From Bacteroidales bacterium (lineage in GTDB: Bacteria; Bacteroidota; Bacteroidia; Bacteroidales; WCHB1-69), in assembly GCA_012522535.1 (NCBI GenBank), contig JAAYKF010000181.1, positions 1-41,635 on the forward strand: a DNA stretch of 41,635 bases, in the 5' to 3' direction. A program made the translations under genes and the position numbers. Below the pieces are notes generated by a model that searched no databases, had not been told where the DNA came from, and worked only from the letters and a program-made list of their open reading frames with translations. Shown here piece by piece: positions 1 to 41,635 of this stretch (position 1 is its first letter; each line of letters begins with the position of its first letter).

Positions 1-337
1 CCACTTCAGTTTGGTTTCGACATGGATTAAAATCACCAATAATTGTCTCTGGAATTGGTATTATTACACTACCTAATTCTACCCAAGTATTATTGAAATA
101 GTAATTGATATTTCCACAGTCAAGATTAAAAATAATTAAACCTACGGCAGGATTATCAATGGCGTCACGTTGTTCAATTGTTAGTCTGGGAATTAAAAGT
201 CCTTTATTATCAGATTTAATTTCTAATATACTTGACTGTTCTGGCGTAAAGCTTGATTCTCCAATTCCAATATTCTGTGAAAACAGATTAGAAAGTTGCA
301 GGAGAATTAAAATAAAAACAAAGTGAAACCTGCTCAT
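1..337 (-). CDS. Secreted surface protein, truncated by the window edge (N-terminal 112 residues)
   Basis: An open frame runs from an ATG at 337 leftwards off the window, so only the N-terminus is visible. It starts with a signal peptide (residues 1 to about 20, hydrophobic, ending Ser-Gln), followed by NIGIGESSFTPEQSS and a segment around GLLIPRLT. This 'NIGIG...P..SS.LEI.S.NKGLLIPRMT' opening is common in large Bacteroidota secreted proteins, which carry lectin, PKD or T9SS sorting domains further on; those parts are not visible here. A TAnnTTTG box (363-370) lies just upstream on the same strand, which supports this start. Function unknown; location is probably the cell surface or exterior. 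Confidence 0.75.
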   Translation of the reverse strand, partial: MSRFHFVFILILLQLSNLFSQNIGIGESSFTPEQSSILEIKSDNKGLLIPRLTIEQRDAIDNPAVGLIIFNLDCGNINYYFNNTWVELGSVIIPIPETIIGDFNPCRNQTEV

Positions 338-362
338 GATAACTACATTTTAATGTATCCTG

Positions 363-370
363 CAAATATA
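363..370 (-). promoter_or_regulatory. -7 box of the truncated surface-protein gene
   Basis: Read on the minus strand the sequence is TATATTTG, a match to the Bacteroidota -7 consensus TAnnTTTG, 25 bases before the ATG at 337. No convincing -33 TTG at normal spacing. A short hairpin (arms TACATT/AATGTA, 345-358) lies between box and start. Confidence 0.5.
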
Positions 371-412
371 GCACATCTTTTGTTATACACATGTTAATTT
401 TCTTTGTTATTT

Positions 413-844
413 TTAATTATACACCTGCAAATACTCTCCATTATAGTGGGTTCTGTATTGTTTTAATCCTCTTTTTGCTGGACCTTCCAGAACAGATCCG
501 TCTGTGATAATAAATTTTGAGCCACAAAGGGTATCAACTAAAATCAATCCGGAGCTATCCACTACAACTGAAGAGCCATGCACATCATAGTCGAAGGGGC
601 AAGCTCTGTCGTATGCTCTAAAATTCTCCATATCTTCGCGATAAATTATTATACCCTTCACGCCTCCATATAAATATTCATAACCACCAATAATATTAAG
701 ATTTATATACTCTGTTGAATTGGGGTTAATTTGAAAGTTGACATATACATTGGGAATCCAATTGTCATCTTTTTTTATGCACGATGTTTGTATTGCCAAA
801 AGGCTAATAATTAGGGCTAAAAAATAAAACTTCGACTTTTTCAT
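413..844 (-). CDS. Rieske-fold-like lipoprotein with altered cluster-ligand positions
   Basis: A 143-residue protein. A lipoprotein signal peptide (MKKSKF..., hydrophobic stretch, then TSC at about residue 21) predicts an outer-membrane or periplasmic lipid anchor. The C-terminal half has the layout of a Rieske domain: YREDMENFRAYDRACPFD, then CGSKF, then DGSVLEGPAKRGLKQY, matching the usual 'C.H ... C..HGS.F...G....GPA...L..Y'. The histidine positions of the [2Fe-2S] site are not His here (CPF instead of C.H; DTLCGS instead of C..HGS), so a classical Rieske cluster is doubtful. Start chosen at 844: a promoter -7 box (859-866) lies inside the longer frame that opens at 889, and the lipoprotein signal begins at 844. 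No informative neighbours. Confidence 0.75.
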   Translation of the reverse strand: MKKSKFYFLALIISLLAIQTSCIKKDDNWIPNVYVNFQINPNSTEYINLNIIGGYEYLYGGVKGIIIYREDMENFRAYDRACPFDYDVHGSSVVVDSSGLILVDTLCGSKFIITDGSVLEGPAKRGLKQYRTHYNGEYLQVYN

Positions 845-858
845 AAAACGATTTTTCA

Positions 859-866
859 CAAAAATA
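859..866 (-). promoter_or_regulatory. -7 box of the Rieske-like lipoprotein gene
   Basis: Minus-strand TATTTTTG fits TAnnTTTG. The predicted transcript would begin around 852, giving a very short leader to the ATG at 844 and excluding the upstream ATG at 889. No clear -33 element. Confidence 0.5.
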
Positions 867-929
867 GCCTTTAAATCATAATAAAGCATTAAAGCTCAAA
901 TTAATTTCACTAAAAAGCTCTTTTTTTCA

Positions 930-937
930 TAAGTTTG
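930..937 (+). promoter_or_regulatory. -7 box of the lysine-rich lipoprotein gene
   Basis: TAAGTTTG fits TAnnTTTG. It overlaps the ATG at 935, arguing that translation begins at 953 instead. Confidence 0.5.
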
Positions 938-952
938 CAAAAATCAAATTGT

Positions 953-1279
953 ATGCGTTTAACAAAGAGTTCACTTTTTTCTATTTTATACATTAATATA
1001 TTATTATGTGCAGGGATTATTCTTTTTTCTCAAACATCATGCAGGGTTAAAGATGCGGGGAGTAAAAGTGAGAAAGAGCAAATAAAGAAGCAAAAAAAGT
1101 TAGACAAGAAAGAGAGGAAAGAATATAAGAAGGCTAAGAAACAGCATTTAAAAAAGCAGAGCAAAGATACTCGCAAGCGAATGAAAAAGAGTAAAAAGAG
1201 CAGTTTGAATCAAACGCCCAAGCGTAAAAAAGGATTTTTCGATAGAGTTTTCAAGCGTAAAAAGAAGTGTGGGCCTTAG
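953..1279 (+). CDS. Small, extremely basic lipoprotein of unknown function
   Basis: 108 residues. The N-terminus is a lipoprotein signal peptide: a hydrophobic core (LYINILLCAGIILF) followed by SQTSC with the lipidated Cys at residue 30. The mature part is almost entirely charged: 29 Lys and 7 Arg among about 79 residues, many in KK/KR pairs, interspersed with some Glu, and ending in an aromatic-basic patch (GFFDRVFKRKKK) and CGP. No family recognised. The composition would suit binding to a polyanion such as lipid A phosphates, nucleic acid or an acidic protein, but this is inference. The start at 953 is preferred over the ATG at 935 because the promoter box 930-937 overlaps the latter. Confidence 0.7.
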   Translation: MRLTKSSLFSILYINILLCAGIILFSQTSCRVKDAGSKSEKEQIKKQKKLDKKERKEYKKAKKQHLKKQSKDTRKRMKKSKKSSLNQTPKRKKGFFDRVFKRKKKCGP

Positions 1280-1295
1280 AAAATCTAAATATTTA

Positions 1296-1327
1296 TTTGT
1301 GTAATAGGAAATAGTTTAGTATTTTTG
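1296..1327 (+). promoter_or_regulatory. Promoter of the membrane-anchored acidic protein gene
   Basis: TTTG at 1296-1299, 20 bases, then TATTTTTG at 1320-1327: both elements of the Bacteroidota housekeeping promoter at normal spacing, 21 bases before the ATG at 1349. Confidence 0.6.
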
Positions 1328-1348
1328 ATGAATTAAAAAAAGACATTT

Positions 1349-1840
1349 ATGGAAGATTTTGGTCAAATAGTTGCCATTATAATTGGGATAATTGTAGTAG
1401 CTGTTAATGCGGCAACAAAAAAGAAGAAGCCTAATAAGGGCAAGCCTTCTCCTGCTTCTCCTCCGCCAGTTCAAAAAAACAAGACTGGCATTCCTGCCAT
1501 TGACGAAATTTTGGAGCAGTTGGAGAAAAACATTCAAGCAGAGAAAGCTGAGACTACATTGCCAGAAGTTGAAATGGAAAATGCTTCAGAATATGAAAGT
1601 TTTGAAAATATAGACCCAATAGTTAAAAATGAATTTAATGAAGAACTAAATCATAACTATTCTAAATACAGCTCTATTGATCATGTTGAAGAAAAAGTTG
1701 AGATTATTGAAAAAAGCACACCATCTATTGAAAATGAGCCTATTAAAGAGAAAATAGACAATTCTTTTCCTCAGTTTATTGAAGAAAATATTGTTAATGC
1801 AGTTCTTTTTTCCGAAGTTTTCAACAGACCCAAGTACTAA
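1349..1840 (+). CDS. Membrane-anchored acidic protein of unknown function
   Basis: 163 residues. Residues about 5-22 form one hydrophobic helix (FGQIVAIIIGIIVVAVNAA) with no cleavage site, followed at once by a basic stop-transfer cluster (KKKKPNKGK) and a Pro-rich linker (PSPASPPPVQ). This predicts an inner-membrane anchor with the rest in the cytoplasm. The remainder is acidic, likely partly disordered with short helical segments (IPAIDEILEQLEKNIQ). Similar short proteins of this layout are annotated only as hypothetical in Bacteroidota. It has its own promoter (1296-1327) and ends about 110 bases before the receptor operon. No function assigned. Confidence 0.7.
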   Translation: MEDFGQIVAIIIGIIVVAVNAATKKKKPNKGKPSPASPPPVQKNKTGIPAIDEILEQLEKNIQAEKAETTLPEVEMENASEYESFENIDPIVKNEFNEELNHNYSKYSSIDHVEEKVEIIEKSTPSIENEPIKEKIDNSFPQFIEENIVNAVLFSEVFNRPKY

Positions 1841-1874
1841 TCTTGATAACTTTTTTCACTTTTCTTCACATTTA

Positions 1875-1907
1875 TTTGCATATATACCGAATAAATTTAT
1901 AACTTTA
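1875..1907 (+). promoter_or_regulatory. Promoter of the TonB receptor/secreted protein/PorV-like operon
   Basis: TTTG at 1875-1878, 21 bases, then TAACTTTA at 1900-1907 (one base off TAnnTTTG). Leader about 40 bases to the ATG at 1953. Confidence 0.55.
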
Positions 1908-1952
1908 CCCCCTATTATTGTAAACAAATAGGAATATAACAAAAATAAAACC

Positions 1953-4900
1953 ATGAGTATGATCAAGAAATTACTCTTTGCGAGTTTGCTAGTTCTCACA
2001 GCCAGCACACTTTTTGCACAATCTGGAACCCTGCAAGGGACAATAAAGAAAGATAATGGAGAGCCCATGCCGTTTGTGAATGTTATTATAGAATCAGCCG
2101 GCAGACAATTTGGTGGAGCTCAATCGGACTTTGATGGAAAATACGTCATTCGTCCAATTCCACCTGGGACCTACACTGTTAAAGCTTCTTTTGTTGGGCA
2201 CAAAAACTATCAATTTGACGGAGTTATAATTAGTCCTGACGCAATTACATACGTTAATGTCGAGATGGAAGAGACTATGCACGAATTGGAAACATTTGAA
2301 GTTGTGGAATATAAAATCCCATTAGTTCAAAAGGGAAAAACTACTTCGGGCGAGACTATGGGTTCGGAGGACTTACAGCGGATGTCGGCCCGTTCGGCAC
2401 AGGGTATGGCTGCCACCGTGGGTGGTGTTCAGAGTACTGACGGCGAGATGGGTTCGGTTCGTGGACAAAGGACTGACGGAACTGTTGTTTACATCGACGG
2501 GGTTCGTGTTAGAGGTTCCTCGGGAGTTCCCAAATCGGCCATTGACCAAATTTCGGTTATGATGGGTGGTTTGCCAGCACGTTATGGTGAGGCAACTGGT
2601 GGTGTTTTGAATATTACCACAAAAGGACCCTCGCGTGAGTTTGGTGCCAGTGGTGAAGTTGTGGGATCGCTAGATGGTTACAACAACTTTATTGGTGCCT
2701 TTAGCATCAACGGACCTCTTATTAAAAGTAGAAAAAAGGATGACCCAACGGCATTGCTTGGATACTTTATCTCTGGAGAGTTCCATTATTCAAAAGATGG
2801 TTATCCTGCTCGTGGTGGTACATGGACTGCCAAACAGGAGTATATAGACCACTTGATTGAAAATCCACTTATTCCTGTTGGAGTTGGTAATGCTCACTAC
2901 TATGCAGCCGACTTTACAACTAAAGATAATCTTAAAAAATTACACGCAAGACAAGATGCTCAAAGCTGGGGCGTTAACCTTGCTGGAAAATTAGACGTTA
3001 AAACCACTGCAAATACCAACTTAACTTTTGGAGGTTCGTTGGATTATAGCACAGGTAGAGATTGGGGCTTTGCTTCATCTTTATTCAACTCGCACAGAAA
3101 CGGTTTTAGCAAAGGGTCAACATGGCGTGTTTATGGACGTTTTGCCCATAAATTCCCCAATAGCACTGACACTACAAGAAACTCTCTGGTGAAGGACGTT
3201 TTCTACCAAATTCAAGTTGACTATACTAAAACTAATGGTAGCTCATACGACTTAGAACACAGAGATAATATCTTTAACTACGGTTACTTAGGAAAGTATG
3301 AAACATATAAAGCCGATTTCTACGAAAAAGGTGATGTTGAAATAGATGGTATCTTATTTAAAGATGTATGGAAACTTACAAATATTTATGACACATTGGT
3401 TACATTCCAAAGAAGTGAACTTAATCCTGAATTAGCCAACTGGACATCATATTATTATGATCGTTTCTCTACGTATGATAATCCCAATATGTATTATCGT
3501 AACAAAGTTATGTTGCAAGAAGGTTTTGCACTACTTAACGGAGAGCAACCAAACTCAATTTATGGAATGTATGTAGTTCCGGGAGCAGTTATGGCAGGTT
3601 ATGGCAAGAGCGAAACAAATATGTTGGGTATCAACGCCAGCGGTTCTGCCTCCATTGGCAATCACGCCCTTGAGTTTGGATTCCAATATGAGCAACGTTC
3701 CGACCGTTCATGGAGTTTAGCTCCAACAGGACTTTGGAACTTAATGCGTGAGCTTACAAACTTCCACATTGTTCAGTTAGATATTGACAATCCTGAATTG
3801 GTTTTCCACCAAGATATCAATGGAAACCAAGTCTTTGTTGACACCATTAAGTACTCAAGAAGTTATGACCAAACGCAACAAAGATTTTTTGACAGAAATA
3901 TTAGAGAAAAACTTGGCTACGACGTGCATGGTAAAGACTGGGTTGACATTGACAACTTAGACCCAAGTATGTATAGCTTAGATATGTTTAGTGCTGATGA
4001 GCTATTGAATGATGGTTATAGCTACGTTGGGTACTACGGATATGACCACTTAGGAAATAAAATTAAAAACAAAACTAGCTTAGAAGACTTCTTTATAAAC
4101 AAAGATGAAAACGGCAATTATAAGCGTTCAATTGGTGCCTTCCAGCCCATTTATATGGCTGCATACATTCAAGACCAATTTGCTTTTGACGACTTAATCT
4201 TCAACGTTGGGGTTCGTGTTGACCGTTTTGATGCCAACCAAAAAGTGTTGAAAGACAACTACTTATTAGCACCAGCTAGAACTGTTGCAGAAGCAGGCAT
4301 ATTTGACCATCCAAGCAATATGGGTAATGATTATATTGTATATGTTGACGATGTTTTTGATCCTTCAAGGGTTATGGGATATCGTAACGGAGATGTTTGG
4401 TTCAACTCATTTGGACAAGAGATTTCAGATGCAGGTGCTCTTTCAGCAGGAACTTCTACTGGTAGAGTAACACCTTGGATTGTTGATCCAGATGCTGACA
4501 GCAAAGTGAGTGTGAAAGCCTTTAAAGACTATGAGCCACAAATTTCGGTGATGCCACGTGTTGCATTCTCGTTCCCAATTTCTGACCAAGCTATGTTCTT
4601 TGCTCACTACGACATTATCACAAAGCGACCCACATCAGGTTTAAGAATGAACCCTGTTGATTATTTATACATCGAAAAATCTGGTACAAGCTTTATTAGT
4701 AATCCAAGTCTTCGTCCTGAAAAAACGGTTGACTATGAATTGGGATTCCAACAAGCTCTGAACGACAGATCAGCACTAAAACTTTCGGGTTATTATGCTG
4801 AGGTTCGCGACCTTGTTCAATCGTACAGATTTACAGAAGCTTATCCAAATACATATTACTCGTATAACAACCTTGACTTTGGTACTGTTATGGGTATGAC

Positions 4901-5633
4901 AATTTCTTACGACTTACGTCAAACAAAAAACATTAGACTTCGTGCCAACTACACCTTGCAGTTTGCAAAAGGTACAGGTTCAGATGCTACATCAGCAAGA
5001 GCTCTTGTTACATCAGGTCAACCAAACTTAAGAACACTAAACTCTTTAGCCTATGACCAACGTCACGCAGTTAAGATGAATATTGACTACCGTTTTGGAA
5101 TGGGTAAAGACTATCGCGGACCATCAAAAACTAAAGTTACGAAAGATGGAAAAGCTAAAACTATTAACTGGTTAGAAAACACTGGTATTAACATTACTCT
5201 TAATGGAGGTTCGGGTGTTCCTTACACACGCTCATCAACTCCATATAGTATAACAGGATATGGTACTAGAATTATTTCAGGGTCAATGTACGGTTCAAAT
5301 CTTCCATGGCAATTCTGGATTGACGGAAGAATTGACAGATCATTCCAAGTTAAGTTAAAACGTGATGACGACCCAAGAAAAGAGAAATATGGTTTCCTAA
5401 ATGTATATATTGAAGTGTTGAATATTTTCAACTTCAAAAATGTTAAGTCAGTTTATGCATACACTGGTAACGCTGAAGATGACGGATTTTTGGCAGCAGC
5501 CGAATTCCAACAAACCATTGCACAGCAAATTAGTCCCGAAGCATTTATCGACCTATACAGCATAATGGTAGCCAACCCATATAACTACAGTTTGCCTAGA
5601 AGAATTAATTTAGGTGTAATGTTCATGTTTTAA
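1953..5633 (+). CDS. TonB-dependent outer-membrane receptor with N-terminal carboxypeptidase-like domain
   Basis: 1226 residues. Signal peptide 1 to about 23 (ends LFAQ). Residues about 25-105 form a carboxypeptidase-regulatory-like beta-sandwich (GTLQGTIKKDNGEPMPFVNV; PPGTYTVKASFVG). A plug domain follows at about 110-230, with VVYIDGVRVRG, ARYGEATGGVLNITTKG and ISVMMGGLPA. The rest is a long beta-barrel, with the typical SLRPEKTVDYELGFQ region and a C-terminus ending in Phe (LGVMFMF). It is therefore a TonB-energised outer-membrane channel; the ligand cannot be read from sequence. The next gene is not SusD-like, so this is not a standard SusC/SusD glycan pair. First gene of a tight operon (30 bases to the next). 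It may instead work with the secreted protein downstream. Confidence 0.93.
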   Translation: MSMIKKLLFASLLVLTASTLFAQSGTLQGTIKKDNGEPMPFVNVIIESAGRQFGGAQSDFDGKYVIRPIPPGTYTVKASFVGHKNYQFDGVIISPDAITYVNVEMEETMHELETFEVVEYKIPLVQKGKTTSGETMGSEDLQRMSARSAQGMAATVGGVQSTDGEMGSVRGQRTDGTVVYIDGVRVRGSSGVPKSAIDQISVMMGGLPARYGEATGGVLNITTKGPSREFGASGEVVGSLDGYNNFIGAFSINGPLIKSRKKDDPTALLGYFISGEFHYSKDGYPARGGTWTAKQEYIDHLIENPLIPVGVGNAHYYAADFTTKDNLKKLHARQDAQSWGVNLAGKLDVKTTANTNLTFGGSLDYSTGRDWGFASSLFNSHRNGFSKGSTWRVYGRFAHKFPNSTDTTRNSLVKDVFYQIQVDYTKTNGSSYDLEHRDNIFNYGYLGKYETYKADFYEKGDVEIDGILFKDVWKLTNIYDTLVTFQRSELNPELANWTSYYYDRFSTYDNPNMYYRNKVMLQEGFALLNGEQPNSIYGMYVVPGAVMAGYGKSETNMLGINASGSASIGNHALEFGFQYEQRSDRSWSLAPTGLWNLMRELTNFHIVQLDIDNPELVFHQDINGNQVFVDTIKYSRSYDQTQQRFFDRNIREKLGYDVHGKDWVDIDNLDPSMYSLDMFSADELLNDGYSYVGYYGYDHLGNKIKNKTSLEDFFINKDENGNYKRSIGAFQPIYMAAYIQDQFAFDDLIFNVGVRVDRFDANQKVLKDNYLLAPARTVAEAGIFDHPSNMGNDYIVYVDDVFDPSRVMGYRNGDVWFNSFGQEISDAGALSAGTSTGRVTPWIVDPDADSKVSVKAFKDYEPQISVMPRVAFSFPISDQAMFFAHYDIITKRPTSGLRMNPVDYLYIEKSGTSFISNPSLRPEKTVDYELGFQQALNDRSALKLSGYYAEVRDLVQSYRFTEAYPNTYYSYNNLDFGTVMGMTISYDLRQTKNIRLRANYTLQFAKGTGSDATSARALVTSGQPNLRTLNSLAYDQRHAVKMNIDYRFGMGKDYRGPSKTKVTKDGKAKTINWLENTGINITLNGGSGVPYTRSSTPYSITGYGTRIISGSMYGSNLPWQFWIDGRIDRSFQVKLKRDDDPRKEKYGFLNVYIEVLNIFNFKNVKSVYAYTGNAEDDGFLAAAEFQQTIAQQISPEAFIDLYSIMVANPYNYSLPRRINLGVMFMF

Positions 5634-5663
5634 TTAATTAGTAACTGAAGAAAATTATATAAA

Positions 5664-8600
5664 ATGAAGAAAACATTAAGAATCATTTCAGTATTTAGTC
5701 TTGCGATGCTACTATCCCTTCCAGCTACTTTTGCAGAAGAGTGGAAAGGCACAATTCGCAAAGATAACGACAACGATATCCCTGCCCCCAAAGCAGCATT
5801 CTGTTTGCCTGCAACGGGATCGTCAGACTTGGACATTAACAATGTTCGTACACGTATCAACACAGGTGGAGACATGTGGTGGGACTTTGAAGTTGCACAG
5901 TATGAAGTTCCAAAAGGATCGAGAAAACACTCAATGTTCTCGGCTTCACTTTGGATTGGTGGACTTGACGTAAACGGACAGTTAAAATTAGCTGCTCTTA
6001 GATATAGACAAGTTGGTAATGACTATTGGACAGGACCTCTAACTATAGATGGTAACGCCTCCATTGACCAAGCAACTTGTAAAAAATATGATAGACACTG
6101 GAAAATTACTCGTGCACAAGTGGAGAAGTTTATAGCTTGGAATAACAATCCAGATATAGACCCCGACTACGTTGTTCCTAAAGTAATTCAAGACTGGCCA
6201 GCACACCCAATTGATGGAAACCCACTACAAAGTAGATACCTAGCTCCTTTTATGGACGTGAACGGTGATGGTGAATATCGTTGGGAAGATGGTGACTATC
6301 CATACTACGACTTTACAAATGAACTTTGTCCGAGAACACCAGAAAACCTTGGAAGACCAGCAGTTCCTACAAAAGAGACTGAAATGGGAATTACACAAGG
6401 TGGTATCCTTTCCGACCAAGTTCTTAAAGGTGACGAAACCCTATGGTGGGTGTTCAACGATAAAGGTGCTCCTCACACTGAAACTAAAGGAGACCCAATT
6501 GGTTTGGAAATTCGTGCACAAGCATTTGCTTTCGCCACTAACGACGAAATCAACAATATGACTTTCTACTCATACGAAATTATTAACCGCTCAACTTACA
6601 CATTAACTCAAACTTATTTTAGTCAATGGGTTGATACTGACTTAGGCGACGGCTGGGATGACTATGTAGGTTGTGACGTTGGTCGTGGCTTAGGATATTG
6701 TTATAATGGTAAAGAAATTGATGGTACTGGTCGTTATGACCACTACGGAGCACAACCTCCTGCAATTGGAGTTGACTTCTTCCAAGGACCATATATGGAC
6801 CCAGACGGAATTGACAACCCAAAATATGATGCCAACGGTGAACAACTTTGTGACGAAAGTATTAATGGAGTTAACTTTGGCGACGGAATTATTGACAACG
6901 AGCGTTTTGGAATGCGTAGATTTGTTTACCACAACAACACTGGTGGACACTCAGCTATGACTGACCCCACATATGCTCACGAATACTACAACTTCCTTAG
7001 AGGAATTTGGAAAGATGGTCAAAAAATGACCTATGGTGGAAATGCTCACCCCGACGTAAACGGAAACACTACTCTTGTGTGCGACTTTATGTTCCCCGAT
7101 GATAGTGATATTTGGAACTGGGGTACAGGTTGCGGACCAGACCCAGCAAACAAAGTTTGGAACGAGGTTACAGCAGGTAACGCACCCTACGACAGACGTT
7201 TTATGCAATCGGCAGGACCTTTTACTCTATACCCAGGAGCTGTTAACTATATTACAGTGGGTATTCCATGGGCAAGAGCATCTAGCGGTGGTGCATGGGC
7301 ATCAGTTGAACTGTTGAAAATAGTTGACGACATATGTCAAACACTATTCGACAACTGTTTTAAAGTACTTGATGGACCCGACTCGCCAGACCTTATCGTT
7401 CAAGAACTTGACAGAGAACTTATACTTTATATCGATAACCCAATTACATCAAACAACGTAGGCGAAAGCTACATGGAACTTGATGCTAATATTCCAGAAA
7501 GTATAACAACAACTGTTACAGAATACATTCCCGTACTTGATACAACTTACGATCCTCCCATCCCAATGTTGGATTCTGAAGGATTCCCAATGTATAAAGA
7601 AGTAGTGAAAACTGTTACAGAAGAGTATGACAGATTCTACAGATTTGAAGGTTACCAAATTTTCCAATTGAGAGACAAAAACGTTTCAATTGCTGAAATC
7701 AACGACGTAGCTGTTTCTAGATTAGTATTCCAATGTGATATCGAAAATTACGACTCGCAAGGAAACCCAATCGGAACACTTATAAACTACCACTATAATG
7801 AAGAAACTGGTTCTAGCTATCCTGAAATTATGGTAACAGGAGCCAACAAAGGAATCAAACATAGTGTGAAAATTACTGAAGACAGATTTGCAGAAGGCGA
7901 CAAACGATTAATAAATAACAAGAAATATTACTACGTTGCAGTTGCTTATGCATACAACTCATACAAACAATATATACAAGACGACCCCCTAAACCATGAT
8001 GGACAGAAAAAGCCCTATTTAGCTGGTCGTAAAGATGCATTAGGAAACTCAATTACACCAATAATTGCAATACCTCATATTACAACCGTTGAATCGGACG
8101 GAACTGTACTAAACTCAAAATATGGCGACAGACCAACTATTACAAGAATTGAAGGTCACGGAAACGGTGGACTTATACTTGACCTAACAAAAGAATCAGT
8201 AGATAAAATTATGTCTGGTGCTCCATGGAGAATCGAACAACCCGAATATATTGCCAACGCTGGACCCATCGATGTAAAAGTTATTGACCCACTTAACGTG
8301 AAAGGTGGAAAGTTTACACTCAAATTTACTAACCTTGAAAGTAAAGATGAAGTTGATGGCACATTCGGTTGGGTACTAGAAGGTGAAGATGTATTTATTA
8401 CTAGCGAAGAAACTATCAACGTTGGTAACGAACAAATAATATTCGATTTAGGATTATCAATAAATATTGAACAGTTCGTTTATAAACATCTATTCCCAGA
8501 TGCAGTAGCAGAAGACTCCACCAGCAACGCTCGTAGAGTACTTAGAGCCGAACTGTTGACATCTTCAGTTACATTTGCCGACAGTACAAAACAATGGATA

Positions 8601-9908
8601 ACCGGTGTTCCAGATATAGATGGTGCTGGACCATACAACTGGATTCGCTCTGGTACAGTATCATATGGTGATGAGCCAACTGCAGCTGAAAAACAATTAG
8701 AAGACTATTACATAGCCACTGGTAGAGACAAATATTGGTTAGACCCAGACGAGCAATTTGAAAAAATTATAGACCGCACATGGGCACCATTTGTTCTAAC
8801 TGCAAAATGGCAAAATGGACTTGGGTACGCCGATGAAGTTGGTGCAAACAGAACTCTAACCAACTTATATAGTGTGGACGTAGTTCTAACACCCGATAAG
8901 TCAAAATGGAGTAGAGCAATGGTTCTTGAAGCCGGTGATGACCCACTAAACGCAGAAGGTGGAGCACTAAAACTTGACCCAAGAAAAGCTCCCTCTGTGG
9001 ACAAAGACGGAAATCCCGACGGATCAGGTACAGAAGGTATGGGCTGGTTCCCAGGATATGCCATAAATGTTGAAACTGGTGAAAGATTGAATATTATGTT
9101 TGCTGAAGACTCGTGGCTAAAAGCACACAACGGAAACGACATGTTGTTCAATCCAACAACTACATACAACACATACTTAGGTGATGTAATTTGGGGTGGA
9201 AAACACTTCGTATATATCATGGGTGCTTCAAACTCAACGCACGGTAGCTACAACCACGATAAAGACTGCCCACCATACGACGAATGTCAATGGATATACG
9301 ACAGATTCCAAGAGTACCACAACATAACCAACAATGCACTTAAACGCAAAAAGAAAACTGAAATTCTATACAATGCCATGTGGACATCAATACCAATGGC
9401 AGTGCCAGGTGAAGATTGGTTGTCTAACGAAGTTAAATTTAGAATTCGCGTTTCAAGACCATATCATAGATACTATTCAAGAGTTAATGTTGGTGCTGAA
9501 AACCCACAAAACGACAACTTCCCAATGTACTCATTCAATACAACAGAATTTGCTACAGTTAAAAACAATATAGAAGTTGCCGAAAGTGCACTAGACCTAA
9601 TCAACGTGGTGCCAAATCCATACTACGGATTCTCGTTCTACGAAGAAACACAAATTGATACAAGAGTGAAAATCACAAACCTACCAGATAGATGCGTGGT
9701 TTCAATATACTCAATGAGTGGCTCGCTGATTAGACAATATACTAAAGATGACAATGTACTAACCTCATTGGATTGGGACTTGAAAAACCATGCTGGTATT
9801 CCAATTTCAGGCGGTGTGTATCTAATACACGTGAAAGCTGACGGAATTGGCGAAAGAACTATCAAATGGTTTGGAGCTCTACGTCCAACTGACTTAAACT
9901 CTTTCTAA
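5664..9908 (+). CDS. Very large secreted protein with T9SS-type C-terminal sorting domain
   Basis: 1414 residues with a cleavable signal peptide (1 to about 24, ending TFA). The body is rich in Trp, Tyr, Asp and Asn, as in extracellular beta-rich proteins; it has one Ca-binding-like loop (DVNGDGEY, about residue 198) but no enzyme motif I can name. The last ~100 residues match the T9SS/FlgD-like C-terminal domain: VVPNPYYG, then VKITNLP, IYSMSGSLIRQY, DWDLKN, GGVYLIHVK. This domain normally directs export through the type IX system and surface attachment. An extra short tail (WFGALRPTDLNSF) follows the usual end of the domain. It lies between a TonB-type receptor (30 bases upstream) and a PorV-family protein (32 bases downstream), so the three are probably co-expressed. 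Exact function unknown. Confidence 0.85.
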   Translation: MKKTLRIISVFSLAMLLSLPATFAEEWKGTIRKDNDNDIPAPKAAFCLPATGSSDLDINNVRTRINTGGDMWWDFEVAQYEVPKGSRKHSMFSASLWIGGLDVNGQLKLAALRYRQVGNDYWTGPLTIDGNASIDQATCKKYDRHWKITRAQVEKFIAWNNNPDIDPDYVVPKVIQDWPAHPIDGNPLQSRYLAPFMDVNGDGEYRWEDGDYPYYDFTNELCPRTPENLGRPAVPTKETEMGITQGGILSDQVLKGDETLWWVFNDKGAPHTETKGDPIGLEIRAQAFAFATNDEINNMTFYSYEIINRSTYTLTQTYFSQWVDTDLGDGWDDYVGCDVGRGLGYCYNGKEIDGTGRYDHYGAQPPAIGVDFFQGPYMDPDGIDNPKYDANGEQLCDESINGVNFGDGIIDNERFGMRRFVYHNNTGGHSAMTDPTYAHEYYNFLRGIWKDGQKMTYGGNAHPDVNGNTTLVCDFMFPDDSDIWNWGTGCGPDPANKVWNEVTAGNAPYDRRFMQSAGPFTLYPGAVNYITVGIPWARASSGGAWASVELLKIVDDICQTLFDNCFKVLDGPDSPDLIVQELDRELILYIDNPITSNNVGESYMELDANIPESITTTVTEYIPVLDTTYDPPIPMLDSEGFPMYKEVVKTVTEEYDRFYRFEGYQIFQLRDKNVSIAEINDVAVSRLVFQCDIENYDSQGNPIGTLINYHYNEETGSSYPEIMVTGANKGIKHSVKITEDRFAEGDKRLINNKKYYYVAVAYAYNSYKQYIQDDPLNHDGQKKPYLAGRKDALGNSITPIIAIPHITTVESDGTVLNSKYGDRPTITRIEGHGNGGLILDLTKESVDKIMSGAPWRIEQPEYIANAGPIDVKVIDPLNVKGGKFTLKFTNLESKDEVDGTFGWVLEGEDVFITSEETINVGNEQIIFDLGLSINIEQFVYKHLFPDAVAEDSTSNARRVLRAELLTSSVTFADSTKQWITGVPDIDGAGPYNWIRSGTVSYGDEPTAAEKQLEDYYIATGRDKYWLDPDEQFEKIIDRTWAPFVLTAKWQNGLGYADEVGANRTLTNLYSVDVVLTPDKSKWSRAMVLEAGDDPLNAEGGALKLDPRKAPSVDKDGNPDGSGTEGMGWFPGYAINVETGERLNIMFAEDSWLKAHNGNDMLFNPTTTYNTYLGDVIWGGKHFVYIMGASNSTHGSYNHDKDCPPYDECQWIYDRFQEYHNITNNALKRKKKTEILYNAMWTSIPMAVPGEDWLSNEVKFRIRVSRPYHRYYSRVNVGAENPQNDNFPMYSFNTTEFATVKNNIEVAESALDLINVVPNPYYGFSFYEETQIDTRVKITNLPDRCVVSIYSMSGSLIRQYTKDDNVLTSLDWDLKNHAGIPISGGVYLIHVKADGIGERTIKWFGALRPTDLNSF

Positions 9909-9940
9909 AACTTTTAGTTTGTAATAATAATCGTAAAAAA

Positions 9941-11065
9941 ATGAAAAGAATGAATATAACGAAAACATTAGTTTTAACAGTAACTCTAACAATCATTGCT
10001 GGATTTGCAGCGATTGCAGGAAATAAAGACAGAGTTGGTCAGGCTGGTGCATACGAACTATTAGTAAATCCATGGGCAAAAAGTAATGGATTGAATAGTG
10101 CCAATATAGCCAACGCTAGAGGTATAGAAAGTACATACTTAAACGTAGCTGGACTAGCCTTTACCAATAAAACTCAAGTGATTTTTACACAAACTCAATA
10201 TTTGAGGGGATCAAAAGTGAATATCAATGCACTTGGACTAGCCCAAAGAATTGGCGATGCTTCAGTTATTGCCATGAACGTTGTAGCCATGGGATTCGGC
10301 GAAGAACTTGTAACAACCGAAAACCAACCCGAAGGCGGAATTGGAACTTACCAACCTAGCTACATGAATATTGGACTATCATATGCACGAGAGTTCTCTA
10401 GCTCAATATATGGTGGTGTGAATGTGAAAATTATTAATGAAAGCATCTCAGACTTATCAGCAACAGGAGTAGCACTCGATGCAGGTATTCAATATGTGTC
10501 AGACAGACTTAGATTTGGTATCACCCTGAAAAACATTGGAACACCTATGAGCTTCAACGGAGACGGTATATCTGTTAGAGGACTTGTAAATGGGTCTGCT
10601 ACAAATATGACTCTGGAAATGAGATCGGGTGAGTTTGAACTACCATCAATGCTTGCAATGGGCGGTACGTACAACTTCCTATGGGGTAAAAAAGAGAGAA
10701 ATGTATCTTCAATGGATACAGGCGGATCAGCAGCATTTGACGATGAATTAACCTACGACAACGCAGAACACATACTTAGTATATCTGCAGCATTCGTAGC
10801 AAACTCATTCTCAAAAGACCAATTCCTATTGGGAGTTGAATATGGATACCACCAAATGCTTTTTGCTAGAGCTGGATACTACTACGAAAAAGGTATGTTA
10901 GGAGACGGCGAAAGAACAACAGCATTTACAGGACCATCTGCCGGAATGTCTGTGAAAATACCCTTGAACAAAAAGACAGGTACAACAGTATCTATTGACT
11001 ACGCTTACCGCTTCTCAAATCCATGGTTCGGAAGCCACTCAATGGGACTACTTCTAGACCTGTAA
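9941..11065 (+). CDS. PorV/PorQ-family outer-membrane beta-barrel protein
   Basis: 374 residues. Signal peptide (1 to about 27, ending AIAG). Immediately after come the family hallmarks: RVGQAGAYELLVNPWAK, then NIANARGIESTYLNVAGLAF (the 'G..A...G.ea.y.NpAGLA' motif), followed by alternating beta-strands to an LGLDL-like end (SMGLLLDL). PorV-type proteins are FadL-like barrels; in the T9SS, PorV carries cargo from the translocon to the attachment complex by binding the cargo's C-terminal domain. This gene is downstream of a giant protein with such a domain, which suggests a dedicated partner (inference). It could also be a general PorV/PorQ paralogue. A hairpin follows 31 bases later. Confidence 0.85.
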   Translation: MKRMNITKTLVLTVTLTIIAGFAAIAGNKDRVGQAGAYELLVNPWAKSNGLNSANIANARGIESTYLNVAGLAFTNKTQVIFTQTQYLRGSKVNINALGLAQRIGDASVIAMNVVAMGFGEELVTTENQPEGGIGTYQPSYMNIGLSYAREFSSSIYGGVNVKIINESISDLSATGVALDAGIQYVSDRLRFGITLKNIGTPMSFNGDGISVRGLVNGSATNMTLEMRSGEFELPSMLAMGGTYNFLWGKKERNVSSMDTGGSAAFDDELTYDNAEHILSISAAFVANSFSKDQFLLGVEYGYHQMLFARAGYYYEKGMLGDGERTTAFTGPSAGMSVKIPLNKKTGTTVSIDYAYRFSNPWFGSHSMGLLLDL

Positions 11066-11096
11066 GAGAATAAATTTATAGTAAATAAATATTTTT

Positions 11097-11118
11097 GAGA
11101 GACCTGAAAAGGTCTCTC
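11097..11118 (+). terminator. Hairpin after the PorV-like gene
   Basis: Arms GAGAGACC (11097-11104) and GGTCTCTC (11111-11118) with a 6-base loop: a perfect 8-bp stem. The downstream tract is AT-rich (ATTATATTATAAT) rather than pure T, so termination may be partial. Confidence 0.5.
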
Positions 11119-11146
11119 ATTATATTATAATCTTAAGGATAATAAT

Positions 11147-11623
11147 ATGTCAAACATTAATTACTACACAAAAGAAGGATTAGAAAATCTAAAAAAAGAA
11201 CTGCAACAACTTATTAGCGTCGAAAGACCTAATATTTCACAACAAATTGCAGAAGCAAGAGACAAAGGCGACCTCTCGGAAAATGCAGAATACGACGCAG
11301 CGAAAGAAGCACAAGGCTTGCTGGAATTGAAAATATCCAAACTACAAGAATTGGTAGCAAGTGCCAGAATTATTGATGAATCGAAAATTGATACATCAAA
11401 GGTGCTACTATTCTCAAAAGTTACCATCAAAAATCTAAAAAACAACGCTGTTATGACATATACTGTCGTTCCAGAAACTGAAGCCGACCTAAAAGCAAAC
11501 AAAATATCCGTTAGCTCGCCCATAGCAAGCTCAATGCTTGGAAAAAAGAAAAAAGAAAAATTTGAAGTTAAAGCTCCTGCCGGATTATTGAGCTTCGAAA
11601 TTATTGATATACAAAGAGATTAA
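11147..11623 (+). CDS. greA: Transcript cleavage/elongation factor GreA
   Basis: 158 residues, normal GreA length. GreA enters the secondary channel of RNA polymerase and stimulates cleavage of backtracked RNA. Residues about 8-75 form the antiparallel coiled-coil; its acidic tip is visible as ARDKGDLSENAEYDAAKEAQG (the conserved D and E residues that hold the catalytic Mg ion are present). The C-terminal globular domain includes ADLKANKISVSSPIASSMLGKK. The HIT hydrolase gene starts 2 bases after its stop, so both are cotranscribed. The promoter is not obvious: no TAnnTTTG is seen between the upstream hairpin and the ATG. Confidence 0.95.
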   Translation: MSNINYYTKEGLENLKKELQQLISVERPNISQQIAEARDKGDLSENAEYDAAKEAQGLLELKISKLQELVASARIIDESKIDTSKVLLFSKVTIKNLKNNAVMTYTVVPETEADLKANKISVSSPIASSMLGKKKKEKFEVKAPAGLLSFEIIDIQRD

Positions 11624-11625
11624 AA

Positions 11626-12021
11626 ATGTCAACAATATTTACCAAAATCATAAATGGCGAAATTCCATGCTACAAGATTGCAGAAGATGAAAATCATTTT
11701 GCTTTCTTAGATATCAATCCATTGGCAAAAGCTCACACACTTGTTATACCTAAAAAACCCATCGACTACATTTTTGATATTGAAGATGATGAGTTCAAAA
11801 AACTATTTCTTTTTGCTAAGAAAATTGCCAAAGCCATAAAGAAAAACTTTGATTGCGAAAAAGTAGGACTCACAGTGGTCGGACTTGAAGTTCCTCATGC
11901 ACACATTCACCTCATACCCATAAACACAATTTATGATATGGACTTCAAAAAGGAGAAACTAAAGCTAAGCAAAGAAGAATTTGAAGCCATTGCAGCATCA
12001 ATCAGAAAAGATATAGAATAA
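11626..12021 (+). CDS. HIT-family (histidine triad) nucleotide hydrolase
   Basis: 131 residues, normal for Hint-type proteins. The triad is visible as H91-A-H93-I-H95-L, with the central His as the nucleophile that forms a nucleotidyl intermediate. The N-terminal pattern IFTKIINGEIPCYKI and the LAKAHTLVIPKK strand are typical of the family. Hint proteins hydrolyse AMP-amine (phosphoramidate) and related nucleotides in the cytoplasm; the physiological substrate is generally unclear. Coupled to greA with a 2-base gap. A dispersed inverted-repeat element begins directly after its stop codon. Confidence 0.93.
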   Translation: MSTIFTKIINGEIPCYKIAEDENHFAFLDINPLAKAHTLVIPKKPIDYIFDIEDDEFKKLFLFAKKIAKAIKKNFDCEKVGLTVVGLEVPHAHIHLIPINTIYDMDFKKEKLKLSKEEFEAIAASIRKDIE

Positions 12022-12026
12022 AAAAA

Positions 12027-12193
12027 GGAGGAACTGTCTCAAAAGGATTATACTGTTTGAAATTCGAGGCTATCTCAGAAAGCTTAAAATGCAAGGCGTT
12101 GAGCATAAGGACGAAGAAGTCCCGATAATATCGGGATGACTGAGTACGAAATACGAAAACAACCTAGCAGTTTGGTCTTTCTGAGGCAGCCTC
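12027..12193. repeat. Inverted-repeat element with internal palindrome, possibly a bidirectional terminator
   Basis: Non-coding insertion-like block. The inner arms GAGGCTATCTCAGAAAG (12066-12082) and CTTTCTGAGGCAGCCTC (12177-12193) are inverted repeats differing at 2 of 17 positions. A second left-arm-like segment, GGAACTGTCTCAAAAGG (12030-12046), repeats the same motif 36 bases earlier. A perfect palindrome, TCCCGATA-A-TATCGGGA, sits at 12120-12136. T-rich tracts follow outside the arms on both strands, so it could end transcription of the HIT gene from the left and the lpxK operon from the right. It resembles palindromic dispersed repeats found in Bacteroidota genomes and encodes no transposase. 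Confidence 0.65.
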
Positions 12194-12200
12194 TCTCTTT

Positions 12201-12644
12201 TTATTTCATATGCTTGAAATTCAAAAAATACATCAATATAAAAGGTAGTGTTACTAAGAAGAGTTCTGAGAAGTTAATTGAACTTGCACCTGCAAAAATC
12301 ATTGGAGTGAAAAGTATAACCAAATTTGAAATAGTGTAGATATGGAATCCAATCTTTTTAAGTCTAAACATAAAAACAGCGCCAATAATTGAACCCAAAA
12401 AGAGAAAACCATTGGCGAAAAACATAATTCTATCACTCTCTGCTATAAAGTAAAACAACTCTTCAAAGACTCCAGATTCCTGTGTTCCCAAAAATTGAAC
12501 ATAGAAATCGTACAGAACTGCAACAAAAAAGTTTGAAAACAGAGATAAGCCACTCCAAATAAAAGTCAATATACAGAGTACAGTTAAAAAAACTGGTCTT
12601 TTGGGAGTGTCAATAAGAGGATTGTTAGGATCAAATTCTTGCAT
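12201..12644 (-). CDS. Four-helix membrane protein of unknown function
   Basis: 147 residues with about four hydrophobic helices: VFLTVLCILTFIWSGLSLFSNFF, IMFFANGFLFLGSIIGAVFMF, IYTISNLVILFTPMIFA and LFLVTLPFILMYFLNF. The N-terminus (QEFDPNNPLIDTPKRP) is polar. No catalytic motif. Small proteins with this layout are common in Bacteroidota and annotated as hypothetical. It is the last gene of the lpxK-punA operon: its ATG lies one base after the punA stop, so it is translationally close to punA. The inverted-repeat block lies immediately downstream. Confidence 0.75.
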   Translation of the reverse strand: MQEFDPNNPLIDTPKRPVFLTVLCILTFIWSGLSLFSNFFVAVLYDFYVQFLGTQESGVFEELFYFIAESDRIMFFANGFLFLGSIIGAVFMFRLKKIGFHIYTISNLVILFTPMIFAGASSINFSELFLVTLPFILMYFLNFKHMK

Positions 12645-12645
12645 A

Positions 12646-13461
12646 TTAGCTAATTTTAGGTAACATCAGCTTAATTAAATTAGTAAGAATAGGTTCGGCT
12701 TTGTTGGCAGCTTCAAGCACCTCTTCGTGCGAAACATTCAACACCTGCCCTTCTACCCCTAAATCGGTTACAATGGAAAAAGCAAAAGTACGCATACCCG
12801 AATGACGTGCTACAATAGCCTCAGGAACAGTGGACATACCAACAGTATCACCTCCCATTATCCTAAACATCCTATACTCTGCTGGGGTCTCAAAACAAGG
12901 TCCGGGCACCCCCACATATACACCTTTTTTCAGATTTACATTCTCTGCCTTTGCAATCTCTTCAGCCAACTTAATTAACTCATTATCATACACTTCACTC
13001 ATATCAGGGAAGCGTGGTCCAAGCTCATCATAATTTTTGCCCAACAATGGATTGGAAGGGAAAAAATTAATATGGTCGCGGATAATCATAATATCGCCAA
13101 CTTTAAATTCAGGGTTCATTCCGCCAGCAGCATTAGACAATAAAAGTGTGTCCACACCCATATCTTTCATCACCCTGATGGGAAAAGTTAGGGTCTTCAT
13201 ATCATAGCCTTCATAAAAATGAAATCTACCCTGCATAGCCATAATCTCTACTCCAGAAATTCTACCAAAAATCAGTTTTCCACCATGACCTGCCACAGTG
13301 GATACTGGAAAATTAGGAATTTCTGAATAGGCAAACGATTCGCTTATATCAATTTCGTTTACCAATCCGCCCAATCCACTGCCCAAAACAATGGCAATTT
13401 TGGGGTTAACACTTGTATTTGCTGTTAAAAACTTAGCTGTTTCTCGAATTTTTTCTAACAT
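12646..13461 (-). CDS. punA: Purine nucleoside phosphorylase (PNP I type)
   Basis: 271 residues, the length of trimeric PNPs. It cleaves purine (deoxy)nucleosides with phosphate to free base and (deoxy)ribose-1-phosphate in purine salvage. Family motifs in order: VLGSGLGGLV (phosphate loop), GHGGKL, QGRFHFYEGY, LSNAAGGMN, the base-binding Glu in PCFETPAEYRM, GGDTVGMSTVPE, and SIVTDLGVEG. In the last motif the position of mammalian Asn243 (base recognition) appears to be Asp, which may affect 6-oxo versus 6-amino purine preference (inference). The gene overlaps the 3' end of lpxK by 29 bases. Confidence 0.93.
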   Translation of the reverse strand: MLEKIRETAKFLTANTSVNPKIAIVLGSGLGGLVNEIDISESFAYSEIPNFPVSTVAGHGGKLIFGRISGVEIMAMQGRFHFYEGYDMKTLTFPIRVMKDMGVDTLLLSNAAGGMNPEFKVGDIMIIRDHINFFPSNPLLGKNYDELGPRFPDMSEVYDNELIKLAEEIAKAENVNLKKGVYVGVPGPCFETPAEYRMFRIMGGDTVGMSTVPEAIVARHSGMRTFAFSIVTDLGVEGQVLNVSHEEVLEAANKAEPILTNLIKLMLPKIS

Positions 13462-14500
13462 AATCTATAATTTGTTGGTTAAATACATCTTTTTTATTTT
13501 GATGAAATGATACATTTATAGGGAGATAAAACAATGGAATTGAATTAATTAAATCCCCACAATCCATACACTTCAAACGCATATAATCTTTTTCAGTTGT
13601 AATCACAATTTTGTTTGTTCCCAATAAGTCATCAAAAGTCTTCTTTATTTGTAGTAAATCTTTTCTGCTATAGTTGTGATGGTCCATAAAGCTCAATTCT
13701 ATCAGCTCACTTGCAAATTGCTCCAAATGCTTCTTCATGGGATAGGGATTGGCTATTCCAGTGAACATTAAAATCTTTCCAATATTAGACAAATCATAAT
13801 TCTGTGCCAAATTATTTACAGGAACCAAATCCTCATATTCATAATATGTGAAATATAAACTCTGATTATCTAAGAGATTTATTTTTGACACAAAATCGGC
13901 TATTTCCAAAGGAGAAAGCACTTTTGGACACTTTGTAACAACAATTATATCAGCATGCTTGGCTACCTTAGACGATTCTCGCAAACTCCCCACTGGCATC
14001 AAATAGTTTCTAAAATAGGGTGAATAATAATCAGTCAATAAAATATTCAATCCACACTTCACCGACAAATGTTGATAAACATCGTCGAAAAGAATTAAAT
14101 TTATGTCAGGAAAATCTTCCTTAAGTCTCTTCACACCTTTTCTCCTACTCTCCGAAACTACAACTTTTAGCTCATCTTTAAACCTCGAATAAAACATCAT
14201 TGGCTCATCACCAATAGTTGAAGCTGTTTGCTCATCATCGGCTAGCACATAACCACGCGTTTTTCGACCATAGCCTCGACTCAAAATTGCTACATTATAA
14301 TCATCTTTTAAAAGCCTTGCCAAATATTCCACCTGCGGCGATTTTCCTGTGCCACCCACAGACAAATTTCCAACTCCAATTGTGGGAAAATCGAAGCTGG
14401 TTCTCTTCATAAATATTGAATTGAAAAACCAACGTCTTAAACGCATGAAAAATCCATATAAAAAAGCAAAAGGAAAAAGTAAAAACCAAAAGACTTTCAT
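13433..14500 (-). CDS. lpxK: Tetraacyldisaccharide 4'-kinase (lipid A synthesis)
   Basis: 355 residues. LpxK phosphorylates the 4' position of the lipid A disaccharide at the cytoplasmic face of the inner membrane. An N-terminal membrane-associated hydrophobic helix (WFLLFPFAFLYGFF) is followed by the P-loop VGNLSVGGTGKSPQVEYLA (around residue 50), RGYGRKTRG, GDEPMMF and, near the C-terminus, TGIANPYPM, DHHNYS and TTEKDYMRLK. All are typical of the family. The ATG at 14500 is used rather than the one at 14542, because the promoter (14523-14551) overlaps the longer N-terminus. First gene of lpxK-punA-membrane protein. It shows the cell makes lipid A. Confidence 0.95.
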   Translation of the reverse strand: MKVFWFLLFPFAFLYGFFMRLRRWFFNSIFMKRTSFDFPTIGVGNLSVGGTGKSPQVEYLARLLKDDYNVAILSRGYGRKTRGYVLADDEQTASTIGDEPMMFYSRFKDELKVVVSESRRKGVKRLKEDFPDINLILFDDVYQHLSVKCGLNILLTDYYSPYFRNYLMPVGSLRESSKVAKHADIIVVTKCPKVLSPLEIADFVSKINLLDNQSLYFTYYEYEDLVPVNNLAQNYDLSNIGKILMFTGIANPYPMKKHLEQFASELIELSFMDHHNYSRKDLLQIKKTFDDLLGTNKIVITTEKDYMRLKCMDCGDLINSIPLFYLPINVSFHQNKKDVFNQQIIDYVRKNSRNS

Positions 14501-14522
14501 AACATATGTGCTCTTAATGCTA

Positions 14523-14551
14523 CAAATATAAACATTTTTCACAAATTCAAA
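14523..14551 (-). promoter_or_regulatory. lpxK promoter
   Basis: On the minus strand: TTTG (14551-14548), 17 bases, then TATATTTG (14530-14523). Predicted start near 14516, leader about 16 bases. It is arranged back-to-back with the promoter of the Nif3-like gene. Confidence 0.65.
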
Positions 14552-14585
14552 ACAATTGAAACTGAGAGATTAAAAAGAAAAATTG

Positions 14586-14593
14586 TATCTTTG
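14586..14593 (+). promoter_or_regulatory. -7 box of the Nif3-like gene
   Basis: TATCTTTG fits TAnnTTTG. It lies inside the frame that opens with TTG at 14583, so translation should start at 14604 or 14613. Confidence 0.55.
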
Positions 14594-14603
14594 TACTTAT
14601 TCA

Positions 14604-15710
14604 ATGAAGAAAATGAAAATATCTGATATTATATACGCTTTAGAAGAGGCTTTCCCGCCCAATTATCAAGAATCTTATGACAATTCTGGATTGATAATTG
14701 GTGATAAAAATGCCGAAACTCAATCGGCAATTCTTTGTTTAGATGTTACATCGAAAGTGATTGACGAAGCCATAGAAAAGGGCTCAAAACTAGTAATATC
14801 GCATCATCCCATTATTTTCCAAAAAATAAAAAGGATAAACTTAAGCTCTGAACAAGAGAAAATTATAGTAAAATGCATTAAAAACGATATTGCAGTTTAT
14901 GCCATTCACACCAACTTAGACAGTAGCATCAATGGCATAAACCAAATTATTGCTAAAAAAATAGGCTTAAAAAACTTTAAAATTCTACAAGCAATTCAAA
15001 ACGACCTGCTAAAACTTGTAGTTTACACCCCCGAAACACATGCTGGCGAAGTTAGAAATGCACTGTTTGAAACTGGAGCTGGACATATAGGAAACTACGA
15101 TTCTTGCTCCTTCAATACAGCCGGAACAGGAACTTTTAGAGGAAACGACAACACAAATCCATTTGTGGGAAACAAAAATGAATTACATTTTGAAGATGAA
15201 ATTAGAATTGAAACCATATTGCCAAAACATAAACTGCGGAAAGCACTAACAGAAGTGGAAAAAGTGCATCCATACGAAGAAGTTGCCTACGACATTTATC
15301 CCCTACTAAATGAAAATCCCAAAGTTGGAATGGGAATAATTGGCAACTTGGATAATGAGATTTTATTAGGTCAGCTTTTCGATTTGATGAAAGAGAGTTT
15401 AAAGCTTAATATCATCAAACACAACGCATTAGACTTAAACAAAAAAATAAAAAGAATTGCAATTTGTAGTGGTAGCGGAGCTTTTGTTAGTGATGCAGCT
15501 GCAAGACAAAAAGCCGACATACTCATAACTGCCGATTTGAAATATCACGATTTTTTAGACTTTCAAAAAACATTAATCTTGGCAGATATTGGGCATTTTG
15601 AAAGCGAAATTTGGGTTCAAAATTTATTACTTGAATTTATCAGCAAAAAATTTCCTAAATTTGCAGTCTTAAAATCAGAAAATAGCAAAAACCCCGTTCA
15701 ATATTATTAG
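14604..15710 (+). CDS. Nif3/YbgI-family dinuclear-metal protein
   Basis: 368 residues from the ATG at 14604; 14613 is an equally good start (MKISDIIYALEEAFPP). Nif3-like proteins form toroidal hexamers with two metal ions per subunit; the biochemical role is not settled. Metal ligands are visible: SHHPIIF (His-His), HTNLD (His, Asp), and GHFESE near the C-terminus (His, Glu). The length (about 370 rather than 250) fits the subtype with an inserted PII-like middle domain; here the insert spans about residues 130-235 and includes HPYEEVAYDIYPL. The zinc-ribbon coiled-coil gene follows after 35 bases; this pairing is common in Bacteroidota and beyond. Confidence 0.93.
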   Translation: MKKMKISDIIYALEEAFPPNYQESYDNSGLIIGDKNAETQSAILCLDVTSKVIDEAIEKGSKLVISHHPIIFQKIKRINLSSEQEKIIVKCIKNDIAVYAIHTNLDSSINGINQIIAKKIGLKNFKILQAIQNDLLKLVVYTPETHAGEVRNALFETGAGHIGNYDSCSFNTAGTGTFRGNDNTNPFVGNKNELHFEDEIRIETILPKHKLRKALTEVEKVHPYEEVAYDIYPLLNENPKVGMGIIGNLDNEILLGQLFDLMKESLKLNIIKHNALDLNKKIKRIAICSGSGAFVSDAAARQKADILITADLKYHDFLDFQKTLILADIGHFESEIWVQNLLLEFISKKFPKFAVLKSENSKNPVQYY

Positions 15711-15745
15711 AACAAATAAATAGTAAATTTAATTTATAATATATT

Positions 15746-16576
15746 ATGGCAAAAACAAGTCAAAAAAAAGTAACGCCAGAGGCTCAAAATGAAGAGATTA
15801 CAAATCAAAAAAAGAGTACAAAAAAAGCTAAAGAAGAAGAGGTAGATAGAACCGTTGAAGAAAAACTAATTGCACTCTATAAACTTCAAAAAATAGATTC
15901 TCAAATTGATAAAATTAGAACTATTAGAGGTGAATTGCCCATTGAAGTTCAGGACCTCGAAGACCAATGTGGTGGATTAGAAACCAGAATTAACAAATAC
16001 GTTGAAGAATCAAGAGAGATTGACGAAGAGATACAAGGCAAGGAAATTGCCATAAAAGATGCAAATACTCTTATTAAAAGATACGAAGATCAACAAAACA
16101 ACGTAAGAAACAACCGCGAGTACGAAGCTCTTTCAAAAGAGGTGAACTACCAAAAACTAGAAATTACACTTGCTGAAAAGCATATTAAAGAGCTGAAAGT
16201 TAAATCGGAGAGCAAAAAAGAAGAGATTAATAAAACCAACGAAGCACTTATTTCTATGCGTGCTGAACTGGAACTCAAAAGAAGCGAATTAGACGATATT
16301 ATTGCAGAAACTGAAAAGGAAGAAAAAGACCTTTCCGAACAATCGCAAAAATATCAAGCTGAAATTGAAGAGAGACTTCTAAAAGCCTATAAAGGTATTA
16401 GACTAAACGCCAGAAACGGCTTAGCAATAGTGCAAATTGAACGTGATGCTTGTGGCGGATGCTTTAACAAAATACCACCGCAACGTCAAATGGATATTAA
16501 ATTGCATAAAAAAATTATAGTTTGCGAATATTGCGGTAGAATTATAGTTGATGAACATATTGCTGAACAAGCTTAA
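15746..16576 (+). CDS. Coiled-coil protein with C4 zinc ribbon (DUF164/CT398 type)
   Basis: 276 residues. The first ~35 are Lys/Glu-rich and disordered (KKSTKKAKEEE). Residues about 45-215 form a long helical hairpin coiled coil (LYKLQKIDSQIDKIRTIRGELP, RYEDQQNNVRNNREYEALSKE). The C-terminal zinc ribbon has two Cys pairs: CGGC and, 24 residues later, CEYC (with GRI). This matches the family found next to Nif3 genes, whose members are thought to bind RNA or serve as adaptors; the precise function is unknown. Cytoplasmic. Probably cotranscribed with the Nif3-like gene. The next frame overlaps its last 26 bases. Confidence 0.9.
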   Translation: MAKTSQKKVTPEAQNEEITNQKKSTKKAKEEEVDRTVEEKLIALYKLQKIDSQIDKIRTIRGELPIEVQDLEDQCGGLETRINKYVEESREIDEEIQGKEIAIKDANTLIKRYEDQQNNVRNNREYEALSKEVNYQKLEITLAEKHIKELKVKSESKKEEINKTNEALISMRAELELKRSELDDIIAETEKEEKDLSEQSQKYQAEIEERLLKAYKGIRLNARNGLAIVQIERDACGGCFNKIPPQRQMDIKLHKKIIVCEYCGRIIVDEHIAEQA

Positions 16577-18104
16577 CAAAGGAGTATCGCTCCATTATAT
16601 TCAAAAATGTGCAAAACTTTTTTTGTTTTGCACATTTTTATATGTGGTGAAAAACACTAAATCCCAAACTTTCGACTTTAACGAAAACTATCAACAGGCA
16701 TACCTCCAAGCCAGTAGAATGAAGCTTGTAGAAGCTAAAAAAATCACCTCCATTGAGAGAAGTAAAAACTCTGAGAACTTAGCTTATACATTGGTTGACA
16801 ACTACACTGATTTGGTTAATCTGGTGATTTATACAGACGAGAATTTCTATAAAACATTTATCTCAAACTCTGTTTCAAGAATTAATAGCGTTGAAAAACT
16901 ATCCAACGATAATCCGTGGAGAGCTGCTGTTTTATCTGAATTATATTTTCATAAAGCATCGGCAAGGCTCATATATAGCGAAAACATAAAAGCTGCATTC
17001 GATATCAGAAAAGCAGCCACAAATATAAACTACAATAAAAAGATTCATTTGAGTTTCACGTACAATTACAAACTCTCTTCGCTTCTAAATTTAGCCTTCG
17101 GGAGCATACCCGAGTCGATGAAATGGGCAGCATCACTACTATCTATGAAAGGGGATGTGGAAACCGGACTAAAAGAGAGTGCATACTTTTTGAATCACAC
17201 AAAAAACAATGAAGATTTTAGATGTTTCTATCCCGAAGCTCTTTGCCTCAGACTCACTCTCATAAATATGTTCGATCCTAATACCAGAAAAACAAATACC
17301 CCCAGACATCTTATCAAAGAGGCACAAAATCATAACGAAATATATAAAAATCAGCTTCTTCTTTTCACTGTTGCCGATTATCAAATGAGGAATAATATGA
17401 ATGATGAAGCTATTAAACTGCTTTTGAACGCAAAATTCGACTCCTCATATGCCAAGCTAGAAAACTTAAACTACCTGACAGGCATTGCATTACAAAACAA
17501 ACTTGACGACAGAGCCATCTTATATTTTCAGAAATATGTGCAAAATAAAGCTAACAAAAACTATGTAAAAGCTAGTTGGCAAAGAATAGCATGGCACTAT
17601 TTGCTCAAAAACAATGTAGAAAAATATTACGAAAACATTAAACAGGTTCTTGTATATGGAAACTCTATAACAGAATCTGACCAAAGTGCACTGGTAGAAG
17701 CAAAGAGCCTCTCTATTCCCAATAAACATATTTTGGCAACACAACTCCTCTTTGATGGTGGTTACTATAAACAAGCATTAAGTGAAATTAAAAAAGCAAA
17801 TTATAGCAAGCTTAAATTGGAAGAAAAAGCTGAATATAACTACAGATTGGCAAGAATTTATGACGAAGTTAATAATACCCCTAAAGCAATAGAGCACTAC
17901 AATCTGGTTGTAGAACAAGCTTCTGATAAACCTTGGTTTTTTGCCGCTAACTCTCTACTTATGATAGGTCTTCATTATGAAGAAATTGGCGAAAAAGAGA
18001 TGGCTAAAGCTAATTATAAAAATTGTTTGAAGCTTAATCCCAACAGATATAAAACCAGTATTCACCAAAAGGCAAAAGCTGGACTAAACAGGCTAAAGCA
18101 ATAG
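16551..18104 (+). CDS. Secreted TPR-repeat protein
   Basis: About 517 residues, mostly alpha-helical with tetratricopeptide-like pairs (e.g. EEKAEYNYRLARIYDEVNN; then NSLLMIGLHYEEIGEKEMAKANYK near the C-terminus). A signal peptide is likely: KLFLFCTFLYVV followed by KSQ and TFDFN. The only in-frame ATG before it is 16551, inside the preceding gene, giving an unusually long n-region; a non-ATG start such as ATT at 16599, after an AGGAG at 16580-16584, is possible. The signal-peptide codons coincide with a perfect 15-bp hairpin (16603-16639). Likely a periplasmic or outer-membrane-associated scaffold; exact role unknown. Its stop is one base from the convergent hslR gene. Confidence 0.8.
   Translation: MNILLNKLNKGVSLHYIQKCAKLFLFCTFLYVVKNTKSQTFDFNENYQQAYLQASRMKLVEAKKITSIERSKNSENLAYTLVDNYTDLVNLVIYTDENFYKTFISNSVSRINSVEKLSNDNPWRAAVLSELYFHKASARLIYSENIKAAFDIRKAATNINYNKKIHLSFTYNYKLSSLLNLAFGSIPESMKWAASLLSMKGDVETGLKESAYFLNHTKNNEDFRCFYPEALCLRLTLINMFDPNTRKTNTPRHLIKEAQNHNEIYKNQLLLFTVADYQMRNNMNDEAIKLLLNAKFDSSYAKLENLNYLTGIALQNKLDDRAILYFQKYVQNKANKNYVKASWQRIAWHYLLKNNVEKYYENIKQVLVYGNSITESDQSALVEAKSLSIPNKHILATQLLFDGGYYKQALSEIKKANYSKLKLEEKAEYNYRLARIYDEVNNTPKAIEHYNLVVEQASDKPWFFAANSLLMIGLHYEEIGEKEMAKANYKNCLKLNPNRYKTSIHQKAKAGLNRLKQ
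16603..16639 (+). terminator. Perfect 15-bp hairpin inside the TPR protein's signal-peptide codons
   Basis: Arms AAAAATGTGCAAAAC (16603-16617) and GTTTTGCACATTTTT (16625-16639), loop of seven T. It starts 27 bases after the stop of the zinc-ribbon gene and has the A-rich/U-rich ends of an intrinsic terminator, yet the downstream reading frame passes through it. It may act as an attenuator between the two genes. Confidence 0.6.
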
Positions 18105-18105
18105 G

Positions 18106-18546
18106 TTAATTCACATCATCAAACCAATCATCTTCGCCGAAATCATCATCTGTGTTTTCGCTAAAATAATCTTTTAATTTTTCTATTTGACGATAATCTT
18201 TCTTTGTGGGACGACCAAGACCAACCTCTCTCTGCTCAAAACGCATTCGTCTAACACGCATTTTATCATACTCTTCGGCTGGCGTTAAATCTTCGTAACA
18301 CTGAATTGCCAAGGGTGCTCCTACCCTCTTTTCTATCAATTGCAAAACCTTTATCTGTTTCTGCATGGGACCAATTCTAACTGTCAAAACTTGCCCTATT
18401 TTCACTTCCCTTGAAGCCTTGCACGAAGAGCCATCAATTTTTACTTTACCAGAACTACATGCATCACCAGCTTGCGAGCGTGTTTTGAAAATTCTAACCG
18501 ACCACAACCATTTGTCAATCCTCACTTTGTCTATAGTTTTTAACAC
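18106..18546 (-). CDS. hslR: S4-domain RNA-binding protein (Hsp15/HslR-like)
   Basis: 146 residues. The N-terminal S4 fold is clear: VRIDKWLWSVRIFKTRSQAGDACSSGKVKIDG, followed by SREVKIGQVLTVRIG. In E. coli Hsp15 binds free 50S subunits carrying nascent chains and helps recycle them after heat stress. The C-terminal part here carries a basic segment (RVRRMRFEQREVGLGRPTKKDYRQ) and then an acidic tail (ENTDDDFGEDDWFDD), typical of Bacteroidota versions. It is the second gene of a der-hslR operon (4-base gap), which links it to ribosome maturation. Confidence 0.92.
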   Translation of the reverse strand: MLKTIDKVRIDKWLWSVRIFKTRSQAGDACSSGKVKIDGSSCKASREVKIGQVLTVRIGPMQKQIKVLQLIEKRVGAPLAIQCYEDLTPAEEYDKMRVRRMRFEQREVGLGRPTKKDYRQIEKLKDYFSENTDDDFGEDDWFDDVN

Positions 18547-18550
18547 TCAA

Positions 18551-19855
18551 CTACTTCTTTCTAAAATACAAAACCATGGGAACTCCGTTGAAATCCCAAA
18601 TTTCTCTAATTCTATTTTCCAAAAATCTTTTGTAAGACTGTGCCACATATTGAGGTAAATTACAGAAAAAAACAAATGAAGGATAGGGTGTTGGCAACTG
18701 AGTTACATACTTAATTCTCACCACTTTATCCTTTTGTATGGGTGGTGGATTTTCATCAATTATCTCCAATAAAACACTATTCAACTTTGATGTTGCTATT
18801 TTGCGTGTTTTGTTTTCAAATATCTTTGTTGCAGTTTCCAAAACTTTGTGAATACGCTGTTTTCTATGCACCGAAGTGAATATAATTGGCACATCTGTAA
18901 AAGGAGCTATCTTCCTCAAAATCATGTCCCTATACTCTTTGTGAGTATTAGTTTCTTTATCCACCAAATCCCATTTATTCACCACTATCACAACCCCTTT
19001 ATTGTTTCGCTGTATAAGGGAAAAAATATTCAAATCTTGCCCCTCAAAACCTTGAGTCGCATCCACCATTAAAATACACACATGACTGTTTTCGATAACC
19101 CTAACAGAACGCATCACCGAATAAAACTCAAGGTCTTCATCCACATTTTTCTTCTTTCTAAGACCTGCCGTATCAATCAAATCAAACTCAAAGCCAAATC
19201 CCTTATATCGGGTCTTGCTACTATCGCGAGTGGTGCCAGCAATAGGGGTTACAATATTTCTCTCTGTACCTAAGAAGGTATTTATAATGGACGATTTACC
19301 CACATTGGGGCGACCCACAATTGCAAATGCAGGAATCAGACCTTCATCTTCTTCCACCTCTTTATTTAAATATTGAACCAATTCATCCAACAGCTCGCCT
19401 GTTCCGCTTCCATTGGCTGCCGATATGGGAAATGGCTCGCCTATGCCTAATGAATAAAACTCACTAAAATCAAAATAATTTGTGGGACTATCAATTTTAT
19501 TCACAACAAGTATTATATTTTTGTTTGAAGTTCTAAGCATCTGAGCCACATCTTCATCCATGGGTGTTAGACCCTCACGACCATCAACCAAAAACAAAAT
19601 CACATCAGATTCGTCCATGGCTAATTTCACCTGATTGCGTATTTCGTGTTCAAAAATATCCTCACTACCTTCAATATATCCACCTGTGTCGATGATTGAA
19701 AACTCATAGCCAACCCAATCTGCTTTACCATAATTTCTGTCGCGAGTTACGCCAGAAACAGAGTCAACAATAGCCTGACGAGTTTGGGTGAGACGATTAA
19801 AAAGTGATGATTTGCCCACATTTGGACGACCAACTAAGGATACAATATTGCTCAT
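18551..19855 (-). CDS. der: Ribosome-assembly GTPase Der (EngA)
   Basis: 434 residues. Tandem GTPase domains are diagnostic: VGRPNVGKSSLFNRL at the N-terminus and VGRPNVGKSSIINTF at about 175-190, each followed by DTGG/DTAG (IIDTGGY; LIDTAGLRKK) and NK.D motifs (NKID; NKWD). A KH-like C-terminal domain includes NPPPIQKDKVVRIKYVTQ. Der is essential for 50S subunit assembly. The start at 19855 (MSNIVSLVG) is chosen because the longer frame to 19945 runs through the promoter. Promoter at 19882-19912; hslR follows. Confidence 0.96.
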   Translation of the reverse strand: MSNIVSLVGRPNVGKSSLFNRLTQTRQAIVDSVSGVTRDRNYGKADWVGYEFSIIDTGGYIEGSEDIFEHEIRNQVKLAMDESDVILFLVDGREGLTPMDEDVAQMLRTSNKNIILVVNKIDSPTNYFDFSEFYSLGIGEPFPISAANGSGTGELLDELVQYLNKEVEEDEGLIPAFAIVGRPNVGKSSIINTFLGTERNIVTPIAGTTRDSSKTRYKGFGFEFDLIDTAGLRKKKNVDEDLEFYSVMRSVRVIENSHVCILMVDATQGFEGQDLNIFSLIQRNNKGVVIVVNKWDLVDKETNTHKEYRDMILRKIAPFTDVPIIFTSVHRKQRIHKVLETATKIFENKTRKIATSKLNSVLLEIIDENPPPIQKDKVVRIKYVTQLPTPYPSFVFFCNLPQYVAQSYKRFLENRIREIWDFNGVPMVLYFRKK

Positions 19856-19881
19856 AATGATTTTTTCTAATAAATAGACCA

Positions 19882-19912
19882 CAAAATTACAAAAAAAAGA
19901 GTGTTTTGCAAA
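19882..19912 (-). promoter_or_regulatory. der-hslR promoter
   Basis: On the minus strand: TTTG (19912-19909), exactly 19 bases, then TAATTTTG (19889-19882). Both elements of the Bacteroidota consensus are intact. The 229-base der/DUF1573 intergenic region holds this, the promoter at 20043-20050 and otherwise only AT-rich sequence. Confidence 0.7.
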
Positions 19913-20042
19913 AAAATATTCAGAACTTAAGTTGTGGTGAACCAAATAATTATATTTGAAATCACAATTTAATTCATAGTCATGAAAATTAAGTTGGACT
20001 AATTAATTTTTTTTAACATACAATTAGTAACATTTTTTTATT

Positions 20043-20050
20043 TACTTTTG
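20043..20050 (+). promoter_or_regulatory. -7 box of the DUF1573 gene
   Basis: TACTTTTG fits TAnnTTTG, 34 bases before the ATG at 20085. No clear TTG at -33. Confidence 0.5.
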
Positions 20051-20084
20051 TCTTAATAGAAGATACTTACTAAATATATTCGCT

Positions 20085-21230
20085 ATGAAAACAAAAATAT
20101 TTTTTTTACAGATTTTAGTTCTGACAATTATCAGCACTGCTATTGCTCAAAATGAAGCTAAAATTAAATTCACATCTCTAACCTACGACTTTGGGAACAT
20201 CAAAGAGGAAGATGGTGTTAAGGAGGGTAAATTTGAATTTACCAACGAAGGCGTGGAAGATTTGAAAATTTTAAACATCAAAGCTTCGTGCGGTTGCACA
20301 ACATCAGACTATACAAAAACTCCCGTAAAAAAGGGTAAAAAAGGCTTTATTAAAGCTTCATACAATCCCGCTGGAAGACCCGGACCATTTCACAAAACGC
20401 TTTCGGTAACCACAAACGACCCTGCAAGTCCCAATGTTACAATTTTTATTAAAGGGTATGTGGAACCAAGACCAAAAACCAAAGATGATGAATACCCCAT
20501 TACACAAGCTCAACTGAAATTTATCACCAATCATAAAAGCCTGAGGCTCACAACAAAAGAGACAAAAATTGACACTTTTATGGTTTATAATCCTACCGAC
20601 AAAGACTTGGAAATTGCGTTCAGCTTTGTTCCGCCACATATTGGCTCTTTAAAAATGGTGCCAGAAAAGTTGAAACCTAAAGCCGAAGGATTTATAGTTT
20701 TTACCTACGATGCATCTAAGAAAAACGAATATGGCTATGTATATGATAGAGTTTCCTTTGAAACAAACAAGGAAGCAAAGGGCATGATGTACATCAGTGC
20801 CAATATTGACGAGGATTTTTCGTGGATGACAGAAATAGACAGGTTGAATGCTCCAAAAATTCACGTTGACAATGAAAAATTTGTCTTCGAAGCTGTGGAA
20901 ATGGGACAAATAGTAAATCACAATTTTGTTATAACCAACAATGGCAAAGACCCTTTAATTATTCGTAAGGTTAAAGCTTCGTGCGGTTGCACTGCCACAA
21001 CTCCCGAAAAAACCACCCTTCAGGCTGGCGAATCAACAAATATAAAAACTGCCTTTAACACCTCTGGACGAAAAGGAAATCAATATAAATCCATAAACGT
21101 CATCACAAACGACCCCGAGCGTTCAAATATAACACTATCGGTTTCGGGAATGGTTTTGGAAAAAGTTGATGAGATAAAAGGTGATGCCTCAAAGGGTGAG
21201 GGTAGTATAAAAATCTATCAAAGCAATTAA
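20085..21230 (+). CDS. Secreted protein with two DUF1573 domains
   Basis: 381 residues with a cleaved signal peptide (1-21, ending AIAQ). Two DUF1573 immunoglobulin-like domains, at about 25-125 and 265-365, each carry the diagnostic ASCGCT motif (SCGCTTSDY; SCGCTATTP), a G-x-x-G turn (NPAGRPGPFHK; NTSGRKGNQYK) and a TNDP strand. The middle third is a related beta-rich domain without the CGC motif. DUF1573 domains are widespread in Bacteroidota exported proteins; their function is not established, though the fold resembles periplasmic or ciliary ASH/PapD-like adhesion modules. Likely periplasmic or on the outer membrane. The MgtC-like gene starts 15 bases downstream. Confidence 0.9.
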   Translation: MKTKIFFLQILVLTIISTAIAQNEAKIKFTSLTYDFGNIKEEDGVKEGKFEFTNEGVEDLKILNIKASCGCTTSDYTKTPVKKGKKGFIKASYNPAGRPGPFHKTLSVTTNDPASPNVTIFIKGYVEPRPKTKDDEYPITQAQLKFITNHKSLRLTTKETKIDTFMVYNPTDKDLEIAFSFVPPHIGSLKMVPEKLKPKAEGFIVFTYDASKKNEYGYVYDRVSFETNKEAKGMMYISANIDEDFSWMTEIDRLNAPKIHVDNEKFVFEAVEMGQIVNHNFVITNNGKDPLIIRKVKASCGCTATTPEKTTLQAGESTNIKTAFNTSGRKGNQYKSINVITNDPERSNITLSVSGMVLEKVDEIKGDASKGEGSIKIYQSN

Positions 21231-21245
21231 TTTTAAACTTCAAAA

Positions 21246-21917
21246 ATGATTATTGGTTGGGAAGATACTTTATTGAGACTATTTTTAGCAGCCGTTTTTG
21301 GTGGTCTTATTGGCTGGGAAAGAGAGCGTAAAGATTGGGTTGCTGGCATCAGAACTCACACACTTGTTAGCGTTGGTTCGTGCCTAATTATGATTGTTTC
21401 GGTTTATGGCTTTGCCGAAGTTTTGCACTTTGAGCATATTGGTTTAGACCCTTCTAGAGTGGCTGCACAGGTTGTTAGCGGAATTGGTTTTATTGGAGCT
21501 GGTACAATCCTTTTTCTTAAAAAAGGTGCCGTTAGAGGCGTAACAACAGCTGCTGGATTGTGGACTGTAGCCGCCATCGGACTTGCCACTGGAGGCGGAC
21601 TATATTTTGCTGCCGGTGCCACCACAATTATTGTACTCATAATATTGTGGGGTTTCCAAATGTTTGAATTGAACTTCTCAAAAAAATATAAGCATAAAAC
21701 ACTTATTATTGTTGCATCAAAAAGTGCTAACACACACAATATCATACAAAAAGCACTTAAAAATGCTGAAACCCAAAATCATCAATTTAAAGTTGAACAC
21801 GACGAAAATGATGTTACTATAGAACTTAGTTTAAGTAACAACAATAAAGATAAATTTGAAACTTTTATTGATGATATAAAAAGTGAAGGTGGAATTAAAG
21901 AGATTCACTGGATTTAA
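21246..21917 (+). CDS. MgtC/SapB-family inner-membrane protein
   Basis: 223 residues. About four to five transmembrane helices occupy residues 8-140, with the family signatures GGLIGWERERKDWVAGIRTHTL, GIGFIGAGTIL and VRGVTTAAGLWTVAAIG. A soluble C-terminal domain (about 150-223; KHKTLIIVASKSANTHN) has an ACT-like pattern. MgtC proteins in pathogens help survival at low Mg2+ and inhibit ATP synthase; in free-living bacteria the role is less clear. Probably cotranscribed with the DUF1573 gene. It meets the YgiQ gene tail-to-tail, with one base between the stops. Confidence 0.9.
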   Translation: MIIGWEDTLLRLFLAAVFGGLIGWERERKDWVAGIRTHTLVSVGSCLIMIVSVYGFAEVLHFEHIGLDPSRVAAQVVSGIGFIGAGTILFLKKGAVRGVTTAAGLWTVAAIGLATGGGLYFAAGATTIIVLIILWGFQMFELNFSKKYKHKTLIIVASKSANTHNIIQKALKNAETQNHQFKVEHDENDVTIELSLSNNNKDKFETFIDDIKSEGGIKEIHWI

Positions 21918-21918
21918 A

Positions 21919-23715
21919 CTACCTTCCAAATAATAATTTAGCCTCTGATTCTCTGCCGTTTCGGCGTAATATTCGCATTATATCTCGCCTGCTTTCAGGC
22001 TTATAGTAGAAAAATAAAGCATGTAGTTCCCTGCGTTTGGGAATACTTTTCACTACATTTAATCGTTTTTTCGTATAGGGGTCAAATTCGCAATAGTACA
22101 TCGTCGTTGATAGTGTCATAGGAGTAGGCGTAAAATCTTGAACCTGCTCAGGTCTGATATTATTCTCTTTGAGCCAAATAGCCATATTTATCATATCATT
22201 TTCGGTGGCACCGGGATGATTGGAAATCAAATATGGAATTAGCTGCTGTCTTTTTCCAAACCTATTATTATGAGCCTTGAAGTATTGATTAAACTCATTA
22301 TAATTTTTAATGGAAGTCTTTCTCATCAAATTCAACACCGAATCTTCGGTATGTTCGGGTGCTACTTTCAATCGCCCCGAAACATGGTTGGAAAGCAATC
22401 TATCAACATAAAGTTTGTACGAGTTATTTCCTTTCTGATTTAGCTGTGGGAAAAGCATATCATAACGCACTCCACTTCCGATGGTGATATTTTTTATCCC
22501 TTCTACCTTGCTTGCTTGCTCATAAAGTTTGTTCAAATTCTCGTGAGATTTATTCAAATTGTGGCAAATATTTGGGAATATGCAAGAGGCTCGTTTACAA
22601 GTTTGGCACTGCTCCAAATCAACTCCCTGCATGCAATACATATTTGCCGAAGGTCCACCCAAATCGGAAATATGTCCTCCAAAATCGGGCATAGATGCTA
22701 TTATTTTTAGCTCATTTATTATGGATTTTTCCGAACGATTTTGGATAAATTTACCCTGATGGGCTGCTATGGCACAAAAGCTGCAACCACCAAAACACCC
22801 TCGATGAATATTTACCGAATTTTTTATCATTTCCCAAGCCGGAACACTACCCCTTTTTGCATATTTTGGATGAGGCAAACGTGTGTAAGGCAAATCATAA
22901 TAAGCATCAATGTTTTGGTTTGAATAATTATAAGCCCTGTTTACAACAACATATTTACCAGATGTTTCTTGCACTAAAACTCTATCACTCAAAGTATTAC
23001 TATTTATCTCAAAAGTTTTAAATGCTTCGGCAAAGGTCTGTTTTGACGACTTACACTCTTCGTGCGAAGGTAAAAACAGAGCATCTTCTAAGCCCGAAAT
23101 ATCTTTGCTAACATATGCAGTAGAGGGTACATCTGTTATCTCCTTAAAATCAACTCCTTTGCTCAATTTATCCAAAATAATCGAAATTGGTTCTTCGCCC
23201 ATACCATAAACCAACATATCGGCTCCCGAATCCATTAAAATAGAGCTTTTCACCTCATCACTCCAATAATCGTAATGACTTAATCTTCGCATGGAAGCCT
23301 CTACCCCACCAAGAATTACTGGTACGTCAGGGTATATATTTTTCAATATTTTGGAATATACAACAGAGGCATAATCGGGTCTAAAACCTGCATCACCACC
23401 AGGGGTATAGGCATCGTTGGAGCGTAGCCGCTTGAAGGCTGTGTAGTGGTTTACCATTGAATCCATATTTCCGGCAGTAACACCAAAGAAATATTTTGGC
23501 TTTCCAAATTTTTTAAAATCTCGCAAATCATCTTGCCAGTTTGGCTGCGGAACAATGGCCACTTTATAGCCCAAATATTCAATCCATCTCCCTATGACCG
23601 CTGTCCCAAAGGAGGGATGATCCACATAGGCATCGCCAGAAATAAGAATTACGTCCAATTCGTCGCTTATTCTATTTCTGAGTTCTTTTTTAGTAATTGG
23701 CAACCAAGTTTTCAT
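21919..23715 (-). CDS. YgiQ-family radical SAM protein
   Basis: 598 residues. The N-terminal region (WLPITKKELRNRISDELDVILISGDAYVDHPSFG) is the conserved YgiQ leader. The radical SAM cluster motif is C307-x3-C311-x2-C314 (CFGGCSFCAI), preceded by HRG. Further Cys-rich segments (CQTCKRASCIFPNIC) could hold another metal site. The C-terminal part includes HPGATENDM and DFTPTPMTLSTTMY, typical of the family. The reaction is unknown. The ATG at 23715 is used; the longer frame (to 23796) crosses the promoter box 23733-23740. It is convergent with MgtC and divergent from the porG cluster. Confidence 0.93.
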   Translation of the reverse strand: MKTWLPITKKELRNRISDELDVILISGDAYVDHPSFGTAVIGRWIEYLGYKVAIVPQPNWQDDLRDFKKFGKPKYFFGVTAGNMDSMVNHYTAFKRLRSNDAYTPGGDAGFRPDYASVVYSKILKNIYPDVPVILGGVEASMRRLSHYDYWSDEVKSSILMDSGADMLVYGMGEEPISIILDKLSKGVDFKEITDVPSTAYVSKDISGLEDALFLPSHEECKSSKQTFAEAFKTFEINSNTLSDRVLVQETSGKYVVVNRAYNYSNQNIDAYYDLPYTRLPHPKYAKRGSVPAWEMIKNSVNIHRGCFGGCSFCAIAAHQGKFIQNRSEKSIINELKIIASMPDFGGHISDLGGPSANMYCMQGVDLEQCQTCKRASCIFPNICHNLNKSHENLNKLYEQASKVEGIKNITIGSGVRYDMLFPQLNQKGNNSYKLYVDRLLSNHVSGRLKVAPEHTEDSVLNLMRKTSIKNYNEFNQYFKAHNNRFGKRQQLIPYLISNHPGATENDMINMAIWLKENNIRPEQVQDFTPTPMTLSTTMYYCEFDPYTKKRLNVVKSIPKRRELHALFFYYKPESRRDIMRILRRNGRESEAKLLFGR

Positions 23716-23732
23716 TAATGACGTATAAAAAA

Positions 23733-23740
23733 CAAAGATA
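23733..23740 (-). promoter_or_regulatory. -7 box of the YgiQ-family gene
   Basis: Minus-strand TATCTTTG fits TAnnTTTG, 17 bases before the ATG at 23715. No clear -33 element. Confidence 0.5.
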
Positions 23741-23847
23741 ATGCTATTTATGCAATAAAATAAGCTCGAAAACTCAAACTTTTTGAGAAAAAACACAAAT
23801 ATAAAATGTTTTTAACAATATTAATTTTTAAATTTGATTTTTTTATA

Positions 23848-23855
23848 TAATTTTG
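23848..23855 (+). promoter_or_regulatory. -7 box of the porG-uppS-bamA-OmpH cluster
   Basis: TAATTTTG fits TAnnTTTG, with start codons at 23876 or 23882. No TTG at normal spacing. Confidence 0.5.
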
Positions 23856-23875
23856 TAGATTGATATGTAATATTC

Positions 23876-24793
23876 ATGATTATGAGAAAAATAGTAAATG
23901 TAATAATGGTAGTTTTTCTACTGCTGGCACTTAATAATAACGCGGAAGCTCAGAGATGGAAAAAGAACAGAAGCTATTTAACAGTCCATCTTGGTGCAAC
24001 TGGTTTTTTGGGAGACTTGGGTGGTGGTAAGGATATAGGTTCTATCGGACCTAAAGACTTTGATTTTCAAACTACAAGACCTCTTTTAGGAGTTGGATAC
24101 AGCTATCTTCTTTCTGAAAGATTTAACTTAAAAACCAATGCTTATTTAGGTTGGATAGGTGGTGATGACCAGTGGACACCCCAATATCACAGAAATGCCA
24201 GAAACCTGCACTTTAGATCTATTCTTGGTGAACTTTCTGCACAAGCTGAATATTATGTAACAGTACAAAATATTGGTAAAAACTGGGGAAGAAGAAAAGC
24301 AAAGAAAATGCCCGTAACAACATACGTATTTGCCGGTATAGGTGGTATTTACTTTAACCCCAAAGCTCAATATACAGACGGAACTTGGCATGCACTTCAA
24401 CCCCTAAACACTGAAGGTCAGGGACTTGTAGAAACCAGAAAACCCTATTCTAGATTTTCTGTTGCATTCCCCTTCGGAGTGGGTGCCAAATACGAAATCA
24501 ATCGAAGATACTCTTTAGGATTTGAATATGGACTGAGATACACCCTAACCGACTATATGGATGACGTTAGCTCTACATATTTCGACCGCGAAAAAATCAG
24601 ACAAGAGTATGGCGATATTGCTGCCTATTTCTCTAACCCTGCCGATTTAACAGATTCTGAAGTTGCTTATATTACAAAGGCTGGAGAACAAAGAGGAAAT
24701 CCCAACGGCAACGACGCATATATGTTTGCACAGTTTTCACTATATATCAACTTGTATAAATCAACAGCAAACATTTGCTCTTTCCAATACTAG
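23876..24793 (+). CDS. porG: PorG-like (DUF6089) outer-membrane beta-barrel, first copy
   Basis: 305 residues; the start could also be 23882. Signal peptide to about residue 25 (NNNAEAQ). Pattern of the PorG/DUF6089 family: HLGATGFLGDLGG, a short linker, then RPLLGVGYSYLLSERFNLKT, GGDDQW, RNLHFRS, VFAGIGGIYFNPKAQY, TEGQGL, and SRFSVAFPFGVGAKYEIN. PorG is an outer-membrane component of the type IX secretion system that tethers the periplasmic PorK/N ring. The gene order here (porG, porG-like, uppS, bamA, OmpH, OmpH) matches that known in Porphyromonas gingivalis, which supports the call. A second related gene follows after 21 bases. Confidence 0.8.
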   Translation: MIMRKIVNVIMVVFLLLALNNNAEAQRWKKNRSYLTVHLGATGFLGDLGGGKDIGSIGPKDFDFQTTRPLLGVGYSYLLSERFNLKTNAYLGWIGGDDQWTPQYHRNARNLHFRSILGELSAQAEYYVTVQNIGKNWGRRKAKKMPVTTYVFAGIGGIYFNPKAQYTDGTWHALQPLNTEGQGLVETRKPYSRFSVAFPFGVGAKYEINRRYSLGFEYGLRYTLTDYMDDVSSTYFDREKIRQEYGDIAAYFSNPADLTDSEVAYITKAGEQRGNPNGNDAYMFAQFSLYINLYKSTANICSFQY

Positions 24794-24814
24794 ACTAACG
24801 CAAAGATTCTTGCA

Positions 24815-25663
24815 ATGAAAAAAATAATAGCTATTGGCCTAATGGCACTACTTAGTGTAGGTATAACTAAAGCTCAACACTCAGAACTAGGGGTCTTTTT
24901 CGGAACATCATATTATCTGGGAGACTTAAACCCCAAAAAACATTTTAACAAAGCAAACTCTGCTGGAGGAATACTTTATAGATACAATTTTGATACCAGA
25001 TGGGCTCTAAAAGTTAGTGCCCTTTTTGGTCATATTGAAGGTAGCGACCTCGCATCGGGATACAACATAGACAGAAATCTAAGTTTCCGTTCACCAATAT
25101 CTGAAATATCAACACAGGTGGAGTTTAATTTCTTTAACCTATATACACAAGAGGGTAAAAACAGAATCTCTCCATATATGTTTTTAGGAATTTCGGCATT
25201 TTCGTTCAATCCACGTGCACAATTGCCCGGCGACGACCATTGGTACGACCTACAAGCCATTGGAACAGAAGGTCAAGGCTTGGATGAGGATAAAAAATAT
25301 TACTCGCTGTCGTCTGTTAGCATGCCCTTTGGAGTGGGTGCTAAAGTGAATTTCTTGAAAAATTTCTCCTTCGGAATTGAATGGGGAATGAGAAAAACAT
25401 GGCACGACTATCTTGATGACGTTAGTGGAACATATCATAGCAATTACGAATTGGCCACAAGACGTTCGCCAGACGTGGCACGACTTGCCGACAAAAGCGA
25501 CCCTCTAAACATAGAAGGCTCACAAAGAGGAAACTCCAGAACTAAAGACTGGTACAACTTCACAGGAGTATGGCTAACTTTTAAACTCTTCGACAGAACC
25601 GAAAGTTGTGGAGCATACAAAAAATCCACATACAGATCTAATAAAATAGGACGAAAAAAATAG
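24815..25663 (+). CDS. PorG-like (DUF6089) outer-membrane beta-barrel, second copy
   Basis: 282 residues. Signal peptide 1 to about 20 (ends TKAQ). It shares the layout of the gene before it: FFGTSYYLGDLNPKKHF, GGILYRYNFDTRWALK, RNLSFRSPISEIS, YMFLGISAFSFNPRAQLPGDD, GTEGQGLDE, YSLSSVSMPFGVGAKVNF and DYLDDVSGTY. The two copies are clearly paralogous but well diverged, so the duplication is old. It lacks part of the first copy's glycine-rich loop (GGGKDIGSIG) and ends in a basic Lys/Arg tail. Either could be the true PorG. The uppS ATG comes 8 bases after its stop, so both are in one operon. Confidence 0.8.
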   Translation: MKKIIAIGLMALLSVGITKAQHSELGVFFGTSYYLGDLNPKKHFNKANSAGGILYRYNFDTRWALKVSALFGHIEGSDLASGYNIDRNLSFRSPISEISTQVEFNFFNLYTQEGKNRISPYMFLGISAFSFNPRAQLPGDDHWYDLQAIGTEGQGLDEDKKYYSLSSVSMPFGVGAKVNFLKNFSFGIEWGMRKTWHDYLDDVSGTYHSNYELATRRSPDVARLADKSDPLNIEGSQRGNSRTKDWYNFTGVWLTFKLFDRTESCGAYKKSTYRSNKIGRKK

Positions 25664-25671
25664 ATTCTTAA

Positions 25672-26421
25672 ATGAGTGCCAAAGACAAACTTAATCTCCA
25701 ACAAATTCCCCAGCATATTGCCATAATTATGGACGGCAATGGCAGATGGGCAGAACAAAGAGGGCAAGAAAGGATTTTTGGACACAAACACGGCGTTGAA
25801 TCTGTTAGAGAAGCCATTGAAGGAGCTGCAGAAATTGGAGTTAAATTTCTTACACTTTATGCCTTCTCTACCGAAAATTGGAATAGACCTAAAGATGAGA
25901 TTGAAGGACTTATGGAACTAATGATTGATGCCATAAACAACGAAGCCGACAACCTCAACAAAAACAATGTTAGACTTAGAATAATAGGCGACACAGAAAG
26001 ACTTTCCGAAAGAGTTAAAAATAAAATAAAAGAAGCTGTTGATAAGCTAAACAATAATAGCGGACTAACATTGGTTGTTGCACTTAGTTATAGCTCAAGA
26101 TGGGAAATCACAGAGACTGTTAAAAACATAGCAATTAAAGTTAAAAATGCTGAAATTTCCATTGACGAAATTGATGAAAATTTGATTTCCGAAAGCCTAA
26201 AAACAAATTTCATGCCCGATCCTGAACTCATAATTAGAACAAGTGCCGAAAAAAGATTGAGCAACTTCCTGCTCTGGCAGGCATCTTACAGCGAGTTCGC
26301 ATTTATTGAAACACTTTGGCCCGACTTCACAAAAGAGACATTATTCGAAACAATTAACGAGTTTCAAAATAGAGAAAGAAGATTTGGCAAAACTGGAAGG
26401 CAAGTGCAAGATGACAAATAA
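25672..26421 (+). CDS. uppS: Isoprenyl (undecaprenyl) diphosphate synthase
   Basis: 249 residues, normal length. It extends farnesyl diphosphate with cis-isoprene units to C55-PP, the lipid carrier for peptidoglycan and surface glycans. Motifs: MDGNGRWAEQRG with the catalytic Asp21, GHKHGVESVRE, TLYAFSTENWNRP, LSYSSRWEI, and R189-T-S-A-E-KRLSNFLLWQ followed by ETLWPDF. All are as expected; the usual RTSGE is RTSAE here. In the cell it works in the cytoplasm on the membrane face. It sits between the PorG-like pair and bamA. Confidence 0.96.
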   Translation: MSAKDKLNLQQIPQHIAIIMDGNGRWAEQRGQERIFGHKHGVESVREAIEGAAEIGVKFLTLYAFSTENWNRPKDEIEGLMELMIDAINNEADNLNKNNVRLRIIGDTERLSERVKNKIKEAVDKLNNNSGLTLVVALSYSSRWEITETVKNIAIKVKNAEISIDEIDENLISESLKTNFMPDPELIIRTSAEKRLSNFLLWQASYSEFAFIETLWPDFTKETLFETINEFQNRERRFGKTGRQVQDDK

Positions 26422-26426
26422 TTTTT

Positions 26427-26434
26427 TACTTTTG
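26427..26434 (+). promoter_or_regulatory. Internal -7 box before bamA
   Basis: TACTTTTG in the uppS-bamA gap fits TAnnTTTG, 26 bases before the ATG at 26460. It could give bamA additional transcription besides the operon. No matching -33 element. Confidence 0.4.
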
Positions 26435-26459
26435 CCCTGAAAACGGATAAATATACCCT

Positions 26460-29087
26460 ATGAAAATCAAGATCGCAAAAAAAATTCTTCTTCTATATCT
26501 GATAACAATCTCAAATTTAGCATTTGCTCAAATAAGAATTGGCGAAACTCTTGATTATGAAGTGGACTACTCTAACCCCAAAGAGTTTGAAATTGGAGGA
26601 ATAACCGTTAGCGGAAACGAAAACTACGATATGAACTCCATCATCACCATATCGGCATTGGCTGTGGGTGATAAAATTAAAATTCCCGGAGACGAAATCA
26701 CAGAAGCCATAAAAAAACTTTGGAATCAAAATCTATTCGACGACCTGAGTATTACAATTACCAAAATTCAAGGTAAAATAGTATTTCTAAATATCCACGT
26801 GCAAGAGAGACCACGCCTGTCGAGGTTCTCCATAAACGGAGTTAGAAAAACAGAAGCCGACGAAATCAGAGAAGATATTAAACTTAGTCGGGGCGATGTG
26901 GTTACAGAACACCTAAAACAAAACATCAAAACCTTGGTTCTTAACCGATTTAAAGACAAAGGCTATTATAATGTAAGCGTTGACATAAAAGAAGAGATAG
27001 ACACCGCCATGGGTAATGGCAAATTCCTATATATAAATGTTGACAAAGGCAAAAAACAGAAAATAAATAAAATATATTTTGTTGGTAATGAAGAAATTGC
27101 AAGCTCATCACTCATCAGCTCTTTCAAAAACACTAAAGAACAATTTAGATTTTATCCCTTCGAAAAAATTGACACTTTCCTTGTACATGTGGTGAAAAAC
27201 TTCAAGGAATATAGACAAAAAGACCTCTTAGATGTTACAAGAGACTACTTTTCTGATAGGGTGAAATTGAGAATCTTCAAAACCTCAAAATTTATTCAAT
27301 CCGATTTCGAAACCGATAAGGCAAACCTTATATCATACTACAACACCAAAGGCTATCGCAATGCCAGAATTATAAGCGACACCTTTTATAAAGTTTCTGA
27401 TAGATCTATAAATATTGGCGTTAGCGTTGAAGAGGGCAACAAGTTTTATTTTGGCGACATAAATTGGGTTGGAAATAACTTATATTCTAATGAATTTCTG
27501 AGTAATATCCTTGGAATAAAAAAAGGTGATGTGTATGACCAAAGCCGACTGGAATCGAACCTGATGTTTAACCCCACAGGTACCGACATTTATTCACTAT
27601 ACCTTGACGATGGATATCTTTTCTTTTCGGCAACTCCAGTAGAAGTAAATATTGAAAACGACTCCATAGATATTGAAATTAGAATTAATGAAGGGAAACA
27701 AGCAAGAATAAATAAAATTTCAATTATTGGAAATACTAGAACCAACGACCATGTAATATTAAGAGAACTGCGAACAGTTCCAGGACAGCTATTTAGTCGT
27801 GCAGACATAATCCGCTCCCAAAGAGAGTTGGCACAACTAAGATATTTCAACCAAGAAACAATTGGAATAAATCCAAAACCAAATCCCATTGACGGAACGG
27901 TTGATATAGAATATACTGTCGAAGAGACATCATCTGACCAATTGGAGCTTTCGGGAGGTTGGGGAGCTGGAATGGTGGTGGGAACCATTGGAGTTTCGTT
28001 CAATAACTTTTCCACAAAGAAATTTTTCAACTCCAAATCGTGGAGACCTATTCCCAGTGGCGATGGGCAAAAAATAAGCATCAGAGCACAATCCAACGGG
28101 TCGTGGTATCAAGCTTATAGTGCATCATTTACAGAGCCTTGGCTGGGCGGAAAAAAACCAAATGCTTTTAGCGTATCGCTCTATCACTCACTACAAAGCA
28201 ACGGACTAAAACGCTCCGACGAAAACCGACAATCCATTGATATAAATGGTATATCTGTAAGTTTAACCCAACGCCTAAAATGGCCCGACGACTTCTTTAT
28301 TTTAAGTCAAGGCGTTAGTTTCCAAAACTATGTCTTGGATAATTATTCATCCGTATTCAGTTTCAGCGATGGATATTCTAATAATTTAAGCTATATCGTT
28401 TCATTAGGCAGAAACTCAATTGACGCTCCAATATATCCCCGTAGTGGCTCCGAAATAGGACTTTCGTTGCAACTCACACCGCCCTATTCATACCTGAAAA
28501 ATATAGACGACTACTCTGCACTATCCGATCAAGATAAATATAGATGGCTTGAATATCATAAATGGAAATTTAATGCATCGTGGTATGCAAATATTGTAGA
28601 AAATTTTGTTGCATCAATCCGTTTTAGATTTGGATACCTTGGCACCTACAATTCTAATATTGGAGTATCGCCTTTTGAAAGATTCTATCTTGGTGGAGAC
28701 GGTCTATCAGGCTTTGCACTCGATGGACGCGAACTGATAGGCATGAGAGGATATGGCAACAACACACTAACACCCAGAAATCAAGCTGGATATGTGGGAG
28801 CATCTATTTTTACAAAATACACTGCTGAACTCAGATACCCTGTTTCGCTAAACCCATCTGCAACCATTTTCCTACTAAGCTTTGTTGAATCGGGAAATAC
28901 ATGGTTAAATCATAAAGAGTTTAACCCATTTAAGATGTATAAATCTGCTGGACTTGGCGTAAGAGTCTTCTTGCCAATGTTTGGAATGCTGGGCTTAGAC
29001 TGGGGATATGGATTTGACGACGTGCCAGGAAGTCCCGGAGCAAACAAAGGACAATTCCACTTCTCAATAAATCAATCAATAGATTAA
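26460..29087 (+). CDS. bamA: Outer-membrane protein assembly factor BamA
   Basis: 875 residues. Signal peptide 1-24 (ending AFAQ). Five POTRA domains are visible as repeats of an 'I..I.i.GN' strand and a helix pair: about 45-110 (GITVSGNENYDM), 118-205 (FSINGVRKTEADEI), 205-310 (IYFVGNEEIASS), 325-400 (INWVGNNLYSNEFL) and 410-490 (ISIIGNTRTNDHVI). The C-terminal barrel is about 500-875, with the loop-6 motif MRGYGN at residue 762. BamA folds and inserts beta-barrel proteins into the outer membrane. The last residues are FHFSINQSID: the usual aromatic end is missing. OmpH/Skp chaperone genes follow, as in other Bacteroidota. Confidence 0.95.
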   Translation: MKIKIAKKILLLYLITISNLAFAQIRIGETLDYEVDYSNPKEFEIGGITVSGNENYDMNSIITISALAVGDKIKIPGDEITEAIKKLWNQNLFDDLSITITKIQGKIVFLNIHVQERPRLSRFSINGVRKTEADEIREDIKLSRGDVVTEHLKQNIKTLVLNRFKDKGYYNVSVDIKEEIDTAMGNGKFLYINVDKGKKQKINKIYFVGNEEIASSSLISSFKNTKEQFRFYPFEKIDTFLVHVVKNFKEYRQKDLLDVTRDYFSDRVKLRIFKTSKFIQSDFETDKANLISYYNTKGYRNARIISDTFYKVSDRSINIGVSVEEGNKFYFGDINWVGNNLYSNEFLSNILGIKKGDVYDQSRLESNLMFNPTGTDIYSLYLDDGYLFFSATPVEVNIENDSIDIEIRINEGKQARINKISIIGNTRTNDHVILRELRTVPGQLFSRADIIRSQRELAQLRYFNQETIGINPKPNPIDGTVDIEYTVEETSSDQLELSGGWGAGMVVGTIGVSFNNFSTKKFFNSKSWRPIPSGDGQKISIRAQSNGSWYQAYSASFTEPWLGGKKPNAFSVSLYHSLQSNGLKRSDENRQSIDINGISVSLTQRLKWPDDFFILSQGVSFQNYVLDNYSSVFSFSDGYSNNLSYIVSLGRNSIDAPIYPRSGSEIGLSLQLTPPYSYLKNIDDYSALSDQDKYRWLEYHKWKFNASWYANIVENFVASIRFRFGYLGTYNSNIGVSPFERFYLGGDGLSGFALDGRELIGMRGYGNNTLTPRNQAGYVGASIFTKYTAELRYPVSLNPSATIFLLSFVESGNTWLNHKEFNPFKMYKSAGLGVRVFLPMFGMLGLDWGYGFDDVPGSPGANKGQFHFSINQSID

Positions 29088-29145
29088 AACTTGGTACATT
29101 TTTTGTGGCAATTAAACACTGAAATACAATTACTCACAAAACAAT

Positions 29146-29153
29146 AAGGGAGG
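29146..29153 (+). promoter_or_regulatory. Strong Shine-Dalgarno site of the first OmpH gene
   Basis: AAGGGAGG lies 5 bases before the ATG at 29159. Most genes here have AT-rich leaders without such a site, as is usual in Bacteroidota, so this stands out and fixes the start. Confidence 0.6.
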
Positions 29154-29158
29154 TTATC

Positions 29159-29680
29159 ATGAAAAAAATATTTTTAACAAGCATCATCGCAGTTTTTTTA
29201 AGCTTCGGACTTTTTGCCCAAAGATATGCCTATGTTGACACGCAGTATATCTTAGAAAACATGCCTGACTATGTGGGCTCGCAAGCCGAATTAGACAGAA
29301 TAGCCATTGAATGGCAAAAAGAGATAGAAGCAAAATTTGCCAATATCGATCAGCTTTATAAAAAATATCAAGCCGATGCACCACTTCTTCCAGAAGATAT
29401 GAAACAAAGACGAGAAGATGAAATAATTAATGCTGAAAAAGAGGCTAAAGATTTGCAAAAGAAAAGATTTGGTAACGATGGCGACTTATACAAAAAACGT
29501 GAAGAGCTTATGAAACCAATTCAAGACAGAGTTTTCAATGCCATTGAAGAGTTTTCAAGATCGAAAAACTACGCCTTCGTATTTGACAAGTCTGGTGCTT
29601 TAACCATTATTTATGCTGACCCGAAAAATGACATCAGCAACGACATAATGGATAAACTGGGAATTACACCCACCAATTAA
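29159..29680 (+). CDS. OmpH/Skp-family periplasmic chaperone, first copy
   Basis: 173 residues. Signal peptide 1-20 (GLFAQ), then the family opening RYAYVDTQYILENMPDY, a long charged helical hairpin (about 45-130; EIEAKFANIDQLYKKYQAD, REDEIINAEKEAKDLQKK) and the closing strand YAFVFDKSGALTIIYADP. Skp-like trimers hold unfolded outer-membrane proteins in the periplasm and pass them to BamA, whose gene is 71 bases upstream. A second copy follows at 29794. Confidence 0.92.
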   Translation: MKKIFLTSIIAVFLSFGLFAQRYAYVDTQYILENMPDYVGSQAELDRIAIEWQKEIEAKFANIDQLYKKYQADAPLLPEDMKQRREDEIINAEKEAKDLQKKRFGNDGDLYKKREELMKPIQDRVFNAIEEFSRSKNYAFVFDKSGALTIIYADPKNDISNDIMDKLGITPTN

Positions 29681-29763
29681 TATTATTGTCATATAATCTT
29701 ATTTAGACAACAATATTTAAACTATTTTATAAATTCAAGTGGTTTTTTAAACACTTATATTCT

Positions 29764-29771
29764 TATATTTG
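29764..29771 (+). promoter_or_regulatory. -7 box before the second OmpH gene
   Basis: TATATTTG fits TAnnTTTG, 22 bases before the ATG at 29794. This suggests that the second chaperone can be expressed separately. No clear -33. Confidence 0.45.
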
Positions 29772-29793
29772 CCAAAATTTTAAATCAGAAATC

Positions 29794-30306
29794 ATGAAAA
29801 GAACCTTAACTCTCGTTGCGATATTAGTATTGTTTTTTAGCACAAACACATTCGCACAAGGCAAAATAAAATTAGGACATGTGGATTCTATGGAGCTGTT
29901 GCAAGCTATGCCCGGTAGAGATTCAGCTGAAAAAGTATTGCAAGAGTATGCAAACTCATTGGAAAAACAAATTATAGCCATGCAAACAGAGCTGCAAAAC
30001 AAGTACAACGACTTTATGGACAATCAAGCTACTATGTCGCAACTAATTCAGCAAACAAAAGCTAAAGAATTGCAAGACTTACAGGCTAGAATAGAAGCTT
30101 TCCAAGTTTCGGCACAAAACGATTTGCAAGAAAAAGAAAGAGAACTTGTACAACCAATTATCGACAAAGCTAAAAAAGCCATAGAAGAAGTGGCTAAAGC
30201 AAATGGATATACATATATCTTCGATTCATCGGTGGGAGTGCTACTCCACTTCGAAGATAGTGATGACATAATGTCAATGGTGAAAAAGAAACTTAATATC
30301 AAATAA
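29794..30306 (+). CDS. OmpH/Skp-family periplasmic chaperone, second copy
   Basis: 170 residues. Signal peptide 1-22 (NTFAQ). It has the same layout as the preceding gene: IKLGHVDSMELLQAMPGRDSA, a long coiled-coil hairpin rich in Gln and Glu (LEKQIIAMQTELQNKYNDF; LQDLQARIEAFQVSAQN), then YTYIFDSSVGVLLHFEDSDD. A pair of OmpH genes after bamA is typical for Bacteroidota. It probably acts as an outer-membrane protein chaperone; the two copies may differ in clients. A strong terminator hairpin starts directly after the stop. Confidence 0.92.
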   Translation: MKRTLTLVAILVLFFSTNTFAQGKIKLGHVDSMELLQAMPGRDSAEKVLQEYANSLEKQIIAMQTELQNKYNDFMDNQATMSQLIQQTKAKELQDLQARIEAFQVSAQNDLQEKERELVQPIIDKAKKAIEEVAKANGYTYIFDSSVGVLLHFEDSDDIMSMVKKKLNIK

Positions 30307-30337
30307 TTAAAAAAGTGAGCAATGCTCACTTTTTTAA
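30307..30337 (+). terminator. Terminator after the OmpH genes
   Basis: Perfect 14-bp stem with arms TTAAAAAAGTGAGC (30307-30320) and GCTCACTTTTTTAA (30324-30337), loop of 3. T-tract included in the arm; reads well in both directions. Confidence 0.8.
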
Positions 30338-30350
30338 TATACAACACAAT

Positions 30351-31613
30351 ATGAAAAACTTGCTCCTTACATCCGTATTTTTAAGTTTCTGTTTATGGGG
30401 ATTTCCACAAAAAGATTTTTTTAACTTCAAGGAAACCCTCAGAATAGACTATCTTTTTGAAGGCAACTGGAAGAAAGACACGCTCTATACTAAAAGTTTT
30501 TATAAATATAAATTCAACCACTTTAACCCCAATACTGCCATTGACAAGTTTAATTATGGAAACCATAAAGTGGAAGTTTTCGATTCTCTATCAGATGTTT
30601 TGATATTTTCAAAAGGCTTCAATAGTATATTCGAAGAGTGGCAAAGCACAGCCGAGGCTAAAACAAAAACAAAAAGTTTTCAAGGGAGTATAATTATGCC
30701 CATGCCTAAACGTAGCTTTAAATTTGTTATATCAAACAAGGATAAACAAAATAACTACCACATAAAACACAGCTCCTATATCAACCCTAACATAGCCAAA
30801 TCGAAAAATCTTCCAAAAAATGAAACATACACCATACACAAATCGGGCAAGGCTAAAGATAAATTCGATATTGTGATTATACCCGATGGATATGGCAAAA
30901 ATGATAGCGAAAAAATTAATCTCGATGCCCAAAAAATTGCAGATGGAATTTTAAAATGTTCGCCATATAGCCTTCTTACTGATAAAATAAACATACACCT
31001 TGTACAGGTTTTTTCTGGAAAATCGGGAATTAATGATCCTACTAGGAAAATTAAGAGAGAGAGTGCACTGAAAACTACTTTTAACTTTTTTGAATCGGAG
31101 AGATATCTTATGACAGAAGAAGTTTGGAACATGTACGATATTGCCATGCTTGCACCCTTCGACGCAATTTTGATAATGTGCAATACAGACAAATATGGTG
31201 GGGGTGGAATCTACAATCTCTACGCAACAACTTGTGCATCATGCACAGAGTATGCCTTTATTACAACCCACGAAATGGGACACTCTGTTGCCGGACTTGC
31301 CGATGAATACTACACTTCCGATGTTTCGGTGGAAGATTATTACAATATCAGCGTTGAACCAGTAGAGCCAAATATAACAACTTTAGTTGACTTCGACTCT
31401 AAATGGAAAAACATGCTCCCCGAAGGCACAGAAATTCCTACACAAATAAAAGCAAATGACAACTCACTTGGAGTTTACGAAGGTGCTGGATATCAAGCCA
31501 AAGGAGTTTACAGGCCTGTACCAAATTGCTCCATGAAAGATGTTATTTACAACTACTTTTGCCCTGTTTGTAAAAGAGCAATAAGAGAAACTATTGAGTT
31601 TTATACTAAATAA
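30351..31613 (+). CDS. Secreted M64-family (IgA-type) zinc metallopeptidase
   Basis: 420 residues from the ATG at 30351; the frame also opens with GTG at 30315, but that lies inside the terminator and adds no signal sequence. Signal peptide 1-19 (LLTSVFLSFCLWGFPQ). The N-terminal domain (about 20-160) is beta-rich and unassigned. The peptidase domain starts near FDIVIIPDGYG. The zinc site is H307-EMG-H311 followed by SVAGLADEY, with Asp318 as the likely third ligand; this HExxH...DEY pattern is typical of M64 (IgA peptidase) family proteins. Late Cys residues (CSMKD, CPVC) may form disulfides. Substrate unknown. Only 13 bases separate it from the terminator. Confidence 0.87.
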   Translation: MKNLLLTSVFLSFCLWGFPQKDFFNFKETLRIDYLFEGNWKKDTLYTKSFYKYKFNHFNPNTAIDKFNYGNHKVEVFDSLSDVLIFSKGFNSIFEEWQSTAEAKTKTKSFQGSIIMPMPKRSFKFVISNKDKQNNYHIKHSSYINPNIAKSKNLPKNETYTIHKSGKAKDKFDIVIIPDGYGKNDSEKINLDAQKIADGILKCSPYSLLTDKINIHLVQVFSGKSGINDPTRKIKRESALKTTFNFFESERYLMTEEVWNMYDIAMLAPFDAILIMCNTDKYGGGGIYNLYATTCASCTEYAFITTHEMGHSVAGLADEYYTSDVSVEDYYNISVEPVEPNITTLVDFDSKWKNMLPEGTEIPTQIKANDNSLGVYEGAGYQAKGVYRPVPNCSMKDVIYNYFCPVCKRAIRETIEFYTK

Positions 31614-31647
31614 TTTCAAGTATTATAGTTTTATTTAAGTTTTTTTT

Positions 31648-31655
31648 TAACTTTG
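31648..31655 (+). promoter_or_regulatory. -7 box of the ptb-buk operon
   Basis: TAACTTTG fits TAnnTTTG; leader about 34 bases to the ATG at 31696. No clear -33 TTG. Confidence 0.5.
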
Positions 31656-31695
31656 TAGAAAATAAGAAAGAAACAATTTAAAATAGTATATAATT

Positions 31696-32598
31696 ATGGG
31701 AATTACGAAGTTAGATCAACTAATTGAATTAGTCAAAACCAAAGGAAAAAAACGCTTAGTGGCAGCATATGCCAACGACTCACACACCATAGAGGCCGTA
31801 AACGATGCCGTTGACAATGGTATTGTTGATGCAGTTCTTACTGGTAACTCAGAAGTGATAAAGAAAACTTGCGAAGATTTAAACATCGACTACACAAAGT
31901 TTAAAATTGTTCACGAAGAAGATGAAATGAAAGCCACAAGTTTGGCAGTGAAAATTATAAACGACGGCGAAGGCGATATTCTAATGAAAGGTCTTGTCAG
32001 CACTGACAAATACATGAGAGCCATACTTCATAAAGAAAATGGACTGATGATACCTAAATCGGTTCTTACTCATGTTGCCGTTTTCGAAAATCCAGCTTAC
32101 CACAAATTGATAATTGCCAGCGACTGTGCCATTATCCCCGAACCAGATGTTAAGCAAAAAACCATTATTACAAACTACTGCATCAAAATTGGTCATGCCA
32201 TTGGAATTGAAAAACCAAAAGTGGCACTTATTGCAGCTACCGAACAAGTTTCGGCAGGAATGCAAGCCTGCGTTGATGCCGCTATCCTATCCAAAATGGC
32301 CGATAGAGGTCAAATTAAAGGTGGATACGTTGACGGACCACTTGCCCTTGACGTTGCCATCGACAAAGAGAGTGCCGAAACAAAAAAAATAATAGGAAAT
32401 GTTGCTGGTGATGCCGATTGCTTAGTATTCCCCAATATAGAAAGTGGCAATGTCTTCTACAAAGCTTGTACAAAATTCAACAATTCTGAAGTCGCAGCAA
32501 ACGTAATGGGCGCTAAAGTTCCATGTGTACTATCATCAAGAGGTGACACCGCAAAAACAAAATTATATTCAATAGCACTTGCTGCAATTTTAGCATAA
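31696..32598 (+). CDS. ptb: Phosphate butyryltransferase
   Basis: 300 residues, the length of the Pta/Ptb family. It converts butyryl-CoA and phosphate to butyryl-phosphate and CoA. Motifs: RLVAAYANDSHTIEAVNDA near the N-terminus, ILMKGLVSTDKYMRAIL, ASDCAIIPEPD, KVALIAATEQVSAGMQ and GYVDGPLALDVAI. Branched-chain acyl-CoAs (isobutyryl, 2-methylbutyryl, isovaleryl) may also be substrates. The butyrate kinase gene follows after 16 bases, which makes the Ptb assignment firm over phosphotransacetylase. Cytoplasmic, ATP-yielding fermentation. Confidence 0.92.
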   Translation: MGITKLDQLIELVKTKGKKRLVAAYANDSHTIEAVNDAVDNGIVDAVLTGNSEVIKKTCEDLNIDYTKFKIVHEEDEMKATSLAVKIINDGEGDILMKGLVSTDKYMRAILHKENGLMIPKSVLTHVAVFENPAYHKLIIASDCAIIPEPDVKQKTIITNYCIKIGHAIGIEKPKVALIAATEQVSAGMQACVDAAILSKMADRGQIKGGYVDGPLALDVAIDKESAETKKIIGNVAGDADCLVFPNIESGNVFYKACTKFNNSEVAANVMGAKVPCVLSSRGDTAKTKLYSIALAAILA

Positions 32599-32614
32599 AC
32601 AAAAACATATAAAA

Positions 32615-33694
32615 ATGAAATTGGAAAACTTAATCTTAGCAATAAACCCCGGTTCCACATCAACAAAAATCGCTATTTTCAATGGCGACAAAGAGGTGTT
32701 TGTGAAAAACATAAAACATGAAACTCACGAATTAGAAGGCTTCAAAAAAATTACTGACCAATATGAATTTAGAAAAAATATCATCCTCAACGAACTAAAA
32801 AACAACAATTTTGATTTGAATTTTATCAAAATTATTGTTGGACGTGGTGGATTAGTTAAATTTATTCCTTCAGGAGTTTATGAAGTTAATGATGCAATGA
32901 TTGCCGACCTTAAAGCAGGAATAAATGGTGAACATGCAAGCAATTTGGGCGGACTCATAGCCCACGATATTGCAAAATCCATAAGTGGCTCACAAGCATT
33001 TATTGCCGACCCCGTTGTTGTAGACGAATTGGATGATATTGCAAGAATTTCTGGACACCCCAATTTTGAAAGAGTATCAATTTTCCACGCCTTAAATCAA
33101 AAAGCTATTGCAAGAATATATGCAAAAGAAATACATAGAAAATATGAAGATTTAAATCTTATTGTTGTCCATCTTGGAGGCGGAATAAGCGTTGGAGCTC
33201 ACTTCAAAGGAAGAGTAATTGACGTTAACGAAGCCCTTAATGGCGAAGGTCCATTCAGTCCCGAACGAAGTGGCACACTACCTGTTGGGCAATTAGCTAA
33301 AGCATGCTTTAGCGGAAAATACACCTTAGAAGAAATAAAAAAAATGATTTGTGGTAGAGGTGGATTTGTGGCCTACCTAGGAACAAATGATGCCTATAAA
33401 GTTGAACTCCGAATGATGGATGGCGACAAAGAAGCCGAAAAAATATACTCGGCAATGGCATACCAAGTATCGAAAGAAATTGGCGCCATGGCAACTGTTT
33501 TGAAAGGTGATGTTGATGCAATTCTGCTAACTGGCGGAATAGCAAACGGAAAACCTTTCGTAGAAAGAATTATTGATAGAGTAGAATACATAGCCCCCAT
33601 TCATGTTTACCCCGGCGAAGACGAAATGAGAGCATTAGCCATGAATGGACACTTAATCCTTACCGGAGAAGTAGAAGCCAAAAAATACGAGTAA
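32615..33694 (+). CDS. buk: Butyrate kinase
   Basis: 359 residues. An ASKHA-fold kinase that transfers the phosphate of butyryl-phosphate to ADP, giving butyrate and ATP. The N-terminal phosphate loop is visible (LAINPGSTSTKIAIF), followed by VGRGGLVKFIPSGVYEVN, DPVVVDELDDIARISGHP, IVVHLGGGISVGAHFKGRVIDVNEALNGEGPFSPERSG and LTGGIANGKPFVERI, all typical of butyrate kinases. Together with ptb it forms a two-gene operon ending at a strong terminator. The pair also exists in bacteria that ferment amino acids to branched fatty acids, so the real substrate may be broader. Confidence 0.95.
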   Translation: MKLENLILAINPGSTSTKIAIFNGDKEVFVKNIKHETHELEGFKKITDQYEFRKNIILNELKNNNFDLNFIKIIVGRGGLVKFIPSGVYEVNDAMIADLKAGINGEHASNLGGLIAHDIAKSISGSQAFIADPVVVDELDDIARISGHPNFERVSIFHALNQKAIARIYAKEIHRKYEDLNLIVVHLGGGISVGAHFKGRVIDVNEALNGEGPFSPERSGTLPVGQLAKACFSGKYTLEEIKKMICGRGGFVAYLGTNDAYKVELRMMDGDKEAEKIYSAMAYQVSKEIGAMATVLKGDVDAILLTGGIANGKPFVERIIDRVEYIAPIHVYPGEDEMRALAMNGHLILTGEVEAKKYE

Positions 33695-33710
33695 CAACAA
33701 ATAATTAGTA

Positions 33711-33745
33711 AATCAAGATAACCGATATCGGTTATCTTGATTTTT
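33711..33745 (+). terminator. Terminator after buk
   Basis: A perfect 32-base palindrome: arms AATCAAGATAACCGAT (33711-33726) and ATCGGTTATCTTGATT (33727-33742), followed by more T. The right arm overlaps the likely -33 element of the next gene. Confidence 0.8.
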
Positions 33746-33768
33746 GTTTAATATAATTTGTACTTTTG
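33737..33768 (+). promoter_or_regulatory. Promoter of the ClC-transporter gene
   Basis: TTG (33737-33739), 21 bases, then TACTTTTG (33761-33768). The frame's ATG at 33758 would lie in the promoter, so translation begins at 33773. Confidence 0.55.
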
Positions 33769-33772
33769 CTTT

Positions 33773-35563
33773 ATGCTATCAAAATATCTAAATATAGTTG
33801 CAGACTACATTATTAAAATTAGAAATAGACACAATATTTCTCAACAAAATTTTATTTTATTCCTCAGTTTTATTATTGCAATTTTTGGTGGCTTCGCATC
33901 AATTATCCTAAAAAACACAGTGCATTTCACCGCCGATTTCCTTAGCACTAGATTTCCATCCGACCAGTATAACTACCTCTATTTGGGATTTCCAATTATT
34001 GGAATAATTCTCACAATAATATTTATAAACCGCTTTGTAAAAGACAAAATAAACCACGGAATAAGCAGAGTGCTTTGGGCTATATCTCGCAACAACAGCG
34101 ATCTAAAGCCACATCACACATACTCCTCTATGGTTGCCAGTACACTCACTGTTGGTTTTGGTGGTTCCGTTGGACTTGAGGCTCCCATTGTGCTTACAGG
34201 CTCTGCCATTGGCTCAAATATTGGTCAATTATTCAAAATGAATCCACAAGTAAAAACACTACTCATTGCCTGTGGATCGTCCGCAGCTATGGCAGCTATC
34301 TTTAAGTCTCCCATTGCTGCAATAGTTTTTGCCATTGAAGTACTAATGATCGACCTTACAATGTCGTCGCTTCTGCCACTACTTATTGCATCCATTACCG
34401 GAACAACAATTTCATATCTCTTTTTGGGCAAAAGTGTAATGTTCAACTTCGCCCTTAAAGACACATTCACAGTTTCAAATTTACCGCTTTTTATACTCTT
34501 GGGTGTGTTTGCTGGATTTATATCTGTCTATTTCACACGTACCACCATATATATTGAAGGAGTTTTTAAGAAAATTAAAAGAAGAGGACTTAAAATAGCC
34601 ATCGGAGGCATATCATTGGGCGTTTTAATTTTCTTCTTCCCTTTGCTTTATGGCGAGGGATATGAAAATATAAATTACATTTTATCGGGAAAGCCCTTCG
34701 AAATAATGCATAATAGCTTTTTTTATGAATACTCCGATAGTGCTATTATGGTAATTATTTTTTTAGTTTTAGTACTGTTTTTCAAAGTTATTGCCATGGC
34801 AATAACAAATGGCTCTGGAGGTATTGGAGGAATATTTGCACCTTCACTTCTAATGGGAAGCTTAAGCGGATTCTTAGCATATGTTGTACTAACCAATACA
34901 ACATCCTTAGAACTATCATCTGGAGTTTTTGTCCTGGCAGGAATGGCCGGAGTGATGGCCGGAGTGATGCACTCGCCACTAACTGCCATATTCCTCATTG
35001 CAGAAATAAGTGGCGGATATCAACTATTTATTCCACTTATGATAACTTCAGCATTTTCATATTTAACAGTTCTCCCCTTCGAGAGGCACTCCATCTACTC
35101 CAAAAACCTTGCAGCAAGAGGCGAATTGGTTACGCATCACAAAGACAAAACTGCATTGCAACAAATTGAAATAAACAATCTTCTTGAAACCAATTTCTTA
35201 GCTGTTGACAAAGATGCAACCCTTAGAGAGCTTGTAAAAGTTATTGCAGCCTCAAAAAGAAATATATTTCCAGTACTTTCAAAAAATAAGGACTTTATTG
35301 GAATTGTATATCTTGATGACATTAGAGATATAATTTTTAAACCCGAATTATACGACAGTATCAACGTTAAAGAACTTATGTATATGCCAAAATATGTAGT
35401 TTACGAACATGAAAACAATCACGATGTTGTGAAAAAATTTAACGAAGGCGGTGATTATAATTTACCTGTGGTTGACGAAAATAATAAATATTTAGGCTTT
35501 ATTTCAAGAGCAAACTTTTTTACTAACTATCGTGAAATAGTTGAAGAACTTTCACAAGATTAA
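33773..35563 (+). CDS. ClC-family chloride transporter with CBS domains
   Basis: 596 residues. A polytopic inner-membrane domain (about 20-440) carries the ClC helix motifs: GFGGSVGLEAPIVLTGSAIG with the gating glutamate E136, FKSPIAAIVFAIEVL with a second glutamate at 189 in the position of the internal proton Glu of E. coli ClC, and GSGGIGGIFAPSLLMGS. Both glutamates being present suggests a Cl-/H+ exchanger (inference). The usual first motif GSGIP is not seen; NHGIS occupies that place. The C-terminal CBS pair (about 460-595; VDKDATLRELVKVIAASKRNIFPV, FIGIVYLDDI, LPVVDENNKYLGFISRANF) probably senses nucleotides. It has its own promoter; the NA37-like gene follows. Confidence 0.92.
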   Translation: MLSKYLNIVADYIIKIRNRHNISQQNFILFLSFIIAIFGGFASIILKNTVHFTADFLSTRFPSDQYNYLYLGFPIIGIILTIIFINRFVKDKINHGISRVLWAISRNNSDLKPHHTYSSMVASTLTVGFGGSVGLEAPIVLTGSAIGSNIGQLFKMNPQVKTLLIACGSSAAMAAIFKSPIAAIVFAIEVLMIDLTMSSLLPLLIASITGTTISYLFLGKSVMFNFALKDTFTVSNLPLFILLGVFAGFISVYFTRTTIYIEGVFKKIKRRGLKIAIGGISLGVLIFFFPLLYGEGYENINYILSGKPFEIMHNSFFYEYSDSAIMVIIFLVLVLFFKVIAMAITNGSGGIGGIFAPSLLMGSLSGFLAYVVLTNTTSLELSSGVFVLAGMAGVMAGVMHSPLTAIFLIAEISGGYQLFIPLMITSAFSYLTVLPFERHSIYSKNLAARGELVTHHKDKTALQQIEINNLLETNFLAVDKDATLRELVKVIAASKRNIFPVLSKNKDFIGIVYLDDIRDIIFKPELYDSINVKELMYMPKYVVYEHENNHDVVKKFNEGGDYNLPVVDENNKYLGFISRANFFTNYREIVEELSQD

Positions 35564-35573
35564 TTTTAAGAAA

Positions 35574-36620
35574 ATGATAGATATATCGCAAGCCAAACTC
35601 GAATACCTATGCATTCATCGCGTGGGAAACAAAAACAATGGCGATGACCTAATTTTATCCCAAAGTCCCATTGCAATAAGTGATGAAAAACTAAGCAAAG
35701 CACTACACAAATATTTCATACAACACTTTTCTGTTCACGAACTATATTCATTTACATTTTCCAACGAAGATTATACTCTAAACCCCATTTTCAACTACAC
35801 TCTGGGTGTTTTTAGCATGCCCAATACAATTCTCAAAAATTCAGTAGATATTGCCAAACATCTTTACGAATCTTCAACACACCCACAAATAAAAAAAGGA
35901 GATCTTTTTGTGGCATATTTCACTAATATTAGAGTTGGCGAAAAAACCACCGAAGCTTTGGGTATCTTCAAAGCCGAAAATAAAGCTCCATTTATGAAAG
36001 TTGAGCATGAAAGAGAGCTTTTTCAAGTCTATTACGACAAAGGAATACACCTAAATAAACTCGACAAAGGCTGTTTTGTCATAAATAGTGATAGAGAAAA
36101 TGGATTTCAGGTCTGCATTGTTGATAATCCAACAAAAACCACAGAAACCCAATATTGGAGAAATACATTTTTAAATATTAAAGCAAAATCTGACGAATTT
36201 CATAAAACATCAGCCATATTGCAACTCACCAAATCATTCATTACCAACGACTTAACAGAAGAAATGTTTGAAGACAGAACAGAACAAATTGACTTACTAA
36301 ATCGTTCGGTTGATTATTTTAAAAACAACGAAAACTTCGACAAAGATGATTTTATGCAAAATGTTTTTGAAGAAGAAAAACTTATCGACGCATTTAAAGG
36401 CTTCGACAAGGTTTATTCCCAAGATAACGAAATCACCATAAACGATAATTTTAACATCTCTGCTCAGGCAGTAAAAAAATACTCCAATGTTTTTAAAAGC
36501 GTCCTGAAATTGGATAAAAACTTCCATATATACATACATGGCGACAAAGATCTTATTGAAAGAGGCGTTGATGAAGATGGACGTAAATTTTATAAAATAT
36601 ATTTTGAAGAAGAAAGTTAA
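35574..36620 (+). CDS. Nucleoid-associated protein (NA37/YejK-like)
   Basis: 348 residues from the ATG at 35574, which follows the ClC stop by 10 bases; the frame also opens inside the ClC gene at 35541. The pattern FSMPNTILKNSVDIAKHLYE, HPQIKKGDLFVAYFTNIRVGEKTTEALGIFK and GCFVINSDRENGFQVCIVDN matches Bacteroidota members of the 37-kDa nucleoid-associated protein family. The C-terminal half (about 200-348) is helical and acidic. E. coli YejK/NdpA binds chromosomal DNA and topoisomerase IV; the function here is unproven. It is probably cotranscribed with mutS2 (12-base gap). Confidence 0.8.
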   Translation: MIDISQAKLEYLCIHRVGNKNNGDDLILSQSPIAISDEKLSKALHKYFIQHFSVHELYSFTFSNEDYTLNPIFNYTLGVFSMPNTILKNSVDIAKHLYESSTHPQIKKGDLFVAYFTNIRVGEKTTEALGIFKAENKAPFMKVEHERELFQVYYDKGIHLNKLDKGCFVINSDRENGFQVCIVDNPTKTTETQYWRNTFLNIKAKSDEFHKTSAILQLTKSFITNDLTEEMFEDRTEQIDLLNRSVDYFKNNENFDKDDFMQNVFEEEKLIDAFKGFDKVYSQDNEITINDNFNISAQAVKKYSNVFKSVLKLDKNFHIYIHGDKDLIERGVDEDGRKFYKIYFEEES

Positions 36621-36632
36621 GGCAGTTTTATA

Positions 36633-39053
36633 ATGATTTACCCCACAAATTTTGAAGACAAAATTGGATTTTCACAAATCCGACAACTTACAATTAACCA
36701 CTGCATCAGCTCATTGGGAAAACATTTTGCCAACAAAGAGCTTTTTTCATCAAACATTGAAACAATAAGCAATTCAGTTAATTTTGTTGATGAGTTTAAA
36801 CAGATTCTATTATTTGAAAATTCTTTTCCATCTCACGATTATTACGACCTAAGGACAGAAATAAAAAAACTTCAAAACGAAGGAACATATTTAGACACCG
36901 AAGAATTGGCTCAACTTAGAGCTGTTCTGAAGACTATTTTTGAGATCTTATATTTCTTCAATATAAAAAACAGACTAAAATATCCAAATATACACCTCAA
37001 AAGTTCAAATATTTTTGTTGATGAGGAAATTGTAAATAGCATCGACAGAATAATTAATGATAAAGCCGAAATTAAAGACAAGGCTTCCGAAAAACTTTAT
37101 GAAATAAGAACATCTTTGGAAAGGGTTAAGCAAGACGCCACACGCAAGACTTTGCAATGCATTAAGAATGCAAAATCTACAGGTCTTATAAAAGATGATG
37201 TGGAGCTTACTCTAAGAAACGGACGATTGGTAATTCCCATTGCTGCAGCAAACAAACGCCGTTTGAAGGGTTTTATCCACGACGAATCGGCAAGCGGACA
37301 AACCCTCTACATTGAGCCTCAAGAAGTTATACAAGACAATAACGAAATTCGTGAACTGACTAGTGCCGAAAGACGCGAAATTATTCAAATTCTAATAAAT
37401 GTTAGTCAAGAAATTAGACAACAAAGCAATTCTATTCTAGCAGCATTTTATTTTCTTGGAAAAATAGATTTTAATAGGGCAAAGGCTAAAATTGCAGTAG
37501 AAATGAATGCCATAAAACCCGAAATAGAAGAAGAACCAAAAATATTTTGGCGTACTGCTTCCCACCCACTACTTCTATTGAAGTTCAAAAAAAACAACAA
37601 AGAACTTGTTCCATTGGATATTGAATTAAAAACTTCGCAAAAAATAGTTATAATTTCAGGACCAAATGCTGGCGGAAAATCCGTAGCTATGAAAACTGTT
37701 GGACTAATACAATATATGCTACAATGCGGATATTTAGTCCCAGTACACGAAGTTTCGCAATTCGGAGTTTTTAAGAAATTCTTCATAGATATGGGTGACG
37801 AACAATCCATAGACAACGACTTAAGTACCTACAGTTCGCATTTGACAAATATGAAATTTATGTTGGAAAATGGAGACGAAAATTCATTAATTTTAATTGA
37901 TGAAATGGGCTCTGGAACTGAACCACTACTTGGCGGCGCTATGGCTGAATCTATTACAGAATCGCTACGCAAAAATGGAGTATTTGCAGTTATTACAACA
38001 CATTTTGGAAACCTCAAACGTTTTGCATCGCTAAACCAAGGAATTCAAAATGGAGCCATGCTTTTTGATGAAAAAAGTATGCAACCACTTTTTATACTAA
38101 AAACTGGAATACAAGGTAGCTCATTCACTTTTGAAATTGCAAAAAACATAGGTTTCCCCAGCGAAATTGTGGACAAAGCAAAAGAACTCATAGACTCACC
38201 ACAATACGATTTTGAAGTTAAAACCCAACAAATTGAAACTGAATTAATTGAGCTTAATGAACAGAAAAAATCTCTACACATAGCAGACCAAACTTTAGCT
38301 GAAATTATTAATGAATATAACTCAAAAACAGATGAATTAAATAGAGAAAAAAATAGAATAATAAAAGAGGCAAAAAAAGAGGCGAATACAATTATAAAAT
38401 CTGCTAACTCGCTTATTGAAAACACTATACGAGAAATTAAAGAATCCAATGCCGACAACAAGACCATCAAAACAAGTCGTAAAAAAGTGGAAGATATTCG
38501 TAAAAGCTTGGAAGTTGAAATAAAAACTATTGAACAGAATGAAAAGCCAAACAAGCCTAAAAAAACTATAAGCCTAAAGATTGATGACTTAAAACCCAAT
38601 GATCCTGTTTTTCTCACTGAAGTTGGAACTCAAGCCAAAATTGTAGAAATTAAAAAAAACGGTGAAGTTGTGGTGGATATTAATGGTGTAATACTTCGTA
38701 CTTCCACATCAAAAATTGAACCTATTAGTAAATCGGAGTATAAAAAACTAAACAAAAATCCAAAACAAACAGAGAGCATCTACAAAAGGATTCAAGAGAA
38801 ATCTGTAAATTTTAAACCCAATATTGACATTAGAGGCAAACGTGCAGAAGAAGCCGTTCAAGAAGTTGAAAAGCTTATTGACGATGCTGTGCAACTTGGC
38901 GTTAAAGAGTTAAAAATTCTGCATGGAAAAGGGAGTGGAATTTTAAGGAAAATTGTTCGTGAAACTCTACAAGCTAACGATTTTGTGGAAAAATTTTACG
39001 ACGAAAAACAAGAATATGGCGGCGATGGCATAAGCATTGTGATTTTACATTAA
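36633..39053 (+). CDS. mutS2: MutS2-family ATPase with Smr endonuclease domain
   Basis: 806 residues, typical MutS2 length, lacking the N-terminal mismatch-recognition domains of MutS1. The core and clamp helices come first, then the ATPase: Walker A GPNAGGKS at 343-350, YSSHLTNMKFML, the Walker B region LILIDEMGSGTEP, and TTHFGNLK. A long coiled coil follows (about 530-640), then a KOW-like small domain (DPVFLTEVGTQAKIVEI). The C-terminal Smr domain (about 730-806) holds DIRGKRAEEA and LHGKGSGILR. MutS2 suppresses recombination or, as shown in other bacteria, splits collided ribosomes. No domain is missing. Confidence 0.95.
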   Translation: MIYPTNFEDKIGFSQIRQLTINHCISSLGKHFANKELFSSNIETISNSVNFVDEFKQILLFENSFPSHDYYDLRTEIKKLQNEGTYLDTEELAQLRAVLKTIFEILYFFNIKNRLKYPNIHLKSSNIFVDEEIVNSIDRIINDKAEIKDKASEKLYEIRTSLERVKQDATRKTLQCIKNAKSTGLIKDDVELTLRNGRLVIPIAAANKRRLKGFIHDESASGQTLYIEPQEVIQDNNEIRELTSAERREIIQILINVSQEIRQQSNSILAAFYFLGKIDFNRAKAKIAVEMNAIKPEIEEEPKIFWRTASHPLLLLKFKKNNKELVPLDIELKTSQKIVIISGPNAGGKSVAMKTVGLIQYMLQCGYLVPVHEVSQFGVFKKFFIDMGDEQSIDNDLSTYSSHLTNMKFMLENGDENSLILIDEMGSGTEPLLGGAMAESITESLRKNGVFAVITTHFGNLKRFASLNQGIQNGAMLFDEKSMQPLFILKTGIQGSSFTFEIAKNIGFPSEIVDKAKELIDSPQYDFEVKTQQIETELIELNEQKKSLHIADQTLAEIINEYNSKTDELNREKNRIIKEAKKEANTIIKSANSLIENTIREIKESNADNKTIKTSRKKVEDIRKSLEVEIKTIEQNEKPNKPKKTISLKIDDLKPNDPVFLTEVGTQAKIVEIKKNGEVVVDINGVILRTSTSKIEPISKSEYKKLNKNPKQTESIYKRIQEKSVNFKPNIDIRGKRAEEAVQEVEKLIDDAVQLGVKELKILHGKGSGILRKIVRETLQANDFVEKFYDEKQEYGGDGISIVILH

Positions 39054-39058
39054 ATATA

Positions 39059-39092
39059 AAAAAGGGGCTGTCGTTTCTAACAGCCCCTTTTT
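39059..39092. terminator. Bidirectional terminator between mutS2 and ssb
   Basis: Perfect 13-bp stem: AAAAAGGGGCTGT (39059-39071) and ACAGCCCCTTTTT (39080-39092), 8-base loop. The A- and T-tracts let it serve both convergent genes. Confidence 0.85.
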
Positions 39093-39111
39093 GGATAATC
39101 CAACAATTTTA

Positions 39112-39468
39112 CTAAGCTTCCACTTCTTCCAAAACCTTATCTTCCACTAATTTAACTTCGCTGGTTTGCACTTCGTAGATATATTTTTTATTACCTACTT
39201 TATCTTCGTATGTGCGCGAAACCAATTTCCCTACTAAAGAGATTTTTGCACCTTTTTTCACAATCTCTTTTCCTCTTCTGGCAGCATCGCCCCACATAAT
39301 AACATTATGCCAAGTGGTATTTGTTGCCCACTCGCCTGTGGCACGCTTATAACTTTCGCTGGTGGCAATGGAAAATCTTAATAAAGCATTGTCTTTGCCA
39401 AATTCAACCAATTCTGCATCTCTTCCTGCAAATCCTGTCAATTCTACTCTGTTTACTGTTCTGCTCAT
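39112..39468 (-). CDS. ssb: Single-stranded DNA-binding protein, short form
   Basis: 118 residues. OB-fold signatures are clear: VNRVELTGFAGRDAEL, ALLRFSIATSES, TTWHNVIMWGDAARRGKEIVKKGAKISLVGKLVSRTYEDK and YIYEVQTSEVKLVE. SSB coats single-stranded DNA during replication and repair. The protein stops at EDKVLEEVEA: the disordered linker and the C-terminal DDxPF tip that recruits partner enzymes are absent. It may therefore be an accessory SSB paralogue, with a full-length one elsewhere (inference). It has its own -7 box and lies beyond the mutS2 terminator. Confidence 0.93.
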   Translation of the reverse strand: MSRTVNRVELTGFAGRDAELVEFGKDNALLRFSIATSESYKRATGEWATNTTWHNVIMWGDAARRGKEIVKKGAKISLVGKLVSRTYEDKVGNKKYIYEVQTSEVKLVEDKVLEEVEA

Positions 39469-39527
39469 AATAAATAAATTTAAGTTGTTAATAATTAGAT
39501 TTTGATTGTTACAAATGAACGATGATG

Positions 39528-39535
39528 CAAAGTTA
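39528..39535 (-). promoter_or_regulatory. ssb -7 box
   Basis: Minus-strand TAACTTTG fits TAnnTTTG, about 60 bases before the ATG at 39468; no clear -33 element. Confidence 0.5.
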
Positions 39536-39623
39536 TGGCAGGACTAATCCTTTATTCGGTTAATAATCAATTACTTTCGATAGTATTCACTTGTAGTCGT
39601 TTGCTGTCGAGTGATTTGAATAA

Positions 39624-39653
39624 AAAAATAACCCGGTTTCCCGGGTTATTTTT
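39624..39653 (-). terminator. Terminator of the third GldM-C-like gene
   Basis: 13-bp perfect stem (AAAAATAACCCGG / CCGGGTTATTTTT), loop GAAA on the minus strand, followed by a run of seven U in the minus-strand transcript. It is 8 bases past the stop at 39662. Confidence 0.88.
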
Positions 39654-39661
39654 GGTATTAA

Positions 39662-40078
39662 CTACTTTGTTGAATCTTGTTTTGGAAGCACTTTAAGCTT
39701 AATTGGTTCTAGCTTTATTGCTCTTGTATTCCTTACAGCTGGGCTAATTGCATAAATATCTACAATTGAAATTTCTTGTGGTTTTGTAATATTATTTAAA
39801 GCACGTATCATTTCAGGTGTAAACTTATCATCTTTAGATAAATATTTTTTACCTCCAATTAAAACTGAAAATTTTGATACTTTTTGTCCACCTTCAATTT
39901 CCAATGTTGAGTTTGGCGTTAATTTGCCCAACTCAAGTGTATTTGTTTTAGGATTAAATCCATCAACTACTATATTGTTTTCTTTTGCTTGAGGTTTTTT
40001 TTGTTGGAACTGAGCTTGACTTACAAAACTTGAAAGCATAAAAATGCTAACTGCGATTAAAACGATTGACTTTTTCAT
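39662..40078 (-). CDS. Small secreted protein resembling the C-terminal domain of GldM (copy 3)
   Basis: 138 residues. Signal peptide 1-22 (FVSQAQ). After a Lys/Gln-rich spacer comes one compact domain: LGKLTPNSTLEIEG, KFSVLIGGKKYLSKDDKFTPEMIRALNNI, VDIYAISP, then a final strand (LEPIKLKVLP). The order 'sF.v...g......s.kfT.eM..ai..i......i..I.a..p......l..i.l.V' is that of the last periplasmic domain of GldM/PorM, which touches the GldK/N ring in the type IX secretion machine, but here it stands alone. Assignment is by pattern, not by a search. It has a separate sigma-54-like promoter (40128-40143) and a strong terminator. Two paralogues lie upstream. Confidence 0.6.
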   Translation of the reverse strand: MKKSIVLIAVSIFMLSSFVSQAQFQQKKPQAKENNIVVDGFNPKTNTLELGKLTPNSTLEIEGGQKVSKFSVLIGGKKYLSKDDKFTPEMIRALNNITKPQEISIVDIYAISPAVRNTRAIKLEPIKLKVLPKQDSTK

Positions 40079-40127
40079 AATTGTTGTTTTTTTATTAAAT
40101 ATTATTTGAATTATATTAATTTATATG

Positions 40128-40143
40128 ACAAAGGTCGTGCCAA
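40128..40143 (-). promoter_or_regulatory. Sigma-54-type promoter of the third GldM-C-like gene
   Basis: On the minus strand TTGGCACG-ACCT-TTGT: the -24 element TGGCACG, four bases, then TTGT at -12 (consensus TTGC). The spacing fits sigma-54 (consensus TGGCACG-N4-TTGC) exactly. The start would be near 40116, with a leader of about 38 bases to the ATG at 40078. No TAnnTTTG box in the leader. Confidence 0.7.
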
Positions 40144-40191
40144 AGTATAAAACTATAATACTGATTGCACTTAAATAGAGTTTGAATAAAA

Positions 40192-40213
40192 AAAACTGCC
40201 TTTCGGCAGTTTT
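40192..40213 (-). terminator. Terminator of the second GldM-C-like gene
   Basis: 9-bp perfect stem (AAAACTGCC / GGCAGTTTT), loop GAAA, followed by a U-run (A-run 40188-40195 on the plus strand). It starts 4 bases after the stop at 40217. Confidence 0.88.
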
Positions 40214-40216
40214 AAA

Positions 40217-40597
40217 TTATTGTACTGTTATTGTAAACTCTTGGAGCCTTTCTTTCCTATCCGGATTGGCATTTGTGTGAGCCATAATATTTCTGAATGT
40301 TACTTTTGTTGGAAACTTTATCCCATTAATTGCATTCTTCATTTCCTGAGTTAGCTTTTTATTGTTTGATGTATAAACAACTACTCCACTACTTGATTTG
40401 AATGACATTTCGAATGAGCTTATTGTCTTTGCTCTGTCGGATATTACTAGTTCTCCTGCATTTACTACTTTTGATTTGGTCAGATTTCCAGATTTTGCTC
40501 CTGCAATTGTTACTTGGGTTGCTCTCGAAAACTGTGCAAACGATGTAAGACCAATTAACATTATACCCAAGAATATATAAAATGCTTTATTTTTCAT
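40217..40597 (-). CDS. Small secreted protein resembling the C-terminal domain of GldM (copy 2)
   Basis: 126 residues. Signal peptide 1-21 (LTSFAQ). Single domain with the same framework as its neighbours: VVNAGELVISDRAK, SSFEMSFKSSSG, KKLTQEMKNAINGI, FRNIMAHTN, and final strand LQEFTITVQ. Shared with the other two copies are the K-L/F-T-x-E/Q-M-x-x-A-I/L-N helix start and the preceding F strand. It lacks the Gln/Lys spacer of copy 3. The gene starts 20 bases after the stop of copy 1 and has no promoter of its own visible, so the two are cotranscribed. Similarity to GldM-C is by pattern only. Confidence 0.6.
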   Translation of the reverse strand: MKNKAFYIFLGIMLIGLTSFAQFSRATQVTIAGAKSGNLTKSKVVNAGELVISDRAKTISSFEMSFKSSSGVVVYTSNNKKLTQEMKNAINGIKFPTKVTFRNIMAHTNANPDRKERLQEFTITVQ

Positions 40598-40617
40598 ATC
40601 TTTAGATTTAAAGGATA

Positions 40618-41013
40618 TTAATTAGGGCTAACTTTGGTTCTAACTTCCTTGGGGTACACTGGATTACCATCTGGTTGGTTTTTGGGAACTGCTGTAATTT
40701 TGCAAACAATCAAATCTACTGTAGAACTTACTTCATTAATTGCATTTTTCATTTGTGGGGTTAATTTATCTGATGTAGAGCTAAATCTTTGATCTCCAAC
40801 AAATAAATCAAAACCAGTAATTTTATATCTACTGTCAGATATGGTAATTTTGCCAGCACTAACAAGTTCTGCTTTTGAGACACTCCTTTTGTTGGTACTA
40901 ACTCCAGGAATTGTAACTGTTGGATCTGCTGATTTCTTTTGTAACTGCCCGTAGCTTACAGCTGTTGTAAACATAAAAAGGCTTACTGCGATAAAAATGA
41001 TTGACTTTTTCAT
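40618..41013 (-). CDS. Small secreted protein resembling the C-terminal domain of GldM (copy 1)
   Basis: 131 residues from the ATG at 41013 (MKKSIIFIAVSLFMF), which gives a normal signal peptide ending VSYGQ; the frame opens further upstream at 41037 without improving it. Single domain: SVSKAELVSAGKITISD, GFDLFVGDQRFSSTSDKLTPQMKNAINEV, CKITAVPKNQPDGNP, final strand EVRTKVSP. 'vSKAELaa...v....' followed by an F.v strand, then 'T.qM..ai' is very close to the opening of GldM's last domain. First gene of a two-gene transcript from the sigma-54-type promoter at 41056-41071. Confidence 0.62.
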   Translation of the reverse strand: MKKSIIFIAVSLFMFTTAVSYGQLQKKSADPTVTIPGVSTNKRSVSKAELVSAGKITISDSRYKITGFDLFVGDQRFSSTSDKLTPQMKNAINEVSSTVDLIVCKITAVPKNQPDGNPVYPKEVRTKVSPN

Positions 41014-41055
41014 AATTCTAAATTTTAAATTAAACAAATTTCTGAAATTAACAAA

Positions 41056-41071
41056 ACAATTATCGTGCCAA
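41056..41071 (-). promoter_or_regulatory. Sigma-54-type promoter of GldM-C-like copies 1 and 2
   Basis: Minus strand: TTGGCACG-ATAA-TTGT, again TGGCACG, four bases and TTGT. It is 43 bases upstream of the ATG at 41013. It has the same spacing, and the same C-to-T change at -12, as the element at 40128-40143. The folB gene lies back-to-back, so an enhancer-binding site would have to lie within folB. Confidence 0.72.
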
Positions 41072-41086
41072 TGTACAAAATATTTC

Positions 41087-41094
41087 TAAATTTG
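41087..41094 (+). promoter_or_regulatory. folB -7 box
   Basis: TAAATTTG fits TAnnTTTG, 10 bases before the ATG at 41104. It is divergent from the sigma-54-type promoter. Confidence 0.45.
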
Positions 41095-41103
41095 CAATAA
41101 AAA

Positions 41104-41460
41104 ATGCGAAAAATAACACTTTCAGACTTAGAATTTTTCTCTTATCACGGATGTTTTAGCGAAGAGCAAATTGTGGGAACTTGGTTTAATGTTGATATTG
41201 AAATATACGGTAACTACGCCGCAGCAGAGCAAAGCGACAACTTATACGACACTGTTGACTATCAAAAAGCGTATGGCTTGGTAAAGGAAGAGATGCAAAA
41301 ACCCTCAAAACTTATTGAGAATGTTGCCAGACGAGTTTGCAATATATTACTAAAAAATTTTGAATCGATAGAGAAAATTCAAGTAAAAATATCCAAAATG
41401 AATCCACCCTTAGGTGGAAAAATTGGAAGTGTGTCATATACTTTGATGGAAGAAAGGTAA
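41104..41460 (+). CDS. folB: Dihydroneopterin aldolase
   Basis: 118 residues, normal for FolB. It splits 7,8-dihydroneopterin into 6-hydroxymethyl-dihydropterin and glycolaldehyde in folate synthesis. Motifs: MRKITLSDLEFFSYHGCFSEE with the pterin-binding Glu, DNLYDTVDYQKAYGLVKEEM, KLIENVARRVCNILL, and VKISKMNPPLGG with the catalytic Lys. Cytoplasmic octamer in the family. It stands alone here and precedes tRNA-Cys. Nothing abnormal. Confidence 0.95.
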   Translation: MRKITLSDLEFFSYHGCFSEEQIVGTWFNVDIEIYGNYAAAEQSDNLYDTVDYQKAYGLVKEEMQKPSKLIENVARRVCNILLKNFESIEKIQVKISKMNPPLGGKIGSVSYTLMEER

Positions 41461-41496
41461 ATTTCTTGAAAAAAACTTTACAAAAGAGATTTTAAT

Positions 41497-41527
41497 TTTG
41501 ATATTAAGAATTAAATTAGTACTTTTG
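41497..41527 (+). promoter_or_regulatory. tRNA-Cys promoter
   Basis: TTTG (41497-41500), exactly 19 bases, then TACTTTTG (41520-41527): the best match in the window to the Bacteroidota promoter. The transcript would start a few bases before the tRNA at 41538. Confidence 0.7.
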
Positions 41528-41537
41528 CATTTCAATT

Positions 41538-41608
41538 GGTCTCGTGGCCGAGCGGTTAGGCAGAGGTCTGCAAAACCTTGTACAGCGGTTCGATTCCGCT
41601 CGAGACCT
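41538..41608 (+). tRNA. tRNA-Cys (GCA)
   Basis: 71 bases. 7-bp acceptor stem (GGTCTCG / CGAGACC), D-arm GGCCGAGCGGTTAGGC, anticodon arm with loop CTGCAAA (anticodon GCA), and T-arm GCGGTTCGATTCCGC. The discriminator base is T and the CCA end is not encoded. This decodes UGC/UGU cysteine codons. Confidence 0.96.
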
Positions 41609-41635
41609 CAAAAAAAGGGAAGTTATTAATTTAAC

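Follow-up and report, generated by a model that had tools for sequence, protein, structure and literature searches.

Putative sigma-54 promoters upstream of genes for exported GldM/PorM D4-like proteins in an uncultured Bacteroidales bacterium

Gene organization and predicted products

The window analysed here is the whole 41,635-nucleotide stretch of contig JAAYKF010000181.1 (Bacteroidales bacterium, assembly GCA_012522535.1). Three paralogous genes, referred to below as copies 1, 2 and 3, lie near its end on the minus strand. Copy 1 (40618-41013, 131 aa) is followed after 20 nt by copy 2 (40217-40597, 126 aa), with which it probably shares one transcript, and copy 3 (39662-40078, 138 aa) lies beyond. 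The start of copy 1 is taken as the ATG at 41013, and a longer frame beginning with TTG is probably spurious. A terminator scan identified a terminator-like hairpin after copy 2 (40192-40213, minus strand), and because this structure would isolate copy 3, the latter probably needs its own promoter. Copy 3 is itself followed by a hairpin and T-run (AATAACCCGG-GAAA-CCGGGTTATT; 39627-39650, minus strand), which was noticed by eye and does not appear in the terminator scan.

The 5' regions of copies 1 and 3 can be aligned from promoter to signal peptide, both included. Between the two copies the -24/-12 letters are identical, and the distance to the ATG has shifted by 7 nt. Since the alignment extends through both elements, the promoter of copy 3 was most likely duplicated together with the gene and then kept, rather than having arisen independently as had been proposed in the initial annotation.

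All three products begin with signal-peptide-like stretches. The Pfam model GldM_4th gives 18.3 and 17.4 bits for copies 1 and 2, below its cut-off of 24.6, and does not match copy 3, so that with these scores and lengths of only 126-138 aa the copies fall outside the GldM family. An AlphaFold2 model of copy 1 (pLDDT 78.6, pTM 0.67), the one copy to which the fold comparison was applied, was used in a Foldseek search whose top seven PDB matches are all PorM/GldM periplasmic domains (E 3e-5 to 2e-3), in agreement with the earlier description of the products as GldM-C-like. Based on this fold match, the copies would be exported PorM/GldM D4-like domains and not GldM itself. They resemble the C-terminal D4 domain of PorM/GldM, from the core complex of type IX secretion, in the predicted fold of copy 1 and in the weak GldM_4th scores of copies 1 and 2, but differ from PorM/GldM in that they stand alone below the Pfam cut-off, have a signal peptide in place of the membrane anchor and lack domains D1-D3. 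A full GldM (543 aa) is encoded on contig C175, followed by a gene resembling gldN.

In many genomes of the order, a profile built from the three copies matches the C-terminal portion of GldM-sized ORFs (about 540 aa), and in other families it also picks up stand-alone homologues of 125-140 aa. Run against PDB sequences, this profile gave a chance match only. Tandem stand-alone GldM-D4-like exported proteins occur in other families of the order (L161:1031-1833 and L163:1492-2589). The D4 domain of PorM binds PorN by itself (PMC5790014), and for this reason binding to the GldN/GldK ring is the likeliest way in which the copies would act. They may also have a role in tuning the type IX secretion ring during stress.

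The -24/-12 sites and their occurrence in the genome

Predicted sigma-54 promoters are located on the minus strand upstream of copy 1 (41056-41071; TTGGCACG-ATAA-TTGT, full site TTGGCACGATAATTGT), where the element would serve copies 1 and 2, and upstream of copy 3 (40128-40143; TTGGCACG-ACCT-TTGT, full site TTGGCACGACCTTTGT). Both had been reported in the initial annotation as TTGGCACG-N4-TTGT, and both are exact: each agrees with TTGGCACG-N4-TTGY at 12 of 12 fixed positions, with canonical spacing and the same T variant of the -12 element. The preferred form of that element is TTGC, and its replacement by TTGT at both copies counts against a sigma-54 reading. From the -12 T to the ATG there are 42 bases at copy 1 and 49 at copy 3 (ATG at 40078), and the predicted RNA starts are near 41044 and 40116.

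The genome-wide motif search that had been suggested was carried out over 2.45 Mb (194 contigs, 96% complete) and returned two exact matches to TTGGCACG-N4-TTGY, both of them before these paralogues; the reversed control gave 0. Only exact sites carry weight, since shuffles yield about as many matches (36) as the window does (41) once up to three mismatches are allowed. Given that 2.2% of strand positions qualify, a background taken from a 165-kb sample of genome stretches, the probability that two random sites would both be correctly oriented and 35-100 nt before a start is about 5e-4. The sigma-A box TAnnTTTG, found in 48 of 77 sampled genes with room upstream, is absent upstream of copy 1 and copy 3, and thus from all three window genes that have a sigma-54-like site (0/3; the third is skp). 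The SM5 box TAnnTTGY is likewise absent upstream of copy 3, and a single one (TATTTTGT; 41075-41082, minus strand) lies just upstream of the copy 1 sigma-54 site, 69 nt before the ATG.

A broader pattern, TTGGCA-N6-TTGY, has 43 matches in the genome, seven of which lie on the right strand 35-100 nt upstream of a start where 0.94 would be expected (p = 4e-5). These seven precede copy 1, copy 3, grpE and genes for an exported protein of about 176 aa (C76), a DUF4159 protein (C5), a lipoprotein (C63) and an exported protein of 437 aa (C173). Six of the seven have exported products when judged by a crude signal-peptide rule, which 39% of the sampled genes satisfy (p = 0.016). The p-values are to be read as guides, the set of sites having been judged partly by eye and the rules being rough. 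The orientation of the sites and a distance of 42-52 nt to the ATG recur at several other sites.

A weaker sigma-54-like site, TTGGTACATTTTTTGT (TTGGTAC-ATTTT-TTGT; 29091-29106, plus strand), is located 52 nt upstream of skp/ompH (29159-29680, plus strand), which encodes a Skp/OmpH-like periplasmic chaperone of 173 aa. The initial annotation did not include this site and assigned all other promoters of the window to the TAnnTTTG type, a generalization that is not quite right, as skp/ompH itself lacks TAnnTTTG. The case for TTGGTACATTTTTTGT is weakened by the finding that TTGGTA-N6-TTGY as a class is not enriched (18 matches versus 18 control matches). Within the same region a perfect TGACATTATGTCA palindrome (30264-30276) falls within the 3'-terminal part of the second ompH gene; no sigma-54 site was noted downstream of it, and it probably occurs there by chance.

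Close homologues of copy 1 were found neither among 60 relatives nor by a single-protein search of genome contigs, and a mixed alignment was too divergent for a site scan. The stand-alone homologues in other families have no canonical sigma-54 site; the closest approach is TTTGCACGATTTTTGT in L161, which departs from the motif by one letter, in the -24 GG.

Chaperone promoters, a shared palindrome and candidate activators

A count over 104 genomes of the family gave 175 occurrences of the exact motif, versus 37 for the reversed controls. Of the family sites examined, 43/75 are intergenic, and many run straight into groES, hsp20, dnaK, htpG, grpE or exported-protein genes, as named by sequence resemblance and not by a family scan of each. 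The window genome has degenerate sites at dnaK, grpE, hsp20 and htpG (TTGGCACAATGATTGA, TTGGCAAATTATTTGC, CTGGCACAGAGATTGA, TTGGTATAAGTTTTGC) and no sigma-54 site at groES. Counting skp, C76, C5, C63 and C173 as well, the sites stand before the kinds of genes that make up the sigma-54 proteostasis and envelope regulon of Bacteroidota.

This class of regulon is already known, and the GldM-D4-like genes are likely new members of it. A proposal that sigma-54 controls the bacterial exterior is older (PMC3162934), and a 2025 survey found predicted sigma-54 sites enriched at chaperone genes in Bacteroidota (PMC12316311). In a study that mapped 5' ends in Flavobacterium psychrophilum (PMC9723704), the -24/-12 motif (SM4) is described upstream of the genes for GroESL, Lon, DnaK, GrpE-DnaJ, HtpG, Skp and ClpB, where the skp promoter is thus a mapped one, and also upstream of the remFG-sprCDBF gliding operon, lipoproteins and exported proteins of unknown function; the site of the gliding operon was confirmed by mutagenesis. 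The genome considered here resembles that regulon in having sites at dnaK, grpE, htpG, skp, a lipoprotein gene and exported-protein genes. It differs in that groES lacks a site and in that the sites are predicted from sequence, whereas the RNA starts of F. psychrophilum were mapped, and GldM-D4-like genes are not among the SM4 promoters in the selection published there.

A palindrome, GACA-N3-TGTC, is common to the chaperone promoters of both the family and the window genome. Lying upstream of the -24 box, it is repeatedly 22, 43-44 and 63 nt from it, at intervals of about two helical turns, and at times more distant. It is present in 15/22 chaperone promoters, 0/13 others and about 0.1% of shuffles (Fisher p = 6e-5), a test that is not fully independent because some of these data had already served to discover the palindrome. 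The loci concerned are on contigs C41 (L148), C108 (L151), C24 (L147) and C111 (L153) of the window genome (G000), and at L069, L081, L119, L134, L136 and L137 in the family. GACA-N3-TGTC is therefore put forward as a candidate enhancer of the Bacteroidales chaperone regulon and may be new; the available portions of the F. psychrophilum report do not mention it (PMC9723704). It was not found within 220 nt of the copy 1 or copy 3 promoters, and allowing up to three mismatches gave only chance-level matches near the copies. An alternative enhancer common to copy 1, copy 3, skp, C76, C5 and C63 was sought and discarded, as no dyad rose above shuffles.

The initial annotation had pointed to rpoN and a Fis-type activator as genes to look for, and the genome has both. 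The rpoN gene, on contig C32, encodes all three sigma-54 Pfam domains, and a full sigma-54 interaction domain is found in two proteins, encoded on contigs C30 and C172. Three further PF00158 matches are weak, and their lengths suggest that they are different AAA+ proteins. The C30 protein, whose gene adjoins lptE, combines an AAA+ domain with a Fis helix-turn-helix (HTH) and is the only candidate with a GAFTGA-type loop, which leaves the genome with one canonical sigma-54 activator. The C172 protein (G000 C172:6411-7586, L062) consists of a receiver and an AAA+ domain with no DNA-binding domain, and has GSFTSA where GAFTGA is expected. FTSA replaces FTGA in 81/81 parsed short orthologues; L189-L197 and most of L241-L320 are orthologues of this protein. 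The C172 gene lies just upstream of genes resembling cydAB, and the closest named relative by this protein is the MAG Bacteroidales bacterium STCSWMC_32 (83% identity).

Chaperone promoters of G010, G111 and G112, in each of which one activator was found, still have GACA-N3-TGTC, and because the palindrome persists in such genomes its reader is most likely the Fis-type activator. At the copy promoters the C30 AAA-Fis protein is the favoured candidate, though not strongly so, and the C172 protein a doubtful one; that something else activates them is less probable again. The C172 protein was ranked lower because FTSA is uniform among its orthologues and because in G012 an enhancer-free site precedes an exported-protein gene where one activator only was found.

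Proposed regulation and alternative explanations

We regard both sites as functional sigma-54 promoters, with a probability of about 0.8, that would place the GldM/PorM-D4-like genes in the Bacteroidota regulon for proteostasis, the envelope and gliding/type IX secretion. This reading, which agrees on sigma-54 with that of the initial annotation, is based on an exact motif unique in the genome, the presence of rpoN and activator genes, the enrichment of sites in the promoter interval and the absence of TAnnTTTG, together with the family-wide excess of the motif, the chaperone sites, the gene classes of F. psychrophilum and the D4-like fold; motif, spacing, position and the logic of the regulon all fit. 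Sigma-54 RNA polymerase would wait at each promoter until an AAA+ activator remodels the complex, whereupon RNA would start at the predicted positions, one for copies 1 and 2 and the other for copy 3. The proteins would then have their function in the periplasm, where, like PorM-D4, they would most likely bind the GldN/GldK (PorN/PorK) ring. At the chaperone genes the AAA-Fis activator would probably be tethered by GACA-N3-TGTC, and at the copy promoters it would work from a greater distance or do without an enhancer close by. Tentatively, the regulon may thus comprise two promoter classes, one of GACA-N3-TGTC chaperone promoters read by the lptE-linked AAA-Fis protein, and one of enhancer-free promoters for exported proteins, including the GldM-D4-like ones, which would be produced during envelope stress and would bind and tune the type IX secretion ring.

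It is also conceivable, if unlikely, that the sites are sigma-54 promoters of which the enhancer-free ones are activated from solution by the C172 receiver-AAA protein, the AAA-Fis protein serving the chaperones. Such a division of labour would suit the restriction of the palindrome to chaperone promoters, and the F. psychrophilum sigma-54 promoters fall into separate co-expression clusters for which its authors suggest distinct activators (PMC9723704). Activators that lack an HTH and act from solution are known in FlgR and CtcC (PMC7175178, PMC7482065), and the C172 protein shares the domain composition of these Group 5 activators. It departs from their requirement for GAFTGA, however, and a role at the copy promoters would be a guess; the uniform FTSA of its orthologues and the G012 site argue against it. 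This receiver-AAA family scores as a sigma-54 activator and yet may not act on sigma-54 at all.

Another explanation, rather improbable, is that the sites are chance occurrences or relics and that sigma-A or another sigma factor uses an unrecognised promoter, which at copy 1 could be the TATTTTGT box. SM5 promoters do exist in F. psychrophilum, and one of them, that of the remFG-sprCDBF operon, stands alongside a sigma-54 site (PMC9723704); by analogy, copy 1 might have two promoters. Copy 3, however, lacks TAnnTTTG and TAnnTTGY alike, the genome's two exact sites both precede these paralogues, and the -24/-12 spacing was kept while the distance to the ATG shifted. Sigma-54 polymerase can sit on promoters without opening them, and an upstream enhancer that binds the activator is usual, though not universal, at sigma-54 promoters. 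The sites could hold the polymerase chiefly in an idle or blocking complex, repressing the genes rather than driving them, for which the lack of an enhancer within the flanks examined would speak. We consider this very improbable, as the orientation and the ATG distance recur at other sites and the search revealed no competing sigma-A box for such a complex to block.

If the preferred reading of both sites as functional sigma-54 promoters is correct, it widens the range of this regulon, mapped in one flavobacterium, to include an uncultured Bacteroidales family, and stand-alone PorM/GldM-D4-like proteins join its likely targets. Related bacteria use sigma-54 also for heat-shock chaperones and envelope-stress genes, and type IX secretion would thereby be tied to the response to protein-folding stress. 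The enhancer sequence put forward above and the candidate activators would also bear on a question left by the F. psychrophilum study, namely why its sigma-54 promoters form separate co-expression groups.

Further sigma-54-like sites in the window genome precede a lipoprotein-like gene (C156:15191, L216) and an exported-protein gene (C173:33591, L056). In addition, TTGGCTCGATTTTTGC occurs twice, about 100 bp apart, in noncoding DNA (L020/L021, G000 C178:19905-20022), where it points away from the nearest long ORFs.
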